From assembly GCF_012689525.1 (NCBI RefSeq), contig NZ_CP051516.1, forward strand, positions 3,658,001 to 3,722,000: a stretch of 64,000 nt of DNA, read 5' to 3'. This DNA comes from Paraburkholderia aromaticivorans. GTDB lineage: Bacteria > Pseudomonadota > Gammaproteobacteria > Burkholderiales > Burkholderiaceae. Under the pieces are notes generated by a model. That model saw only the letters and a list, made by a program, of their open reading frames with translations. It was not told where the DNA came from and ran no database searches. A program made the translations under genes and the position numbers. Positions 1 to 64,000 of this stretch are shown one piece after another (the first letter of the stretch is position 1; every line of letters begins with the position of its first letter).

Positions 1-2352
1 GTGGCGGCGAGCCTGCTGCTGACTGCCGCTAGCGCGAACGCTGCAGACTACACCCAATGCATGCAGACGTATCAGAAGTCCCTTGGGATTCCCGGGACCA
101 AAACCTGCGCTATCCAGGTGGCTGCCACGTCACCCATGTCCAGGGGCCCAGGCGACCCGTTCAGCAGCATGAATTACTACAACTGTCCTAATGCACAGGA
201 CTGGATACAGGATTATTGTGCCGGTGCCCCGGTCCCACCTTCGCCAGAAGATACCTGTCCGGCATCTGATCCGGTACTGCCGGCAGAGGGCATTGTCACG
301 CTCTCAGAAACCGACTTCATGAGCGGTGACGCACTGCCACTTACCTTCAGCCGCACGTATCTATCGAAGCCCTATGACACTACCCAGACGGCGATGGGCC
401 GCAACTGGGTCAATAACTGGCAACGACGACTTGATCTGACAGCGGTCAATGCGGCCACGCCGCAGATCGTTGTTTATAGCGGCAACCAGCGGCCCCTGAC
501 GTTCAAATGGAATGGCACGGCGTGGAGCATGCTGGGAAATCGCGGGCTCACGCTGACGAAAGCAACCAATGGCGACTACTCGCTAACTGACGGACTGCTC
601 GGCACGACGGAAGTCTACTCGGCCAACATCGGCACTCTCTACTCGGAGACGACCCGCACCGGCACCCTCCGCAAGTTTGGGTTCGATTACCGTGGCCGGA
701 TGGTGGCGATCAATGAGTATCTGGTTGACAGGATAGGCCCGGGCGCACTCAGGCTCGATCTGCAGTACGACGATAGCGACCGAATTGTTGCGGCGGTCGA
801 TCCTCTCGGCAATGCCACGCGGTACGCGTACGACGCCAAAGGAAATCTTGCTTCGGTCACCCATCCGGACGGCACGATCCGTCAGTATCTGTACGAAGAT
901 GCCCGCTTCCCCAACGCACTGACCGGCGTAAAGGATGAAACCGGCTCGAAGACAGCGACGTGGGCCTACGATGCCAATGCCCGCGTGATCTCGGTGACTC
1001 ATCCGGACACGACGCGTAATGCGTCATTCACCTATTCAACATCCGGCACGACGACTCTCAGTGACGTGCGTGGCACGAGCACGTACAGCTTCAGTTTCCC
1101 GGACGCCTGGCGCCCTGGTTCAGTCGGCACGCCAGATGGAAGGGTCACGCGCAGTTGGGATGCGGCAGGAAATCTTTCGCAGAGAACGACTCCCGATGGC
1201 GGAACACAGTACACATGGGATAGCGCGAACCGGCCAGTAAAGGCAGTTGCCACGGTTGCCGGAAAGACGACGGTAACGACGATCGCGTACAACGATGCCA
1301 GTTCACTGCGTCCGCATCTGGTCGCTACAGCGGGTAAGGTGCGCGCTTTTGTCTATGACCCGGCAGGCAATGTCACGGGCTATGCCGAGCAGAAAACGAC
1401 TGACCTGACTGGCGAGCAGGGACTTCAGGCGACGGGAACCGGCGACCAGATGACGGTCGGCGCCCAGTATGATGGCGTGGGCCGACTCCTGGCGGCGACG
1501 ATCATCCGGAATGGCACGAAGACCGAAGACTGGACCTATACCTACGACACAAGAGGCAACATCGAAACGACACAGGATGCCGTGTCGGGTTGGGCGATGC
1601 GAACGCTTGGTCGTGACGCCGCAAATCGTGCAACGGTTATAGCAGGCAACAGCGGTCAGGCCGCCGTCAGTTACGACGCGCGCGGACGCGTGTCCGTCTT
1701 CCAGTACGATGAGAAGGCGAGCGTGGTCAACGGCGGACTCGCCCGCACTCTGGTTGTGCGTTATGGCTACGCTGCAAACGGCCCGGTATCGACCCGTACA
1801 GCGACAGTATCGACGAATGGTGGTGCTCCGCAGTCGATCAGTGACGCCGAACTCGGAGTGTGGCTGAGCAACTGGGAACTCGGTAACGATCCTGTTGCGC
1901 CGTCTGCTAATCTCACAGGGCTCCAGTCCGACGCCCACGCCTTCGTTCCAGAAATCTGCGTTGAATGCTACATGGCGTGGAAGGCGAAGCCGACAGGTCA
2001 GTTGTTCGGGGACGAACTGGGCGAAACACTGCCGACGTGGAGCGAGACCACCGAATTGATGCTGGGCGACCAGGCGCAGATTCCCTATCCTGTGCTCGTG
2101 CCGGACATGACCAGTTCGGCGAAAAGGGCGACACTTTACAGTGCCCTCTTTGGACCCGGAAGTGGGGATGGGGGAATGGTTAAGTGTGCGAGCAGTGGTG
2201 ACAAAGAGTGGCGCGAGGCGGACTGTCATGCAAAGTATGAGCGCGAAATGTTTAGATGCAATGCGCTTGCCAAGTATATGGGTGGTTTGGCGGGCCTCGC
2301 GCTTTGCAAGCAGAACGCATTTGCTGACTATCAAGAGTGCAGAGGGTCCTGA
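1..2352 (+). CDS. Rhs/YD-repeat protein with variable C-terminus (5' end possibly cut by window)
   Basis: The first residues (AASLLLTAASANA) are the hydrophobic end of a Sec signal peptide. The frame opens with GTG at the first base, so the true start may lie upstream. A DUF6531-like region (about residues 90-170) is followed by YD repeats of the YDxxGN/R type to about residue 615. The hyperconserved Rhs core and its usual DPxG pre-toxin junction are missing. From about residue 618 (GVWLSNWELG) the sequence changes to a tail that recurs, decayed, 0.9 kb downstream. The last 60 residues are Cys-rich (VKCASS, CHAKYE, CNALAK, LALCKQ, YQECRG). The stop codon overlaps the next gene's start (TGATG). 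By family the tail would be the effector end of a polymorphic toxin. Toxicity is inferred, and loss of the core suggests a truncated or recombined Rhs gene. Confidence 0.8.
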   Translation: MAASLLLTAASANAADYTQCMQTYQKSLGIPGTKTCAIQVAATSPMSRGPGDPFSSMNYYNCPNAQDWIQDYCAGAPVPPSPEDTCPASDPVLPAEGIVTLSETDFMSGDALPLTFSRTYLSKPYDTTQTAMGRNWVNNWQRRLDLTAVNAATPQIVVYSGNQRPLTFKWNGTAWSMLGNRGLTLTKATNGDYSLTDGLLGTTEVYSANIGTLYSETTRTGTLRKFGFDYRGRMVAINEYLVDRIGPGALRLDLQYDDSDRIVAAVDPLGNATRYAYDAKGNLASVTHPDGTIRQYLYEDARFPNALTGVKDETGSKTATWAYDANARVISVTHPDTTRNASFTYSTSGTTTLSDVRGTSTYSFSFPDAWRPGSVGTPDGRVTRSWDAAGNLSQRTTPDGGTQYTWDSANRPVKAVATVAGKTTVTTIAYNDASSLRPHLVATAGKVRAFVYDPAGNVTGYAEQKTTDLTGEQGLQATGTGDQMTVGAQYDGVGRLLAATIIRNGTKTEDWTYTYDTRGNIETTQDAVSGWAMRTLGRDAANRATVIAGNSGQAAVSYDARGRVSVFQYDEKASVVNGGLARTLVVRYGYAANGPVSTRTATVSTNGGAPQSISDAELGVWLSNWELGNDPVAPSANLTGLQSDAHAFVPEICVECYMAWKAKPTGQLFGDELGETLPTWSETTELMLGDQAQIPYPVLVPDMTSSAKRATLYSALFGPGSGDGGMVKCASSGDKEWREADCHAKYEREMFRCNALAKYMGGLAGLALCKQNAFADYQECRGS
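1857..1989 (+). repeat. Direct repeat copy A at the Rhs core / C-terminus junction
   Basis: About 133 bp at the point where the YD-repeat region gives way to the variable tail is nearly identical to 2755-2889. This copy is in frame within the Rhs gene and encodes GVWLSNWELG onward to MAWKAK. It marks the boundary of the duplicated C-terminal cassette. Confidence 0.85.
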
Positions 2353-2627
2353 TGATTAAATTTCCACCATGTTCCGTGGTAGTAACTTACGACCAAGATC
2401 GTCAGCAGTTGATCTTGCAGTCAGTCGAGCAAGCAAGGATGGCCTCCGCTTTGAAAGGGGCAATTGAAATGCCCGTTTTACTGGACGAATTCGAGTTCAG
2501 ACTTGACGACGAATTTGCGCGTCGATTTGGCGCTGGCGTGCTCAGTCTGATCGCGCTGGGTCAGCCTGACATCAAGCAATACATGACTTTTACAGAGGCA
2601 CCAACCGACAGACCGTCAGAAGGGTAG
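2352..2627 (+). CDS. Small Rhs-linked protein, candidate immunity protein (copy 1)
   Basis: A 91-residue acidic protein starting MIKFPPCSVVVTYD. The ATG at 2352 overlaps the TGA of the Rhs gene, so translational coupling is expected; an in-frame ATG at 2337 is less likely. There is no signal peptide or membrane segment. The second half (LDDEFARRFG, IALGQPDIKQYM) is strongly conserved in a second copy at 3105-3377. I do not recognise the family. The candidate immunity role rests on position immediately after an Rhs C-terminus and duplication together with it, the usual layout of Rhs-CT/immunity pairs. Confidence 0.65.
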   Translation: MIKFPPCSVVVTYDQDRQQLILQSVEQARMASALKGAIEMPVLLDEFEFRLDDEFARRFGAGVLSLIALGQPDIKQYMTFTEAPTDRPSEG

Positions 2628-2754
2628 GTAATCGCAGACTTGGTGCAACGAGCGAACGACGTTTGATCGTTGCACCGAGCTCACCGGAGCCGACTGCAGC
2701 CCGCACTTCTGTGGACTGTCTCCTGCGGCAGACTGGTTCCCTCGGGTGCATCGG

Positions 2755-2889
2755 GGTGTGGCTGAGCAACTGGGAACTCGTAACGATCCTCTCGCGCCGT
2801 CTGCCAATCTCACAGGGCTCCAGTCCGACGCCGCCGCCGACGCCTTCGTTCCAAAAATCTGCGTTGAATGCCATGGCGTGGAAGGCGAA
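2755..2889 (+). repeat. Direct repeat copy B at the start of the orphan Rhs C-terminal cassette
   Basis: Near-identical to 1857-1989 but with indels: one base lost after GGGAACTC, six bases gained in the GCC run, and two bases lost just before ATGGCGTGG. The one- and two-base losses together restore the frame, so only the stretch between them is read out of frame. Confidence 0.85.
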
Positions 2890-3105
2890 GAGGGCGATGC
2901 TTTGCAGCGCGCTTTTCGGAAGCGGGGATGGTAATGGTGGAATAGTAAAGTGTGGTGGCAGGCAAAAGAACGATGGTAAATGCTTTGCACAGTACGAGTT
3001 CGACCAAGATGTCTGCACTACGCTTGCCGGGCCGAGGAATAAGCGTTTGCTAGCGCTGTGCAGACAGACAGCATTCGATAGATACCAAACGTGCTTGGGT
3101 ATTAA
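2755..3105 (+). pseudogene. Orphan, decayed Rhs C-terminal cassette
   Basis: A second version of the Rhs tail without any YD-repeat core, start codon or ribosome-binding site. Relative to the intact tail it has compensating frameshifts in the repeat, and lacks about 45 codons between two short GGCGAA repeats (1983 and 2118 in the intact copy). The Cys-rich end is then recognisable: VKCGGR, KCFAQYE, LLALCRQTAFDRYQTCLG. The stop codon of the intact copy has been lost in this frame; a TAA in another frame overlaps the next ATG (TAATG at 3103-3107). Orphan C-terminal modules downstream of rhs loci are a known source of new tips by recombination; that role here is inferred. Confidence 0.7.
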
Positions 3106-3377
3106 TGGCCAAACATCCGCCGTATTCCGTGGTTCTGAGCTACGACGAGAACCTGCAACAGTTAATCGCTTTCACAATTGATCCAAACATGCTGGCTCCG
3201 CTCCTAGCTGGGCGAATGGGCGTGGTGTTGGCTGATGAAGACGATTTCAAGCTTGACGATGAATTCGCGCGACAGCTTGGCGTCGGGATGCTTAACACGA
3301 TTGCGCTGGGGCAGCCAGGCATCAAGCAATACATGAGCGTTACGGAGAACCCAATCGACCGGTCGTCGGAAGCGTAA
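3105..3377 (+). CDS. Small Rhs-linked protein, candidate immunity protein (copy 2)
   Basis: A 90-residue paralogue of 2352-2627. Both share PPxSVV, a YD pair, LDDEFAR, IALGQPxIKQYM and a terminal DRxSE, about half of all positions. It follows the decayed C-terminal cassette exactly as copy 1 follows the intact one. Its frame is intact although its partner is not, as expected if it still protects against a toxin made elsewhere; that is inference. The protein has no signal peptide and would be cytoplasmic. Confidence 0.65.
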   Translation: MAKHPPYSVVLSYDENLQQLIAFTIDPNMLAPLLAGRMGVVLADEDDFKLDDEFARQLGVGMLNTIALGQPGIKQYMSVTENPIDRSSEA

Positions 3378-3590
3378 TTTGTCCGGGGCTCGGTGACTCG
3401 AGCCGCACGACGTTCAGTCATCCCAACGGTGTGTTCTGGCGACTGCCGTGATGACAACAACTGCGCGTGAAGTTTGTTGCAGCGGGAGGCTCCGCCTTGG
3501 CGTCGCCCACAGACTTGCGATTTACAGTAATCGTCGTCCAACTCGCGCCGCACGGCGCTCCGCTTCTTGCGGTGTTATTCTTCGCTCGCC

Positions 3591-4301
3591 ATGAATCTCG
3601 AAAGCATTCTCTTCACTCAAGGTTTCGGCTCGCGCCGCCAATGCCGCGCGCTGATCGCGGACGCGCGCGTGAGCATCGGCGGCGCTGTCTGCACCGATGC
3701 CGACGCCGATTTCCCCACCAGCGACGCCACCTTCTCCTTCAGCGTGGACGGCGTCGTCTGGCCGTATCGCGAACACGCTTATCTGCTGCTGAACAAGCCG
3801 GCGGGCTATGAGTGTTCGCGCGATCCGCAGCATCATCTGAGCGTGTTCAGCCTGTTGCCGCCGCAGTTCGCCGAGCGCGGCGTGCAATGCGTGGGCCGGC
3901 TCGATCAGGACACGACCGGCCTGCTGCTGCTCTCCGACGACGGCAAGTTCGTGCACCTCTTCACGTCGCCGAAACGCAAAGTGCCGAAGGTGTATGTCGC
4001 GACCACGCGTCATCCGATCGACGACGCGCAATTGAGCGCGCTGCGCGACGGCGTGCTGCTGCACGGCGAGCCCAAACCGATTGCCGCAGTCGACGCAGTC
4101 GCACGCGGCGCTCACACGCTCGCGCTCACCGTGATGGAAGGCAAGTATCACCAGGTCAAACGGATGATCGCCGCTGCCGGCAACCGTTGTGAAGCGCTGC
4201 ATCGCGAGCGGATCGGCGGACTCGCCTTGCCCGAAACGCTTGCGGCGGGCGCGTGGCAATGGCTCGATGAAACCGGCCTCGGATCTCTACGGAGCGGGTA
4301 A
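3591..4301 (+). CDS. rsuA: 16S rRNA pseudouridine(516) synthase
   Basis: A 236-residue RsuA/RluB/E/F-family enzyme that isomerises one uridine of 16S rRNA. An S4-like RNA-binding segment (MNLESILFTQGFGSRRQCRA) is followed by the catalytic motif GRLDQDTTGLLLL with Asp105 as the predicted nucleophile, and the family motif KYHQVKRMIAAAGN. The start at 3591 begins at the conserved N-terminus; an ATG eight codons upstream has no support. RsuA is the best subfamily fit by length and N-terminal domain. It is monocistronic. Confidence 0.85.
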   Translation: MNLESILFTQGFGSRRQCRALIADARVSIGGAVCTDADADFPTSDATFSFSVDGVVWPYREHAYLLLNKPAGYECSRDPQHHLSVFSLLPPQFAERGVQCVGRLDQDTTGLLLLSDDGKFVHLFTSPKRKVPKVYVATTRHPIDDAQLSALRDGVLLHGEPKPIAAVDAVARGAHTLALTVMEGKYHQVKRMIAAAGNRCEALHRERIGGLALPETLAAGAWQWLDETGLGSLRSG

Positions 4302-4468
4302 ACCGGTAGCGCCCCTTTAAGGTCTTGATGCGGCAGGAAAACGCATGAGCGGCTGCCCACATAGCGCGCGCGGCGCCTGCTCGCGCGCTGCGTCGCAGCA
4401 TGATCTTCCTTACACCTCGCCCTATACTCGTTTAAACAAAGACTACAAAGAGTTCAAGGAGGGGCGCC

Positions 4469-4657
4469 ATGGTGATCCACGACGGTTTCCAGATTTCGTC
4501 CGTGATGGTTGCTTTTGTGTGCGTCGGACTGGTCCTGATCGGCGGATTGCTGGTCATGATGCGGCTGCGGCACAAATATCATCCGAACCTGATCGGCGCA
4601 TTGATCGGCGCGATGCTGTGTTTCCTGCTGCTGGAAGCATTGCCCGCGTTGACGTAA
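4469..4657 (+). CDS. Small two-helix inner-membrane protein, unknown function
   Basis: A 62-residue protein with two hydrophobic helices (about residues 12-31 and 42-58) joined by a short basic loop (MRLRHKYHPN). A strong Shine-Dalgarno (AAGGAGG, about 4458-4464) lies before the ATG, and a TATACT -10-like box at 4423-4428. I do not recognise a family. The clear translation signals and membrane pattern support a real gene. Confidence 0.65.
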   Translation: MVIHDGFQISSVMVAFVCVGLVLIGGLLVMMRLRHKYHPNLIGALIGAMLCFLLLEALPALT

Positions 4658-4809
4658 GCCTCGCGAGGCCACGCCGCGCTGACGCAGTGGAGCGCGGCGC
4701 GGGTGGGATTTTCCGGGCAACGCCTGGAGAGATGGCTTTTTGCCGCGCTTTCAGAGTTGGTTTTGCGCTGCGTGGGAAGGGTTGAAGCGACACTCTTCAA
4801 CCTGCCCTT

Positions 4810-5835
4810 TCACGCCTTCACGCCTTCACGTAAAAAATCCTCGACGCTCGGATATCGCAAGCGCACCCGCAATTCCTCTTTGAGACGCCGGTTTATCAGA
4901 CGCCTCGATTCACGCATGAACGACAGCAAGGTCGGCTCGATCTGCGACTCCGCTTCGGCTCGCGTGATGCGCGGCGCACGCGCGAGACCGAACGCATCGG
5001 CGACCTCGTCGAAGTACTCGCCCATTTTCAGCGACGTGTCGTCGGATGCGTGGACCACGCGCCCCGGCCGCCCGTGCGTGGCGAGCCGCACGAGGATCGC
5101 GGCGAGATCGTCGGCGTGAATGTGGTTGGTGTAGACGTCGTCCGTATCGATCAAGGCCGGCGTGCGCTTTTCGAGGCGCGCGAGCGGCAGGCGGTTGCCC
5201 GCATAGATGCCCGGAATCCGCGCGATGCTCGCCGCGACGCTGCCGCGCGCGGTCGCGCGCCGCAATTGCCGCTCGGCCGAGACGCGGCGCTTCGCGCGCG
5301 GATTGGCTGCTTGCGTCGCGCGTGTCTCGTCGATCCACGCGCCACCGCAGTCGCCATAGACGCCCGTCGTGCTCGCGTACACGAGGCGCACGGGTGCACG
5401 CGAACCGGCGGACCGGCGCACCCCGTCGGGTACAATATTGGCTGTTCCAGATTCCGCCCACGAGGCACGAAGTTGGCGCAACCGCCCTACCGGCGAGACT
5501 GCAGGCGCCACGGCGGCCCGCGCTGAATCGCGGCGCGCACCCAGCGTAGCGAGCAAGGCGCGGGTACGACGGTCGTCGTCGCCGGTTTTCTGCGGCGGCG
5601 CGAGATGCAGCACCGTCGGCGCGAGGCCCGCGAGCCGTTTAAGGCTGCGGCGCACATCGAGATCGCCGACCAGCGGCGTAACGCCCGCGGCGCGCAATTC
5701 GGCGCAGCGCCCGGCGTGGCTGGTCAGCGCGAAGACATGCGCGCGTGGCCGCAGCAAGGGCACGCAGCGCATGCCGACATCGCCGCAACCAACGATTAAC
5801 ACGCGCGGCCGGCGGAAGTTTCGTGTTGCTTTCAT
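4810..5835 (-). CDS. NAD(P)-dependent SDR / epimerase-type protein
   Basis: A 341-residue extended SDR protein. An N-terminal Rossmann glycine motif (LIVGCGDVG) follows the start, with the YASTTGVYGDCGG stretch typical of the YeeZ-like SDR group in the middle. The C-terminal half contains IPGIYAGNRLPLARL and NHIHADDLA. The substrate is unknown. A stretch of about 50 residues rich in Arg, Ala and Ser (about residues 97-145) before the YASTTG motif looks like an insertion relative to a compact SDR. The gene diverges from the reductase at 5945. Confidence 0.7.
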   Translation of the reverse strand: MKATRNFRRPRVLIVGCGDVGMRCVPLLRPRAHVFALTSHAGRCAELRAAGVTPLVGDLDVRRSLKRLAGLAPTVLHLAPPQKTGDDDRRTRALLATLGARRDSARAAVAPAVSPVGRLRQLRASWAESGTANIVPDGVRRSAGSRAPVRLVYASTTGVYGDCGGAWIDETRATQAANPRAKRRVSAERQLRRATARGSVAASIARIPGIYAGNRLPLARLEKRTPALIDTDDVYTNHIHADDLAAILVRLATHGRPGRVVHASDDTSLKMGEYFDEVADAFGLARAPRITRAEAESQIEPTLLSFMRESRRLINRRLKEELRVRLRYPSVEDFLREGVKA

Positions 5836-5944
5836 GGTGGACGCATTGTAGCCGTCAAGCGCGGCAGGTACCGCGCAGTTGACACGGCGGCCCCGATAAC
5901 GCGGGTCCGATAACGATTACCGACTTTTCGATTTCGAACACTTT

Positions 5945-6976
5945 ATGGCATTTAACGTCACGCTCCGGCAAAGCGGCCGGCAGTTTCAGGTAGAACAGGA
6001 CGAACCGGTGCTGAGCGCCGCCTTGCGCCAGGGTATCGGCCTGCCGTACGGCTGCAAGAACGGCGCCTGCGGTTCGTGCAAGGGCGCCGTGGTCAGCGGC
6101 GAAATCGAGCAGCGGCCCCATTCGTCGTCGGCTTTGTCGAACGACGAAAAGACGCGCGGCATGGCGCTCTTCTGCTGCGCGACCGCCTGCACCGATCTCG
6201 AAGTGGACATCCGCGAAGTGGCGGGCGTCGGCGACGTGCAGGTCAAGAAGCTGCCCTGCCGCGTCAACGCGATCGAGCGCAAGGCCGACGACGTCGTCGT
6301 GCTGAAGCTGCAGTTGCCCGCCAACGAGCGTCTGCAATATCTCGCCGGTCAGTACCTCGAATTCATTCTGAAAGACGGCAAGCGCCGCAGCTATTCGATG
6401 GCGAACGCGCCGCACGCGGAAGGCCCGATCGAATTGCACATCCGTCACATGCCCGGCGGCGCGTTCACCGATCACGTGTTCAACACCATCAAGGAGCGCG
6501 ACATCCTGCGCTTCGAAGCGCCGCTCGGCACGTTTTTCCTGCGTGAAGATTCCGAGAAGCCGATCGTGCTGCTCGCCTCGGGTACGGGCTTCGCGCCGCT
6601 GAAGGCGATCGTCGAGCACGCGGTGTTCAAGAACCTGAACCGGCCGATGACGCTCTACTGGGGCGCACGTCGCAAGAAAGATCTGTATCTGCTCGAACTG
6701 GCCGAACAATGGGCGCGCGAGATCCCGAACTTCAAGTTCGTGCCGGTGCTGTCGGAGCCGGACGCGGGCGACGCATGGACGGGGCGCGTCGGCTTCGTGC
6801 ATCGCGCGGTGATCGAGGATCTGCCGGATCTGTCGGCGTACCAGGTATACGCGTGCGGCGCGCCGGTAATGGTCGAATCGGCGCAGCGCGATTTCACGCA
6901 GCATCACGCTCTGCCGGAAGACGAGTTCTACGCGGATTCGTTCACGAGCGCAGCGGATCTGGCGAACGCGGTTTGA
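5945..6976 (+). CDS. Ferredoxin-reductase-type oxidoreductase (annotated in relatives as CDP-6-deoxy-delta-3,4-glucoseen reductase)
   Basis: A 343-residue fusion of a plant-type 2Fe-2S ferredoxin domain (Cys37, Cys42 and Cys45 in GCKNGACGSCKG, with the fourth Cys at 77 or 78) and a ferredoxin-NADP reductase module. RRSYSMANAP binds the flavin and LLASGTGFAPLKAI binds NAD(P)H. It would pass electrons from NAD(P)H through FAD and the iron-sulfur centre to a partner. The common name comes from AscD-like enzymes of deoxysugar synthesis, but no deoxysugar genes are nearby, so the physiological partner is unknown. Confidence 0.8.
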   Translation: MAFNVTLRQSGRQFQVEQDEPVLSAALRQGIGLPYGCKNGACGSCKGAVVSGEIEQRPHSSSALSNDEKTRGMALFCCATACTDLEVDIREVAGVGDVQVKKLPCRVNAIERKADDVVVLKLQLPANERLQYLAGQYLEFILKDGKRRSYSMANAPHAEGPIELHIRHMPGGAFTDHVFNTIKERDILRFEAPLGTFFLREDSEKPIVLLASGTGFAPLKAIVEHAVFKNLNRPMTLYWGARRKKDLYLLELAEQWAREIPNFKFVPVLSEPDAGDAWTGRVGFVHRAVIEDLPDLSAYQVYACGAPVMVESAQRDFTQHHALPEDEFYADSFTSAADLANAV

Positions 6977-7087
6977 TAGGACACACGGCCTGATCTAGCA
7001 ATCGGTCAGGCCGCTCCCAAACAACGTGTCAGCATGATGGCTGACGCACAAAAATCCGGTTCGACGCCCACCAACGCAAATTCATGG

Positions 7088-7117
7088 TTTACACCAGCGC
7101 TTTCCTTGTCGTATTCT
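7088..7117 (+). promoter_or_regulatory. Predicted sigma-70 promoter of the Arg leader / argD-like transcript
   Basis: TTTACA at 7088-7093, an 18-bp spacer, then TATTCT at 7112-7117. The expected start of transcription is 7124-7126, which coincides with the ATG of the leader peptide at 7125, so the leader may be translated from a leaderless mRNA. Confidence 0.5.
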
Positions 7118-7124
7118 TTCGCGC

Positions 7125-7175
7125 ATGAACCGCATCCAGTCCGAACTTCGACGTCGCCGCTCGCCGCTCCCCTAG
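7125..7175 (+). CDS. Arginine-rich leader peptide of the argD-like gene
   Basis: A 16-codon frame, [16 protein letters not shown], stopping at TAG 7173-7175. Five of 16 residues are Arg, four of them consecutive (CGA CGT CGC CGC, 7149-7160). No Shine-Dalgarno is visible, consistent with a leaderless start at the predicted +1. The peptide lies between the promoter and an intrinsic terminator upstream of an acetylornithine-aminotransferase-family gene, which suggests attenuation by charged Arg-tRNA. The evidence is sequence pattern only. Confidence 0.55.
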
Positions 7176-7179
7176 GGAC

Positions 7180-7247
7180 GCCGCTGGCTTCGTCACGGAT
7201 TCGCGCCACACCAAGGCGCAAGCTGTTCGAATCATGAAAGCCACGGC
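7180..7247 (+). promoter_or_regulatory. Predicted antiterminator and nested hairpin of the arginine attenuator
   Basis: GCCGCTGGCTT at 7180-7190 can pair with AAGCCACGGC at 7238-7247 (ten pairs, one bulged C), which is the 5' arm of the terminator, so the two structures exclude each other. A separate hairpin at 7198-7233 (GATTCG with CGAATC, plus CGCC with GGCG) would bring the antiterminator arms together. A ribosome at the leader stop codon would cover 7180-7190; one stalled on the Arg run would leave it free. Confidence 0.5.
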
Positions 7248-7270
7248 ATGCCGTGGCTTTTCTGTTTTTC
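7237..7270 (+). terminator. Intrinsic terminator (attenuator) between the Arg leader and the argD-like gene
   Basis: A perfect inverted repeat, AAAGCCACGG then CCGTGGCTTT with a CATG loop (7237-7260), followed by the T-rich TCTGTTTTTC. It lies 69 bp before the next start codon and 61 bp after the leader stop, so it can only act on the leader transcript. Confidence 0.8.
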
Positions 7271-7338
7271 CGGCCCCTGGTTTCGTCGTTGGCCAATCTT
7301 CATCCACCCTTCCCCCCCGCTGTCTGGAGCCTGCCGTC

Positions 7339-8523
7339 ATGAATTTCAATGAATATCCGATCGAGTCGCTGATGTACATCACGAACCGGCCCGAAATCGT
7401 TTTCACGCACGGCAAAGGCTCGTGGCTCTACGATAACAACGGCAAGCGATATCTGGACTTCATCCAGGGCTGGGCGGTCAACAGCCTCGGCCATTGCAAC
7501 GACGGCATGATCGAAGCGCTGAACAAGCAGGCCAAGTTGCTGCTCAATCCGTCGCCGGCCTTCTACAACCAGCCGATGGCGCAACTCGCCGGCCTGCTCA
7601 CGCAACACAGCTGCTTCGACAAGGTGTTCTTCGCGAACAGCGGCGCCGAAGCCAACGAAGGCGCGATCAAGCTCGCGCGCAAGTGGGGCAAGAAGTTCAA
7701 GGACGGCGCGTTCGAGATCATCACGTTCGATCACAGTTTCCACGGCCGTACGCTCGCCACCATGTCGGCCAGCGGCAAGCCGGGTTGGGACACGATCTAC
7801 GCACCGCAAGTGCCGGGCTTCCCGAAGGCAGACCTGAACGACATCGCGTCGGTGGAAAAACTCATCAACGCGAAAACCGTTGCCGTGATGCTCGAACCGA
7901 TTCAGGGCGAAGGCGGCGTGATTCCCGCCACGCGCGAATTCATGCAGCAGCTGCGCGATCTGACCAAAAAGCACAACCTGTTGTTGATCGTCGATGAAGT
8001 GCAAAGCGGCTGCGGCCGTGCCGGCACGCTGTTCGCGTACGAACTGTCGGGCATCGAGCCGGACATCATGACGCTCGGCAAGGGCATCGGCGGTGGCGTG
8101 CCGCTCGCGGCGCTGCTCGCGAAAGCGGAGATCGCCATATTCGAGGCGGGCGATCAGGGCGGCACCTACAACGGCAATCCGCTGATGACCGCGGTCGGCT
8201 ACTCGGTGATCTCGCAACTCACCGCGCCGGGCTTCCTCGAAGGCGTGCGGGCGCGCGGCGAGTATCTGCGCGCGAAGCTGCTGGAGTTGTCGGAAGAACG
8301 CGGCTTCTTAGGTGAGCGCGGTGAAGGCCTGTTGCGGGCGCTGCTGCTCGGCAAGGACATCGGCAACCAGATCGTCGAAAAGGCGCGCGACATGCAGCCT
8401 GACGGCCTGCTGCTGAACGCGGCGCGTCCGAACCTGCTGCGCTTCATGCCGGCGCTGAACGTGACGAACGAAGAAATCGACCAGATGATGGCGATGCTGC
8501 GTTCGATTCTCGACACGCTGTAA
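7339..8523 (+). CDS. argD: Acetylornithine aminotransferase family protein
   Basis: A 394-residue class-III PLP aminotransferase. The SGAEANEGA motif (101-109) binds the cofactor phosphate, FDHSFHGRT follows, Asp219 lies in VDEVQSG, and Lys248 in TLGKGIGGG is the predicted Schiff-base lysine. ArgD-type enzymes transfer the amino group from N-acetylornithine to 2-oxoglutarate in arginine synthesis; related enzymes use ornithine, succinylornithine or 4-aminobutyrate, so specificity is not proven. The start at 7339 has a GGAG Shine-Dalgarno nine bases away. The upstream Arg-codon leader supports an arginine-related role. Confidence 0.8.
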
Positions 8524-8541
8524 TCGAATAGGACCGTGCGT

Positions 8542-9012
8542 ATGACGACGAGCGCAACGCTATCGATCCGCCGCTTCGAAGCGAGCGACACCGATGCCGT
8601 GGTCGCACTGTGGCAGGAAGCCTTCCCCGAGTACCGGGACGTGACGAGGCCACAGCGCAACCCGCATCTGTCGATCGCCAACAAGCTGGCGACGCAACCG
8701 GAACTGTTCTTTGTCGCGGTGTTCGGCGAGCGGATCGCCGGCACGGTGATGGGCGGCTACGACGGTCACCGCGGCTGGCTGTATTCGCTCGCGGTGGATG
8801 AATCGCTGCGTCGTCATGGGATCGGCACGCGCCTCGTGGCGCACGTCGAAAACGCACTGACGGAGCGTGGCTGTCCGAAGCTGAATCTGCAGGTGTTGTC
8901 CGCGAAGGCCGACGTGCGCGCGTTTTATGAGGCGCTCGGTTATCGCGCCGATGCGGTGGTCAGTCTTGGCAAGCGTCTGGGTGAATTCGCGGACGCCGTG
9001 CCCGCTGTTTGA
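8542..9012 (+). CDS. GNAT-family N-acetyltransferase
   Basis: A 156-residue single-domain GNAT protein. The acetyl-CoA pyrophosphate loop is seen in VDESLRRHGIGTRLV, and the C-terminal part has LQVLSAKADVRAFYEALGY. It resembles the YpeA group, but the substrate is unknown. The ATG at 8542 is chosen because AGGA at 8530-8533 is properly spaced; a GTG two codons upstream is too close to it. It lies 18 bp after the aminotransferase and is probably co-transcribed with it. Confidence 0.8.
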   Translation: MTTSATLSIRRFEASDTDAVVALWQEAFPEYRDVTRPQRNPHLSIANKLATQPELFFVAVFGERIAGTVMGGYDGHRGWLYSLAVDESLRRHGIGTRLVAHVENALTERGCPKLNLQVLSAKADVRAFYEALGYRADAVVSLGKRLGEFADAVPAV

Positions 9013-9029
9013 AGTCACGCTGAATAGAG

Positions 9030-9065
9030 AAAGGCCGCATGCGTTTTCGCGCATGCGGCCTTTGT
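9030..9065. terminator. Bidirectional terminator between convergent GNAT gene and livF
   Basis: AAAGGCCGCATGCG (9030-9043) pairs with CGCATGCGGCCTTT (9048-9061) around a TTTT loop. Its A-rich and T-rich flanks let it serve both strands. Confidence 0.75.
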
Positions 9066-9090
9066 CGTAGGCAGAGCAAACTAACCGGGC

Positions 9091-9807
9091 TTATTCACCC
9101 AGATAAGCCGCCCGCACCTTCGGATCATCCAGCATCTGCTTCGCGTCACCCGACATCGTGACCAGACCCGAGTCCATCACGTAGCCGCGATTCGCCGCCT
9201 GCAAAGCGAGTCGGGCGTTCTGCTCGACCAGCAGCACGGTCATGCCTTCAGCGGAAATCGCCCGCACCACTTCGAAGATCTTCTCGACCATGATCGGCGA
9301 CAGACCCATCGACGGCTCATCCAGCAACAACAGCTTCGGCTTGCTGATGATCGCGCGCGCCATGGCCAGCATCTGCTGTTCGCCGCCCGAGAGCGTGCCC
9401 GCGTATTGCGTGGCCCGTTCCTTCAGGCGCGGGAAGAAACCGAACATGCGATCGACGTCCGCCTTGATGCCGTCCGTGTCGGTACGCAAATAAGCACCCA
9501 TCTGCATGTTCTCGACGATCGACATGCGCGCGAAGATGCCGCGGCCTTCCGGCACCATCGCCAGACCGCGCTTGAGCAGCAGATGCGGCGGCACGCCCTT
9601 GATCGACTCGCCCATATACTCGATGTCGCCGATCGTGTACGGCTTCAACCCCGTGATCGCCTTCATCGTGGTGGTCTTGCCCGCGCCGTTCGCGCCGATC
9701 AGCGTAACCAGCTCGCCCTGCGCGACTTCGAGGTCGATGCCCTTGACTGCCTGGATGCCGCCGTAATTGACCTGCAGGCCCTTGATTTTCAACATTGCTG
9801 TAGCCAT
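9091..9807 (-). CDS. livF: Branched-chain amino-acid ABC transporter ATPase LivF
   Basis: A 238-residue ABC ATPase starting MATAMLKIKGLQ. Walker A is GANGAGKTT, the signature LSGGEQQ and Walker B KLLLLDEPSMG. The length and the PEGRGIFARMSI stretch are typical of LivF rather than LivG. It energises import of branched-chain or related amino acids. The ATG overlaps the livG stop by one base (TAATG). It is the last gene of livHMGF. Confidence 0.9.
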   Translation of the reverse strand: MATAMLKIKGLQVNYGGIQAVKGIDLEVAQGELVTLIGANGAGKTTTMKAITGLKPYTIGDIEYMGESIKGVPPHLLLKRGLAMVPEGRGIFARMSIVENMQMGAYLRTDTDGIKADVDRMFGFFPRLKERATQYAGTLSGGEQQMLAMARAIISKPKLLLLDEPSMGLSPIMVEKIFEVVRAISAEGMTVLLVEQNARLALQAANRGYVMDSGLVTMSGDAKQMLDDPKVRAAYLGE

Positions 9808-10580
9808 TAGTGGACCCCCGCACCCAGATAAGCTTCGATCACCTTCGGATCCCTCTGCACGTCGTGCGGCAGACCTTGCGCAATCACCTTGCCGTAGTCG
9901 AGCACCGTCATCTGGTTGCACAGACCCATCACGAGTTTCACGTCGTGCTCGATCAGCAGGATCGTCTTGCCGTCGCTGCGGATCTTGTCGAGCAGTTTGG
10001 TCAGCTCGACCTTTTCCGTCGCGTTCATGCCGGCGGCCGGTTCGTCCAGCGCGAGCAGTTTCGGATCGGTCGCCAGCGCGCGGGCAATTTCCAGACGGCG
10101 CTGGTGGCCGTACGACAGGTTGCGCGACGTGTAGTCCGCGTACTGCGCAATGCCGACGTACTCCAGCAGTTCGATCGCGCGTTCCTTGATCTCGCGCTCT
10201 TCCTTGCGCTCGGCCGGCGTTTGGAACACCGCGCCGATCAGGCCGTGCTTCGTACGCACGTGACGCCCGACCATCACGTTTTCCAGCGCGGTCATGCCGC
10301 CGAACAGACGGATGTTCTGGAACGTCCGCGCGATGCCGGCTTTCGCCACCTGATAGACGGCGGTCGGCGTGTACGGCGTGCCGTCGAGTTTGAACTCGCC
10401 CGAATCCGGCGTGTACAGGCCCGTGATCACGTTGAAGAAGGTCGTCTTGCCAGCGCCGTTCGGGCCGATCAGACCGTAGATCGTGCCTTCCTTGATCTCG
10501 AGCCCGACGTCGGACAGTGCCTGCAAACCGCCGAAGCGTTTGTTCACGCCCTTCACGGACAGTCGAATGTTATCGCTCAT
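9807..10580 (-). CDS. livG: Branched-chain amino-acid ABC transporter ATPase LivG
   Basis: A 257-residue ABC ATPase with Walker A GPNGAGKTTFF, the LivG-type ARTFQNIRLFGGMTALENV segment, signature LSYGHQRRLEIARAL and Walker B KLLALDEPAAGM. It pairs with LivF on the cytoplasmic face of LivH/LivM. It starts 28 bp after livM. Confidence 0.92.
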   Translation of the reverse strand: MSDNIRLSVKGVNKRFGGLQALSDVGLEIKEGTIYGLIGPNGAGKTTFFNVITGLYTPDSGEFKLDGTPYTPTAVYQVAKAGIARTFQNIRLFGGMTALENVMVGRHVRTKHGLIGAVFQTPAERKEEREIKERAIELLEYVGIAQYADYTSRNLSYGHQRRLEIARALATDPKLLALDEPAAGMNATEKVELTKLLDKIRSDGKTILLIEHDVKLVMGLCNQMTVLDYGKVIAQGLPHDVQRDPKVIEAYLGAGVH

Positions 10581-10608
10581 AGTTATTCACCTCGTCCTTC
10601 ATCGTCCG

Positions 10609-11778
10609 TTAGGCCCGTACCGGCTTCTTGCCGCTACGCTTCGACAGTTTCGCGATCCTGTCTTCGTGCTTGGGCGACGGCCACAAGCCTTCCGAGCGGT
10701 ACAGCATGATCAGCACCATCGCGAGTGCGTAGACCAGCTGACGGATCACTTCCGTATCGACGATTTCATGGCCGAAGAGCATGTTCTGCAGCGGACCCAT
10801 CGTCGAGCGCAGGAATTCCGGCAGCACCGCGAGCAGCACCGCGCCGAGAATCACGCCCGGAATGTGGCCCATGCCGCCCAGCACCACGCACGCCAGCACC
10901 ACGATCGACTCCGGCAGCGTGAACGATTCCGGCGACACGAAGCCCTGGAACGAGCTGAACATCGCGCCCGACAGGCCGCCGAACGACGCGCCCATCGCGA
11001 ACGCCAGCAGCTTCACGTTACGGGTGTTGATACCCATCGCTTTGGCGGCGATTTCGTCTTCGCGGATCGCGGCCCATGCGCGGCCAATACGCGAGTGCTG
11101 CAAACGCGTACATATCCAGATCACCATCAGAGCGGCCAGCACGAACAGGTAGTAGTACGAGTACACCGACGGGAACTGGAAGCCGAACAGCGAGTGCGTT
11201 TGCGCGAGGCTGAAATCGCCGACATGCACCGGGTCGATCCCCGTGATCCCCTTCGGCCCGTTGGTGATGTTCACCGGACGGTCGAGGTTGTTCAGGAAGA
11301 TCCGCACGATTTCCCCGAAGCCCAACGTCACGATGGCGAGGTAGTCGCCCCGCAGACGCAGCGTCGGTGCACCGAGAATCACGCCGAAGAACGCGGCGAC
11401 GCCCATCGCGCACGGCACGATGATCAGGAACGGCACGTGCAGGCCATTCGGCGCGAGATGCGCGATCCACTCGAACTGCGACGCCAAGTGCGGCGAACTG
11501 AGCAACGCGGCCGTGTAGGCGCCGACCGCGTAGAACGCGATGTAGCCCAAATCCAGCAGGCCGGCAAAGCCAACCACCACGTTGAGGCCGAGCGCGAGCA
11601 TCACGTACAGCATCGCGAAGTCGAGCACGCGGACCCAGTAGTTGCCGCCGGCCGTGCCGATGATCATCGGCGCCGCGATCACGAAGATCGCGGTGATGAT
11701 GCCGACGGTCAGCGTCTTCGTCAGGTTCTTTTCAGGGATGAGCGTCGTGGACGGCTCGATCGGTTGAATTGAGGTCAT
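10609..11778 (-). CDS. livM: Branched-chain amino-acid ABC transporter permease LivM
   Basis: A 389-residue polytopic membrane protein. After an N-terminal helix (about residues 24-43) it has the LivM core, including NVVVGFAGLLDLGYIAFYAV and the cytoplasmic ATPase-coupling loop with AWAAIREDEIAAKAMGI. The C-terminus is basic and cytoplasmic. It forms the permease pair with LivH. The gene starts 18 bp after livH. Confidence 0.92.
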   Translation of the reverse strand: MTSIQPIEPSTTLIPEKNLTKTLTVGIITAIFVIAAPMIIGTAGGNYWVRVLDFAMLYVMLALGLNVVVGFAGLLDLGYIAFYAVGAYTAALLSSPHLASQFEWIAHLAPNGLHVPFLIIVPCAMGVAAFFGVILGAPTLRLRGDYLAIVTLGFGEIVRIFLNNLDRPVNITNGPKGITGIDPVHVGDFSLAQTHSLFGFQFPSVYSYYYLFVLAALMVIWICTRLQHSRIGRAWAAIREDEIAAKAMGINTRNVKLLAFAMGASFGGLSGAMFSSFQGFVSPESFTLPESIVVLACVVLGGMGHIPGVILGAVLLAVLPEFLRSTMGPLQNMLFGHEIVDTEVIRQLVYALAMVLIMLYRSEGLWPSPKHEDRIAKLSKRSGKKPVRA

Positions 11779-11796
11779 GTCTGTTTTCTCCCGGGA

Positions 11797-12747
11797 TCAG
11801 GCGCGATCCGCAACACGTTCGCCAAGCAGGCCCGACGGACGGAACACCAGCACGATGATCAGCACGATGAAAGCGAACACGTCCTGATAGTTACTGCCGA
11901 ACACACCGCCAGTGAGGTTGCCGATATAGCCGGCGCCCAACTGTTCGATCAGGCCAAGAATCACGCCGCCCACCATCGCGCCGCCGAGATTGCCGATCCC
12001 GCCCAGCACCGCCGCGGTAAAGGCTTTCAAGCCGGGGATGAAGCCCATATAGAAGTGCGCGTTGCCGTATTCCGACGCGATCATCACGCCGGCCAGAGCG
12101 GCGAGCGCCGAGCCGATCATGAAGGTGGCCGAGATCACGAAGTTCGGGTTCACGCCCATCAGCGAGGCATTGCCCGGGTTTTCCGCAATCGCCCGCATCG
12201 CGCGACCGAGCTTGGTCTTGTGCACGAGCAGCAGCAGACCACCCATCACGAGGAACGCCACCACGATGATCACGATTTCAGTCATCGAGATCACGGCGCC
12301 AGGCGTCGTGTCGGTGGCCTTGATCACGTTGAGCGGGTCGGTGGGCAACAGCTGCGGGAACGGCAGCGGGTTGCGCGACCAGATCATCATGGCCAGCGTC
12401 TGCAGCAGGATCGACACGCCGATCGCGGTGATCAGCGGCGCGAGACGCGGCGCTTTGCGCAACGGCCGGTAGGCCACGCGCTCGATCGTGTAGCCGACGG
12501 CTGCGCACACAATGGCCGCAATGATCAGCGCGATGATGAGCGTCGGCACATTGCCGAGGCCGGGGAAGTGGTTCTGAAGCACGCCTATGGCTGAGAGCGC
12601 AACCATCGCGCCCACCATCAACACATCGCCGTGAGCGAAGTTGATGATGCCCAAGATGCCGTAAACCATCGTATAGCCCAGTGCGATGATGGCGTAAACG
12701 CTGCCAAGCACCAGCCCGTTGAGGACCTGCTGGATGAAAATATCCAT
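11797..12747 (-). CDS. livH: Branched-chain amino-acid ABC transporter permease LivH
   Basis: A 316-residue permease with about eight membrane segments. LGYTMVYGILGIINFAHGD is the LivH signature, and GRAMRAIAENPGNASLMGV the coupling loop. Relatives are about 290-310 residues. It is the first gene of livHMGF, separated from livK by 230 bp that contain a terminator, so the binding protein is probably made in excess of the membrane parts. Confidence 0.92.
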   Translation of the reverse strand: MDIFIQQVLNGLVLGSVYAIIALGYTMVYGILGIINFAHGDVLMVGAMVALSAIGVLQNHFPGLGNVPTLIIALIIAAIVCAAVGYTIERVAYRPLRKAPRLAPLITAIGVSILLQTLAMMIWSRNPLPFPQLLPTDPLNVIKATDTTPGAVISMTEIVIIVVAFLVMGGLLLLVHKTKLGRAMRAIAENPGNASLMGVNPNFVISATFMIGSALAALAGVMIASEYGNAHFYMGFIPGLKAFTAAVLGGIGNLGGAMVGGVILGLIEQLGAGYIGNLTGGVFGSNYQDVFAFIVLIIVLVFRPSGLLGERVADRA

Positions 12748-12925
12748 TTAATGCTCCTTAGCCCGTGCGACTGGATTCGCGTTCTTCATCAGCCGGTGGG
12801 CGGTGATGCGGTACGCCAATCTCAACGGCACTGCGGGTACTGATGTAAAAGACCGGTAAGGGTTATCCGCTGCCGGTTCGTCTTGACGACTGGATAACAG
12901 TCGCGGACTCGCCTTGGGCGGATGC

Positions 12926-12958
12926 AAAAACGGCACCGTTGGGTGGTTTCGGTGCCGT
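12926..12958 (-). terminator. Terminator after livK (intra-operon)
   Basis: ACGGCACCG (12930-12938) pairs with CGGTGCCGT (12950-12958). On the minus strand it is followed by TTTTT (12926-12930). It lies between livK and livHMGF and would cut most livK transcripts short. Confidence 0.7.
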
Positions 12959-12977
12959 CAGGCTGAACGTCCCGTCA

Positions 12978-14177
12978 TCACATCTTCACGACGTCGAGAA
13001 CTGCTTTTTTGCCGTCCTTGAAGTCGTAAAGCGTAATGGCGCCCTCTTTCAAATCACCCTTGTCGTCGAACGCGATGTGACCGATTACCCCGTTGTAATC
13101 GGTCGACGGCATCGCAGCCAGCACCTTGGGCGCCTCGATCGAATTAGCGCGCTTCATTGCATCGACAATCACGTACACAGCGTCATACGTGAACGGCGCG
13201 TAAATCTGCACCGGTGTGTGGAAGCGGTCCACGTACTTCTTTTCGAAGTCCGCTCCCTTGTCCATTTTCGAAAGCGCAAGTCCTGCCTCCGAACAGACCA
13301 GGTTTTGCACGGCGGTTCCCGCCAGCTCACCCACCTTGTCGGTACACACACCGTCGCCGCCAAGGATTTTTGCCCTGATACCGAGCGCCGCCGCCTGTTT
13401 GGTGAACGGCCCGCCCGTCGCGTCCATGCCGCCGAACATGATCACGTCCGGCTGAACACTCTTGATCTTTCTAAGGACGGCCTGAAACTCCGTAGCCCTG
13501 TCATTCGTGGTTTCGCGCGCGACGATCTTTGCCCCGCTCGCCTGTACTGCCTTCGCAAACTCGTCCGCCAATCCCTTGCCGTAGACGCTCGAGTCATCAA
13601 CGATCGCGATGCGTTTCGCGTTAAGCACTTTCGTTGCGTAGTTGGCAAGCGCCGGCCCTTGCTGGGCATCGGTCGCGACCACGCGATAAGTCGTCTTGAA
13701 ACCTTGCTGCGTATACCCCGGGTTCGTCGACGACGGGGAGATTTGCACGATCCCGGCATCGCTATATATCTTGGACGCCGGAATCGAGACGCCCGAATTC
13801 AAGTGACCGACCACGGCGACGACATGATCGTCGACGAATTTTTCAGCGACTGCCGTGCCCGTTTTCGGGTCCGCGGCGTCGTCTTGTGCGTCGAGCTCCA
13901 ATTGGATCTTGTGGCCGTCGATAGTCAAACCCTGGGTGTTGATTTCATCAACCGCCAAACGCGCGCCGTTTTCATTGTCTTTACCGAGATGAGCAATAGG
14001 CCCGGTCAATGGGGCCGCATGACCGATCTTCACAATAGTCGCTTCGCTCGCCGGTGCCGCCGCAACCGTAGCCGCCGACGCACCCGCTCCCGCCTCGCCA
14101 TCCTGTTTCTTGCCGCACGCGGTCAACATCGCAACCGCGGCCGCGATGGACACGGCGTAAGCAAATTTGACTCGCAT
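12978..14177 (-). CDS. livK: Branched-chain amino-acid ABC transporter substrate-binding lipoprotein
   Basis: A 399-residue periplasmic-binding-protein type 1 family member. The signal sequence ends in a lipobox (MLTAC/GKK), so it should be lipid-anchored, followed by an Ala/Gly-rich linker and the ligand fold (IVKIGHAAPLTGPIAHLGKD, HLNSGVSIPASKIYSDAGI). The start at 14177 has AGGAG correctly placed; an upstream in-frame ATG does not give a signal peptide. It delivers ligand to LivHMGF; exact specificity cannot be read from sequence. Confidence 0.88.
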   Translation of the reverse strand: MRVKFAYAVSIAAAVAMLTACGKKQDGEAGAGASAATVAAAPASEATIVKIGHAAPLTGPIAHLGKDNENGARLAVDEINTQGLTIDGHKIQLELDAQDDAADPKTGTAVAEKFVDDHVVAVVGHLNSGVSIPASKIYSDAGIVQISPSSTNPGYTQQGFKTTYRVVATDAQQGPALANYATKVLNAKRIAIVDDSSVYGKGLADEFAKAVQASGAKIVARETTNDRATEFQAVLRKIKSVQPDVIMFGGMDATGGPFTKQAAALGIRAKILGGDGVCTDKVGELAGTAVQNLVCSEAGLALSKMDKGADFEKKYVDRFHTPVQIYAPFTYDAVYVIVDAMKRANSIEAPKVLAAMPSTDYNGVIGHIAFDDKGDLKEGAITLYDFKDGKKAVLDVVKM

Positions 14178-14667
14178 TAAGTAGGTCTCCTGCGCCTTCC
14201 AAAAACTATTGTTCGGGGCCCTAAGGCCTTGAGAACGCGCGCATTGTAACTCCAATTTTGCGACGGGCAATATTGTTGAACCGGCAGGGTTTTCCTGCAT
14301 TGCAACCTTATTTTGAGAGCGAAATCTCCCAAAAGGCGCAACCCGGTTGCGATTGTTTTCCGTGCATCAGTTGCACCAGCGTTGCACCCAATGGCATCAA
14401 GTGTTGTAGCGAATTCCCTCGACACCCGATTACACCGTGCTTCGCCTTAGGTATTACGTTTCCATCAATATGGAGACGCGCGCACTATCTTAGTGCGTCA
14501 AAAATCTACGCAGCCGCTTTAGGTCATATAAAACGGGGACGTATCACTTATAAATCTATAAAAAACCGGATCACATTTCAAAGAAATTTGTGCGAGAGGA
14601 CACCAAACCCGGCACTTTCTTATGATCTGGCACTTTATTTTCGGTGAGCTTGCTGAAGTCTGGAGAT
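14178..14667. other. AT-rich intergenic region upstream of livK
   Basis: About 490 bp without a credible gene. The livK-proximal part holds a promoter-like pair (see 14243-14270). The part from about 14480 to 14640 is markedly AT-rich for this genome and could be a regulatory or transferred stretch. I see no RNA gene. Confidence 0.5.
14243..14270 (-). promoter_or_regulatory. Possible sigma-70 promoter of livK
   Basis: Read on the minus strand, TTGCCC (14265-14270), a 16-bp spacer and TACAAT (14243-14248) lie about 65 bp before the livK start. The -10 is good and the -35 moderate. Confidence 0.4.
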
Positions 14668-14699
14668 AAAAAAAGCGCACCCTCGGGCGCGCTTTTCTT
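14668..14699 (-). terminator. Terminator downstream of ispH
   Basis: A GC-rich hairpin (AAAGCGC with GCGCTTT, 14671-14696) with a run of seven A on the plus strand, which is the T-tract on the minus strand, about 20 bp after the ispH stop. Confidence 0.7.
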
Positions 14700-14717
14700 T
14701 CAGCAGTCGGCGGATTG

Positions 14718-15677
14718 TCAGGCCGGCAGACCTAGCCCGCGCGGCAGCGGAAACGCGATGTTTTCCTCGATGCCGTCCAGCGCTCGCACGTTTCGCACGC
14801 CGAGCTCACGCAACCGGGCGATCACCGCCTGCGCCAACACCTCCGGCGCCGAGGCACCCGCCGTCACGCCGATGCGGCGTTTGCCTTCGACCCAGACCGG
14901 ATCGATCTGATCGGGCGAGTCCACCATATAGGCAGGCACGCCGAGCTTTTCGGCCAGCTCGCGCAGCCGGTTGGAGTTCGAACTATTCGGGCTGCCGACT
15001 ACGATCACGACATCGCACTGGGGCGCCATGAACTTCACGGCGTCCTGGCGGTTTTGCGTGGCGTAACAGATGTCCTGCTTCTTCGGTTCGCGGATGGACG
15101 GGTATTTGGCCTTCAACGCGCCGATGATCTCGGCGGCGTCGTCGACCGAAAGCGTGGTTTGCGTGACGAAGGCGATCCGCTCGGGATCGGCCAGTTGCAA
15201 GGCCTGCACGTCTTCGATGTCTTCCACCAGATGCATGCCCTCGCCCGCCTGCCCCATCGTGCCTTCGACTTCAGGATGGCCTTTGTGGCCGATCATCACG
15301 ATGTCGAAACCATCCTGGCGCATCTTCGCGACTTCGATATGTACCTTGGTCACGAGCGGACACGTAGCGTCGTACACGCGCAGCCCGCGCGACTCGGCTT
15401 CCGAGCGCACGGCCTTCGACACACCGTGCGCGCTGAAAATGACGGTATTGCCGGGCGGCACTTCTTCCAGCCGCTCGATGAAGATCGCGCCCTTCTTGCG
15501 CAGATCCTCGACAACGTATGCGTTATGGACAATCTCGTGGCGCACGTAGATCGGCGAGCCGTGCAGCTTGATAGCCCGCTCGACGATCTCGATCGCCCGG
15601 TCGACGCCGGCGCAGAACCCGCGCGGCTGCGCCAGCAGGATCTCGGTTTCAGCAAGAGTCGTATCCGTGGTGCTCAT
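14718..15677 (-). CDS. ispH: 4-hydroxy-3-methylbut-2-enyl diphosphate reductase
   Basis: A 319-residue LytB/IspH protein performing the last step of the methylerythritol phosphate pathway, giving IPP and DMAPP. The three cluster-binding cysteines are Cys22 (GFCAG), Cys106 (ATCPLV) and Cys204 (DICYATQN). [14 protein letters not shown] and VGSPNSSNS complete the active site. It follows fkpB with only 2 bp between them; this fkpB-ispH pairing is common in proteobacteria. Confidence 0.95.
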
Positions 15678-15679
15678 GT

Positions 15680-16135
15680 TTACAGAATCCCGATGATTTT
15701 CACTTCAAACGCCAGCGCCTGGCCGGCAAGCGGGTGGTTGAAATCGAACAGGGCCGACGTTTCGCCGACTTCTTTCAGGACGCCGGCGTAACGGCCGCCA
15801 CCTGGCGCGTTGAATTCGACCAGGTCGCCCGGCGAAAAATCCTCGCCGATCATGCTGTTTTCCCGCAGCGTGGCCAGCGACACGCGCTGGATCAACTCCG
15901 GATTGCGGGGACCGAACGCCTGCCCCGGCGCTAGCTGAAAGGTCGAATGGTGGCCCACCTTCAAACCTAGCAGAATATCTTCCAGCGGCGGCGCCAATTG
16001 GCCGGCGCCGAGCAGCAGCGTGGCCGGCTTGTCGTTAAACGTATTGATGACTTCGGCGCCATCGGCAAGGGAAAGCCGGTAGTGAAGCGTCACATGTGAA
16101 CCGGGTTTCACTTCGGAAATGTCGATGATGCTCAT
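15680..16135 (-). CDS. fkpB: FKBP-type peptidyl-prolyl cis-trans isomerase (SlpA/FkpB type)
   Basis: A 151-residue protein with an FKBP fold interrupted by the insert-in-flap domain: [18 protein letters not shown] near the start, the flap segment ([20 protein letters not shown]) in the middle, and [17 protein letters not shown] at the end. It assists protein folding in the cytoplasm. The start at 16135 gives the normal N-terminus ([12 protein letters not shown]). It diverges from radC. Confidence 0.9.
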
Positions 16136-16302
16136 GCAATGCTCGCTCAGTCGAAGCGCGCTGCACGCGTGCGCCGCTGGCGCAGTCGACGCGTGTGGCA
16201 AACCGTCGGGGTGCCGTGCGCAAAGCGTCTATTGTAAGCCACATGGCGAACGACGGCTTGCGTCCGTGGCGCCCCAAACCCGAAGCGGAGGAGACTCTAT
16301 AT

Positions 16303-17082
16303 ATGGCAGATGACGCCACCCTGTTTGACGAGGCAGCCCTCGAGGCGGCCACCACCGAGGCGCAGCCGCCTGATGCGACGGCTTGCAGCGCACCTGCGCC
16401 CTCGCCACTCCTGCGTGGCAAGTGGCTTAAAGACGATATGCCGCGCGAGCGGTTGCTGAAGCAAGGGCCCGGCGCGCTGTCAGATACCGAGATGATCGTG
16501 CTGATACTTGGGTCCGGCCTGCCCGGTCACGACGTCTTCAGCGTCGCGCGCGAGTTGCTCGACCGTTTCGGCTCGCTGCGTGCCATGCTCGACGCGACCT
16601 ACACGGATTTCGACGGCCTGCGCGGCATCGGCCCTGCGAAAAAAGCGCAACTGCTCGCCATCATGGAAATGGCGCGACGTTCGCTGGTCGACAAGCTGCG
16701 TTCGCGCTCGCTGTTGAATTCGCCCGAAGCCGTGGAAAATTACCTGCGTTTGCGGATCGGCGGGCGTCCACTGGAGGTTTTCGTATCGCTCTTCCTTGAC
16801 GCGCGGCATCGACTGATACACTGCGAAGAAAGCGCGCAGGGCACGCTCACGCGCATGGCCGTGTATCCGCGAGAAATCGTGCGGCGCGCACTGAGCCTGA
16901 ATGCGGCCAGCCTGATCGTCGCGCATAATCACCCCTCCGGCGCCGTCCAGCCAAGCGCAAGCGACTGCCGTCTGACGCACACGCTGCGCGACGCCCTCAC
17001 GCTGATCGACGTGCAACTGGTCGATCATCTGGTGATCGGCGTCGACAGCGTTTACTCCTTCGCCCGCGCCGGCTGGCCGTGA
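16303..17082 (+). CDS. radC: RadC-family JAMM/MPN+ protein
   Basis: A 259-residue RadC protein. [18 protein letters not shown] and the helix-hairpin-helix [14 protein letters not shown] are followed by the metalloprotease-like signature [14 protein letters not shown] (HxH and a downstream Asp). Its function is unsettled; the old DNA-repair role has not held up and the fold suggests a metal-dependent hydrolase. The start at 16303 is chosen for GGAGGAG at 16287-16293. In-frame ATGs at 16243 and 16195 lack one. The 40 residues before the family core are low-complexity. Confidence 0.85.
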
Positions 17083-17140
17083 GACGGCACGAACCGGGGT
17101 CGTGCAGACGTTGTGCCGGGTCCGGCATCGCAAATAAGGT

Positions 17141-17170
17141 TTGATTTTGCGGCTTTTTTTCCGCTATAAT
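17141..17170 (+). promoter_or_regulatory. Strong sigma-70 promoter of rpmB-rpmG
   Basis: TTGATT (17141-17146), an 18-bp spacer and a consensus TATAAT (17165-17170), preceding rpmB by about 140 bp. It lies in a locally AT-rich stretch, as expected for a ribosomal-protein operon. Confidence 0.75.
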
Positions 17171-17311
17171 TCCGGTTTGCCTATTTCCAACCCCCTGTTC
17201 CGAAGCCACCAAGGCGTTCCGGAAAGGAAACGTGCCTGAATTTCAGCGCGGCTCTTTTCGGGAAACTTTCACGGCGTTCGAACTCAGAATTAGCGTATTA
17301 GGAGTGCTCTC

Positions 17312-17545
17312 ATGGCACGCGTATGCCAAGTAACTGGGAAAGCGCCGATGAGCGGCAACAACGTTTCCCACGCGAACAACAAAACCAAGCGCCGGTTCCT
17401 GCCGAACCTGCAAAACCGCCGCATTTGGGTGGAAAGCGAAAACCGTTGGGTGCGTCTGCGCGTTTCGAACGCCGGCCTGCGCCTGATCGACAAGAACGGT
17501 ATCGACGCTGTGCTCGCAGATCTGCGCGCACGCGGTGAAGCCTAA
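17312..17545 (+). CDS. rpmB: 50S ribosomal protein L28
   Basis: A 77-residue basic protein with the L28 hallmarks [20 protein letters not shown] and the [10 protein letters not shown] stretch. The length is normal. It is followed 10 bp later by rpmG with an AAGGAG Shine-Dalgarno between them, the standard L28-L33 operon. Confidence 0.97.
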
Positions 17546-17555
17546 GGAGTAAATC

Positions 17556-17723
17556 ATGGCGAAAGGCGCACGCGACAAGATCAAGCTGGAATCGACCGCA
17601 GGCACGGGTCACTTCTACACGACGACGAAGAACAAACGCAACATGCCGGAAAAGATGCTGATCAAGAAGTTTGATCCGGTCGTCCGTAAGCACGTTGAGT
17701 ACAAGGAAACCAAGATTAAATAA
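17556..17723 (+). CDS. rpmG: 50S ribosomal protein L33
   Basis: A 55-residue basic protein ([28 protein letters not shown], ending [10 protein letters not shown]), the proteobacterial L33. It lacks the zinc-binding CxxC pairs, so it is the zinc-independent type. It is co-transcribed with rpmB and followed by a strong terminator. Confidence 0.97.
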
Positions 17724-17758
17724 ATCTTGGCTCCTGCCTGACGAAGGCAAAGACATGC

Positions 17759-17792
17759 AAAAAAGCCTCGCATTCGTGCGAGGCTTTTTTGT
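17759..17792 (+). terminator. Terminator of rpmB-rpmG
   Basis: A stem of AGCCTCGCA and TGCGAGGCT around a short loop, followed by TTTTTT, 37 bp after the rpmG stop. Confidence 0.85.
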
Positions 17793-17970
17793 TTTCAGCG
17801 CGCGTTTGTTTTTGCACTAGGGTTTCTGTTTCTACCTATTCGCCAACGCGAACAGTCTTATGTCGTTCGGCCAGCTTTCCCTCATCCGTCGCGGCGCGTA
17901 TCCTTTCTCGTTTTAGCGGCGAGCGAATGGCACGCCGTCACCGCAAAACGAAAAGACGGAGATGTAGGCA

Positions 17971-19569
17971 ATGGAATTCGATGTGGCGATTGTCGGTAGC
18001 GGTCTGGCTGGTTTGAGCGTCGCGCTCAATTTGGCGGAGACCCGGCGTGTGGCAGTGGTCGCCAAGCGATCCATGACCGAAGGCGCGAGCGACTGGGCGC
18101 AAGGCGGCATCGCCGCAGTTCTGGATTCGGCAGACAGCATCGAAAATCACGTGCGCGATACGCTGATCGCCGGCGGCGGTCTATGCGACGAAGCAGCCAC
18201 GCGTTTCATCGTCGAACATGGGCGTGCGGCGATCGAATGGTTGATCGCGCAAGGCGTGCCGTTCACCAAAGATGACGCCGCCGAACTCGGTTTCCACCTC
18301 ACGCGCGAAGGCGGCCATAGTCACCGCCGGATCATTCATGCGGCAGATGCAACGGGCCATGCCGTGGTGGCCACGCTCAGCGAGCGCGTGCGCCGTCACC
18401 CGAACATCACGCTGCTCGAAGATCACTACGCCATCGACCTGATCACGTCCGACCGCCTCGGCTTGCCGGGTCGACGTTGTCACGGCCTGTACGCGCTCGA
18501 TCTGCAAAGCGGGCGCACGGTCACGATCGAAGCGCCGCATACCGTGCTCGCCACCGGCGGCGCGGGCAAGGTCTATCTCTACACCACGAATCCGGACACC
18601 GCGACGGGCGACGGCATCGCGATGGCGTGGCGGGCTGGTTGCCGCGTGTCGAATATGGAGTTCATCCAGTTCCATCCCACCTGCCTGTTCCATCCGTATG
18701 CGAAGTCATTTCTGATTTCGGAAGCAGTGCGCGGCGAAGGCGGCATTCTCAAACTGCCGGACGGCACGCGCTTCATGCCGAATCACGACGAACGCGCCGA
18801 ACTCGCGCCGCGCGACATCGTCGCGCGAGCGATCGACTTCGAAATCAAGAAGCGCGGCATCGATTGCGTGTATCTCGACATCAGCCATCAGCCGCCTGAA
18901 TTCCTGCGCGAACACTTCCCGACGATTCTGGCGCGCTGCCAGGAATTCGGCATCGACATCACCAAAGAGGGGATTCCGGTCGTGCCGGCCGCGCACTACA
19001 CGTGTGGTGGCGTCGTAACCGATCTGGCGGGCCGCACGGATCTCGCGGGCCTCTATGCGGTCGGCGAGACGTCATGCACGGGCTTGCATGGTGCGAACCG
19101 GCTGGCCAGTAATTCGTTGCTCGAGTGCCTCGTGATCGGACGCTCCGCAGCGCAGGCTATCGAAGAAGAAGGGTTTAGCGCCGCCGTCCACGCACCGCTG
19201 CCGGACTGGGACGAAAGCCGCGTGTCCGATCCGGACGAAGAAGTCGTGGTCGCGCACAACTGGGACGAGCTGCGCCGGCTGATGTGGAATTACGTCGGTA
19301 TCGTGCGGACCGACAAACGGCTCGCGCGAGCCAAGCACCGGCTCGCCCTGCTGCGCGACGAGATCCACGAGTACTACGCGAACTTCAAGGTGAGCCGCGA
19401 CCTGCTCGAATTGCGCAATCTGGTCGACGTGGCGTCGTTGATCGTCGAAGGCGCGCGTTCGCGGCGTGAAAGCCGCGGCCTGCACTTTAGCCGCGACTGG
19501 CCGGCGACCTTGCCCAAGGCGCTGCCGACCGTGCTTTCGCCGGAGTATGTGCGCAACCGCAACGTGTGA
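17971..19569 (+). CDS. nadB: L-aspartate oxidase
   Basis: A 532-residue flavoprotein that oxidises L-aspartate to iminoaspartate, the first step of de novo NAD synthesis. The FAD motif [14 protein letters not shown] is at the N-terminus, then [23 protein letters not shown] and the capping-domain motif AAHYTCGGV, ending in the helical succinate-dehydrogenase-like domain. GGAG precedes the ATG. It faces nadA-nadC across a shared terminator, so all three pathway genes are within 4 kb. Confidence 0.95.
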
Positions 19570-19590
19570 TCGAGACAAGCTGAAACGGAA

Positions 19591-19624
19591 AAGGCCATCG
19601 CCGAAATGATCTGGCGATGGCCTA
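19591..19624. terminator. Terminator between nadB and nadC
   Basis: AGGCCATCGCC (19592-19602) pairs with GGCGATGGCCT (19613-19623) around a ten-base loop, between converging genes. The T-tract is short on the plus strand and TTTTCC on the minus strand. Confidence 0.65.
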
Positions 19625-19661
19625 TTGTCCGATTGGACGTGACTGATTGCGAGCTTGAGCG

Positions 19662-20561
19662 TCAGACGATCCGCATCGAGTAATCCGTTGCGCGCAAGTC
19701 TTTGGTCAGCGCACCGATCGACACGCGATCGACGCCGGTTTCCGCAATCGTGCGCACCGTGTCGAAGTTCACGCCGCCCGACACCTCCAGCACCGCTCGT
19801 CCCGCTGTGATGCGCACCGCTTCGCGCATGGCATCGAACGAAAAATTGTCCAGCAGAATGGATTGCGCGCGATGAGCCAGCGCCGTTTCCAACTGCTCGA
19901 GCGTTTCGACTTCGATCTGGATCGACACGCCCGCGTTCAGCGCCAGCGCCGCGTCCATGGCCGCGCCCACACCGCCGGCCGCAGCGATGTGGTTTTCCTT
20001 GATGAGAATGCCGTCGTACAGCGCGAGCCGTTGATTCGTCCCACCACCCACGCGCACCGCGTACTTCTGCGCGAGCCGCAAGCCCGGCAAGGTCTTGCGC
20101 GTGTCGAGAATGCGCGTTCGCGTATGCGCGACGGCATCGACATAACGGCGCGTCCCGCTCGCCACGCCCGACAGCAATTGCAGAAAGTTCAGCGCGTTGC
20201 GTTCCGCGGTCAACAACGCGCGAACGGGGCCGCGCATTTCGCAAACCGTTGTGTCGGCCGTCATCCGCTCGCCTTCGCAATAACGCCAGCGGACTTCGAT
20301 ACGCGGATCGACCTGGCGCATCACCGCTTCAAACCACGGCACGCCGCACAGCACCGCATCTTCGCGCACGATGATGCGTGCGTCGCGCACGTCGTCCGCG
20401 GGAACGAGGCGGCCTGTCTGGTCGCCTGCGCCGACATCTTCGGCCAGTGCATCGGTCACGTTGCGCGCCAGCGCGGCGTCGAATGCCGCGCCGTATTGCG
20501 CGTGAATTTCAGCGAACAGCGGCGACACCGCTTCGAGCTTGTTGCCTTCTACCGCGCCCAT
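19662..20561 (-). CDS. nadC: Nicotinate-nucleotide diphosphorylase (carboxylating)
   Basis: A 299-residue quinolinate phosphoribosyltransferase that converts quinolinate and PRPP to nicotinate mononucleotide and CO2. The substrate-binding motif LDTRKTLPGLR is followed by KYAVRVGGGTNQR and, near the end, VEVSGG-type and GVDRVSIGALTKD barrel strands. The start overlaps the nadA stop by one base (TAATG), indicating coupling. Confidence 0.95.
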   Translation of the reverse strand: MGAVEGNKLEAVSPLFAEIHAQYGAAFDAALARNVTDALAEDVGAGDQTGRLVPADDVRDARIIVREDAVLCGVPWFEAVMRQVDPRIEVRWRYCEGERMTADTTVCEMRGPVRALLTAERNALNFLQLLSGVASGTRRYVDAVAHTRTRILDTRKTLPGLRLAQKYAVRVGGGTNQRLALYDGILIKENHIAAAGGVGAAMDAALALNAGVSIQIEVETLEQLETALAHRAQSILLDNFSFDAMREAVRITAGRAVLEVSGGVNFDTVRTIAETGVDRVSIGALTKDLRATDYSMRIV

Positions 20562-21700
20562 TAAGCCGCCCCCACGTTCGAATACAGTTGCGTGTCGCGC
20601 GCGAGATCGCCGCTTGCCTGCACGCGCTTCTTGTGGCGCGCCGCGAAGTCCAGCATCCGGTCGATCGGCAGACGCGCGCGCTCGCCGATCGCACGATCGA
20701 CGAAAATTTCATTGTGGCCGCGCTCGAGCACATCGGCCAGATTCGCGAGGCCGTTCATCGCCATCCACGGGCAATGCGCGCAGCTCTTGCAGGTCGCGCT
20801 GTTGCCGGCCGTCGGCGCGGCAATCAAGGTTTTGCCGGGCGCGGCGAGTTGCATCTTGTGCAGAATGCCGAGATCGGTCGCCACGATGAAATGCGTCGCG
20901 TCGAGTTTTTGCGCGGCATCGATCAACTGCGTGGTCGACCCCACCACGTCCGCTTGCGCGACCACATTAGCCGGCGACTCCGGATGCACCAACACTTTCG
21001 CGCCAGGGTATTCGGCGCGCAGCAGATCGAGTTCGATACCTTTGAACTCGTCGTGCACCAGACACGAACCTTGCCACAGCAGCATGTCCGCGCCGGTCTT
21101 GTTCTGGATATAGCTGCCGAGGTGCCGGTCCGGCGCCCAGATGATCTTTTCGCCGCGCGCGTGCAGATCGGCAACGATCTCCAGGCCGATCGACGACGTC
21201 ACCATCCAGTCCGCGCGCGCCTTCACCGCCGCGCTCGTGTTCGCGTACACGACCACCGTGCGGTCCGGGTGCGCGTCGCAGAAAGCCGAGAATTCATCGA
21301 CCGGGCAGCCGAGATCGAGCGAACAGGTCGCGTCGAGATCCGGCATCAGAATGCGCTTGTCCGGACTGAGGATTTTTGCCGTCTCGCCCATGAAGCGCAC
21401 GCCCGCGACGACCAACGTCTGCGCCGCGTGATCGCGCCCGAAGCGCGCCATCTCCAGCGAGTCGGCCACACAGCCGCCGGTCTCGTCGGCCAGCTCCTGC
21501 AATTCCGCATCGACATAATAGTGCGCGACAAGCACCGCTTTCTCGCGCTCGAGCAATGCGCGGATACGTGCCTTCAACGCCACCTTCTCTTCCGCCGACG
21601 GCATGTCGGGCACCTTCGCCCACGCCTGCCCGATTCCGCAGGTTGTGCCCTGCGCCTGCGGCCGGTCGTATTCGACGGTCCTGATCGCCTGCTGATCCAT
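20561..21700 (-). CDS. nadA: Quinolinate synthase
   Basis: A 379-residue 4Fe-4S enzyme that condenses iminoaspartate with dihydroxyacetone phosphate. Typical motifs include [43 protein letters not shown] and [17 protein letters not shown] near the C-terminus, which includes cluster ligands. The start at 21700 has AGAGGAG just before it; the in-frame ATG 29 codons upstream lies near the neighbouring terminator and is unlikely. It forms an operon with nadC. Confidence 0.95.
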
Positions 21701-21765
21701 GATCTCCTCTGCCTTCGCTCTGCCGCCGGGGACTGTCAATCGCGTGTCGTTGCAGTTTCCGCGGC

Positions 21766-21799
21766 CCAAAAAGCAAAACCCCGCCAACGCGGGGTTTTG
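21766..21799 (-). terminator. Terminator downstream of the desaturase gene
   Basis: AAAACCCCGC (21775-21784) pairs with GCGGGGTTTT (21789-21798) around CAAC. The minus-strand T-rich tail follows at 21766-21774. Confidence 0.8.
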
Positions 21800-21830
21800 T
21801 GACGTACAGAGATTTTAATGGATTTCGCTA

Positions 21831-23027
21831 TCAGGCATAACGGCGCAGTCGCATCGCAAACTCTTGCAGCGCTTTAATACCACTCTGCTCAGCGCGATGA
21901 CACCAGTCCTGCAACTGGATCAGCAACTGATCGCGCGATGCATTCGAGCGCTCCCACATGGCGGCAAGCTCATTGCGCATGTCGATGTAGGTCTTGAGTT
22001 TCTGGCTGTTCGCGAAGATTTGCGGCAGCTGGCGTTTCTGCGGCTCGTCAAGGCCTGCTTCTTCCTTGTGGAACCAGCTACGCGCGCCGCGCATCACCTG
22101 ATACTTCTCGCGCGCGCCGACTTCCTTCAAATGCGCCAGTTCCTGGCGATAGGCCCGCTTGAGCGCTTTGCCGTAACGCGCCATCACTTCATAGCGGTTG
22201 GCCAGCACGGCTTGCAGCGTGTCCTGATCGAGCACCAGCTTGCCAGTGGTCAGACGCGGCGTGGGCGCCACCTTCTTCACCTTGGCCAGACGGAACGCCG
22301 ACATAATGCGGATGTACATCCAGCCGATATCGAACTCGTACCACTTGTTCGACAGCTTGGCCGACGTCGCATACGTGTGGTGATTGTTATGCAACTCTTC
22401 ACCGCCGATGATGATGCCCCACGGGAAGATGTTGGTGCTCGCATCCGACGAGTTGAAGTTGCGGTAGCCCCAGAAGTGCGCCAGGCCGTTGACCACGCCG
22501 GCAGCCCAGAACGGGATCCACACCATTTGCACGGCCCAGATGGTCAGACCGACGACGCCGAACAGCGCGACGTTCAGCACCATCATCAGGCTCACGCCGA
22601 GGATCGGGTATTTCGTGTAGACGTTGCGTTCCATCCAGTCGTTCGGCGTGCCGTGACTGAACTTGCGCATCGTTTCCTCATTTTTCGCTTCAGTGCGATA
22701 CAGCTCCGCGCCTTGGAGCAGCACCTTCCAGATGCCGCGCGTTTGCGGGCTGTGCGGATCTTCTTCGGTCTCGCACTTGGCGTGGTGCTTACGGTGAATC
22801 GCGGCCCACTGACCGGTCAACATGCCCGTCGTCATCCACAGCCAGAAGCGGAAAAAATGACTGACGACCGGATGCAACTCCAGCGCGCGGTGCGCCTGGC
22901 AGCGATGCAGATAGACCGTCACGCCGATGATCGTGATGTGCGTCGCGATCGCCGTGTACAGCACAAGTTGCCACCACGAGAAGTGCAACAGACCGTGGGC
23001 AAGGAAGTCGAGCAAAGAATTCAACAA
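21831..23027 (-). CDS. Membrane fatty-acid desaturase (delta-9 acyl-CoA/acyl-lipid type)
   Basis: A 398-residue membrane desaturase with the three histidine boxes HRCQAH (41-46), HRKHH (78-82) and HNNHH (213-217), plus His184 in GLAHFWG, which bind the di-iron centre. Hydrophobic helices lie at about 16-38, 60-76 and 141-180. It would introduce a double bond in membrane fatty acids, often in response to cold. A helical, charged C-terminal extension of about 140 residues follows the last His box. The electron donor is not encoded alongside. Confidence 0.88.
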   Translation of the reverse strand: MLNSLLDFLAHGLLHFSWWQLVLYTAIATHITIIGVTVYLHRCQAHRALELHPVVSHFFRFWLWMTTGMLTGQWAAIHRKHHAKCETEEDPHSPQTRGIWKVLLQGAELYRTEAKNEETMRKFSHGTPNDWMERNVYTKYPILGVSLMMVLNVALFGVVGLTIWAVQMVWIPFWAAGVVNGLAHFWGYRNFNSSDASTNIFPWGIIIGGEELHNNHHTYATSAKLSNKWYEFDIGWMYIRIMSAFRLAKVKKVAPTPRLTTGKLVLDQDTLQAVLANRYEVMARYGKALKRAYRQELAHLKEVGAREKYQVMRGARSWFHKEEAGLDEPQKRQLPQIFANSQKLKTYIDMRNELAAMWERSNASRDQLLIQLQDWCHRAEQSGIKALQEFAMRLRRYA

Positions 23028-23229
23028 GGCAATTTACCTGTGGAACGAGAGACACGAGACACACGCAAAATGCGCGTGTCAAGAAAGTGAAAGCATACAG
23101 CGGGATTGGACGATATTCTACTTGAAGCGTTCCAAGTGTTTGTAACAAATAGGGATTTTTTGTGCGGCATCAACAAAAGGAACGCGACGAAGGTCTCTGT
23201 GAGACTCGTTGGCGCGCTCAAAGTGCCCG

Positions 23230-24585
23230 TCAGCGGGCGCTGTCGGACGGATTGACTGCGGGAGCGGTCATTGTTACCGGCTGCGGCATGACGTCGCTGA
23301 TGTTGCCGACGATTCGCACTTCACGTTGCGCGAGCGGAATCGAGATGTCGTGCTCGGAGAACAGACGCCAGATATTGAGATTGACGGCCGAGCGCACGCC
23401 AGAGGTTCCGGTGGCTGCGTCCTCGATCCAGAAACCCAGTTCGAGGTTGATACCGTCCGAGCCGAAACTCGCCAGATAAGCAGTCGGCGCCGGCTCCTGC
23501 AGCACCCGCGGCACGGCCTGTGCGGCTTGGGCAAGCAACGTCATGGCCTGCTCGACGTCGGACGTGTAGGCGACCTGCACGGCGGCCTTCGCGTGGCCGC
23601 GCGTCAGGTAAGACGATTGATTCTGCACCACGTCCGTGATCAGTTTTTCGTTCGGAATCAGCGTTTCGATGCCGTCCAGCCCGCGCACCACCGTGTAGCG
23701 CGTGCGGATCTGCGTGACCATGCCCTGCAGCCCGCTCACGTTGATGGTGTCACCGATACGCAGCGAGCGGTCGATCAGGATGATGAAGCCCGACACATAG
23801 TTGCTCGCGATCTTCTGCAGGCCGAAGCCGAGCCCGACACCCAGCGCGCCGCCGAACACGCCCAGCACGGTGATATCGATGCCGACCAGCGACAGGCTGA
23901 TCAGCACCGCCGCTAGCACGAACGCCGCCCGGCCAACCCGCACCACCACGACCTTCAGGTTGGCGTCGAGCGTCTTCGAGCGCATCAGGCGGTCTTCGAA
24001 GGCGGAGCCGAGCCACATCGCGACGATCATCGTCACGCCCACCCACAGCAGGCCCGAGATAAGCGAAAGCAGCGTCAGATGCGCGTTGGCGACGCTGAAA
24101 TGCACGTCGGCCATCCACGCGATCACGTCGCCCTGAATGCCCATCACCGTGAGCACCATGCCGACCCAGACCACCAGCGAGACGATCTTCTCGACGAGGA
24201 AAAGCAGCGGATGAGTCTCGCCGTCGTGGCTGAAAACCCGTCGCGCGAAGAAAAACACGATGTAAATCAAGCCGATGCCAAAGAGCGGCACCAAAGCCAG
24301 ATCGAGCAGCGCGGTGTGCATGAACTGGCCGGTGATTGACCGCGCAAGCCACAGGAGGACCGCGCCGATCAGCGGAAAGAACGCGCGGTTCAGGCTTTCC
24401 GCGCCGAAGCGCAGCGTCTGATAACGCGTCTGGCGGCGCAGATCCAGCGCGCGGCGCAACACGCGCGCGAGCAGCCACGCGATCGCGAGCGTCGCGACCA
24501 GCACGCCGACCTGCCACAGCATCACGGGCTGGCCGAAGTCGCGCGCGAGGTCGCTGAACATATGGGGGGAGAGACGGTTTTGCAT
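23230..24585 (-). CDS. MscS-family mechanosensitive ion channel
   Basis: A 451-residue inner-membrane protein with about six hydrophobic segments in the first 260 residues. The pore helix contains GALGVGLGFGLQKIASNYVSG, followed by the MscS beta domain (LIDRSLRIGDTINVSGLQGMVTQI) and an alpha/beta C-terminal domain. It is larger than E. coli MscS because of extra N-terminal helices. It releases solutes when membrane tension rises. The start is 24585 or 24561. Confidence 0.88.
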   Translation of the reverse strand: MQNRLSPHMFSDLARDFGQPVMLWQVGVLVATLAIAWLLARVLRRALDLRRQTRYQTLRFGAESLNRAFFPLIGAVLLWLARSITGQFMHTALLDLALVPLFGIGLIYIVFFFARRVFSHDGETHPLLFLVEKIVSLVVWVGMVLTVMGIQGDVIAWMADVHFSVANAHLTLLSLISGLLWVGVTMIVAMWLGSAFEDRLMRSKTLDANLKVVVVRVGRAAFVLAAVLISLSLVGIDITVLGVFGGALGVGLGFGLQKIASNYVSGFIILIDRSLRIGDTINVSGLQGMVTQIRTRYTVVRGLDGIETLIPNEKLITDVVQNQSSYLTRGHAKAAVQVAYTSDVEQAMTLLAQAAQAVPRVLQEPAPTAYLASFGSDGINLELGFWIEDAATGTSGVRSAVNLNIWRLFSEHDISIPLAQREVRIVGNISDVMPQPVTMTAPAVNPSDSAR

Positions 24586-24660
24586 GATGTCGCCGAAATC
24601 GCCGGCGCACGGACAGGTTTATGAGTCAAACCCGCGCGCGCCGGCAAAAGCCTGTTGCGC

Positions 24661-25920
24661 TTAGCTCTGGCGTTCCAGCACGGCGGCGAAGAAGCCGTCG
24701 GTTGCGTGGCGATGCGGCCACAGCGAAAGGTAATCGCCCATTTCCAGATCGATGCGCTGCTCGGCCAGCACGTCGCGCGCGGGCACCAGAGCGAAATCCG
24801 GATGGTCGGCGAGGAATTGCTGCACGACCGCTTCGTTTTCCGCCTCCAGAATCGAGCAGGTCGCATAGACGAGCCGGCCGCCCTTCTTCACCAGACGCGA
24901 CGCGCTGGCCAGAATCGACGCCTGCTTCGGCGCCAGTTCGGCCACCGATTCCGGCGACTGCCGCCACTTCAGATCCGGGTTACGGCGCAACGTGCCCAAG
25001 CCGCTGCACGGCGCGTCGACCAGCACGCGGTCGATCTTGCCGGCGAGCCGCTTGATCTTGGCGTCGTGTTCACTATCGATCAGCACCGGATTCACGTTCG
25101 ACAAACCGCTGCGCGCAAGCCGCGGCTTCAGCTTGGCGAGACGGCGTTCGGAGATGTCGAACGCATAGAGCCGGCCGGTGGAGCGCATTGCCGCGCCCAG
25201 CGCCAGCGTCTTGCCGCCCGCGCCCGCGCAGAAGTCGACGATCATCTCGCCGCGCTTGGGCGCGACCAGCGAGCACAGCAACTGGCTGCCTTCGTCCTGC
25301 ACTTCGACCCAGCCGTGCTGGAACGCGTCGAGCTTGGTGAGCGGCGGCTTGCCGACCACGCGCACGCCGAACGGCGCGAACGGCGTCGCGCCGCCCTCGA
25401 TGCCGGCCTTCGAGAGCGCATCCAGCACGTCGTCGCGGCTCGCCTTGATCGGGTTCGTGCGCAGATCCAGCGGCGCCGGGTAGTTCAGCGCCGCAGCCAG
25501 TTGCGCCAGCTCAGCGGGTTCGAAACGCTTGGACAGCGCCTGATAAATCCAGTCAGGCAGATTCAGGCGAATCCGCAGCGGCAGGCTTTCCGGGTCGATC
25601 TTCGACACGTGTTCGAGCCAGCTCAACTCCGTTTCCGACACGAATGGCTTGAGCGCGTTACGCCCCGCCGTCTGCATCAAGCCGAGCAACGCCATGCGGC
25701 GCGCCGGGCTCCCAGCGCCGCTTTCGGCCAGATGGGCGAACTCCATCCGGCGACGCAGCACCGCGAAAACGGCCTCGGCGATCACGCCGCGCTCGCCGTG
25801 CCCGAGCTTCGGATGCGCGCGGAAGAAACGGCTCGTGGTGGCATCGGCCGGGCCGGTGAGTTTCAGGACTTCAGCCAGCAAAGTCTCAGTTTGTCCAATC
25901 AAAAAACCATGCAATCTCAT
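24661..25920 (-). CDS. rsmB: 16S rRNA (cytosine-C5)-methyltransferase, RsmB/NOP type
   Basis: A 419-residue RsmB-like enzyme. The N-terminal helical NusB-like region precedes a Rossmann methyltransferase domain with the SAM site VDFCAGAGGKTLALGA and the two catalytic-cysteine motifs DAPCSGLGT and VYATCSI. The start at 25920 overlaps the purN stop by four bases (ATGA). RsmB methylates C967 of E. coli 16S rRNA; that target is assumed from the family. Confidence 0.87.
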   Translation of the reverse strand: MRLHGFLIGQTETLLAEVLKLTGPADATTSRFFRAHPKLGHGERGVIAEAVFAVLRRRMEFAHLAESGAGSPARRMALLGLMQTAGRNALKPFVSETELSWLEHVSKIDPESLPLRIRLNLPDWIYQALSKRFEPAELAQLAAALNYPAPLDLRTNPIKASRDDVLDALSKAGIEGGATPFAPFGVRVVGKPPLTKLDAFQHGWVEVQDEGSQLLCSLVAPKRGEMIVDFCAGAGGKTLALGAAMRSTGRLYAFDISERRLAKLKPRLARSGLSNVNPVLIDSEHDAKIKRLAGKIDRVLVDAPCSGLGTLRRNPDLKWRQSPESVAELAPKQASILASASRLVKKGGRLVYATCSILEAENEAVVQQFLADHPDFALVPARDVLAEQRIDLEMGDYLSLWPHRHATDGFFAAVLERQS

Positions 25921-26570
25921 GCGCCCTCTCCGGCGGTGTGACCGGCAAAGAGCCATTGCGGCTCCGGCGGCGTAAGCGTGACACGCAGGCCATCCAGGGC
26001 AAGACGCCCTTCGACGAACCAGCGCACCGCGCGTGGATAAATGATGTGTTCGGTTGCCAGCACGCGTTCGGCGAGCATGGCGGGGGTATCGCCTGTTTCG
26101 ACGGGAACCGCCGACTGAGCGACGATCGGCCCGTGATCCAGTTGCGACGTGACAAAATGCACGGACGCGCCGTGCAGCCGCACGCCCGCGTCGAGCGCCT
26201 GCTGATGGGTTTTCAGGCCCGGAAAGCTCGGCAGCAGCGACGGATGCACGTTCAGCATGCGCCCGGCGTAATGATCGACGAAACCGGCTGTCAGCACCCG
26301 CATGAATCCAGCGAGCACCACCAGGTCGGGCGCAAAACTATCGATTTCTTTGGCGAGCGCGGCGTCGAAGCTGTCGCGATCGGGAAACTGGCGGTGGTCG
26401 ATCACCGCCGTGGCAATGCCGTGCGACGCCGCGAACGCAAGGCCCGCGGCATCAGGACGGTTGGCAATCACGGCGGCGACTTGCGCCGGCCAGGCCTCGT
26501 TCGAGCACGCTCGAACGATGGCTTCCATGTTGCTTCCCCGTCCGGAAATCAGGATGACGAGTTTTTTCAT
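25917..26570 (-). CDS. purN: Phosphoribosylglycinamide formyltransferase
   Basis: A 217-residue GAR transformylase, the third step of purine synthesis, using 10-formyltetrahydrofolate. It starts MKKLVILISGRGSNMEAIV (phosphate loop) and has the folate/catalytic stretch RMLNVHPSLLPSFPGLKTH and the late ASVHFVTSQLDHGPIVAQ with the catalytic Asp. It is coupled to rsmB by a 4-bp overlap and diverges from ribF. Confidence 0.95.
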   Translation of the reverse strand: MKKLVILISGRGSNMEAIVRACSNEAWPAQVAAVIANRPDAAGLAFAASHGIATAVIDHRQFPDRDSFDAALAKEIDSFAPDLVVLAGFMRVLTAGFVDHYAGRMLNVHPSLLPSFPGLKTHQQALDAGVRLHGASVHFVTSQLDHGPIVAQSAVPVETGDTPAMLAERVLATEHIIYPRAVRWFVEGRLALDGLRVTLTPPEPQWLFAGHTAGEGA

Positions 26571-26635
26571 CCGCGGATTTTATCATTCGGGGACACCGAA
26601 ACCGCGACGCGCCGCCGTCCACTGCGCTGAACGTT

Positions 26636-26641
26636 TATAAT
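26636..26641 (+). promoter_or_regulatory. Consensus -10 element upstream of ribF
   Basis: TATAAT 47 bp before the GTG of ribF, in the 117-bp divergent gap with purN. No good -35 element is visible at the usual distance. Confidence 0.4.
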
Positions 26642-26687
26642 CGTTTGTTTTGCGGCACCCCGCCCGCTCCATCTCAAACCCGCTATC

Positions 26688-27683
26688 GTGAGAGTCTTCC
26701 GCGGTCTTCCCAATGCTGAAAGCCGTGCGCCCTGCGCACTGACCATCGGCAACTTCGACGGTGTCCACCGCGGCCATCAGGCTTTGCTCGCCCACGTGCG
26801 CGCGGCTGCCGATGCCCGCGGCCTGCCCGTCTGTGTGATGACCTTCGAGCCGCACCCGCGCGAGTTCTTCAACCCCGCGGGCGCGCCGCCCCGCATCGCC
26901 ATGTTGCGCGACAAGCTGGAGGCGCTGCGTACTAACGGCGTCGATCGGGTGGTCGTCGAACACTTCAACCACACGTTCGCGAGCCAGTCGCCGGACACGT
27001 TCGTCGAACGGATCATCGTCAACGGACTGCACGCGCGCTGGGTGATGATCGGCGACGACTTCCGCTACGGCGCGAAGCGCGCGGGCGACTTCGCGTCGCT
27101 CAAGGCGGCGGGCCAGCAATATGGTTTCGAAGTCGAGCAGATGGCCACGGTGGCCGATCCGTCGGGCGCGCGCATTTCCAGTTCGGGCGTGCGCGCCGCG
27201 CTGGTGGCGGGCGACCTCGACTCGGCGCGCGCCGCGCTGGGCCGCGATTATCTGATCAGCGGTCACGTCGTGCACGGCATGAAGCTCGGCCGCGATCTCG
27301 GCTTTCCCACGCTCAACCTGCCGATCGCCCACAAGCGTCCGGCGCTCGCGGGCATTTTCGTGGTGCGCGTGCACGGCGTGGCGGACGAACCGCTGCCGGG
27401 CGTCGCGAGCCTCGGCCTGCGTCCCACGGTTGACGATTCCGGCCGCGTGCTGCTCGAAGTCCACTTGCTCGACTGGCACGGCGACGCGTATGGCAAACTC
27501 GTGCGCGTCGAATTCCTGAAGAAGCTGCGCGACGAGGAAAAGTACATCGACCTCGAAACGCTGACCGCCGCCATTGCGCGCGACGTCGCCAACGCGCGCG
27601 CATGGTTCGCGGCCGTCGGCGCCGGCACGCCGGGCAGCCGTTCCACCGGCTTCGCCACCTCGGCCACTGATCGAATTAGATAG
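26688..27683 (+). CDS. ribF: Bifunctional riboflavin kinase / FAD synthetase
   Basis: A 331-residue RibF. The N-terminal adenylyltransferase domain has [16 protein letters not shown]; the C-terminal flavokinase domain begins near [20 protein letters not shown]. It makes FMN and FAD from riboflavin. The GTG start at 26688 gives the usual N-terminus (MRVFRGLP). It precedes ileS and lspA, the ribF-ileS-lspA order found in many proteobacteria. Confidence 0.94.
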
Positions 27684-27855
27684 CCGCCGTGGTCCATGCA
27701 AGCGTGCTGAGCGCCGCATGTGTGGACCCTCGCCGCGCGCATCGAAGGGCGTTCGTGGATCACGCGACATGCCTGCCGGGCGCGCCCAACGCCCTCGCGC
27801 ATCGTGCGCATTCCGCGCGCTACCGCGCATAGAAAGAATTCACCGCGACCTCATC

Positions 27856-30693
27856 ATGAGCAATAAGAAAGCCGATTCGAAACCGCCGTCACGCTACCCG
27901 GTCAACCTGCTCGACACGCCGTTCCCGATGCGCGGCGACCTGCCCAAGCGCGAGCCGCAATGGGTCAAGGAATGGCAGGAACGCAAGATCTACGAGACGA
28001 TCCGCGCTGCCTCCAAGGGCCGCAAGAAGTTCATCCTGCACGACGGCCCGCCGTATGCGAACGGCGACATCCACCTCGGCCACGCGGTGAACAAGATCCT
28101 GAAGGACATGATCGTCAAGGCGCGCAATCTCGCCGGCTTCGACGCGGTCTACGTGCCCGGCTGGGATTGCCACGGCATGCCGATCGAAATCCAGATCGAA
28201 AAGCAGTTCGGCAAATCGCTGCCGGCCGCTGAAGTCATGCAGAAGGCGCGCGCCTACGCGACCGAGCAGATCGAGAAGCAGAAAGTCGGCTTCCGCCGTC
28301 TGGGCGTGCTCGGCGACTGGGACAATCCGTACAAGACCATGAACTTCACGAACGAAGCCGGCGAAATCCGCGCGCTCGCCAAGATCATGGAAAAAGGCTA
28401 CGTGTTCCGCGGCCTGAAGCCGGTGAACTGGTGCTTCGACTGCGGCTCGGCACTCGCCGAAGCGGAAGTCGAATACAAGGACAAGACCGATCCGACCATC
28501 GACGTGCTGTTCAGTTTCGCCGAGCCGGAAAAGACCGCGCAAGCGTTCGGTTTAAATGCGCTGCCGCGCGACGAAGGCGGCATCGTGATCTGGACCACTA
28601 CGCCGTGGACCATCCCCGCCAACCAGGCGCTGAACCTGCATCCGGAAATCGTCTACGCGCTGGTCGACACGCCGCGCGGCCTGCTGATCCTCGCCGAAGA
28701 GCGCGTTGAAGCCTGCCTGAAGCTGTACGGCCTGGAAGGCACGATCGTCGCCACCACGCCGGGCGCGAAGCTCGTCAACCTGCGCTTCAATCACCCGCTC
28801 GCGTCCGCGCATCCGGGCTACAAGCGCACGGCGCCGGTCTATCTCGGCGACTACGTGACGACCGAAACGGGCACGGGCATCGTCCACTCTTCGCCGGCGT
28901 ACGGCGTGGAAGACTTCGTGTCGTGCAAGGCGCACGGCATGGCAGACTCGGACATCATCAATCCGGTGATGGGCGACGGCCGTTATATCGAATCGCTCGC
29001 GCTGTTCGGCGGCCTGTCGATCTGGGCGGCCAACCCGCAGATCGTCGAAGCGCTGCAAGGCGCCGGCTCGCTGATGCGCACCGAGAAGTACACGCACAGC
29101 TACATGCACTGCTGGCGCCACAAGACGCCGATCATCTACCGCGCGACGTCGCAATGGTTCGCCGGCATGGACGTGAAGCCGAACGATACCGACAAGACGC
29201 TGCGCGAGACCGCGCTCGAAGGCATCGAGAACACCGCCTTCTATCCGGCGTGGGGCAAGCAGCGCCTGTTCAGCATGATCGCCAACCGCCCGGACTGGAC
29301 GCTGTCGCGCCAACGCCAATGGGGCGTGCCGATGGCGTTCTTCGTGCACAAGGAAACCGGCGAACTGCATCCGCGTACGCTGGAGTTGCTCGAAGAAGTC
29401 GCGCAACGCGTCGAGAAGGCCGGCATCGAAGCGTGGCAAACGCTCGACCCGCGCGAGTTGCTCGGCGACGACGCCAACATGTACGAGAAGAACCGCGACA
29501 CGCTCGACGTGTGGTTCGATTCGGGCACCACGCACTGGCACGTGCTGCGCGGCTCGCACAAGGACGAGCTGCAATTCCCGGCCGACCTGTATCTGGAAGG
29601 CTCGGACCAGCATCGCGGCTGGTTCCACTCGTCGCTGCTGACCGCCTCGATGCTCGACGGCCGTCCGCCGTACAACGCGCTGCTCACGCACGGTTTCACC
29701 GTGGACGGCGAAGGCCGCAAGATGAGCAAGTCGCTCGGCAACGGTATCGATCCGCATGAAGTGGCGAACCGCCTCGGCGCGGAAATCATCCGCCTGTGGA
29801 TCGCGTCGACCGATTACTCGGGCGAACTGGCGATCTCGGAAGAAATCCTGAAGCGTGTGACGGAAGGCTATCGTCGTATCCGCAACACGCTGCGCTTCCT
29901 GCTCGCGAATTTGTCGGACTTCGACTTCGCGCAACACGCGCGTCCGGTGGAGGACTGGCTCGAGATCGATCGCTATGCGGTGGCGCTGTCGGCGAATCTG
30001 CAAAACGATATCCTCTCGCACTACGACAAGTACGAATTCCACCCGGTGGTCGCCAAGCTGCAGACGTTCTGCTCGGAAGACCTCGGCGGCTTCTATCTGG
30101 ACGTGCTGAAGGATCGTCTGTACACGACCGCCGCGGACTCGGTCGCGCGCCGCTCGGCGCAGACCGCGCTGTATCACATCGCGCATGGCCTGCTGCGTCT
30201 GATGGCGCCGTTCCTGTCGTTCACCGCAGAAGAAGCGTGGAAGATTTTCTCGCCGAACAGCGAGACCATCTTCACCGAGACGTATCACGCGTTCCCGGCC
30301 GTCCCGGACGCCGGCGCGCTGCTCGACAAATGGACACTCCTGCGCGCGGCGCGCAGCGACGTGACCAAGGCGCTGGAAGAAGCGCGCGTGGCGAACCTGA
30401 TCGGCTCGTCCTTGCAGGCGGAGGTTGAAATCCGCGCGAGCGGTGCGCGTTACGATGCGCTTGCAAGCCTCGACGACGACCTGAAGTTCGTGCTGATCAC
30501 GTCGGCGGCGAGCGTGGTGAAGGTCGACAGCGAAGCGGAAGAAAGCGTCGAAGTCATCGCCTCGAAGTATCTCAAGTGCGAACGCTGCTGGCACTACCGC
30601 GAGGACGTCGGCGTGAACGCCGAACACCCCACGCTGTGCGGCCGCTGCTTCAGCAATCTGTTCGGCAACGGTGAAACCAGGAGCGCGGCATAA
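27856..30693 (+). CDS. ileS: Isoleucyl-tRNA synthetase
   Basis: A 945-residue class-I synthetase. The HIGH-type motif is HLGH (73-76) after GPPYANGDI, the CP1 editing domain occupies roughly 170-420, and the KMSKS loop is at 622-626. A C-terminal zinc finger has Cys908, Cys911, Cys928 and Cys931. The ATG at 27856 is the first that fits the family. The stop overlaps the lspA start (TAATG). Confidence 0.97.
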
Positions 30694-31214
30694 TGGCCGG
30701 AACCATGTCGAAAACCGCATCGAAAGCATCTGTTGCAACCGGTTCGCTGGCGCCCTGGCTGGGCGTCGCGCTGATCGTCATCCTGTTCGATCAGCTGACG
30801 AAAATCGCGGTGCAGAAAGTGTTCGCCTACGGTGTCGCGCATGAGGTCACGTCGTTTTTCAACCTGATCCTCGTGTACAACCGCGGCGCGGCATTCAGCT
30901 TCCTCGCCATGGCGGGCGGCTGGCAGCGCTGGGCGTTCACCGCGCTCGGCGTGGTGGCCGCGCTGGTGATCTGCTATCTGCTCAAGCGTCACGGCGGGCA
31001 GAAAATGTTCTGCACGGCGCTCGCGCTGATTCTCGGTGGCGCGCTCGGCAACGTGATCGACCGGCTCGCGTATGGCCACGTGATCGACTTTCTCGATTTC
31101 CACGTGCGTACGTGGCACTGGCCGGCGTTCAATCTCGCCGACAGCGCGATCACAATCGGCGCGATCCTGCTCGTGCTGGACGAACTGCGGCGCGTGCGCG
31201 GCAGCGCACGCTAA
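30693..31214 (+). CDS. lspA: Lipoprotein signal peptidase II
   Basis: A 173-residue inner-membrane aspartyl protease with four membrane helices that removes signal peptides from diacylglyceryl-prolipoproteins. Catalytic aspartates are Asp123 (GNVIDRL) and Asp150 (NLADSAI); [11 protein letters not shown] is conserved. The ATG overlaps the ileS stop by one base. Confidence 0.96.
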
Positions 31215-31323
31215 AGGCGGCAGCGCTCGCGCTCAGCTTTGCGCACCAGTACCCGTTTGAAAGACGCGGCGGCGGGGACGCAACGCCTCGCTGCCCGCCA
31301 CCACGCTTTGTCGGAGGCTTTCG

Positions 31324-32538
31324 TTGGCAACCGCAGAACTCGCAGGAAAACACCTCGTCCTCGGCATGACGGGCGGCATTGCCTGCTACAAGATTGCCGA
31401 ACTTACGCGTCTGTTGACCAAGGCCGGCGCGACCGTGCAGGTCGTCATGACCGACGCGGCCACGCAGTTCATCACCCCCGTCACCATGCAGGCGCTCTCG
31501 GGCCGTCCGGTCTACACGAGCCAGTGGGACGGGCGCGTGCCGAACAACATGGCGCACATCGATCTGTCGCGTGAAGCGGACGCGATCGTCATCGCGCCCG
31601 CCTCCACCGACTTCCTCGCCAAACTCGCGCACGGCATGGCCGACGATTTGCTGTCGACGTTGTGCGTCGCCCGCGATTGTCCGCTGCTGGTGGTGCCGGC
31701 CATGAACCGGCAGATGTGGCAGAACCCGGCGACACAACGCAACGTCGCGCAAGTGCGCGCGGACGGCGTCGAAGTACTCGGGCCCGATTCCGGCCCGCAG
31801 GCATGCGGTGAAGTCGGCGACGGCCGCATGCTCGAAGCCGCGGCCACTTACGAAGCGATCGCCTCGTTCTTCGCGCCGAAAATCCTCGCCGGCAAACGCG
31901 TGCTGCTGACCGCCGGCCCGACGTTCGAACCGCTCGACCCGGTACGCGGTATTACTAACCGCTCCAGCGGCAAGATGGGTTTCGCGCTGGCGCGCGCCGC
32001 GCAACAGGCCGGCGCCGAGGTGCATCTGATCGCCGGCCCCGTCGCGCTGGAAACGCCGTGGGGTGTATTCCGCCAGGACGTGCAAACCGCGCAGCAGATG
32101 CATGACGCGGTGATGCGCTCGGTCGCGGACGCCGACATTTTCATCGGCGTGGCCGCGGTGGCCGATTGGCGTGTCGATCACGCCAGCGAGCACAAGATCA
32201 AGAAGACCGCCGAGCGCGCGCTGCCGAGTTTCAGCTTCGTCGAAAATCCGGACATTCTGGCCGCGGTGGCGAAGCTGCCACACCCGCCGTTCGCAGTCGG
32301 CTTCGCCGCGGAAAGCGGCGATCTGGAAGTTCACGGCGAAGAAAAGCGCGTCCGCAAAAACGTGCCGCTTCTGATCGGCAATCTCGGCCCGCTGACTTTC
32401 GGCCTCGACGACAACGAAGTGATCCTGTTCGAAGCAGGCGGCGCGACGAAGCTGCCACGCGCCGACAAACAGACGCTCGCGCGCGCGCTGATCGCGGAGA
32501 TCGCCAGGCGTTTGCCCGACACAAGTCTGATTCGCTAA
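31324..32538 (+). CDS. coaBC: Bifunctional phosphopantothenoylcysteine decarboxylase / phosphopantothenate-cysteine ligase
   Basis: A 404-residue CoaBC (Dfp) for coenzyme A synthesis. The flavoprotein decarboxylase half has GMTGGIACYK at the start and PAMNRQMWQNPATQRN; the synthetase half starts near LTAGPTFEPLDPVRGITN. The start is TTG at 31324 with GGAGG at about 31313-31317. The order lspA-coaBC-(luxA-like)-dut keeps coaBC near dut, as in many proteobacteria. Confidence 0.93.
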   Translation: MATAELAGKHLVLGMTGGIACYKIAELTRLLTKAGATVQVVMTDAATQFITPVTMQALSGRPVYTSQWDGRVPNNMAHIDLSREADAIVIAPASTDFLAKLAHGMADDLLSTLCVARDCPLLVVPAMNRQMWQNPATQRNVAQVRADGVEVLGPDSGPQACGEVGDGRMLEAAATYEAIASFFAPKILAGKRVLLTAGPTFEPLDPVRGITNRSSGKMGFALARAAQQAGAEVHLIAGPVALETPWGVFRQDVQTAQQMHDAVMRSVADADIFIGVAAVADWRVDHASEHKIKKTAERALPSFSFVENPDILAAVAKLPHPPFAVGFAAESGDLEVHGEEKRVRKNVPLLIGNLGPLTFGLDDNEVILFEAGGATKLPRADKQTLARALIAEIARRLPDTSLIR

Positions 32539-32611
32539 GCCACGCGGGCGGCGCGTCGCGATACAGCGGCCGCGTCGCACAGCGAATTGAATCATCTGGA
32601 GCAGTACTGAC

Positions 32612-33631
32612 ATGACGCGACTATCCGTACTCGATCAAACGCCCGTGATTGCCGGGCACTCGGTGGCGGATGCGATTGCCGCCACGGTCGAACTCGCGCA
32701 GTTCGCCGACGACCTCGGCTACACGCGTTACTGGTGCGCCGAGCATCACGGCCTGCGCGGCGTGTCGAACCCCTGCCCCGAGGTTATGCTGGCGCGCCTT
32801 GGCAGCGTGACCCGACACATTCGACTCGGCTCCGGCGGCGTGATGCTGCCGTACTACAGCCCGTTCAAGGTCGCCGAGCAATTCATGATGCTCGAAGCGC
32901 TGTTCCCCAATCGCATCGATCTGGGCGTGGGACGCGCGCCGGGCGGCGACATGCACACGGCGCAAGCGGTCGCTGCCGGAGCCTACAATCGCGGCGATAT
33001 TTTTCCGCAGCAGGTAGCCGATCTGCTTGGCCTGATGCACGGCAACTTGCCGGCCGATCACATTGCGAGCGGCGTGCTGCTGCAGCCGCAAATCGATACA
33101 CGTCCGCAACTGTGGATGCTCGGGTCGAGCGAATTCGGCGGCTTGCTGGCAGCGCAACTCGGCATTCCCTTCGCGTTTGCGCACTTCATCAACGCGCATT
33201 TCGGGTATCAGGTCGCGCAGGCGTATCGTGAGCGCTTCAAAGCCGGCCAGGACATGCAGCAGCCGTATCTGGCGGCTGCCGTCTTCGTGATTTGCGCGGA
33301 CACCGAACAGGAAGCGGCCGATCTGGAAAAAGCCGTCGATCTGCGCCGCGTGCAAATGGCCTACGGTTTGAACGAACCGATCCCGACGATCGAACAGGGC
33401 GTCGCGCAGGAATACGGCGAGCGCGAGCGTCTGGTGATAGATCGCGAGAAGCCGCGCAGTATCATCGGCACGCCGGAAACTGTCACTGAGCGGCTCCATG
33501 CGTTGCAGGAGCAGTTTGACGCCGACGAACTGATCGTGCTCACCGTCGCGGGCAGCTACCGCGCCCGTTTGCGCTCCTATGAACTTCTCGCCGAAGCGTT
33601 CCAGCTCGAACGCCCGGCCTCCACTTCTTAA
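32612..33631 (+). CDS. Luciferase-like flavin-dependent monooxygenase
   Basis: A 339-residue LLM-class protein with a TIM-barrel bacterial-luciferase fold: the N-terminal strand [56 protein letters not shown] and [11 protein letters not shown]. It resembles the MsnO8 subgroup. Substrate unknown; it would need reduced flavin from a separate reductase. It sits between coaBC and dut with short gaps and may be co-transcribed. Confidence 0.85.
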
Positions 33632-33644
33632 CCTTCGAACCTGC

Positions 33645-34091
33645 ATGAAACTCGACCTGAAGATCCTCGACGCGCGCATGCGCGACCAGCTCCCGGCTTA
33701 CGCCACCACCGGCAGCGCGGGCCTCGACCTGCGCGCGTGCCTCGACGAGCCGTTGACACTGAAACCCAGCGAAACCGCCTTGGTGCCGACGGGTCTGGCA
33801 ATTCACGTCGGCGATTCGGGCTATGCCGCGTTGATCCTGCCGCGCTCGGGCTTGGGACATAAGCACGGGATCGTGCTGGGCAATCTGGTCGGCCTGATTG
33901 ATTCGGATTACCAAGGTCAACTGATGATTTCAACGTGGAACCGCGGCGAGACCACGTTCGTGCTGAATCCGATGGAACGCCTCGCGCAACTGGTGATCGT
34001 GCCGGTCGTGCAGGCAGAGTTCAATATCGTCGATGACTTCGAATCCAGCGACCGCGGCGCCGGCGGGTTTGGCAGCACGGGCAAGCACTAA
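33645..34091 (+). CDS. dut: dUTP diphosphatase
   Basis: A 148-residue trimeric dUTPase with all five motifs: [39 protein letters not shown] and the C-terminal [10 protein letters not shown] arm. It hydrolyses dUTP to dUMP and diphosphate, keeping uracil out of DNA. The start at 33645 gives MKLDLKILD; the longer frame overlaps the monooxygenase gene and is rejected. Confidence 0.96.
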
Positions 34092-34490
34092 GCCAGTCAC
34101 GTTCGCCTGAAGCCGTGCTGGATGAGCCCAAACCAGCACGACTTCCTTCTACCCTTCACACATCCCTCGCGCCCTTCGCGAGCGGTAGATTAAATTCGGA
34201 CTTGTCCCATTTTGACACGGCCGTTCTCCATCTATAAATCAATCAACATCACTAACGATTTTCTCAGCCTAACTAACCAATCGACATTCGGCCGTCTCAC
34301 TGCTCGCTTTTTCCACCCTATCCACGCAAACGCAGGAGGTTAAAGACCGAAAGCATATTCTTATATTAAGAATGTTGTTTAGGTATACAAATTAATTTAA
34401 GAGCATCACTGACACCCCCCTCCGGATAGAACTCCTTTTTAGCCCATGCGGGCGCTCGGTGTTCGCCGGTCTACGCTGAATGGAGCTAGT
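34092..34490. other. AT-rich intergenic region before a large gene of unknown function
   Basis: About 400 bp with noticeably lower GC than the surroundings, from about 34170 on. TTGACA at 34212-34217 is followed after 15 bp by TATAAA (34233-34238), a possible promoter with a short spacer. AGGAGG at 34335-34340 has no start codon at the right distance. No gene or RNA is recognised. Confidence 0.4.
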
Positions 34491-37001
34491 ATGAAGATCG
34501 AATATGATGCAATCGTTGGCCCGGGCGCTAATGAATGGTATGGCACGATCATCGTCTCCAACTTGCGCTATGAAGACGGTAGCGCGGTCACCGTCAACCA
34601 ATTCCTCGCGTTCAACTTTCACTCGCCGGCCAATCTTGACGCCACGGCTATCCAGCCGTCGTTTAGCACGTGGGTCATCGGCGACATCACCGCAGACACG
34701 TCGCAGATCGGCGACGGCACCTTCGACATCACCGCGACGATCCCCTACACAACCAGCTATACGATGCAGCCGGCCGACCAGATCACGATCGGCGTGAACG
34801 GTGATCTCTTAACCGACTCCCAGACGTGGCTCGATTCATTCGTGTTCGCCGCCGACCAGGCGCCGGCCATCACCGGGACGGTGTCCGCGACTTGCACGCC
34901 TGCGCCGGATCCGGCGCTCGCCGACATTGCGCCCGTCCTCACCCTCACGCAAGGGAACGCAGGCGTTACGATGCCGCTTGGTTATGGGGACACTGGCAGC
35001 ATCACCGTCGAACAAGGGACCTACGCGGTGACGGGCGACAGTGTCAGCACAAGCGATCAGACGGTCATTGCGCCGCTTGTCATCGACCGCGACACGATCG
35101 ACGTCGTAGCCGGCGCAACCGCCACGATTGGCGTGAGATTCGCTCCCGTCGAACACTATTGCGCGCTTGATATCTCGATTGGGTCGCTATCAGGGTTATC
35201 AACCGAGACACTCAACGTCACATTGACTGACAGCACGACAGGCGAAACGCTGGCCGTGTTTGCCACGACGACCAACCACGTAACTTCCCTGCGCAAACTA
35301 CCGCCGTCGGGCACGGCACGGATGTCGATTCAGGACATCGCACTCGACAATGTCGACTATTCGTTCAACGTACCGCTTATCAAGCTGACGAATGCACTGC
35401 AGACCGTCGCCATCGGCAATTCCATGGTGGAGACGAAAAACGTCGACACCACGGGATATACCAAGGTCACGATCAATGTCACCGCTGACCATCCGGTCGA
35501 CCGGCAGCTCCCGTTGCGTCTGATTGGCGGCAGCATGAACTATCTGCAGAACGTGACCGCAACATCGCAACAGACTGCTTTCTCGGCTCTGGTTCAGCCC
35601 GGCGACTACACCGTAGTGGCAAACGATTTCCTGTCCGCCAGCGTCGTCTACGCAGTCGGGACGCCGTTGCGTTTGAGCGTGCCAGGAAGCGGCAGCGCTG
35701 AACTCAACGTGACGATCGAGGCATCGGCAAATCTCAGTGTGCGCGGCTTCCCCGCCTACCTGTGCTTCGGTGGCTGCGCCAACCTGACGCCGTCCAATCA
35801 GGCGGACTTCGCTGCGGCACGCGCGACCTCGATCTTCGACTACGCCGGCACCGACGGCGCCGGCGATTCTTCCGTCTACCTGACCGACGACCCGCAAACC
35901 CGAGCGACGATCACGCTCGCTCGCAATGTCGAAATCCAACTGGGCAACATTCAGCCGGTCCTGCCCGTCATGGTGTCGTACACGTGCAATCTGTCGCTCG
36001 GCGACACGCCCACCATCCTCGCCAACGCCGACGCTCACGCGCACAGTTTCTCCAACTACATTCTGGCGCTCAACATCGCGATGGAGGCCGTCGACAGCAA
36101 CCACCCGGTCCCCGCGGGCTTCATTGTGAACCCTGACTTTCTCGGCGCTTGCCAGCAAGCGAACTACGGGGCGACCTACCCGATGCCAGTGCGTGCCCCG
36201 TTACAGCAAGCGCTCGACCATTGGTCGATCACGGCCGCCATTCCCGACGACATCGCCGAGACCATTGCTGGCTACGTGCTCGCGGTGAACTGGCTGACGC
36301 GCACGGTCGCGCCCGGCGTGACATTCGGCTGGCAGATCAATCTCTGGGGTGTCGGCTACTCGGAATGGATCTACCAGGACGACATCGATCCCGCTGAGAT
36401 GGCGCAACAAACCGCCGACTATGTGACGAGCCTCGGCGTCTACAATGCGCCCTACGCGCCCGACTTCCTGGCGATCGACCGATACGAAGCCGACGATTTC
36501 ACGCAACGCGCCTATGTGAACGGGTACTGCTACGGCCCTCGCGAATGGGATCGCTACTTCGATTTCTGCAAGGCAGTCAGCCGCACGCTCAAATTGCCGG
36601 TGATGCCATGGCAGATGCCCGCGAGCCGCATTCCGGGCACGACCGACCCGGTCGCGACGAATTTCGATCCTCAACATTGGGGAACGGGTGGCAGTTGTCT
36701 GCTGGGCGATCCTGCAATCGGCTCCAACTACGACAACGTGCATCCCGTCATTCTCGCGTTGCAGTTCCCGGAGGCGTTCAAGCAAAACATGGGTGCCACC
36801 GTCGAGGACATGTTCATCCGCTCCGAACCATTCGATATTTCAAACCCGCTGTACGGAGACTTCCCATTGCGCGGCATCTTCTCCGTGCTGCTCGGCGGCG
36901 GCGCAACGACCGGCATCGTTTCCGCAATCGGTAATCCAGAGCCTTGGGCAAGACAGAAACTGAAGGCCTACATGGACGAGCCGATCACGTTTGATCAATA
37001 A
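34491..37001 (+). CDS. Large multidomain protein of unknown function, possibly carbohydrate-active
   Basis: An 836-residue protein starting MKIEYDAIVG; GGAGC precedes ATG 34491, and an in-frame ATG 15 codons upstream lacks support. There is no signal peptide. Residues 1-125 look like a beta-sandwich module of carbohydrate-binding type. The middle (125-470) is Thr/Val/Ser-rich and probably beta-sandwich. The last 350 residues look like an alpha/beta barrel, with FGWQINLWGVGYSEW, PDFLAIDRYEADDF and LKLPVMPWQMPASR reminiscent of glycoside-hydrolase barrels. Catalytic residues cannot be assigned. With its AT-rich upstream region and isolated position it may be an acquired gene. Domain assignments are inference. 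Confidence 0.6.
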   Translation: MKIEYDAIVGPGANEWYGTIIVSNLRYEDGSAVTVNQFLAFNFHSPANLDATAIQPSFSTWVIGDITADTSQIGDGTFDITATIPYTTSYTMQPADQITIGVNGDLLTDSQTWLDSFVFAADQAPAITGTVSATCTPAPDPALADIAPVLTLTQGNAGVTMPLGYGDTGSITVEQGTYAVTGDSVSTSDQTVIAPLVIDRDTIDVVAGATATIGVRFAPVEHYCALDISIGSLSGLSTETLNVTLTDSTTGETLAVFATTTNHVTSLRKLPPSGTARMSIQDIALDNVDYSFNVPLIKLTNALQTVAIGNSMVETKNVDTTGYTKVTINVTADHPVDRQLPLRLIGGSMNYLQNVTATSQQTAFSALVQPGDYTVVANDFLSASVVYAVGTPLRLSVPGSGSAELNVTIEASANLSVRGFPAYLCFGGCANLTPSNQADFAAARATSIFDYAGTDGAGDSSVYLTDDPQTRATITLARNVEIQLGNIQPVLPVMVSYTCNLSLGDTPTILANADAHAHSFSNYILALNIAMEAVDSNHPVPAGFIVNPDFLGACQQANYGATYPMPVRAPLQQALDHWSITAAIPDDIAETIAGYVLAVNWLTRTVAPGVTFGWQINLWGVGYSEWIYQDDIDPAEMAQQTADYVTSLGVYNAPYAPDFLAIDRYEADDFTQRAYVNGYCYGPREWDRYFDFCKAVSRTLKLPVMPWQMPASRIPGTTDPVATNFDPQHWGTGGSCLLGDPAIGSNYDNVHPVILALQFPEAFKQNMGATVEDMFIRSEPFDISNPLYGDFPLRGIFSVLLGGGATTGIVSAIGNPEPWARQKLKAYMDEPITFDQ

Positions 37002-37009
37002 CGCCGGCC

Positions 37010-37048
37010 CCAAAAAAAACGGCGTGGATCTGGTCCACGCCGTTTTTG
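37010..37048. terminator. Bidirectional terminator between the 34491 gene and clpA
   Basis: AAAAACGGCGTGGA pairs with TCCACGCCGTTTTT (about 37015-37047) with A and T tracts on either side, suiting both converging genes. Confidence 0.85.
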
Positions 37049-37067
37049 TTAGCACTACCGCGTACGC

Positions 37068-39365
37068 TTACTCGACTTCCACCGCTTCCGGATTCGGATT
37101 GCGCGGCGCCGGATGCTCGTCGAAGGTCAGTTGCACCTTGTCTTCGGCATCCACGTCGACCGTCACGCGGCCGCCGTTCATCAGCTTGCCGAACAGCAGC
37201 TCGTCGGCCAGTGCACGACGGATCGTGTCCTGGATCAGACGCTGCATCGGCCGCGCGCCCATCAACGGATCGAAACCGTGCTTGGCGAGATGCTTGCGCA
37301 GCTCGTCGGTGAAGAGCGCATCGACCTTCTTCTCGTGCAACTGATCTTCCAGTTGCATCAGGAACTTGTCGACCACGCGCATGATGATTTCTTCATCGAG
37401 CGAGCGGAAGCTGATCGTTGCGTCCAGACGGTTACGGAACTCAGGCGTGAACATGCGCTTGATGTCGACCATTTCGTCGCCGGTTTCCCGACGATTCGTG
37501 AAGCCGATCACCGACTTGCCCATCGCCTCGGCGCCCGCATTCGTCGTCATGATGATGATGACGTTGCGGAAATCCGCCTTGCGGCCGTTGTTGTCCGTCA
37601 GCGTGCCGTGGTCCATGACCTGCAGCAGCACGTTGTAGATGTCCGGATGCGCCTTCTCAATTTCGTCGAGCAGCAGCACGCAATGCGGCTTCTTCGTGAC
37701 AGCTTCGGTCAGCAGACCGCCCTGGTCGAAACCGACATAGCCCGGCGGCGCACCGATCAAACGGCTGACCGCGTGACGTTCCATGTATTCCGACATGTCG
37801 AAGCGGATCAGTTCGATGCCCAGCGTGAACGCCAGCTGCTTGGCCACTTCCGTCTTGCCGACGCCCGTGGGGCCGGAGAACAGGAACGCGCCGATCGGCT
37901 TGTCCAGCTTGCCGAGACCCGCACGCGCCATCTTGATCGCGGCCGACAGCGCGTCGATCGCCGGGTCTTGCCCGAACACCACGCTCTTCAGATCGCGATC
38001 CAACGTTTGCAGCTTGCTGCGATCGTCTTGCGACACGCTTTGCGGCGGGACGCGGGCGATCTTCGAGATGATTTCCTCGATCTCGTTCTTGCCGATGGTC
38101 TTCTTCTGCTTCGATTTCGGCAGGATGCGTTGCGCCGCGCCCGCTTCGTCGATCACGTCGATCGCCTTGTCCGGCAAATGACGATCCGTGATGAAGCGTG
38201 CCGACAACTCAGCCGCCGCCGACAGCGCGCCCGACGAATACTTCACGCCGTGATGCTCTTCGAAACGCGACTTCAGGCCACGCAGGATCGCCACCGTCTG
38301 TTCTACGGTCGGCTCGGACACGTCGACCTTCTGGAAACGGCGCGACAATGCCGCGTCTTTTTCGAAGATGCCGCGATATTCGGTGAACGTGGTCGCGCCG
38401 ATGCACTTCAACGTACCCGACGACAACGCCGGCTTGAGCAGATTCGACGCGTCCAGCGTGCCGCCCGACGCAGCGCCTGCGCCGATCAGCGTATGAATCT
38501 CGTCGATGAACAGGATCGCGTGCGGACGTTCCTTCAATTCCTTGAGGACCGTCTTCAGACGCTGTTCGAAGTCGCCGCGATACTTGGTGCCGGCGAGCAG
38601 CGCGCCCATGTCGAGCGAGTACACCTGAGCGTCCGCGAGAATGTCCGGCACTTCGCCGCGCGTAATGCGCCAGGCGAGCCCTTCGGCGATCGCCGTCTTG
38701 CCGACGCCGGCCTCACCGACTAGCAGCGGATTGTTCTTGCGGCGGCGGCACAGCACCTGGACCACACGCTCGACTTCCGACTCGCGTCCGATCAGCGGAT
38801 CGATGCGGCCGTCTTTCGCCATCTGGTTCAGGTTCTGGGTGAACTGCGCGAGCGGGGTTTCCTTCTGCGCGGCGGCTTCGTCGGACTCGGCATTCGCGTC
38901 GCTCGCTTTCGCGGCGTCCGTGCTGCTCGTCTTGGCGATGCCGTGCGAGATGAAATTCACCACGTCCAGACGCGTCACGCCCTGCTGTTGCAGGTAGTAC
39001 ACCGCGTGCGAATCCTTCTCGCCGAAGATCGCCACCAGCACGTTCGCGCCGGTGACTTCCTTCTTGCCATTCGAGGTGGACTGTACATGCATGATCGCGC
39101 GCTGGATCACACGCTGGAATCCCAGCGTGGGCTGCGTGTCGACGTCGTCCGTGCCAGGCACGGTAGGCGTGTTGTCATGAATGAAGTTGCGCAGGTTCTG
39201 GCGCAGATCCTCGATATTGGCCGCGCATGCACGCAACACCTCCGCCGCTGTCGGATTGTCCAACAGTGCCAGCAAAAGGTGTTCGACCGTTATGAACTCG
39301 TGCCGCGCCTGGCGTGCTTCCATGAACGCCATGTGCAGGCTGACTTCCAGTTCCTGGGCAATCAT
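37068..39365 (-). CDS. clpA: ATP-dependent Clp protease ATP-binding subunit ClpA
   Basis: A 765-residue AAA+ unfoldase. The N-domain ([14 protein letters not shown]) binds ClpS; the first AAA module has Walker [10 protein letters not shown] and the second GPTGVGKTE, with [11 protein letters not shown] in the second Walker B region. It feeds substrates to ClpP, which is not in the window. The start at 39365 overlaps the clpS stop by four bases (ATGA). Confidence 0.96.
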
Positions 39366-39676
39366 GCTTCCTCCATCACACACTGCAGCGGATGCCCGGC
39401 CTGCCGTGCGTGGGTAACGACTTGCTCGACTTTGGTCGACGCGATGTCCCGCGTATAGACCCCACAAACTCCCCTGCCCTCGCGATGCACCTTCAACATT
39501 ACCTGTGTTGCGGTTTCACGATCTTTGTTGAAATATTCCTGCACGACCATCACGACAAATTCCATTGGCGTGAAGTCGTCATTCAGCAGCACCACCTTGT
39601 ACATGGATGGCGGCTTGAGCTTTTTCTCCTGCCGCTCCAGTACGGTGCCGTCCTGCTTGTCCGGGATAATCGCCAT
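39362..39676 (-). CDS. clpS: ATP-dependent Clp protease adaptor ClpS
   Basis: A 104-residue N-recognin that delivers N-degron proteins to ClpA. Conserved [17 protein letters not shown] and the [16 protein letters not shown] stretch line the N-end residue pocket. The ATG at 39676 gives [10 protein letters not shown]; an ATG two codons upstream is possible. Confidence 0.95.
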
Positions 39677-40228
39677 ACACACATTCTAAACAACTAGGAC
39701 AGGCCCGCAATCCTGTCAAAACCCGGCCAACCGGCCGGTGAGCCCGTTCGCTACCGCCTGACGGGTGATTACCCCGCCAATGCGTGCGTTAAATCGACGA
39801 GCCGATTGCGGAGCCGGCCCCTATCCTGTGATGCCTTGCGGTCGTGTTGCACCGCAGTCGGATCGAGTATCGCACAACCTGCCTTAACTGGCTGACGGCT
39901 CGCCCGGCCTCAACTTGAGCGGTGCGCTCCGCAGAACAGCATGTGCGTCGATTATGCGACTTTTCAAGACGGCCCGCTTGCGCAACCGCACATAACGAAA
40001 GCGGGAAAAACCCTGGAAAGGGCCTGTTTGCAACGCCACAACTACGTCTCAAAATTTTCTTGACACCCGAATAAAGAGCCTCAACAATCAAGCTGGCACT
40101 TTTTTCACTGCGCCATAATTTCGAAAAAATGCCGATGGTGAGCTTGTGAGGAGGGAGCGGCTGCATCGCGCGGTCGTCGAGCTTTTCGAGGGCTCGTGGT
40201 AGTGACATGAGTTACAGGGGAAGTTGGA
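39677..40228. other. Intergenic region with long leader of the cold-shock gene
   Basis: About 550 bp without a credible gene, between the divergently transcribed clpS and the cold-shock gene. The right part contains the promoter (40060-40088) and an untranslated leader of about 130 nt. The left half shows nothing I can name. Confidence 0.5.
40060..40088 (+). promoter_or_regulatory. Sigma-70 promoter of the cold-shock gene
   Basis: Consensus TTGACA (40060-40065), a 17-bp spacer and AACAAT (40083-40088). Transcription from about 40095 would give a leader of about 134 nt before the ATG. Confidence 0.6.
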
Positions 40229-40435
40229 ATGGCAACTGGTACGGTCAAATGGTTCAATGACGCAAAAGGTTTCGGATTCATCACGCCTGACGAAGGTGGT
40301 GAGGATCTGTTTGCACACTTCTCGGCCATCCAGATGAATGGGTTCAAGACCCTCAAGGAAGGCCAAAAGGTGACCTTCGAGGTCGTGCAAGGCCCGAAAG
40401 GCAAACAGGCATCGAACATCCAGGCACCTGCCTGA
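40229..40435 (+). CDS. cspA: Cold-shock domain protein (CspA family)
   Basis: A 68-residue single OB-fold protein with both RNA-binding motifs: KGFGFITP (RNP1) and LFAHFSAI (RNP2), beginning [11 protein letters not shown]. It binds single-stranded RNA and acts as an RNA chaperone. The exact paralogue (cspA, cspD and so on) cannot be fixed. It has its own terminator. Confidence 0.93.
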
Positions 40436-40457
40436 TACTGCTCGATACCCGTCCTTT

Positions 40458-40489
40458 GAAACCCGGCTTCGTGCCGGGTTTCTTTTTTG
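40458..40489 (+). terminator. Terminator of the cold-shock gene
   Basis: GAAACCCGGC (40458-40467) pairs with GCCGGGTTTC (40473-40482), followed by TTTTTT. Confidence 0.9.
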
Positions 40490-40632
40490 GACGTCGGTCT
40501 CTAGTCGTACTGATTGCACGCACGTCCCATATATCGGGTAGCGCTTCGGTTTAGTGCCCGCTTCCGCTTTTGCGATGATGCCCGTTCGCCGCTTTTTGCA
40601 CCGAGCGGGGGCAAGCAGCGCGGGCGCGACGC

Positions 40633-41448
40633 CTATGCGGCCGTATGGCGCATCATCGCGCGCTGCAATTCCAGACTTCGGGCGACATCGCCTTCGTACA
40701 CCGCAATCCCCTGGTGTGTCAGGTTCGAACGGGCGTCGATCGCTGGCGTGATGCCGATGCTCGCAACCAGTCGGCAGAACCAATAATCTTCGGAGAGGTA
40801 CGCCCGCGTCTCGGGATCAATACCGGTGTCGAAAAACGCATAGAAAAGGTCAGCCACCTTGCCCGCGTCGAATTCCGGGCGGCCGACAAAGCGCGAGCGG
40901 CAATGCAACTCCGGATATTCCTGAATCAGCGCGAGAAACACTTCGCGCCGGATCAGCATGAAACCGGTCGGCGCATCGAGCGCATCGAGGAATCCGTCCG
41001 CGTCCGGTTCGAGCGTGTCGAAGCGCGCCACGGCCGGATACGACGCGTGCATCGCACGGAAGTCCGCTCGCGTCGATCCGGCCGGCAGCGGCTGCGCGAG
41101 ACCCGTGGCCGGCCAGCCGTCGCTCTTCATCGGATAGACGCCGGCCACGACCGGACGGTTCGCCCGCAGAAGGCGGACGACATCGTCGCCCTTGAAACCG
41201 ATATCACTATCGATCCACATGAGATGCGTAAAGCGATCGTCGGCGAGAAACTCCGCGACCATGGTGTTGCGGGCGCGCGTGATGAGACTGTCGAAACTGT
41301 TGAAGTTCACGCGCACGCCGAAGCCGTATTGCTTCGCCAGTTCGTGCAGATCCAGAAGTCCGAGCGCGTAGCCGGTGGTGACGACCGCGCCATAGCTCGG
41401 CGTGGCGACGTAGACATTTGCGACGATGGGTGTGAGGTTCGTATTCAT
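40633..41448 (-). CDS. Glycosyltransferase-like protein (GT-A fold)
   Basis: A 271-residue protein beginning with a strand-loop VYVATPSYGAVVTTGY. A DxD-type metal motif, WIDSDIGF (Asp80 and Asp82), is followed by AGVYPMKSDGWPATG and a late EDYWFCRLVASIG that could hold the catalytic base. This order is usual in GT-A glycosyltransferases, including phage-type ones. No membrane helix or signal peptide is present; donor and acceptor are unknown. It lies alone between the cold-shock gene and icd, without a clear Shine-Dalgarno. Confidence 0.6.
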   Translation of the reverse strand: MNTNLTPIVANVYVATPSYGAVVTTGYALGLLDLHELAKQYGFGVRVNFNSFDSLITRARNTMVAEFLADDRFTHLMWIDSDIGFKGDDVVRLLRANRPVVAGVYPMKSDGWPATGLAQPLPAGSTRADFRAMHASYPAVARFDTLEPDADGFLDALDAPTGFMLIRREVFLALIQEYPELHCRSRFVGRPEFDAGKVADLFYAFFDTGIDPETRAYLSEDYWFCRLVASIGITPAIDARSNLTHQGIAVYEGDVARSLELQRAMMRHTAA

Positions 41449-41677
41449 CGTTATAGTGTTTGGATGCAGTGGCGCGGCCGAGGCTTGGACAAAGCTGCAC
41501 GAGCCTCGCGCCAGGCGAGCGGGCGCTCGCTGCGGCGTAACTTAACCGACGCCGCACAGCAGGCATCTCAATAACGGTTCGCAATGCCTATCACGCTCGT
41601 GACGGCCGCGCCGGCGAAGCTATAGCGCGCTTTTTCGCGGCATCGCGATGCGTTCAATCTCGCGACATCGCGCGAGC

Positions 41678-41718
41678 CAAAAACAAACAACCCCGGCCGC
41701 CTCACGGCGCCGGGGTTG
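41678..41718 (-). terminator. Terminator of icd
   Basis: AACCCCGGC (41689-41697) pairs with GCCGGGGTT (41709-41717); the minus-strand tail is TTGTTTGTTTTT. Confidence 0.75.
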
Positions 41719-41752
41719 CAGAGATGAACTACGTCAGTTCAACGCGAACTGC

Positions 41753-43009
41753 TTACATATTCTCGATCAGCACCTGGCCAAAGCCCGAACACGAAACCTG
41801 TGTCGCGCCTTCCATCAAGCGCGCGAAGTCGTACGTGACGCGTTTTTGCAGAATCGATTTTTCCATCGACTTGATGATCAGATCCGCCGCCTCGGTCCAG
41901 CCGAGATGGCGCAGCATCATTTCCGCCGAGAGAATTTCCGAGCCCGGGTTCACGTAGTCCTTGCCGGCGTACTTCGGTGCCGTGCCGTGCGTGGCTTCGA
42001 ACATCGCGACCGAATCCGACATGTTCGCGCCCGGCGCGATACCGATACCGCCGACCTGCGCGGCTAACGCATCCGACACATAGTCGCCATTCAGGTTGAG
42101 CGTGGCGATCACATCGTACTCAGCCGGACGCAGCAGGATCTGCTGCAGGAACGCGTCGGCGATCACATCCTTCAGGACGATGTCACCACCGGTCTTCGGA
42201 TTCTTGATCTTCATCCACGGGCCGCCATCGATCAGTTCCGCGGCGAATTCCTTTTGCGCCAGCGCATAACCGTAGTCGCGGAACGCGCCTTCGGTGAACT
42301 TCATGATGTTGCCTTTGTGCACCAGCGTGACTGAGCGGCGTTCGTTGTCGAGCGCGTACTGGATCGCCTTGCGCACCAGACGCTCCGTGCCTTCACGCGA
42401 CACCGGCTTGATGCCGATCCCCGACGTATCCGGGAAGCGGATCTTCTTCACGCCCATCTCTTCGCGCAGGAACTTGATGACCTTCTTCGCCTGCTCCGAT
42501 TCGGCCGGCCATTCGATACCGGCGTAAATGTCTTCCGAGTTCTCGCGGAAGATCACCATGTTGGTCTTTTCCGGCTCACGCACCGGCGAAGGCACGCCCT
42601 TGAAATACTGCACCGGACGCAAACACACGTACAGGTCCAGTTCCTGGCGCAGCGCGACGTTCAGCGAACGGATGCCGCCGCCGACCGGCGTGGTCAACGG
42701 GCCCTTGATCGACACGACGTATTCCTTGAGGACTTGCAGCGTCTCTTCCGGCAGCCACACGTCCGGGCCGTACACCTTAGTCGATTTCTCGCCGGCGTAG
42801 ATTTCCATCCAGTGGATTTTCTTCTTGCCCGCGTACGCTTTTTCGACCGCGGCATCCACGACCTTGATCATGACCGGCGTGATGTCGAGGCCGGTGCCGT
42901 CGCCTTCGATATACGGAATGATCGGCTGGTCGGACACGTTGAGCGAGAAATCGGCGTTGACGGTGATTTTGTCACCATCGGTCGGAACCTTGATGTGCTG
43001 ATACGGCAT
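41753..43009 (-). CDS. icd: NADP-dependent isocitrate dehydrogenase
   Basis: A 418-residue enzyme converting isocitrate to 2-oxoglutarate with NADP in the TCA cycle. [13 protein letters not shown] is at the N-terminus, [13 protein letters not shown] carries the substrate-binding (and, in E. coli, phosphorylated) serine, and [17 protein letters not shown] and [14 protein letters not shown] follow. The start at 43009 matches the E. coli-type N-terminus. A perfect 16-bp palindrome lies 196 bp upstream. Confidence 0.96.
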
Positions 43010-43342
43010 GATCGGACTCCAGTGAAGGCTGTGCTGAAAGCTGATGGGGAGACTGCGAAATGGGGCGCTCCTCGCTACGCGCAATGCCGGACGACTGCAA
43101 GCGGCCTGGCCGCTATTCTAGCCCACGCGGCCGATGCCCCGAGGCGGCAACGGCTCGGGGTTTTCCAACATGGACGAATGCGAACCGGCGAGGCACGAGT
43201 CTTATGTCTTATATAAGACACCGAGTATCTAGTCACGCATTATGCTTTATTATCCCGCCATTTACGGTCGGCCCGGCGCCTCCTGAAGCTTTGGCGGCGC
43301 AGACTGCCGCAAGCCTCGCTACGCCATTCTTATTTTCCCGCT
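43010..43342. other. Divergent intergenic region icd / rluE
   Basis: 333 bp with no gene. The rluE-proximal half is more AT-rich and holds the palindrome described at 43205-43220 and an AT-rich TATGCTTTATTAT stretch that may include an rluE -10 element. Confidence 0.5.
43205..43220. promoter_or_regulatory. Perfect 16-bp palindrome, candidate operator
   Basis: TGTCTTATATAAGACA is fully self-complementary, and GTCTTAT also occurs once more directly before it (43199-43205). It lies between divergent icd and rluE. Such short symmetric TA-centred sites are typical of GntR-type dimers; the protein that binds it is not known from this window. Confidence 0.55.
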
Positions 43343-43912
43343 ATGCACCTTCTCGCTCTGAACAAACCGTTCGGCACCATTTGTCAGTTCTCGCCGCACG
43401 AGACGCGCGCGTCGCTGGCCGACTGGGTCAAGGTGCCCAACGTATATCCGGCGGGCCGGCTCGACTCCGACAGCGAAGGCCTACTCCTTCTCACCGACGA
43501 CGGCGCATTGCAAGCGCGCATTGCCGAGCCGCGTCACAAGCTCGTCAAACGTTATTGGGCGCAAGTGGAAGGCGCGGTCGATACGGCCACGCTGAAGAAG
43601 CTCGCACGCGGTGTCGATCTCGGCGACTACGTGACGCGGCCGTGCCGCGCCGACTACGTGGAGCCGACGGAAGCGCTCTGGACACGCACGCCGCCGATTC
43701 GCTATCGCGCCGCCATACCGACGACATGGATCGAGCTATCGATCACCGAAGGCAAGAACCGCCAGGTGCGTCGCATGACAGCCGCGGTGGGGTTCCCGAC
43801 GCTGCGATTAGTACGCGTCGGCATCGGCGCGCTCGACATTTTTTCGCTGGGGCTGCAACCGGGAGAGTGCGTCGAATTGCCACCGAAAGCGCCGTGGGAA
43901 GGCATCGCGTGA
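43343..43912 (+). CDS. rluE: 23S rRNA pseudouridine synthase RluE-like
   Basis: A 189-residue RsuA-family enzyme without the N-terminal S4 domain. NKPFGTICQFSPHE is followed by the catalytic GRLDSDSEGLLLL with Asp41, then EGKNRQVRRMTAAVG. RluE modifies U2457 of E. coli 23S rRNA; that target is assumed from size and motif match. Confidence 0.87.
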   Translation: MHLLALNKPFGTICQFSPHETRASLADWVKVPNVYPAGRLDSDSEGLLLLTDDGALQARIAEPRHKLVKRYWAQVEGAVDTATLKKLARGVDLGDYVTRPCRADYVEPTEALWTRTPPIRYRAAIPTTWIELSITEGKNRQVRRMTAAVGFPTLRLVRVGIGALDIFSLGLQPGECVELPPKAPWEGIA

Positions 43913-44367
43913 TCATCCGCACGTACGCGTCGACTGATGATGGAATCCGCACACGCCTGCGCTTGACGTTGCGAAAAAATAAGCTAACTCGTTGTATCCG
44001 CAAACAAAAGAGCGCGTGAAACTACAGCGAAAAACGCGTGAAACAATTGCATGCGGGCCTACGCGGCAATCTCTCATTTGCATCAACTCAAGCGCATATA
44101 ACTTTTCCACAAAATTCACGTCAACCGGTGCGCGAGCTCAGGCGTTATTCGACGCAGATGCCGCCTAAAGCTATCCGGCATTCAGCCTTAAGGGCCTTTG
44201 TGCAAGCCGCTCTTGCGGTAGGTGCAGGCAGTCTGAGCGCTAAAGCAGACGTGTCGAAAAATTTGTCGATGCGGCTGTCAACCGAAAGGTGGATGGCACG
44301 TTTACCGACATGACTCCACATATAACCGGGTCATTTGGTTAATTAACTAAAGCTGAGGATGTACAAA
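43913..44367. other. Intergenic region rluE to small exported protein
   Basis: 455 bp, moderately AT-rich, with no convincing gene. A short frame (44158-44313) encodes an Ala-rich segment, but it has no Shine-Dalgarno or family resemblance. No RNA gene is recognised. Confidence 0.4.
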
Positions 44368-44562
44368 ATGAACAAACTGATTGCCGCTCTGGTCGCTGGT
44401 CTCTTCGCAACGGCAGCATTCGCACAAGCTTCGGCACCGGCAGCGGCTTCGGCAGCTCCGGCAGCAGCAGCTTCGTCGGCAAAGAAGACCACGAAGCACG
44501 CTCACAAGAAGTCGCACAAGAAGGCAGCAGCAGCAGCTGCAGCTTCGGGCGCTTCGGAGTAA
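44368..44562 (+). CDS. Small exported Ala/Lys/His-rich protein
   Basis: A 64-residue protein: a signal peptide (MNKLIAALVAGLFATAAFAQ) and a mature part of only about 45 residues, Ala-rich at both ends with a basic KKTTKHAHKKSHKK centre. GAGG at 44355-44358 selects ATG 44368 over 44359. It recalls acid-shock or histone-tail-like periplasmic proteins in composition only; function unknown. A clear terminator follows. Confidence 0.7.
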   Translation: MNKLIAALVAGLFATAAFAQASAPAAASAAPAAAASSAKKTTKHAHKKSHKKAAAAAAASGASE

Positions 44563-44615
44563 GTTTGTTGTAAAAACGCAGTCAAGAACTAGCTTCATTG
44601 CCGTTCTTACGGCGT

Positions 44616-44656
44616 TGAAAGGCAGATCACCGCAAGGCGATCTGCCTTTTTGTTTT
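44616..44656 (+). terminator. Terminator of the Ala/Lys-rich gene
   Basis: AAAGGCAGATC (44618-44628) pairs with GATCTGCCTTT (44639-44649), followed by a T-rich tail. Confidence 0.85.
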
Positions 44657-44707
44657 TGACGCGCTCGCGTAACATTCGCGGGTTAATTTCCAGCAAGGAG
44701 TCATGCC

Positions 44708-45214
44708 GTGCGATTTCCCATGCGCTCGTTGATTGCGCGTTTCGCTGTTGCCGTTGCACTGCCGCTCGCCGCGTTTTCGCTTGTCGCTACCACTGCCACT
44801 CTTGCGCAGGCGCAGCAGATGCCGGCCGGCGCGAAACAGCCCAGCGAATTTCCCCGCGCGAAGCTGACCGCGGGCATGTTCGTGATCGACGCCGCCGTCG
44901 CCGCGAACGACGCGGACCGTGAGCAAGGCCTGATGTATCGCACGAGCCTCGCACCGAACGAAGGCATGCTGTTCGTCTTCAACGAAAACGCCGTGCATTG
45001 CTTCTGGATGAAGAACACGCTGATCCCGCTGTCGATCGCGTTCATGCGCGCCGACGGCACGGTCACCGACATCGACGAGATGCAGGCCGAGACCACCAAC
45101 AATCACTGCCCGAAGAACAACGGCGTGTATGCGTTGGAGATGAGCAAAGGCTGGTTCACGTCGAAGGGCATCAAACCGGGGACGAAGATCCAGGGCTTGC
45201 CAGCCGCGCAATAA
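44708..45214 (+). CDS. DUF192 family exported protein
   Basis: A 168-residue protein with a signal peptide ending near ATLAQAQQ and a DUF192 domain: [37 protein letters not shown] and [18 protein letters not shown]. The family forms a small beta barrel of unknown function. GTG at 44708 is preferred because AAGGAG ends eight bases upstream; the ATG at 44720 is the alternative. Confidence 0.82.
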
Positions 45215-45531
45215 GTCGCGCCCGAGCGCTGCCGCTTCGTCCCACCGCTTTCCGAGAGCCGGTGCCTCGTTTCGAGGCGCCGGCTTTTTTCTTTTCCGCG
45301 CCGCGGCATCGGTGGGCGCGATATCGGCTCGCCTTGCGGCGCGACGAAGCGTGCGGCGCCGACAGTCGAAGCCTTGCCAGCAGGCGTTCGCGCCCGGCTG
45401 GCAAGATTCCTGCAAAAGACGGGCCGACGCGCTATCCTAGTAATCTTAGTAAAGCTACACCCAAGGCTCCCCGGGCAGCACAGACTGCCGCCCGGCAAGC
45501 GTTTCAGGCGCGCCATTCCAAGGAGGTTCAC
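45215..45531. other. Intergenic region DUF192 gene to fusA
   Basis: 317 bp. It holds the DUF192 terminator and the fusA leader with a strong AAGGAGG at 45520-45526. TATCCT and TAATCT stretches at about 45433-45445 may belong to the fusA promoter. No gene seen. Confidence 0.5.
45256..45292 (+). terminator. Terminator of the DUF192 gene
   Basis: A thirteen-pair stem (45257-45269 with 45273-45285, one GT pair) around TTT, followed by TTTTTT. Confidence 0.9.
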
Positions 45532-47637
45532 GTGCCCCGCAAGACTCCCATCGAGCGCTACCGGAATATCGGCATCAGCGCTCACATCGATGCCGGCAAA
45601 ACCACCACCACTGAACGCATCCTGTTCTACACCGGCGTGACCCACAAGATCGGCGAGGTTCACGACGGTGCGGCAACGATGGACTGGATGGAACAGGAGC
45701 AGGAGCGCGGCATCACCATCACGTCGGCGGCCACCACCGCTTTCTGGAAGGGCATGGCCGGCAACTATCCGGAACACCGGATCAACATCATCGACACCCC
45801 GGGACACGTCGACTTCACGATCGAAGTGGAGCGCTCCATGCGCGTGCTCGACGGCGCGTGCATGGTGTACGACTCGGTCGGCGGCGTGCAGCCGCAGTCG
45901 GAAACCGTGTGGCGCCAAGCGAACAAGTACAAGGTGCCGCGCATTGCGTTCGTCAACAAGATGGACCGTGTGGGCGCGGATTTCTTCCGCGTGCAGCGGC
46001 AGATCGGCGAACGTTTGAAGGGCGTCGCGGTGCCGATCCAGATTCCGGTCGGCGCGGAAGATCATTTCCAGGGCGTGGTCGATCTCGTCAAGATGAAGGC
46101 GATCTTCTGGGACGAAGAGAACCAGGGCATCAAGTTCGAGTACCGCGATATTCCGGCGGAACTCGCGGCTACCGCGAAAGAATGGCACGACAAGATGGTC
46201 GAGGCCGCGGCTGAAGCGAATGAAGAACTGCTCGAGAAATACCTCGGCGGCGACACGCTAACCGAAGAGGAAATCAAGCACGGCATTCGCACGCGCTGCA
46301 TTGCCAACGAAATCGTGCCGATGCTGTGCGGCAGCGCGTTCAAGAACAAGGGCGTGCAGGCCATGCTCGACGCGGTGATCGACTATCTACCCTCGCCAGT
46401 GGACGTGCCCGCGATCAGCGGCCACGACGAATACGACAAGGAAATCGAGCGCCATCCGACTGACACCGACCCGTTCTCGGCGCTTGCGTTCAAGATCATG
46501 ACCGACCCGTTCGTCGGCCAGTTGATCTTCTTCCGCGTCTATTCCGGCGTGGTGAATTCGGGCGACACGGTCTACAACGCGGTCAAGGAAAAGAAGGAGC
46601 GTCTCGGCCGGATTCTGCAGATGCACGCGAACGAGCGCAAGGAAATCAAGGAAGTCTACGCGGGCGACATCGCCGCGGCCGTCGGCCTGAAAGAAGCGAC
46701 CACGGGCGACACGCTGTGCGATCCGAACCACGTGATCATCCTCGAAAGGATGATTTTCCCGGAGCCGGTGATCTCGCAGGCCGTTGAGCCGAAGACCAAG
46801 GTCGACCAGGAAAAGATGGGCATCGCGCTGAACCGCCTTGCCCAGGAAGATCCGTCGTTCCGTGTGCAGACAGATGAAGAATCCGGCCAGACGATCATCT
46901 CGGGCATGGGCGAGTTGCACCTGGAAATTCTGGTCGATCGCATGAAGCGCGAGTTCGGCGTCGAGGCCACCGTCGGCAAGCCGCAGGTCGCGTATCGCGA
47001 GACGGTGCGCAACAAGGTCGAAGATATCGAAGGCAAGTTCGTCAAGCAGTCGGGCGGCCGCGGTCAGTACGGCCACGCGGTGATCACGCTGGAGCCGGCG
47101 CCGCAAGGCAAGGGCTACGAATTCGTCGACGCGATCAAGGGCGGCGTGATTCCGCGCGAATACATTCCGGCGGTCGACAAGGGCATCATTGAAACGTTGA
47201 AGGCCGGCGTGCTGGCCGGCTATCCGGTGGTCGACGTCAAGGTGACGCTGACTTTCGGTTCGTACCACGATGTCGACTCGAACGAAAACGCGTTCCGCAT
47301 GGCCGGATCGATCGCCTTCAAGGAAGCAATGCGCAAGGCCAGGCCCGTGCTGCTCGAACCGATGATGGCCGTCGAGGTGGAAACGCCGGAAGACTTCATG
47401 GGCAACGTGATGGGCGACCTGTCGAGCCGTCGCGGCATGGTGCAAGGCATGGAAGACATCGCCGGCGGCGGTGGCAAGCTGGTGCGCGCCGAAGTGCCGC
47501 TCGCGGAGATGTTCGGTTACTCGACGTCGCTGCGCTCCGCGACTCAGGGCCGCGCGACCTACACGATGGAGTTCAAGCATTACGCGGAAACGCCGAACAA
47601 TGTCGCTGAAGCCGTGATCAACGCGAAGCACAAGTAA
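45532..47637 (+). CDS. fusA: Elongation factor G, stand-alone copy
   Basis: A 701-residue EF-G that drives translocation on the ribosome. The G domain has [10 protein letters not shown] (P-loop), [12 protein letters not shown] (switch I), DTPGHVDF and [10 protein letters not shown]; the later domains include [19 protein letters not shown] and [14 protein letters not shown]. The start is GTG at 45532 behind a strong Shine-Dalgarno. It is not flanked by rpsL, rpsG or tuf, so it is a separate copy outside the str operon, as in other Burkholderiaceae. Confidence 0.95.
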
Positions 47638-47672
47638 GCACAACGCCGAAGGCAGCACACGCCAACGGCTCG

Positions 47673-47704
47673 AAGCCCGTCCCCTGTGGACGGGCTTTTT
47701 TTCG
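47673..47704 (+). terminator. Terminator of fusA
   Basis: AGCCCGTCC (47674-47682) pairs with GGACGGGCT (47688-47696), followed by a run of T. Confidence 0.88.
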
Positions 47705-47813
47705 TCCGCTGCGCCGCACACAAGGCTTCTTCACACGCACGTTTTTGAACATGCAAAAATGCCAGACGGCGCCGCGCCGAACGCCGGGACTTACGCTCTC
47801 GAGGAGACACATC

Positions 47814-48329
47814 ATGAGCCAGGATCACGAACACCCGCATTACAAGGATGAGCCGCCCGCTACGCCGGTCGATTGGCGTGAGCATGGCGTGAAGGTCATC
47901 AAAGGCGATCAGCTCGATACCAACACCGCGCAGACGCCGGGCATGAATCGCGCGGCCGCGATCAACGCCGCACGCGTCGGCGCGCAGAAGATCTGGGCCG
48001 GGACCGTCACGATCCATCCGAATGCGAAGACCGGTGCGCATCATCATGGCGCACTGGAGAGTGTGATCTACATCGTACGCGGCCAGGCGCGCATGCGCTG
48101 GGGCGAACATCTGGAATTCACCGCTGAAGCCGGCCCCGGCGATTTCATCTTCGTGCCGCCGTACGTGCCGCATCAGGAAATCAATGCGAGCACCGACGAT
48201 CCGCTCGAATGCGTGCTGGTGCGCAGCGACAACGAAGCGGTGGTGGTCAATCTGAATATCGACGCGGTGGAACAGCCCGAAACGGTGTTCTGGGTCGATC
48301 CGATTCACAAGCATCCGCACGATCACTAA
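47814..48329 (+). CDS. Cupin-domain protein
   Basis: A 171-residue single-domain cupin. Motif 1 contains the metal ligands His76-His78 (TGAHHHGALES) and motif 2 VPPYVPHQEIN with His121. Both termini are His-rich (HEHPHY, HKHPHDH). The ATG at 47814 follows GAGGAGAC. The role is unknown; the His-rich ends and a Ni/Co transporter gene 18 bp downstream hint at metal, but this is weak. Confidence 0.8.
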   Translation: MSQDHEHPHYKDEPPATPVDWREHGVKVIKGDQLDTNTAQTPGMNRAAAINAARVGAQKIWAGTVTIHPNAKTGAHHHGALESVIYIVRGQARMRWGEHLEFTAEAGPGDFIFVPPYVPHQEINASTDDPLECVLVRSDNEAVVVNLNIDAVEQPETVFWVDPIHKHPHDH

Positions 48330-48347
48330 CTCTTGCTCACGCGACAC

Positions 48348-49367
48348 ATGACGCCGACCGCTTCCCTGCGCCCACGCCTCTTCACGCTGTACGCCGTGCT
48401 GATCGCCGCCAATCTCGGCGCATGGGCGTGGGCGCTGATCGCGTTTCGCCACTACCCGCTGCTGCTCGGCACTGCGCTGCTCGCCTACGGCTTCGGCCTG
48501 CGTCATGCGGTCGACGCGGATCACATCGCGGCGATCGACGCCGTCACGCGCAAGCTCATGCAAACCGGCAAGCGGCCGCTCGGCGTCGGGCTGTCGTTTT
48601 CACTGGGGCATTCGACGATCGTGATTCTGGCGACGATCGGCATCGCGTGGACCGCGCATTCGCTGCATGGCCGTTTCGAGACCTTCAAGGCCGTCGGCGG
48701 CACGATCGGCACGCTCGTCTCCGCAAGCTTTCTGCTGGTGCTGGCCGCCGTCAACCTCGTGATTCTGCGCGACGTGTGGCGCCGCTATCGGCACGTCCAG
48801 CGAAGTGGCGAACTGCCCGCTCAAACGCCGGACTCGATTGCGCCGGCCGGTCTGCTGTCGCGCGCGCTGCGGCCGCTCTTCAGGCTCGTGACGAAAAGCT
48901 GGCACATGTACCCGGTCGGCGTGCTTTTCGGCCTCGGCTTCGACACCGCGACCGAGATCGGTCTGCTGGCGATTGCCGCCTCCGAAGCCGGCAAAGGTCT
49001 GCCGCTCTATTCGATTCTCGTGTTCCCCGCGCTCTTCACCGCCGGCATGACGCTGGTGGATTCGACCGACAACGTGCTGATGGTCCACGCCTACGGCTGG
49101 GCCATGGACGACCCGAAACGCAAGCTCTACTACAACGCGAGCATCACGTTCGTCTCGGCGGTGGTGGCGATCGTGATCGGCGGCGTCGAAGCGCTGGGTC
49201 TGCTGTCGGACAAGCTCGGCTTGAACGGCGGCGTATGGGATGCGGTGGCCAGCGTGAACGAGCGCTTCGGCGCCTTGGGCTATGGCATCGTCGCGATGTT
49301 CATGGCGTGCTGGATCGGCTCGGTGCTATTCCACCGCTGGCGGCGCCCGGACGCGGTCGCGAGGTAA
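48348..49367 (+). CDS. NiCoT-family nickel/cobalt transporter
   Basis: A 339-residue HoxN/NixA-type permease with about eight membrane segments. The signature LRHAVDADHIAAID is in the second helix; GLGFDTATEIG and FTAGMTLVDSTDNVLM follow. It imports Ni2+ or Co2+ using the proton gradient. ATG 48348 is chosen; a TTG five codons earlier (48333) is possible, and neither has a good Shine-Dalgarno. No nickel enzyme or cobalamin gene is nearby. Confidence 0.85.
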   Translation: MTPTASLRPRLFTLYAVLIAANLGAWAWALIAFRHYPLLLGTALLAYGFGLRHAVDADHIAAIDAVTRKLMQTGKRPLGVGLSFSLGHSTIVILATIGIAWTAHSLHGRFETFKAVGGTIGTLVSASFLLVLAAVNLVILRDVWRRYRHVQRSGELPAQTPDSIAPAGLLSRALRPLFRLVTKSWHMYPVGVLFGLGFDTATEIGLLAIAASEAGKGLPLYSILVFPALFTAGMTLVDSTDNVLMVHAYGWAMDDPKRKLYYNASITFVSAVVAIVIGGVEALGLLSDKLGLNGGVWDAVASVNERFGALGYGIVAMFMACWIGSVLFHRWRRPDAVAR

Positions 49368-49683
49368 ATCCAACACCTGTCGCGCGCTGCGGTCGGTAAG
49401 GTTTCCATTCGCGGCATTGGCCGTTGCGCTGCCACAGCGGCGGGCGTATCAGACATGCCTCGCGCCACGACCGCGCCGAACGTTGTGGTGACGATACACA
49501 GCGGCCCTTTTATCCGCCAAACGTGAACCCGGCGGCGGCGCAAGCGCTCCGAATCCACGAGCAATCGCTTACACTGAACCCGCTTCGCCTCGTCGCTTTC
49601 GTCATTGCAATACCGTCGCCCTGTCGCGCGCATCCGGCGCGGCCCTTCAGAACCGGCAACAGAACGGACTGGACACTCCATCG
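49368..49683. other. Intergenic region upstream of the peptide ABC operon
   Basis: 316 bp, GC-rich, with only unsupported short frames and no clear promoter. It should contain the operon's control region. Confidence 0.4.
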
Positions 49684-51348
49684 ATGAAGACTCCCGCGGA
49701 CCGATTTCTCGCACTCGACGCAGCCCGCCACACCGCCGACGCCTACGGCAACCACGCCATCGACGAATTTCTCGCCGGCCGCATCACGCGTCGCGATCTG
49801 TTGCGCTATGCCAGCGTGATCGGTTTGTCGCTGGTCGGCGGGGGTGTGCTGAATGCGCCGCAAGCTCGCGCGCAAGGCACCGCTGCCGCGTCGAACCAGA
49901 CCATCCGCGTGGCTCACCTGACGCCCGCGGGCGCGGTCGATCCGCTGACGGTGACGGACGCCGCCAGTCTTGCGCTGCTAAACCAGACCGGCGAATTCCT
50001 GATCGACGACGACGGCGAAAAGCTCGTGCTTAAGCCGGCGCTCGCCTTGTCGTGGAAACCGAACGACAAGGGCGACGTGTGGACCTTCAACCTGCGTCCG
50101 AACGTCAAGTTCCACGATGGCCAGCCGTTCACCGCCAAAGACGTGGTCGCCACGTTCGACCGCCTCGCGGATCCGGCAAGCGGCTCGGCCGCGCTGTCCG
50201 TGCTCAAGGGCGTGCTGTCGAAAGGCGGCGCGAAAGTGGTCGACGACCACACGGTCGCGTTTCATCTGGATGCGCCGAACGGCAATTTCCCTTATTACGT
50301 TTCCTCGGACAATTACAACGGCGTGATCCTGCCCGCGAACTATGCGGGCGGTTATGAAAAGAGCTTCATCGGCACGGGTCCGTTCAAGCTCGAAAAGTAT
50401 CAGGCGAAGGTGGGCGCATCGTTCGTGCGCAATCCCGATTACTGGGGCGACAAAGCGTTACCCCAACGCGTACAGTTCTCCTTCTACGCCGACGAACAGG
50501 CACAGTTGCTCGCGCTGCAAGGCCATCAGGCGGACGTGATGGGCACCTTCACCGTGCAGGGCGGCGCCGGCATTCTGAACAATCCGGATTTCAAGGCCGT
50601 GGGCGTGAAGTCGAGCGCGCATCGGCAGATTCACATGCGCAACGACAATCCGTTGTTCAAGGACAAGCGCGTGCGCCAGGCGCTGGCGTTGTCGCTCGAT
50701 CGCGACGTGCTGGTGCGTGGCCTTTTCAAAGGGCGCGCGCAACTCGGCAACGACAGTCCGTTCGCGCCGGTGTTTCCGTCGTCGGATGCGGGCGTTCCAC
50801 AGCGCAAGCTCGACGTCGCGAAGGCCAAGCAATTGCTTGCGCAAGCGGGCGTGCCGAACGGCTTCGACGTGACGCTGACCACCGAAAAGTACATGGAGAT
50901 TCCCGATCTCGCCGTGGTCGTGCAGAACGCGGCGAAGGCCATCGGCGTGCGCATTAACCTGAAGGTCGAGAGCCAGTCGCTGTATTACGGCGCGGGCACG
51001 CCGGGCAAATCGGATTGGCTCGACTCACCGCTCGGCATCACCGACTACGGTCATCGCGGCGTACCGAATGTGTTCCTGAATGCGCCGCTCACCAGCACCG
51101 GCACGTGGAACGCCGCGCACTTCAAGAATCCGCAATACGATCAACTGGTCGCGCAATTCGTCGCTGCCGTCGACCTCGGCTCGCAGAAGAAAATCTCCGG
51201 GCAGATCCAGACGCTGCTGCTCGACGAAACGCCCATCATCATTCCGTTCTTCTACGATCAACTGATCGCCATGCGCAAGGGTGTGAACGGCGTGCGCTTC
51301 ACCGCGCTCGCGCAACTCTATTTCGACCGCGCGGTGTTAAGCACGTAA
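49684..51348 (+). CDS. Peptide-type ABC transporter substrate-binding protein
   Basis: A 554-residue family-5 (DppA/OppA-like) binding protein. A long N-region precedes a twin-Arg motif (ITRRDLLRYAS) and hydrophobic stretch ending NAPQARAQG, so export by Tat is likely. The SBP core has ALALSWKPNDKGDVWTFNLR and KFHDGQPFTAKDVVATFDRL. Ligand probably a di- or oligopeptide, but relatives bind nickel, sugars or opines. First gene of a four-gene operon. Confidence 0.87.
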   Translation: MKTPADRFLALDAARHTADAYGNHAIDEFLAGRITRRDLLRYASVIGLSLVGGGVLNAPQARAQGTAAASNQTIRVAHLTPAGAVDPLTVTDAASLALLNQTGEFLIDDDGEKLVLKPALALSWKPNDKGDVWTFNLRPNVKFHDGQPFTAKDVVATFDRLADPASGSAALSVLKGVLSKGGAKVVDDHTVAFHLDAPNGNFPYYVSSDNYNGVILPANYAGGYEKSFIGTGPFKLEKYQAKVGASFVRNPDYWGDKALPQRVQFSFYADEQAQLLALQGHQADVMGTFTVQGGAGILNNPDFKAVGVKSSAHRQIHMRNDNPLFKDKRVRQALALSLDRDVLVRGLFKGRAQLGNDSPFAPVFPSSDAGVPQRKLDVAKAKQLLAQAGVPNGFDVTLTTEKYMEIPDLAVVVQNAAKAIGVRINLKVESQSLYYGAGTPGKSDWLDSPLGITDYGHRGVPNVFLNAPLTSTGTWNAAHFKNPQYDQLVAQFVAAVDLGSQKKISGQIQTLLLDETPIIIPFFYDQLIAMRKGVNGVRFTALAQLYFDRAVLST

Positions 51349-51392
51349 TGCTGGATGCCTGAGCGCCGGCGCGTTTTCGACAGGAGAGCACG

Positions 51393-52403
51393 ATGTCGAC
51401 CACGGTGACCCCTTCCGCTTCCTCTGCACCGAGCGGCAACGCGGGCCGCGTCGTGCGCTTTCTGGCGACGCGCATCGGCTTGTCGCTGATCACGCTGTGG
51501 CTGCTGTCGGTGATCGTGTTTGCCGGCGGACAGTTGCTACCCGGCGATATCGGCCGCGCGGTGCTCGGCCCGCTCGCCGATGCGCGCGCGGTCGCCGCGC
51601 TCAATCATCAGCTCGGCGCGGATCGTCCGCTGATGACGCAATACGTCGACTGGATTTCGCATTTCGTGCGCGGCGATATGGGGCTTTCCTATGCGTATCG
51701 TGAGCCGGTGCGGCCGTTTATCGCCGAGGCGCTCGCGCATTCCGCCAAGCTCGGCTTGCTCGCGTTTATCGTGGTCGTGCCGCTCGGCATTGCGGGCGGC
51801 GTGTGGTCGGCCATGCACGCGGGTCGCTGGCTCGATCGCACGATCAGCATCGCCGGGTTGTCGGCGACGGTGGTGCCGGAATTCGTTTCGTCGATCGTGC
51901 TGATTCTCGTGTTCGGCGTGTGGCTGCGCTGGCTGCCGATCGAAGCGTCGTATCCGCCCGAAGCGGGCGCGCTCGAACAACTGCGTCATCTGGTGCTGCC
52001 GATTCTTCCGCTCGTGCTGGTGTTCTTCGGCTATATCGCTCGAATGGCGCGGGCCGGCACTGTCGAGGCGCTCGATGCCGACTACACGCGCACCGCGATT
52101 CTCAAGGGCTTGCCGCGTCATATCGTGATCTGGCGGCACGTGCTGCGCAATGCGTTGCTGCCCACCATCACGGTCGCCGCCACGCAACTCGGCTATATGA
52201 TCGGCGGCCTCGTGGTGGTCGAGACGCTGTTCCACTATCAGGGTATCGGCTCGCTGATCTACAACGCCGCCAAGGCCAAGGACTTCCCGATGCTCGAAGC
52301 AGGCGTGCTGACGATCGGCGTGGTCTACACCGTCGCCAATCTCGTCGCCGATGCGTTGCATGTGCTGCTGAATCCGCGGCTGCGGGTAAGGAGCGCGGAA
52401 TGA
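51393..52403 (+). CDS. Peptide-type ABC transporter permease (DppB-like)
   Basis: A 336-residue permease with six membrane segments. RFLATRIGLSLITLWLLSV opens it, and ARAGTVEALDADYTRTAILKG is the EAA loop that contacts the ATPases. It ends in a 4-bp ATGA overlap with the next permease gene. Confidence 0.9.
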   Translation: MSTTVTPSASSAPSGNAGRVVRFLATRIGLSLITLWLLSVIVFAGGQLLPGDIGRAVLGPLADARAVAALNHQLGADRPLMTQYVDWISHFVRGDMGLSYAYREPVRPFIAEALAHSAKLGLLAFIVVVPLGIAGGVWSAMHAGRWLDRTISIAGLSATVVPEFVSSIVLILVFGVWLRWLPIEASYPPEAGALEQLRHLVLPILPLVLVFFGYIARMARAGTVEALDADYTRTAILKGLPRHIVIWRHVLRNALLPTITVAATQLGYMIGGLVVVETLFHYQGIGSLIYNAAKAKDFPMLEAGVLTIGVVYTVANLVADALHVLLNPRLRVRSAE

Positions 52404-53266
52404 GCACCATCGTTCCGCCGACTCCGCGCGCGGCTACCGAGCCACGCTTCGATCAGTTGCGCGTGCTGCTGCGCTCGCCGACCTTCGTGGTGGGCGTGGT
52501 GATCGTGGGGTGGTGGATCATCTGCGCGATTGCCGGGCAATGGATCGTGCGCATCGATCCGTACGCGTCCGATCCGCTCAACTCGCTGATGCCGCCTGAT
52601 CGCACGCATTGGTTCGGCACCGATCAACTCGGGCGCGACGTGTTCTCGCGCGTGATCGTCGGTGCGCGCGACATTCTCACCATCGCGCCGCTCGCGACCT
52701 TGCTCGGCACGATAGCCGGCACCACGCTCGGCTTGATCGTCGGCTACTTCGAAGGCTGGGTGGACAACGTGGTCGGACGCGCGATCGACGCCGTGCTCGC
52801 GCTGCCGCTCGTGATTGTCGCGCTGCTCGCGCTCGCCGCGGTCGGCGCGTCGAACTTCACCGTCATCCTCGTGATCGGCATCACCTTCACACCGATCACC
52901 GCGCGCACGGTGCGCGCCGCCGTATTCGCCGAACGGCATCTCGACTACGTCGCCGCGGCGCAACTGCGCGGCGAACGCGCGCCCTACATCATGTTCGCGG
53001 AGATTCTGCCGAACGTGCTGCCGCCGATCATCGTCGAAGCAACGGTGCGGCTCGGTTACGCGATCTTCGCGGTCGCCACGCTATCGTTTCTCGGCTTCGG
53101 CATTCAGCCGCCGTCGGCCGATTGGGGCCTCGCGCTGTCCGAGTCGTATTCGTTGATGGCGGGCGGCGCATGGTGGACGGTGGTGTTCGCGGCCGGCGCG
53201 ATTGCCAGCCTGGTGGTCGGCGTGAATCTGATCGCCGACAGCGTGCAAGGCGTGCTCGACCGATGA
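52400..53266 (+). CDS. Peptide-type ABC transporter permease (DppC-like)
   Basis: A 288-residue permease starting MSTIVPPTPRAATEPRFD. The DppC signature HWFGTDQLGRDVFSRVIVGA precedes the membrane core with its EAA loop (ERHLDYVAAAQLRGE), then FLGFGIQPPSADWGLAL. It overlaps both neighbours by four bases, so the operon is tightly coupled. Confidence 0.9.
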   Translation: MSTIVPPTPRAATEPRFDQLRVLLRSPTFVVGVVIVGWWIICAIAGQWIVRIDPYASDPLNSLMPPDRTHWFGTDQLGRDVFSRVIVGARDILTIAPLATLLGTIAGTTLGLIVGYFEGWVDNVVGRAIDAVLALPLVIVALLALAAVGASNFTVILVIGITFTPITARTVRAAVFAERHLDYVAAAQLRGERAPYIMFAEILPNVLPPIIVEATVRLGYAIFAVATLSFLGFGIQPPSADWGLALSESYSLMAGGAWWTVVFAAGAIASLVVGVNLIADSVQGVLDR

Positions 53267-55446
53267 ACGGCCCGCCGCCCTCCTCGTTCCCCGCCTTCGA
53301 CGTTTCGAAGAGCGATCGCACGGACGCGCTGACCATCGTCGGCCTGACGGTCACGTACCGCATGCGCGGACGCGATCGCGAAGTGCTGCAGGACATTTCG
53401 TTTCGCGTGCGGCGCGGCGAAGCGTACGGTCTGGTCGGCGAGTCCGGCTGCGGCAAGTCGACGGTCGCGATGGCGGCGCTGCGCTATCTGCCGCGCAACG
53501 GCAAGGTGAAGGCCGGCAAGATCATCATCGCCGGCGAGGACGTGCAGAAGCTCAACGCCGACGCGTTGCGCAACATGCGCGCGAATGCGATTTCGATGGT
53601 CTATCAGGATCCGGGGCGCGCGCTGAATCCGTCGCTGACGATCGCGCGGCAAGTCTCCGAAGCGTTCGAAGCCGCCGGTGTCGCGCGCGACGAAGCCTTG
53701 CGGCGTACGCACGAGATGCTGCAACGTGTACGCATCGCCGCGCCTGAACGGGTGATGGAGAGTTATCCGCATCAGCTATCGGGCGGCATGCAACAGCGCG
53801 TGGTGATCGCCATGGCGCTCGCCTCGAACCCCGCGCTGCTGATTCTCGACGAACCGACTACCGGGCTCGATGCGACCGTCGAAGCGGAAGTACTCGACCT
53901 CGTCGCGCAGTTGCGCAAGGAACTCGGCACGGCCGTGCTCTTCATCAGCCACAACCTCGCGGTGATCGGGCGGATGTGCGAGCGCGTCGGCGTGCTTTAC
54001 GCGGGCAAACTGGTCGAGGAAGGCGCGACGCAAGATGTGTTCACGCGGCCGCGTCATCCCTATACCGTCGGACTGCTGCGCTGTTTGCCTACGGCCGGGC
54101 GCAGCAAGGACAGCGAGCGGCTCGACACGATCGCCGGCAGTCTGCCGTTGCCGGGGTCGGTCACGCAGGGCTGCATCTATGCGGACCGTTGCCGTCTCGC
54201 CGATGACCGCTGCCGCCGTGAAGCGCCGCCGCCGTATCGCGTGAGTGCCGCGCGCGGCGATCAGATGTCGCGCTGCCATTACCACGAACGCGCGATCGAA
54301 TTGCCGCGTGCGAGCGCGGAAGCTTTGCCCGAGCGCAATGGTGCGTCGGTCGACGGCAAGCCCCCTGCTCTCGTGTTGCGTGCAGAAAAACTCTCGAAGA
54401 CATTTCACGTGTCCGGCGCTCCGCTGCGCGCGGTCGACAATGTCTCAATCGATTTGGCCAGCGGCGAAACGCTTGGCCTCGTCGGCGAATCGGGCAGTGG
54501 CAAGACGACGCTCGCCAAGCTGATGCTCGGCCTGCTTACGCCGGATGCGGGCAGCGTGCTCGAACTCGACGGCGAGCCACTCGCCGCGCGCGTCACGCGG
54601 CGCAACACCGAGCAGGTCAAGTCGCTGCAGATCGTCTTTCAGAATCCGGACTCCGCGCTCAACCGGGCGCATTCGGTGAAACGGCTGATCGGCCGCGCGC
54701 TGTCGCGTCTCACTGCGTTGCGCGGGCCGGCCATCGACGAACGGCTTGCCACGTTGACGGCCGCCGTGCGCTTACCGGAGCGCTATCTCGGCTCGCGCAC
54801 GCGGCAATTGTCCGGCGGGCTCAAACAGCGTGTGGCGATTGCCCGCGCGTTTGCCGGCGAGCCGCGCGTGGTGGTCTGCGACGAACCGACTTCCGCGCTC
54901 GACGTCTCCGTGCAGGCCGCGATCCTGAACCTGCTCGCCGATCTGCAACGCGAGCGCGGCGTCAGTTACGTTTTCATCTCGCACGATCTTCACGTTGTGC
55001 GCTATCTATCGGATCGTATCGCGGTGCTGTATCTGGGCAAGCTGCTGGAAATCGGACCGGCAGCGGCCGTGTTCGAAGGACCGCATCATCCTTATACGGA
55101 AGCGTTGCTGTCTTCGGTGCCGACACTCGATGGTCACGGTGGCGCGACCCGTATCCGCCTGTCCGGCGATTTGCCGAGCGCGGCATCGCCGCCGTCCGGC
55201 TGCGTGTTTCACACACGCTGCCCGCGCAAGCTCGGCGCGATCTGCGAGCAGCAGGACCCGCCGTTCGTCGATGCCGGCGAAGGCAAGACGGCAACGCCGT
55301 CTGTGCATCGAATCCGCTGCCACATCCCCGTCGACGAATTGCGCGCGCTGCAAACTGCTTCGCGCGACGATGCGGGAAAAGTCGCGGGCAAGGTCCTTGG
55401 CGACGGATCGGAAAACGCGTCCGAGAACGCGGGGCGTGACGAGTAA
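53263..55446 (+). CDS. Peptide-type ABC transporter, fused double ATPase (DppD-DppF)
   Basis: A 727-residue protein carrying two complete ABC ATPases. Module 1 (about 25-290) has Walker A GESGCGKST, signature LSGGMQQRV and Walker B LLILDEPTTGLD; module 2 (about 365-620) has GESGSGKTT, LSGGLKQRV and VVCDEPTSALD. Each is followed by the oligopeptide C-terminal domain with Cys-rich CIYADRC and CVFHTRCPRK. Replaces separate DppD and DppF subunits. Confidence 0.9.
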   Translation: MNGPPPSSFPAFDVSKSDRTDALTIVGLTVTYRMRGRDREVLQDISFRVRRGEAYGLVGESGCGKSTVAMAALRYLPRNGKVKAGKIIIAGEDVQKLNADALRNMRANAISMVYQDPGRALNPSLTIARQVSEAFEAAGVARDEALRRTHEMLQRVRIAAPERVMESYPHQLSGGMQQRVVIAMALASNPALLILDEPTTGLDATVEAEVLDLVAQLRKELGTAVLFISHNLAVIGRMCERVGVLYAGKLVEEGATQDVFTRPRHPYTVGLLRCLPTAGRSKDSERLDTIAGSLPLPGSVTQGCIYADRCRLADDRCRREAPPPYRVSAARGDQMSRCHYHERAIELPRASAEALPERNGASVDGKPPALVLRAEKLSKTFHVSGAPLRAVDNVSIDLASGETLGLVGESGSGKTTLAKLMLGLLTPDAGSVLELDGEPLAARVTRRNTEQVKSLQIVFQNPDSALNRAHSVKRLIGRALSRLTALRGPAIDERLATLTAAVRLPERYLGSRTRQLSGGLKQRVAIARAFAGEPRVVVCDEPTSALDVSVQAAILNLLADLQRERGVSYVFISHDLHVVRYLSDRIAVLYLGKLLEIGPAAAVFEGPHHPYTEALLSSVPTLDGHGGATRIRLSGDLPSAASPPSGCVFHTRCPRKLGAICEQQDPPFVDAGEGKTATPSVHRIRCHIPVDELRALQTASRDDAGKVAGKVLGDGSENASENAGRDE

Positions 55447-55654
55447 CACGGCCTGGCGCGGCATCCAGGCCGCGCGTTTCATCACCGAAACGTTTTCCTG
55501 TGTTTTTTCTGCGTGCGCATCGCACATCCCGATCCCGCGCCTGTTACCTCAAGGCGGTTTCGGCGGAGGCTTCGGCGGAGGCTTCGGCGGCGGTCACGGA
55601 GGCAAGGGTGGCGGCGGTAACGGTGGTGGCAATGGTGGAGGGAACGGGCACTAG
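55436..55654 (+). other. Glycine-rich short frame with tandem GGFG/GGNG repeats
   Basis: From 55553 to the TAG at 55652-55654 the frame encodes 33 residues almost wholly of Gly, with Phe, His, Lys and Asn (GGFGGGFGGGFGGGHGG, then GGNGGGNGGGNGH). The only in-frame start is a GTG at 55436 inside the ATPase gene, without a Shine-Dalgarno. It may be the decayed end of a Gly-rich exported protein or a simple repeat. Confidence 0.3.
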
Positions 55655-56001
55655 CAATCGCCCGGTTTCCGGTTGGGGTGTCCCCGCGTCCTGACCTCAC
55701 CAGCGTCACATTCCGATTTACCGTTCGCTGTCCGCCGGCATCGGCGGTGATGTCTCGATCCCCCGGTCGAGCGTCACCGCCCGAGACCGGTCGGTTTGAG
55801 CGATGCACGTCAGCGGGCCGATAACCTGCGATGGCGCGAATCTGGACCGCGCGTCAGGACCGCACACTCGAACCGCGGACGCCGACGTGCCCGTAGGCGG
55901 CAAGAACTCGAACAATCAGCCGCCCGTGCGCGCGCGTCTGGAACCAAACCGAAGCGATCGCCTCATATCAGATTCACCGTTCGATATGAGGGCACCACAA
56001 C
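55447..56001. other. Intergenic region between peptide ABC operon and Rap1a-like gene
   Basis: 555 bp holding the Gly-rich repeat at its left end and an inverted repeat at 55961-55991 at its right end. The middle shows no gene or RNA I can name. Confidence 0.4.
55961..55991. promoter_or_regulatory. Inverted repeat directly before the Rap1a-like gene
   Basis: CCTCATATC (55961-55969) and GATATGAGG (55983-55991) are perfect 9-bp complements separated by 13 bp, ending ten bases before the ATG at 56002. The right arm includes the only Shine-Dalgarno-like GAGGG, so as RNA the hairpin would hide it; as DNA it could be an operator. Confidence 0.5.
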
Positions 56002-56496
56002 ATGCAACGAAACGTCCCCCACTCCGCGGCACGCGCGGCCACCGGCCTGTTGATTGCCGCCGCGCTCAGCCTCGCATCGCTCGCTCATGCGCAAACACCG
56101 GCGCAAACGCAAACGGCACAGACGGCACAAGCGGCACAGCCGCTCTCGCCAACGCTGTCGCAAGCCGCCCCGCCGGTCGATCCCACCTTCTCCGCCTATT
56201 CGCTCGCGCAGACCTGCAAGCAGAAAACCGACAACGTCGCGCAAGGTCAATGCGTCGGCGCGATTCGCGGCATCATTCACGGCTATCAATACGGCGTGCT
56301 GTTCCTCGGTCAGCGCACCGCGTTGCCCGCCAATGAAACGCAGCGCGTGTCGCTGTGCCTGCGCAATGTGCAGGTGTCGTCGATCGTCGACGAATTCGTC
56401 GCGGACGCCGCCCAGGTCAACGAGGATTCGCTCAAGCACACCCCCGCGGAAGTCGCGGTGCTCGGCTCCGTTCACATGCACCACAGCTGCAATTGA
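56002..56496 (+). CDS. Exported Rap1a/Tai-family protein
   Basis: A 164-residue protein with a signal peptide (cleavage after SLAHA) and a low-complexity AQT/TAQ linker, then a Rap1a/Tai-like domain. The cysteine pattern TCKQK, QGQCVGAIRGIIHGYQYG, LCLRN and terminal HHSCN fits the family, which includes periplasmic immunity proteins against type VI amidase effectors. No effector gene is adjacent, so an immunity role is unproven. Confidence 0.7.
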   Translation: MQRNVPHSAARAATGLLIAAALSLASLAHAQTPAQTQTAQTAQAAQPLSPTLSQAAPPVDPTFSAYSLAQTCKQKTDNVAQGQCVGAIRGIIHGYQYGVLFLGQRTALPANETQRVSLCLRNVQVSSIVDEFVADAAQVNEDSLKHTPAEVAVLGSVHMHHSCN

Positions 56497-56513
56497 CGAG
56501 GCGCGCGCTGCAC

Positions 56514-57359
56514 TTACAGCATTTCGAGCGGCCGCTTGCCGCGCGGCGGTTTGAAATGAGCGTCGATAGCGGCCAGTTCATCGGCGCCGAGTTGCAGTTG
56601 CGACGCGCGATGGTTGTCGCGCACGTGCTCGACGCGCGCCGCCTTCGGAATCGCGAACACGCCGGGCTGGCGCAGCACCCACGCGAGCGCGATCTGAAAC
56701 ACCGAGACGCCGCGCGCGTCGGCGATATCGTCGAGCGGCGAGCGCTTCGGCAAGCGCGCGTGATCGACCGGGCTGTACGCCATGCCCGGCATCTTGCGCG
56801 CGGCAAGCCACGGCAGCAGTTCGAACTCCGGCCCGCGGCGCGCCACGTTGTAGAGAATCTGATTGGTCGCGCAGGCATCGCCACCCGGCGTGGCGACGAG
56901 TTCTTTCATGTCCTCGGTGTCGAAGTTGCTGACGCCCCAATGGCGGATCTTGCCCGCCCGGCGCAACGCCTCGAAGCCCTCGACCGTTTCCGCGAGCGGC
57001 ACCGAGCCGCGCCAGTGCAACAGATACAGATCGAGCTGATCGGTCTTCAAGCGCTTGAGGCTCTGCTCGCAGGCCGCGATCACGCCGCGCCGGCTGGCGT
57101 TGTGCGGATACACCTTGCTGACCAGAAACACCTTGTCCCGCAACCCGGCCAGCGCTTCACCGAGTAGCGATTCGGTCGCGCCGTCGCCGTACATTTCCGC
57201 CGTATCGATCAACGTCATGCCGAGTTCGATGCCGCAACGCAACGCGTCGATTTCAGCGGCACGCCGCGCCGGCATTTCACCCATCTCCCAGGTGCCCTGC
57301 CCCAGTTTCGGAATGCGTTCGCCGTCGGGCAGGCTCACGCTTGCGATGTCGCTCGTCAT
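56514..57359 (-). CDS. Aldo/keto reductase
   Basis: A 281-residue NADPH-dependent (alpha/beta)8-barrel enzyme. The catalytic tetrad is Asp52 and Tyr57 (IDTAEMYGDG), Lys82 (LVSKVYP) and His115 (YLLHWRG). IPKAARVEHVRDN near the end binds the cofactor. ATG 57359 is preceded by GAGGAG; the longer frame is rejected. The substrate is unknown. It diverges from the GntR regulator. Confidence 0.88.
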   Translation of the reverse strand: MTSDIASVSLPDGERIPKLGQGTWEMGEMPARRAAEIDALRCGIELGMTLIDTAEMYGDGATESLLGEALAGLRDKVFLVSKVYPHNASRRGVIAACEQSLKRLKTDQLDLYLLHWRGSVPLAETVEGFEALRRAGKIRHWGVSNFDTEDMKELVATPGGDACATNQILYNVARRGPEFELLPWLAARKMPGMAYSPVDHARLPKRSPLDDIADARGVSVFQIALAWVLRQPGVFAIPKAARVEHVRDNHRASQLQLGADELAAIDAHFKPPRGKRPLEML

Positions 57360-57550
57360 GCTGACTCCTCGAAGTGGCTCAGTGGTCGGCAATATCGCTA
57401 CGCAAGCGAATGCGCGGCGCGTGCCACGAAAAATCATAGCGACGAGTTTAGCGGTTCAATGCGCATTCGATCGGGCACCAGGCAAAAGCCCGCTATAACA
57501 CAGCGCGCCGATGTCATAGAATTGCCGCTTGCCCTTCTTGCGTGAGCTCC

Positions 57551-58297
57551 ATGACCTCTGCCTCGGAAGACCGCTGGCGCGACCTGCGCCCGGACCCGGA
57601 AAACGACACGCCGCTATATCTGCAACTGGCTCGCAAGCTTGGCGCCGCCATCCACGAGAACCGCTGGAACGCGGGTGAGGCGCTGCCCTCGGAACGTGTG
57701 CTCTCCGAGGCGCTCGGCGTATCGCGGATCACGTCACGCAAGGCGATTGCCTTGCTGGTCGAGCAGGGTTTGATTCGACGCACTCAGGGCGCGGGCAGTT
57801 TCATCACACCACGCTACGAAGATCCGCTGTCGCGTCTGTCGAGCTTTAGCGAAATGCTGCGGCGGCGCGGTTTCACGCCGAGTTCGAAGTGGCTGTCGCG
57901 CGAAATTTTGCCGGCCAATCGCGACGAGGTGATTCAGCTCGGCTTATCGCCGGCCGCGGCGGTGACGCGCTTGCGGCGCTTGCGGATGGCCGACGGCATC
58001 GTGATGGCGGTCGAGAATTCCACGTTCCCCGCCGCGGTGATTCCCGATCCTCAGGCGATTGGCGATTCGCTGTACACGTATCTGGAGAATCGTGGACTGA
58101 CGATTGTCCGCGCGTTGCAGCATTTTCGCGCGGTGAACGCGAGCGAGGAAATCGCGCAGCAAATGAGCATCGCGCCGAACGAGGCGCTGCTGTTGATCAC
58201 GCGTGTGGGCTACACCGCCGATCAGCGCGCGATCGAGTTGACCGATACGTACTGCCGTAATGATTACTACGACTTTGTGGCGGAGTTGAGAAAGTAG
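57551..58297 (+). CDS. GntR-family regulator, HutC/UTRA subfamily
   Basis: A 248-residue regulator. The winged helix (about 20-85) has PLYLQLARKLGAAI, LPSERVLSEALGVSRITSRKA and RTQGAGSFI; the UTRA effector domain (about 100-245) has FSEMLRRRGFTPSSKW and ends DTYCRNDYYDFVAEL. This pattern matches NagR/DasR-type regulators of amino-sugar use, but no sugar genes are adjacent. ATG 57551 is chosen; GTG 57542 is possible. Confidence 0.83.
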   Translation: MTSASEDRWRDLRPDPENDTPLYLQLARKLGAAIHENRWNAGEALPSERVLSEALGVSRITSRKAIALLVEQGLIRRTQGAGSFITPRYEDPLSRLSSFSEMLRRRGFTPSSKWLSREILPANRDEVIQLGLSPAAAVTRLRRLRMADGIVMAVENSTFPAAVIPDPQAIGDSLYTYLENRGLTIVRALQHFRAVNASEEIAQQMSIAPNEALLLITRVGYTADQRAIELTDTYCRNDYYDFVAELRK

Positions 58298-58384
58298 GTG
58301 GGCGGGTCTTTTGCGCTGTGTGCGGGGCATACGCCGGTTGTGTGTCGGCACACGCCTCGCCGCAGGTGAGCTGACTTAGAGCCC

Positions 58385-59785
58385 TCACGCCCACTTAGCC
58401 TCATGCGCGCCTATTCGGGTCGGCGGCAGCGCGAAGTACGCAGGCGTTTCGTCCAATGCTTCAGCCGGCTGCACGCCTAGCACGCGTCCAAACTCCGACT
58501 CCACGGTCGCGAGGCAATCGCGCACCTCTTCGAGCGTGACGTCCGGCGCTTTCCAGCCATCGGCAATCTGCCCGAATGATTGCAGCCACCGGCCCGTCTG
58601 CGCGAGCGAGACGCGTACGTGCCAGCTTCCACCTTCGGTAGCCCGCCGCGCCAATGCGACCATCGCGCCAAACGCCGCGAGATACCCGGTCGCATGATCC
58701 AGCGCCTGACATGGCAAATGCTTGGGCTCGTTCGACCCCGCCGCCTGCCGCTCAGTGAAGGCAATCCCGCTCGCCGACTGCACCAGACTATCGAACCCGC
58801 GCCGTTGCGCCCACGGCCCTTCGTGCCCATAGGCCGACACTGAAACATAGACGATCCCCGGCCGCACACGCGCCAGTTCCTCCGGACCGAAACCGCGCGC
58901 GGCTAGCGCTCCCGGGCGATATGCCTGCAGAAATACATCGGCGTCGGCGACGAGGCCGCGCAACACCTCACGCCCCGCCGCGTCGCGCAGATCGGCGAGA
59001 GCCGAACGCTTGCCGCGCCCGTTGTCGATCACCAGCGGCGCGATGTTCGGCAGATGCGGCCCGTTGATCATCAACACGTCCGCGCCATGCTGCGCGAGCG
59101 CCCGCCCAGCCACCGGTCCGGCAATGATGCGCGACAGATCCAGCACCCGCACGCCGGCCAGCGGCCGATCCGCGCCGCCCTCACGTGGCGGCTCGGCCGG
59201 CGCGTCGCCGATGCGCTCGATCTCGAAGAGCGGCAAACCCGCAATCGCTTTCGCCTGATCGAGCGCCGCCCACTCGTCGGGCGTGCGAATCAACGCCGCG
59301 CAGAGGCCGGCGTCAGCGAGCGTCTGGTCGAGCGTCGCGCCGTCCCAGTTGCGAATCGCGGTGGCCACGGCAACAGGATCGTTCTCGCAACCGAGTACCT
59401 GCAATACGCCCTGCAGGTGATGCGCGAAGTTCGTATGCAGTTGAATCCAGCGGCCGTCGCGTGTCTCGTAGAAACCCGTCACCGGATCGCGCAAGGCGGG
59501 CGGCGGCCCGTCGTCGACACGCAAATAGCGCTCGCTGCGAAACGACGCCAGCGCGCGCCGCATCTCCACCGTCACGTGCTGCCTGTGCCCCGTGCGCAAG
59601 CGCTGATATTCGGCCGCCGCAAGACCGGTCCCGGCGATGCTCGCCGAGGCCAGGCTGCCGACCCGGTAGACCGACGGCAAGCCCGGATCAGCGCCGGTCA
59701 GCGTGACGGAATGCAGCGCGGTCGGGTCGCATCCGGCGAGCGTCCAGATCTGTTTGAGAGCGAGTTCAGGTGTCATGTCGTCCAT
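58385..59785 (-). CDS. CaiB/BaiF (family III) CoA-transferase with rearranged domain order
   Basis: A 466-residue protein. The usual family start (LAGVRVLDLSRIIAGP) occurs only at about residue 209, and the catalytic-site stretch ALDHATGYLAAFGA places the expected nucleophile at Asp363. Residues 40-190 instead look like the second half of a CaiB protein (TGHRQHVTVEMRRALASF, then YETRDGRWIQLHTNF and RTPDEWAALD), so the order is permuted or a partial duplication. Substrate unknown. The start is 59785 or 59776. It diverges from the HTH-citrate-synthase gene across a repeat-rich control region. Confidence 0.8.
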   Translation of the reverse strand: MDDMTPELALKQIWTLAGCDPTALHSVTLTGADPGLPSVYRVGSLASASIAGTGLAAAEYQRLRTGHRQHVTVEMRRALASFRSERYLRVDDGPPPALRDPVTGFYETRDGRWIQLHTNFAHHLQGVLQVLGCENDPVAVATAIRNWDGATLDQTLADAGLCAALIRTPDEWAALDQAKAIAGLPLFEIERIGDAPAEPPREGGADRPLAGVRVLDLSRIIAGPVAGRALAQHGADVLMINGPHLPNIAPLVIDNGRGKRSALADLRDAAGREVLRGLVADADVFLQAYRPGALAARGFGPEELARVRPGIVYVSVSAYGHEGPWAQRRGFDSLVQSASGIAFTERQAAGSNEPKHLPCQALDHATGYLAAFGAMVALARRATEGGSWHVRVSLAQTGRWLQSFGQIADGWKAPDVTLEEVRDCLATVESEFGRVLGVQPAEALDETPAYFALPPTRIGAHEAKWA

Positions 59786-59832
59786 GGCGAAGCAGGAAGA
59801 AGTGAACCGAGTCTAGAATTACGCCCCGTCGC

Positions 59833-59869
59833 AATCAATCTTGATTATGATAATCAATATATATTGATT
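59833..59869. promoter_or_regulatory. Array of four alternating TTGATT/AATCAA half-sites between divergent genes
   Basis: AATCAA (59833-59838), TTGATT (59841-59846), AATCAA (59852-59857) and TTGATT (59864-59869). They form three overlapping perfect palindromes: 59833-59846, TTGATTATGATAATCAA (59841-59857) and AATCAATATATATTGATT (59852-59869). The array covers the likely -10 region of the downstream gene and starts 48 bp from the CoA-transferase gene, so one protein could control both. Confidence 0.65.
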
Positions 59870-59891
59870 TCTTCGGTTTCCGCACTTTTCC

Positions 59892-61133
59892 ATGCCAACC
59901 TCGAACTCCCTGACCGCTGCTGAAGCCGCCGCCACGCTCGGCATCAGCTTGCCCACGCTCTACGCGTATGTGAGCCGCGGCATGCTGAGCTCGTCGCCGG
60001 ATGCGCAGGGCAAGCATCGTCTCTACGACGCCGGCGAAGTGCGGCGCCTCGCGCGCCGCAAGGAAGACGGCAAGCGCGCGGGCAAAGTCGCGCAGAAGGT
60101 GCTGGACTGGGGCGTGCCGGTGCTCGAATCGTCCATCACGCTGGTCGCCGATGGGCGCCTGCTGTATCGCGGGCACGATGCGATGGAACTGGCGCAAAGC
60201 GCGTCGCTCGAGGACGTCGCGGCGCTGCTGTGGGAATGCAGCACACGGCGCATTACCGATGCGCCGGCCGTGCCATTCGCCACCGCCCAGTGGGCCGCGT
60301 GGCTCAAGCTGTGGGGCGACAGCACGCCGCTCGATCGCGCGCTCGTGCTGTTGCCGGCCGCCGCGGCGCAAATGCCGCGGGTGTGGGCGCTCGGCCGCGA
60401 TGCGCAACTCGATACCGCCTGTGCCGTCATGCGGTTGCTGGCCGCCGCGATGATCTCGGCGGCGCCGTCGAACGAGCCGCTGCATCGGCAACTGGCTTTA
60501 GCGTGGCATGTGCGTAACCGCCAGCAGGCTGGCTTGCTGCGCGCGGCGCTGGTGGCCTGCGCGGATCATGAGCTGAATGCGTCGACCTTCACGGTGCGCT
60601 GCATTACGTCGACGGGGACGCACCTGTTCGGCGCGGTGGCGGGAGGCCTCGCCGCCTTGTCGGGCCCGCGTCATGGCGGCGAAACGGTGCGCATCGCCGC
60701 GCTGCTCGAAGAAGCCTCGCGCGCGCCCGATCTCGACCGTTATCTGGCGAACCGCCTCGCGCGCGTCGAACACGGCGCGCACGGGCCGGTGCTGTCGGGC
60801 TTCGGTCATCCGCTGTATCCGGACGGCGACCCGCGCGCGCGGCTGTTGTTAGCCATGCTCGCTGACTGCGCGCCGGCGCGTTCGCCTTTACCTGAAGTAC
60901 TGGGATTGGCGCGCACGGTGCGCGACACGACCGGCGCGGAGCCGACTGTGGACTTCGCGCTTGCCGCCATCGAGCGAGTGCTGGCGTTGCCGGCTGGCGC
61001 CGCCTTCACGCTGTTCGCGGTCGGCCGGGTGGTCGGCTGGATTGCGCACGCCATGGAACAGACGCGCGACGGCCGGCTGATCCGGCCGCGCGCGCGTTAC
61101 ATCGGTGAATATGAGGCTGCTGGGCCGGGCTGA
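59892..61133 (+). CDS. Citrate-synthase-family protein with N-terminal helix-turn-helix domain
   Basis: A 413-residue fusion. Residues 5-60 form a MerR/Excisionase-like HTH (LTAAEAAATLGISLPTLYAY, HRLYDAGEVRRLARR). Residues about 75-405 are citrate synthase with all three catalytic positions: His261 (GPRHGG), His306 (GFGHPLYP) and Asp354 (TVDFAL), plus His226 (ADHELNAST) and the RPRARY arginines. It could be an enzyme that controls its own locus or a sensor using the citrate-synthase fold. No Shine-Dalgarno is visible. It diverges from the CoA-transferase gene. Confidence 0.85.
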   Translation: MPTSNSLTAAEAAATLGISLPTLYAYVSRGMLSSSPDAQGKHRLYDAGEVRRLARRKEDGKRAGKVAQKVLDWGVPVLESSITLVADGRLLYRGHDAMELAQSASLEDVAALLWECSTRRITDAPAVPFATAQWAAWLKLWGDSTPLDRALVLLPAAAAQMPRVWALGRDAQLDTACAVMRLLAAAMISAAPSNEPLHRQLALAWHVRNRQQAGLLRAALVACADHELNASTFTVRCITSTGTHLFGAVAGGLAALSGPRHGGETVRIAALLEEASRAPDLDRYLANRLARVEHGAHGPVLSGFGHPLYPDGDPRARLLLAMLADCAPARSPLPEVLGLARTVRDTTGAEPTVDFALAAIERVLALPAGAAFTLFAVGRVVGWIAHAMEQTRDGRLIRPRARYIGEYEAAGPG

Positions 61134-61169
61134 GACGCCGCGGACCCGGCTGATAGGCTTGACGAGTCG

Positions 61170-61475
61170 TCAGGCCGCGCCGAGCCAGCGCGGCAGCCAG
61201 TTCAAGACCGGCGAGCCCGACATCGGCTTCGTTGCGGTGCGCTCGGAGCCGCTCGCCAGCGCGAAGCGCGCGCCGGCCTGACCCGCGCTGATCCACGCCA
61301 CCGCCCGGCGCGGCAGTTCGATCGACTGGCCGGTCGCGAGCCAGTGATCCTCGCTGTCGCCCTCGATAGTTAGCCAGATCTCGCCCGAGATGACCTTGAA
61401 GATCGACGGACGCGCGACACGCCAGGCCGTCGCGGGTTCGTCATGTTCCAACTCGAAAATCCGGACTTCACGCAT
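61170..61475 (-). CDS. DUF2917 family protein
   Basis: A 101-residue cupin-like all-beta protein: IFELEHDEPATAWRV, KVISGEIWLTIEGD, DHWLATGQSIELPRRAVAWIS. This matches the DUF2917 pattern common in Burkholderiaceae, function unknown. ATG 61475 follows AAGGAGAG; an ATG five codons upstream would overlap that Shine-Dalgarno. It diverges from the MocR-type regulator. Confidence 0.78.
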   Translation of the reverse strand: MREVRIFELEHDEPATAWRVARPSIFKVISGEIWLTIEGDSEDHWLATGQSIELPRRAVAWISAGQAGARFALASGSERTATKPMSGSPVLNWLPRWLGAA

Positions 61476-61542
61476 CGCTCTCTCCTTCAAAGAACTTTTC
61501 TGTTGTACCGATTATTGACGTGCGATGATCGAATACCCATGC

Positions 61543-61571
61543 ACAGTTCCGAACACTTCCATCGGAACTGT
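61543..61571. promoter_or_regulatory. Inverted repeat between DUF2917 and MocR genes, candidate operator
   Basis: ACAGTTCCGA (61543-61552) and TCGGAACTGT (61562-61571) are perfect 10-bp complements with a 9-bp gap. A further CAGTTG follows at 61573 and ACAGTTG at 61588. MocR-family proteins bind repeated sites in the divergent promoter, so this is the likely target. Confidence 0.55.
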
Positions 61572-61664
61572 TCAGTTGAAAAACCGGACAGTTGCGCGAT
61601 CAGCGTGTCGCGAGCGGAGAACCCGTGCGCAGCCGTCGCGCCGGCCGGTGAAGGAAAGATCCGT

Positions 61665-63083
61665 ATGAAACTCGAAATCCAACTCGATCGGGACAACGGC
61701 GTGCCGCTGACCGAACAGATCGTCACCGGCGTCACGACGTGGATCCGCTCGCGCATCGCCCACCCCGGCTCGAAGCTGCCATCGATTCGCCAGTTTTCCG
61801 CCGATTACGGCGTGAGCCGCTTTCCGGTGATCGAGGCTTATGACCGGCTGGTGTCGCTCGGCTACGTCGACTCTCGCCACGGCTCCGGTTTCTATGTCGC
61901 CGACCGCCAGCCGGCGAGCACGCAGTGCCAGGGCTCCTCGGATCCCCGCCGCGCCGAGGACGAATCGGACCATCTTTTGCAGCAGTTCAACCATCCGGGC
62001 GAAACGCTCAAGCTGGGCAGCGGCTTCATCCCTGAAGCGTGGCGCGACACGGACAGCATCGCGCAGGCAATTCGCCACGTGTCGCGGACCGATCTCGCGA
62101 GCATGGTCGATTACGCCACCCCGCTCGGCAACCTGACGCTGCGCGAGCATCTGCAAAGTCGCATCGGCCAACTGGGGATTCAGGCTGACACGTCGCAGAT
62201 CCTCATCACCAACGGCGCAAGCCAGGCGCTCGATCTGCTGATGCGCTACATGCTCAAGGCAGGCGACACGATCTTTGTCGAAGACCCCGGTTACTACAAC
62301 CTCCACGGTCTGCTGAAGCTGCACGGCGTGAAACTGATCGGCATTCCGCGTACACGCAACGGTCCCGATCTGGACGTGATGCAGGAGCAGTTGAAGTCGC
62401 ATCGGCCCAAGCTGCTGTTCATCAACACCGTGTTCCACAATCCGACGGGCACCAATGTGGCGCCGCCGGTGGCCTTTCGGCTGCTGCAGTTGGCGCGCGA
62501 GCACGGCTTCTCGATCATCGAAGACGATATCTACGCAGATTTTCAAACCGACGTCACCGATCGGCTCGCCACGCTCGACCAACTCGAGCACGTGATCTAT
62601 GTGGGCGGGCTGTCCAAGACGCTGTCGTCGTCGCTGCGAATTGGCTGTGTGGTGGCGAGCCACGCGATCATCAAGGATCTGGTCGACATCAAGATGCTCA
62701 CGAGCATCGGCGGCTCGCGTTTTGCCGAAGCAGTCGCCGTGGCGATGCTGGAGCGCGGCGCGTATCGCAAGTATCTGGAGCGCCTGCGTCGGCGTATGCG
62801 CGACGCGCTGGGCTCGACCATTCAGACGCTCGAAGACGCGGGCTGGGAAATTTTCGACAAACCCCTGGGCGGGAAATTCGTGTGGGCTCGCGTGCCGCAT
62901 GTCGGCAATGCGGAACGGCTGGTGGAATGCGGCGTGCCGCTGGGGGTGACCGTCGTGCCGGGCAACCACTTTCGGCCGAATATGGAAGTGAGTCCGTGGA
63001 CCAGGATTCACATCGCATTCGGTAACGACCCGCGTGCGCAGTCGTTCTTTCGCGCGGCGGCGGCGTTGCCGGCGTCGGGGTGA
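61665..63083 (+). CDS. MocR-type regulator (GntR HTH fused to aminotransferase-like domain)
   Basis: A 472-residue protein. The GntR winged helix (about 10-80) has VPLTEQIVTGVTTWIRSRI, KLPSIRQFSADYGVSR and SRHGSGFYVAD; the fold-I aminotransferase domain follows with NPTGTN, EDDIYADF and the PLP lysine Lys318 in GGLSKTLSSS. Members sense PLP or its adducts and often control a divergent gene, here the DUF2917 gene. ATG 61665 is preceded by AAGGAAAG; the upstream extension is rejected. Confidence 0.88.
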   Translation: MKLEIQLDRDNGVPLTEQIVTGVTTWIRSRIAHPGSKLPSIRQFSADYGVSRFPVIEAYDRLVSLGYVDSRHGSGFYVADRQPASTQCQGSSDPRRAEDESDHLLQQFNHPGETLKLGSGFIPEAWRDTDSIAQAIRHVSRTDLASMVDYATPLGNLTLREHLQSRIGQLGIQADTSQILITNGASQALDLLMRYMLKAGDTIFVEDPGYYNLHGLLKLHGVKLIGIPRTRNGPDLDVMQEQLKSHRPKLLFINTVFHNPTGTNVAPPVAFRLLQLAREHGFSIIEDDIYADFQTDVTDRLATLDQLEHVIYVGGLSKTLSSSLRIGCVVASHAIIKDLVDIKMLTSIGGSRFAEAVAVAMLERGAYRKYLERLRRRMRDALGSTIQTLEDAGWEIFDKPLGGKFVWARVPHVGNAERLVECGVPLGVTVVPGNHFRPNMEVSPWTRIHIAFGNDPRAQSFFRAAAALPASG

Positions 63084-63163
63084 GTTTGGGTTGGTTGCGC
63101 TTGTGGCCTGGCTGCCGGGTTGTGTTGGTTATGGGAGTCGAATGCTTGAGCGGCCCGGTTAGG

Positions 63164-63233
63164 TGCTTTGCCTGAGTTGCTTTGCCTGAGTTGCTTTGCC
63201 TGAGGTGCTTTGCCTGAGGTGCTTTGCCTGAGG
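63164..63233 (+). repeat. Five tandem copies of a 14-bp unit
   Basis: The unit TGCTTTGCCTGAG(T/G) is repeated five times head to tail from 63164, followed by a degenerate sixth (TGCCTGCCTCAG). The first two units end in T and the next three in G. Fourteen is not a multiple of three and the array is intergenic, so it is not coding. Confidence 0.9.
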
Positions 63234-63321
63234 TGCCTGCCTCAGTTGCCCGCTGCGCCGGACCGCGCTTTTCCCTAGAATAGCGAGTCCCAGCCCGTCC
63301 CTGCGCGCCTAGCCGCCCTCC

Positions 63322-64000
63322 ATGTCCACGCCGACTCCGCCCGCCACCGCATCCAGTACGCCTTCGCCCCGCTCGCTCACCGTGATGCTGTGGATCGTTG
63401 CCACCGGCTTCTTCATGCAGACGCTCGACTCGACCATCGTCAACACCGCGCTGCCCGCGATGGCGACGAGCCTCGGCGAGTTGCCGCTACGCATGCAATC
63501 GGTGGTGATCGCCTATTCGCTGACGATGGCCGTGATGATTCCGGTGTCCGGCTGGCTCGCCGACAAGCTCGGCACGCGCCGCGTGTTCTTCAGCGCGATC
63601 CTCGTGTTCGCAATCGCCTCGTTGCTGTGCGCGAACGCGCATACGCTGAATCAACTGGTGGCCTTCCGCATCATGCAGGGCGTGGGCGGGGCCATGCTGC
63701 TGCCGGTCGGACGGCTCGCCGTGCTGCGCACCTTTCCGGCCGAACGCTATTTGCCGGCGCTCTCGTTCGTGGCGATCCCGGGTCTCATCGGACCGCTAAT
63801 CGGCCCCACGCTCGGCGGTTGGCTCGTGAAAATCGCCTCGTGGCACTGGATCTTTCTGATCAACGTGCCGGTCGGGATCGTCGGTTGCATTGCCACGTTC
63901 ATCTTCATGCCGGACAGCCGGAACGAACACGTCGGCAAGTTCGACATGAAAGGCTACCTGCTGCTGATCGTCGGCATGGTGGCGATCTCGTTCGCGCTCG
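63322..64000 (+). CDS. MFS transporter, DHA2-type drug exporter (3' end outside window)
   Basis: The first 226 residues of a 14-helix MFS exporter, open to the window end. [26 protein letters not shown] is helix 1 with the DHA2 motif D1 (LDxTIVNxALP), [13 protein letters not shown] is motif A and [17 protein letters not shown] motif C of antiporters, with [12 protein letters not shown] after it. It probably exports drugs or other amphiphiles with protons. No MFP or regulator gene is visible inside the window. Confidence 0.85.

Follow-up and report, generated by a model that had tools for sequence, protein, structure and literature searches.

A conserved leader-peptide RNA upstream of argD in Burkholderiales, catalogued as the small RNA BcKCsr7, is predicted to be an arginine-codon transcription attenuator

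A short RNA that precedes argD, the gene for acetylornithine transaminase, in Paraburkholderia aromaticivorans and its relatives is a real and conserved element and very probably an attenuator of this gene with arginine control codons, a reading for which anatomy and evolution argue strongly. It most likely works as a trp-type, ribosome-mediated transcription attenuator, which would couple argD expression to the supply of charged arginyl-tRNA, and a response to arginine is therefore predicted. The basis for this consists of the anatomy of the element, its pattern of conservation and a predicted base pairing that depends on the position of the ribosome across families. The BcKCsr7 RNA was previously known only as a small RNA with no function assigned to it. 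This RNA was reportedly named Bc_KC_sr7 by Ghosh et al. in 2017.

In Burkholderia cenocepacia J2315 the RNA, listed as RIT34 = nc5U30 = Bc_KC_sr7, is placed on the + strand of chromosome 1 at 2,967,641-2,967,787 and is described as a short RNA expressed in biofilm (PMC10987360), and the accessible text of that report mentions neither a leader peptide nor a link of BcKCsr7/RIT34 to argD. Another study describes 82 5'UTRs that yield short transcripts through processing or attenuation (PMC5688073); nc5U30 is presumably one of these, and argD, acetylornithine, leader peptide and nc5U30 are all absent from the main text as far as it is accessible. Likewise, argD goes without mention in the available part of PMC4603805. 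The initial annotation, made from the sequence of the locus, knew of no described arginine version there. As regards the RNA itself this does not hold, for it is catalogued as RF02884; as regards its function it does, in that a limited and incomplete search of partly accessible literature found neither an arginine attenuator of argD, nor any account of BcKCsr7 as encoding a leader peptide or being controlled by arginine, nor any arginine-dependent measurement on the argD leader.

The locus was read from a 64,000-nt stretch of P. aromaticivorans contig NZ_CP051516.1, the whole of which is called the window here and supplies the coordinates. Its features are the following:

7088..7117, + strand: promoter, -35-like TTTACA and -10 TATTCT, 18 nt apart, with 7 nt from the end of the -10 box to the leader ATG
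7111..7263, + strand: RF02884 (BcKCsr7, 'Burkholderia sRNA 7'), Rfam match of 146.2 bits, gathering threshold 59, model positions 1-157 of 157
7125..7175, + strand: leader ORF, ATG at 7125, 16 codons, stop TAG at 7173-7175
7149..7160, + strand: putative Arg control codons CGA CGT CGC CGC, in segment 1, read directly
7180..7195, + strand: segment 2, whose partner in predicted folding is the leader-ORF region without a ribosome and the terminator 5' arm with a ribosome on the Arg codons
7198..7233, + strand: hairpin nested inside the antiterminator, from predicted folding
7236..7266, + strand: intrinsic terminator from a scan, 5' arm 7236-7246, loop 7247-7250, 3' arm 7251-7261, T-rich tail
7326..7329, + strand: GGAG, likely argD ribosome-binding site, read from the sequence
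7339..8523, + strand: argD, acetylornithine transaminase, 394 aa, NCBIfam equivalog NF002985, 807 bits, cut-off 568

The promoter is the sole promoter-like match that a scan finds in 6500-9000 (0.4 expected), and RF02884 is the single match over the gathering threshold of Rfam across the 64 kb. The gene downstream, described initially as one of the acetylornithine-aminotransferase family, is argD by its NF002985 score; its start at 7339 was picked from the sequence and from homologues that align from residue 1. It has no other close copy in the genome, the next best being a transaminase gene 41% identical (L204), within 300 nt of which no comparable Arg-run leader is seen. The 16-residue peptide with four consecutive Arg codons that had been proposed is present, and so is the perfect terminator at 7237-7260, to which the scan adds one G-T, giving 11 pairs (7236-7261) around a loop of 4. 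The segment 7180-7190, GCCGCTGGCTT, resembles the terminator 3' arm, GCCGTGGCTT, plus one extra C. Its proposed ability to pair with the 5' arm is borne out by a folding prediction for the RNA that stays uncovered when a ribosome occupies the second Arg codon, in which 7181-7195 pairs with 7235-7246 and the nested hairpin at 7198-7233 is recovered. The RNA from 7125 to 7266 has a folding energy of -56.9 kcal/mol (z -2.87), a stability equalled by 0 of 200 dinucleotide shuffles.

Upstream of argD lies a gene (5945-6976) resembling 2Fe-2S ferredoxin/flavin reductases, for which no listed NCBIfam model scores over its cut-off; by eye, the end of such a reductase-like gene also precedes argD in several other genera. 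Between it and the argD promoter there is an inverted repeat, GTCAGC...GCTGAC, at 7028-7045, which the scan reports as a weak terminator-like site on the minus strand.

The proposed model is that transcription would begin at the leader ATG, or 1-2 nt from it, and that a ribosome would load on the leaderless message. With ample Arg-tRNA, it would pass the CGA CGY run, reach the stop codon and cover part of segment 2, and this partial masking would let the terminator at 7236-7261 form and the short RNA BcKCsr7/RIT34 be released. With scarce Arg-tRNA, the ribosome would halt on the run and mask segment 1, so that segment 2 would be free to pair with the terminator 5' arm while the 3' arm is still to be transcribed, and RNA polymerase would enter argD. 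A start at the ATG, translation of the ORF, ribosome stalling, antitermination and a response to arginine are all expected features of the argD leader.

Of 398 Burkholderiaceae genomes, 240 have a match to RF02884 at E 0.001 (192 above cut-off), spread over 9 of 25 genera, and the attenuation model offers a likely function for this RNA family. It is also matched in 65 of 65 genomes of genus g12, probably Burkholderia. Conservation of the leader frame in relatives had been named as a check on the model, and of the 121 Rfam-matched loci inspected (the window and 120 relatives), 115 have an ORF with an ATG start and successive Arg codons at the same place. The other six are two low-scoring matches not before argD (L116, L121) and four loci of genus g10 (L096, L099, L112, L122), from genomes of 3.5-4.2 Mb. 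An argD homologue, 70-98% identical and on the same strand, begins 34-129 nt past the RNA in 117 of the 120 related loci; two of the three exceptions are low-scoring matches and one lies at a contig end. The terminator 5' arm contains the core GCCACGG in 25 of 25 Burkholderiaceae representatives. Three genomes (G006, G017, G004) have the element though their genera gave no Rfam match; in G016 argD stands directly behind the upstream gene with no leader, and upstream of argD in G015 no leader element was seen.

Some loci show departures from the common form. In genus g10 genomes of about 3.9-5.1 Mb (L094, L096, L099, L112) the leader ORF is damaged by loss of an Arg codon, an early stop, a lost ATG or a deletion; behind the damaged Arg run, L094 and L096 retain an open argD, whereas that of L099 is cut short. 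In genus g3 (L109, L113, L118) the Arg run has shrunk to RRSFR or RRSVR, with promoter spacing and terminator retained. L002 (G000:C3:980341-980393) is a second, short RF02884 match in the genome of the window, of 31 bits and under the cut-off, and is probably due to chance.

The framing of the leader as a Burkholderiaceae element stands as far as its conservation there is concerned and proves too narrow for the architecture, which is found beyond that family too. Independently of Rfam, close argD orthologues were collected across the order (65 of 399 genomes at E 1e-160), and 66 of 67 places were analysed, one truncated argD copy with a stop being excluded. A strict rule was applied, which requires an ORF that starts with ATG and contains adjacent Arg codons, a -10 box that precedes this ATG by 6-8 nt, and a terminator lying 40-130 nt downstream of the run; this arrangement occurs upstream of 28 of the 66 orthologues, in 8 of 12 families, and in 0 of 1,980 shuffles. 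By family, the counts are f1 5/14, f3 2/2, f5 7/8, f8 6/7, f15 1/1, f20 2/2, f21 1/8 and f24 4/4. By the same rule, argD is present with the element undetected in f4 (13), f11 (2), f30 (3) and f39 (2), in 7 of the 8 places of f21 and in all 8 genomes of genus g13, which make up 8 of the 9 misses in f1. The rule undercounts, as it missed G009 despite its Rfam match, and G694 (f11) has MHSLFLRRRRIPQHGRRLCVRRRS but the script found no terminator. Outside the order, the leader element was looked for in 5 genomes with a close argD and detected in none.

Constraint is apparent at the level of codons. Changes were counted by parsimony on the argD tree in the 94 of 113 Burkholderiaceae leaders with 8 codons (24 nt) before the run, the remaining 19, with 18, 21, 27 or 33 nt, being excluded. 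The four Arg codons have undergone 4 changes at their 8 first and second positions and 12 at their 4 third positions, against 76 changes at 14 first and second positions and 55 at 7 third positions in the seven codons preceding the run. The Arg codons are therefore not drifting freely, as would speak against the model, and change mainly at synonymous third positions. A script found an ORF and a terminator in 142 of 181 upstream regions, 118 of the 142 leaders being from Burkholderiaceae, and the run is RRRR in 108, RRR in 20 and RR in 14. Leader peptides of other families have little in common besides Arg, and in f5 the Arg residues are scattered.

From these 142, a set of 47 diverged leaders less than 80% alike by gapped alignment was drawn, the members of which are partly dependent on each other at this level of identity. 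CGA is the first codon of the run in 43 of the 47, and accounts for 3.7% of the Arg codons within the first 900 nt of 113 Burkholderiaceae argD genes. The 157 run codons comprise CGC 72, CGA 49, CGT 35, CGG 1 and no AGR, whereas CGG makes up 9.4% of Arg codons in argD. In E. coli, one inosine tRNA reads CGA, CGC and CGU, and it reads CGA slowly. Structure may contribute to the retention of CGA besides decoding: its three bases are predicted to be paired with probabilities of 0.62, 0.89 and 0.64, much like the next six nucleotides (0.67).

The leader message is probably leaderless, with its 5' end at or next to the ATG, because 6-7 nt separate the end of the best promoter match from the ATG in 43 of the 47 diverged leaders (the exceptions are G566, G740, G652 and G734). 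The promoter scan was blind to the ATG, and for ORFs with several ATGs the choice among them had used the -10 box; in leaders with a single in-frame ATG, the 6-7 nt spacing is found in 27 of 29. The published RNA length of 147 nt is roughly compatible with such a start. The evidence for it is the promoter spacing, since the published start (J2315 chromosome 1, 2,967,641) could not be placed on the sequence, there being no RF02884 match at that coordinate among the matches in genus g12. In B. cenocepacia, 72 genes, tRNAs perhaps among them, are reported to begin transcription precisely at their annotated start (PMC4603805), and leaderless starts would therefore be ordinary there.

The measure of switching was the upstream pairing probability of the final 9 nt of the terminator 5' arm in RNA that does not yet contain the 3' arm; in the model, 13 nt separate the A-site codon from the front edge of the ribosome. 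The claim that a ribosome stalled on the Arg run favours the antiterminator agrees with the prediction, as mean upstream pairing in the 47 leaders is highest there: 0.74 with the ribosome on the second Arg codon, 0.34 with it on the stop codon and 0.41 with no ribosome. With a shuffled spacer the stalled ribosome gives a mean of 0.51, and the stalled state exceeds the ribosome-free one by 0.33 (0.01 after shuffling) and the stop state by 0.39 (0.06 after shuffling). Individually, pairing is greater when stalled than without a ribosome in 46 of 47 leaders, and greater than at the stop in 44. Moving the front edge to 10 or 16 nt leaves the stalled mean highest, at 0.65 and 0.74. Along the ORF, pairing peaks at 0.72-0.74 when the A site lies 1-5 codons past the first Arg codon and is down to 0.39 at 8, the plateau spanning the Arg run plus the next two or three codons; an A site on Arg codons gives more pairing than one on other codons in 40 of 47 leaders. 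A cognate spacer and arm give 0.74, and those swapped between leaders of different arm class 0.61 and 0.58. In the window, the claim that a ribosome at the stop allows termination stands in part: antiterminator pairing falls from 0.89 to 0.49, but not to zero.

The signal varies among leaders and families. Taken singly, just 19 of the 47 leaders have an observed value that 5% of shuffles or fewer attain, and in five weak ones (L003, L073, G017, G652, G543) over half of the shuffles do as well. Antitermination pairing without a ribosome and with a stalled one is 0.35 and 0.72 in f1, 0.51 and 0.79 in f5, 0.17 and 0.76 in f8, 0.52 and 0.76 in f3, 0.55 and 0.83 in f20, 0.28 and 0.51 in f15, 0.54 and 0.57 in f21, and 0.78 and 0.75 in f24; in this model, 1:2 sequestration appears to be absent in f24 and hardly seen in f21. 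Other families repeat the antiterminator/terminator geometry in different letters, an outcome that bears on the stem changes proposed for inspection among relatives. The complementary letters, counted with no shuffle control, are GGCCGCA/TGCGGCC, CACGAG/CTCGTG, GCCACGG/CCGTGGC, CAGG/CCTG or CGCGC/GCGCG according to family, and in the Burkholderiaceae genera g11, g24, g12, g14 and most of g25 exact complementarity to the arm extends over no more than 3-4 nt, again with no shuffle control. Taken together, the comparative tests support the interpretation of the argD leader as a trp-type attenuator from sequence and modelled folding.

Equilibrium folding of the full RNA failed as a test of the switch and counts against an attenuator, the terminator being favoured in both states, with a probability of 0.87 even with a stalled ribosome (0.995 in the window) and 0.99 with the ribosome at the stop. 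Because the terminator wins at equilibrium in both ribosome states, the switch must be kinetic. Attenuation in the trp system relies on co-transcriptional kinetics.

The same equilibrium result is what a plain constitutive terminator behind a short ORF, subject to no regulation, would give in the two states tested. That explanation is nevertheless barely credible, as it accounts neither for a dependence on ribosome position that shuffled spacers lack nor for the codon-level conservation of the Arg codons. It could also be argued from the catalogue, where RF02884, Bc_KC_sr7/RIT34, is filed as a small RNA (PMC10987360), that the terminated RNA acts in trans and that the gene downstream is incidental. 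The C/U-rich stretch behind the Arg run would suit such a role, as would the reported decrease of the RNA in C. elegans infection and its increase with organic peroxide (PMC10987360). However, the position of the RNA before argD in 117 of 120 related loci and a conservation that tracks codons and stems make this improbable, and the C/U-rich stretch is, by eye, lost in other families that retain the ORF, the promoter spacing and the terminator. An action of the BcKCsr7 RNA in trans could exist besides attenuation, by analogy with rnTrpL of Sinorhizobium meliloti.

The leader might instead sense another cue, be it the general rate of translation or a nascent peptide that stalls with arginine, ornithine or a polyamine. 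There is precedent in Salmonella speF, where consecutive Arg codons of ORF34 mediate a response to arginine and ornithine also induces the gene (PMC6386406, as far as its accessible text goes), and leaderless genes are said, in a remark, to be regulated differently under stress (PMC4603805). Yet conservation of the peptide between families does not extend beyond the Arg run, and the feature that recurs is Arg codons at the spot where stalling frees segment 2, which leaves a different cue decidedly unlikely and favours attenuation governed by arginyl-tRNA.

As for the physiological place of this attenuation, the arginine repressor family PF01316 scores over its cut-off in 0 of 15 genomes, 13 with the leader and two without (G493, which has a match below the cut-off, and G506), and in 8 of 14 control genomes. 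Attenuation is thus a possible route by which an arginine-biosynthesis gene could be regulated in bacteria without ArgR. A more ambitious version is put forward tentatively, as somewhat likelier to fail than to hold: a leaderless arginine attenuator, widespread in Burkholderiales, would replace the missing ArgR at argD and sense the charging of tRNA-Arg(ICG) alone, with CGA, the slowest codon, as its trigger and a by-product that has been filed as a small RNA. The control run would read this tRNA alone because it starts with the rare CGA (43 of 47), holds CGG once in 157 codons and has no AGR. The argD leader would offer a naturally occurring example of attenuation on a leaderless mRNA, in which a conserved rare CGA predicts the tRNA that is sensed, and the small-RNA lists of these bacteria may hide other leader-peptide attenuators.

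The trp/his-type attenuators of enterobacteria have leader codons for the end product, alternative 1:2, 2:3 and 3:4 pairings and an intrinsic terminator. The argD leader shares with them end-product codons, alternative pairings as predicted by folding, an intrinsic terminator and a gene for the synthesis of the same amino acid, and differs in its amino acid, arginine, in its gene, argD, in a probably leaderless start and in the rare CGA that comes first. It is like trpL/rnTrpL of S. meliloti, whose attenuator RNA is reported to start with the leader ATG and is also counted as a small RNA, unlike which it concerns neither tryptophan nor an alphaproteobacterium with demonstrated trans activity (PMC7298713, accessible text). 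Salmonella speF ORF34 likewise carries consecutive Arg codons in a leader ORF, there for arginine sensing, but is described as acting through Rho and RNase G, with a Shine-Dalgarno sequence, on an ornithine decarboxylase gene in gammaproteobacteria (PMC6386406). Compared by description, carA of Pseudomonas aeruginosa is also an arginine/pyrimidine synthesis gene with a leader peptide in front, but differs by arginine control of transcription together with a possible pyrimidine-linked attenuation (PMC4997734, as far as the accessible text goes). The distinguishing marks of the proposed argD attenuator are a probable leaderless start and a conserved rare first codon.
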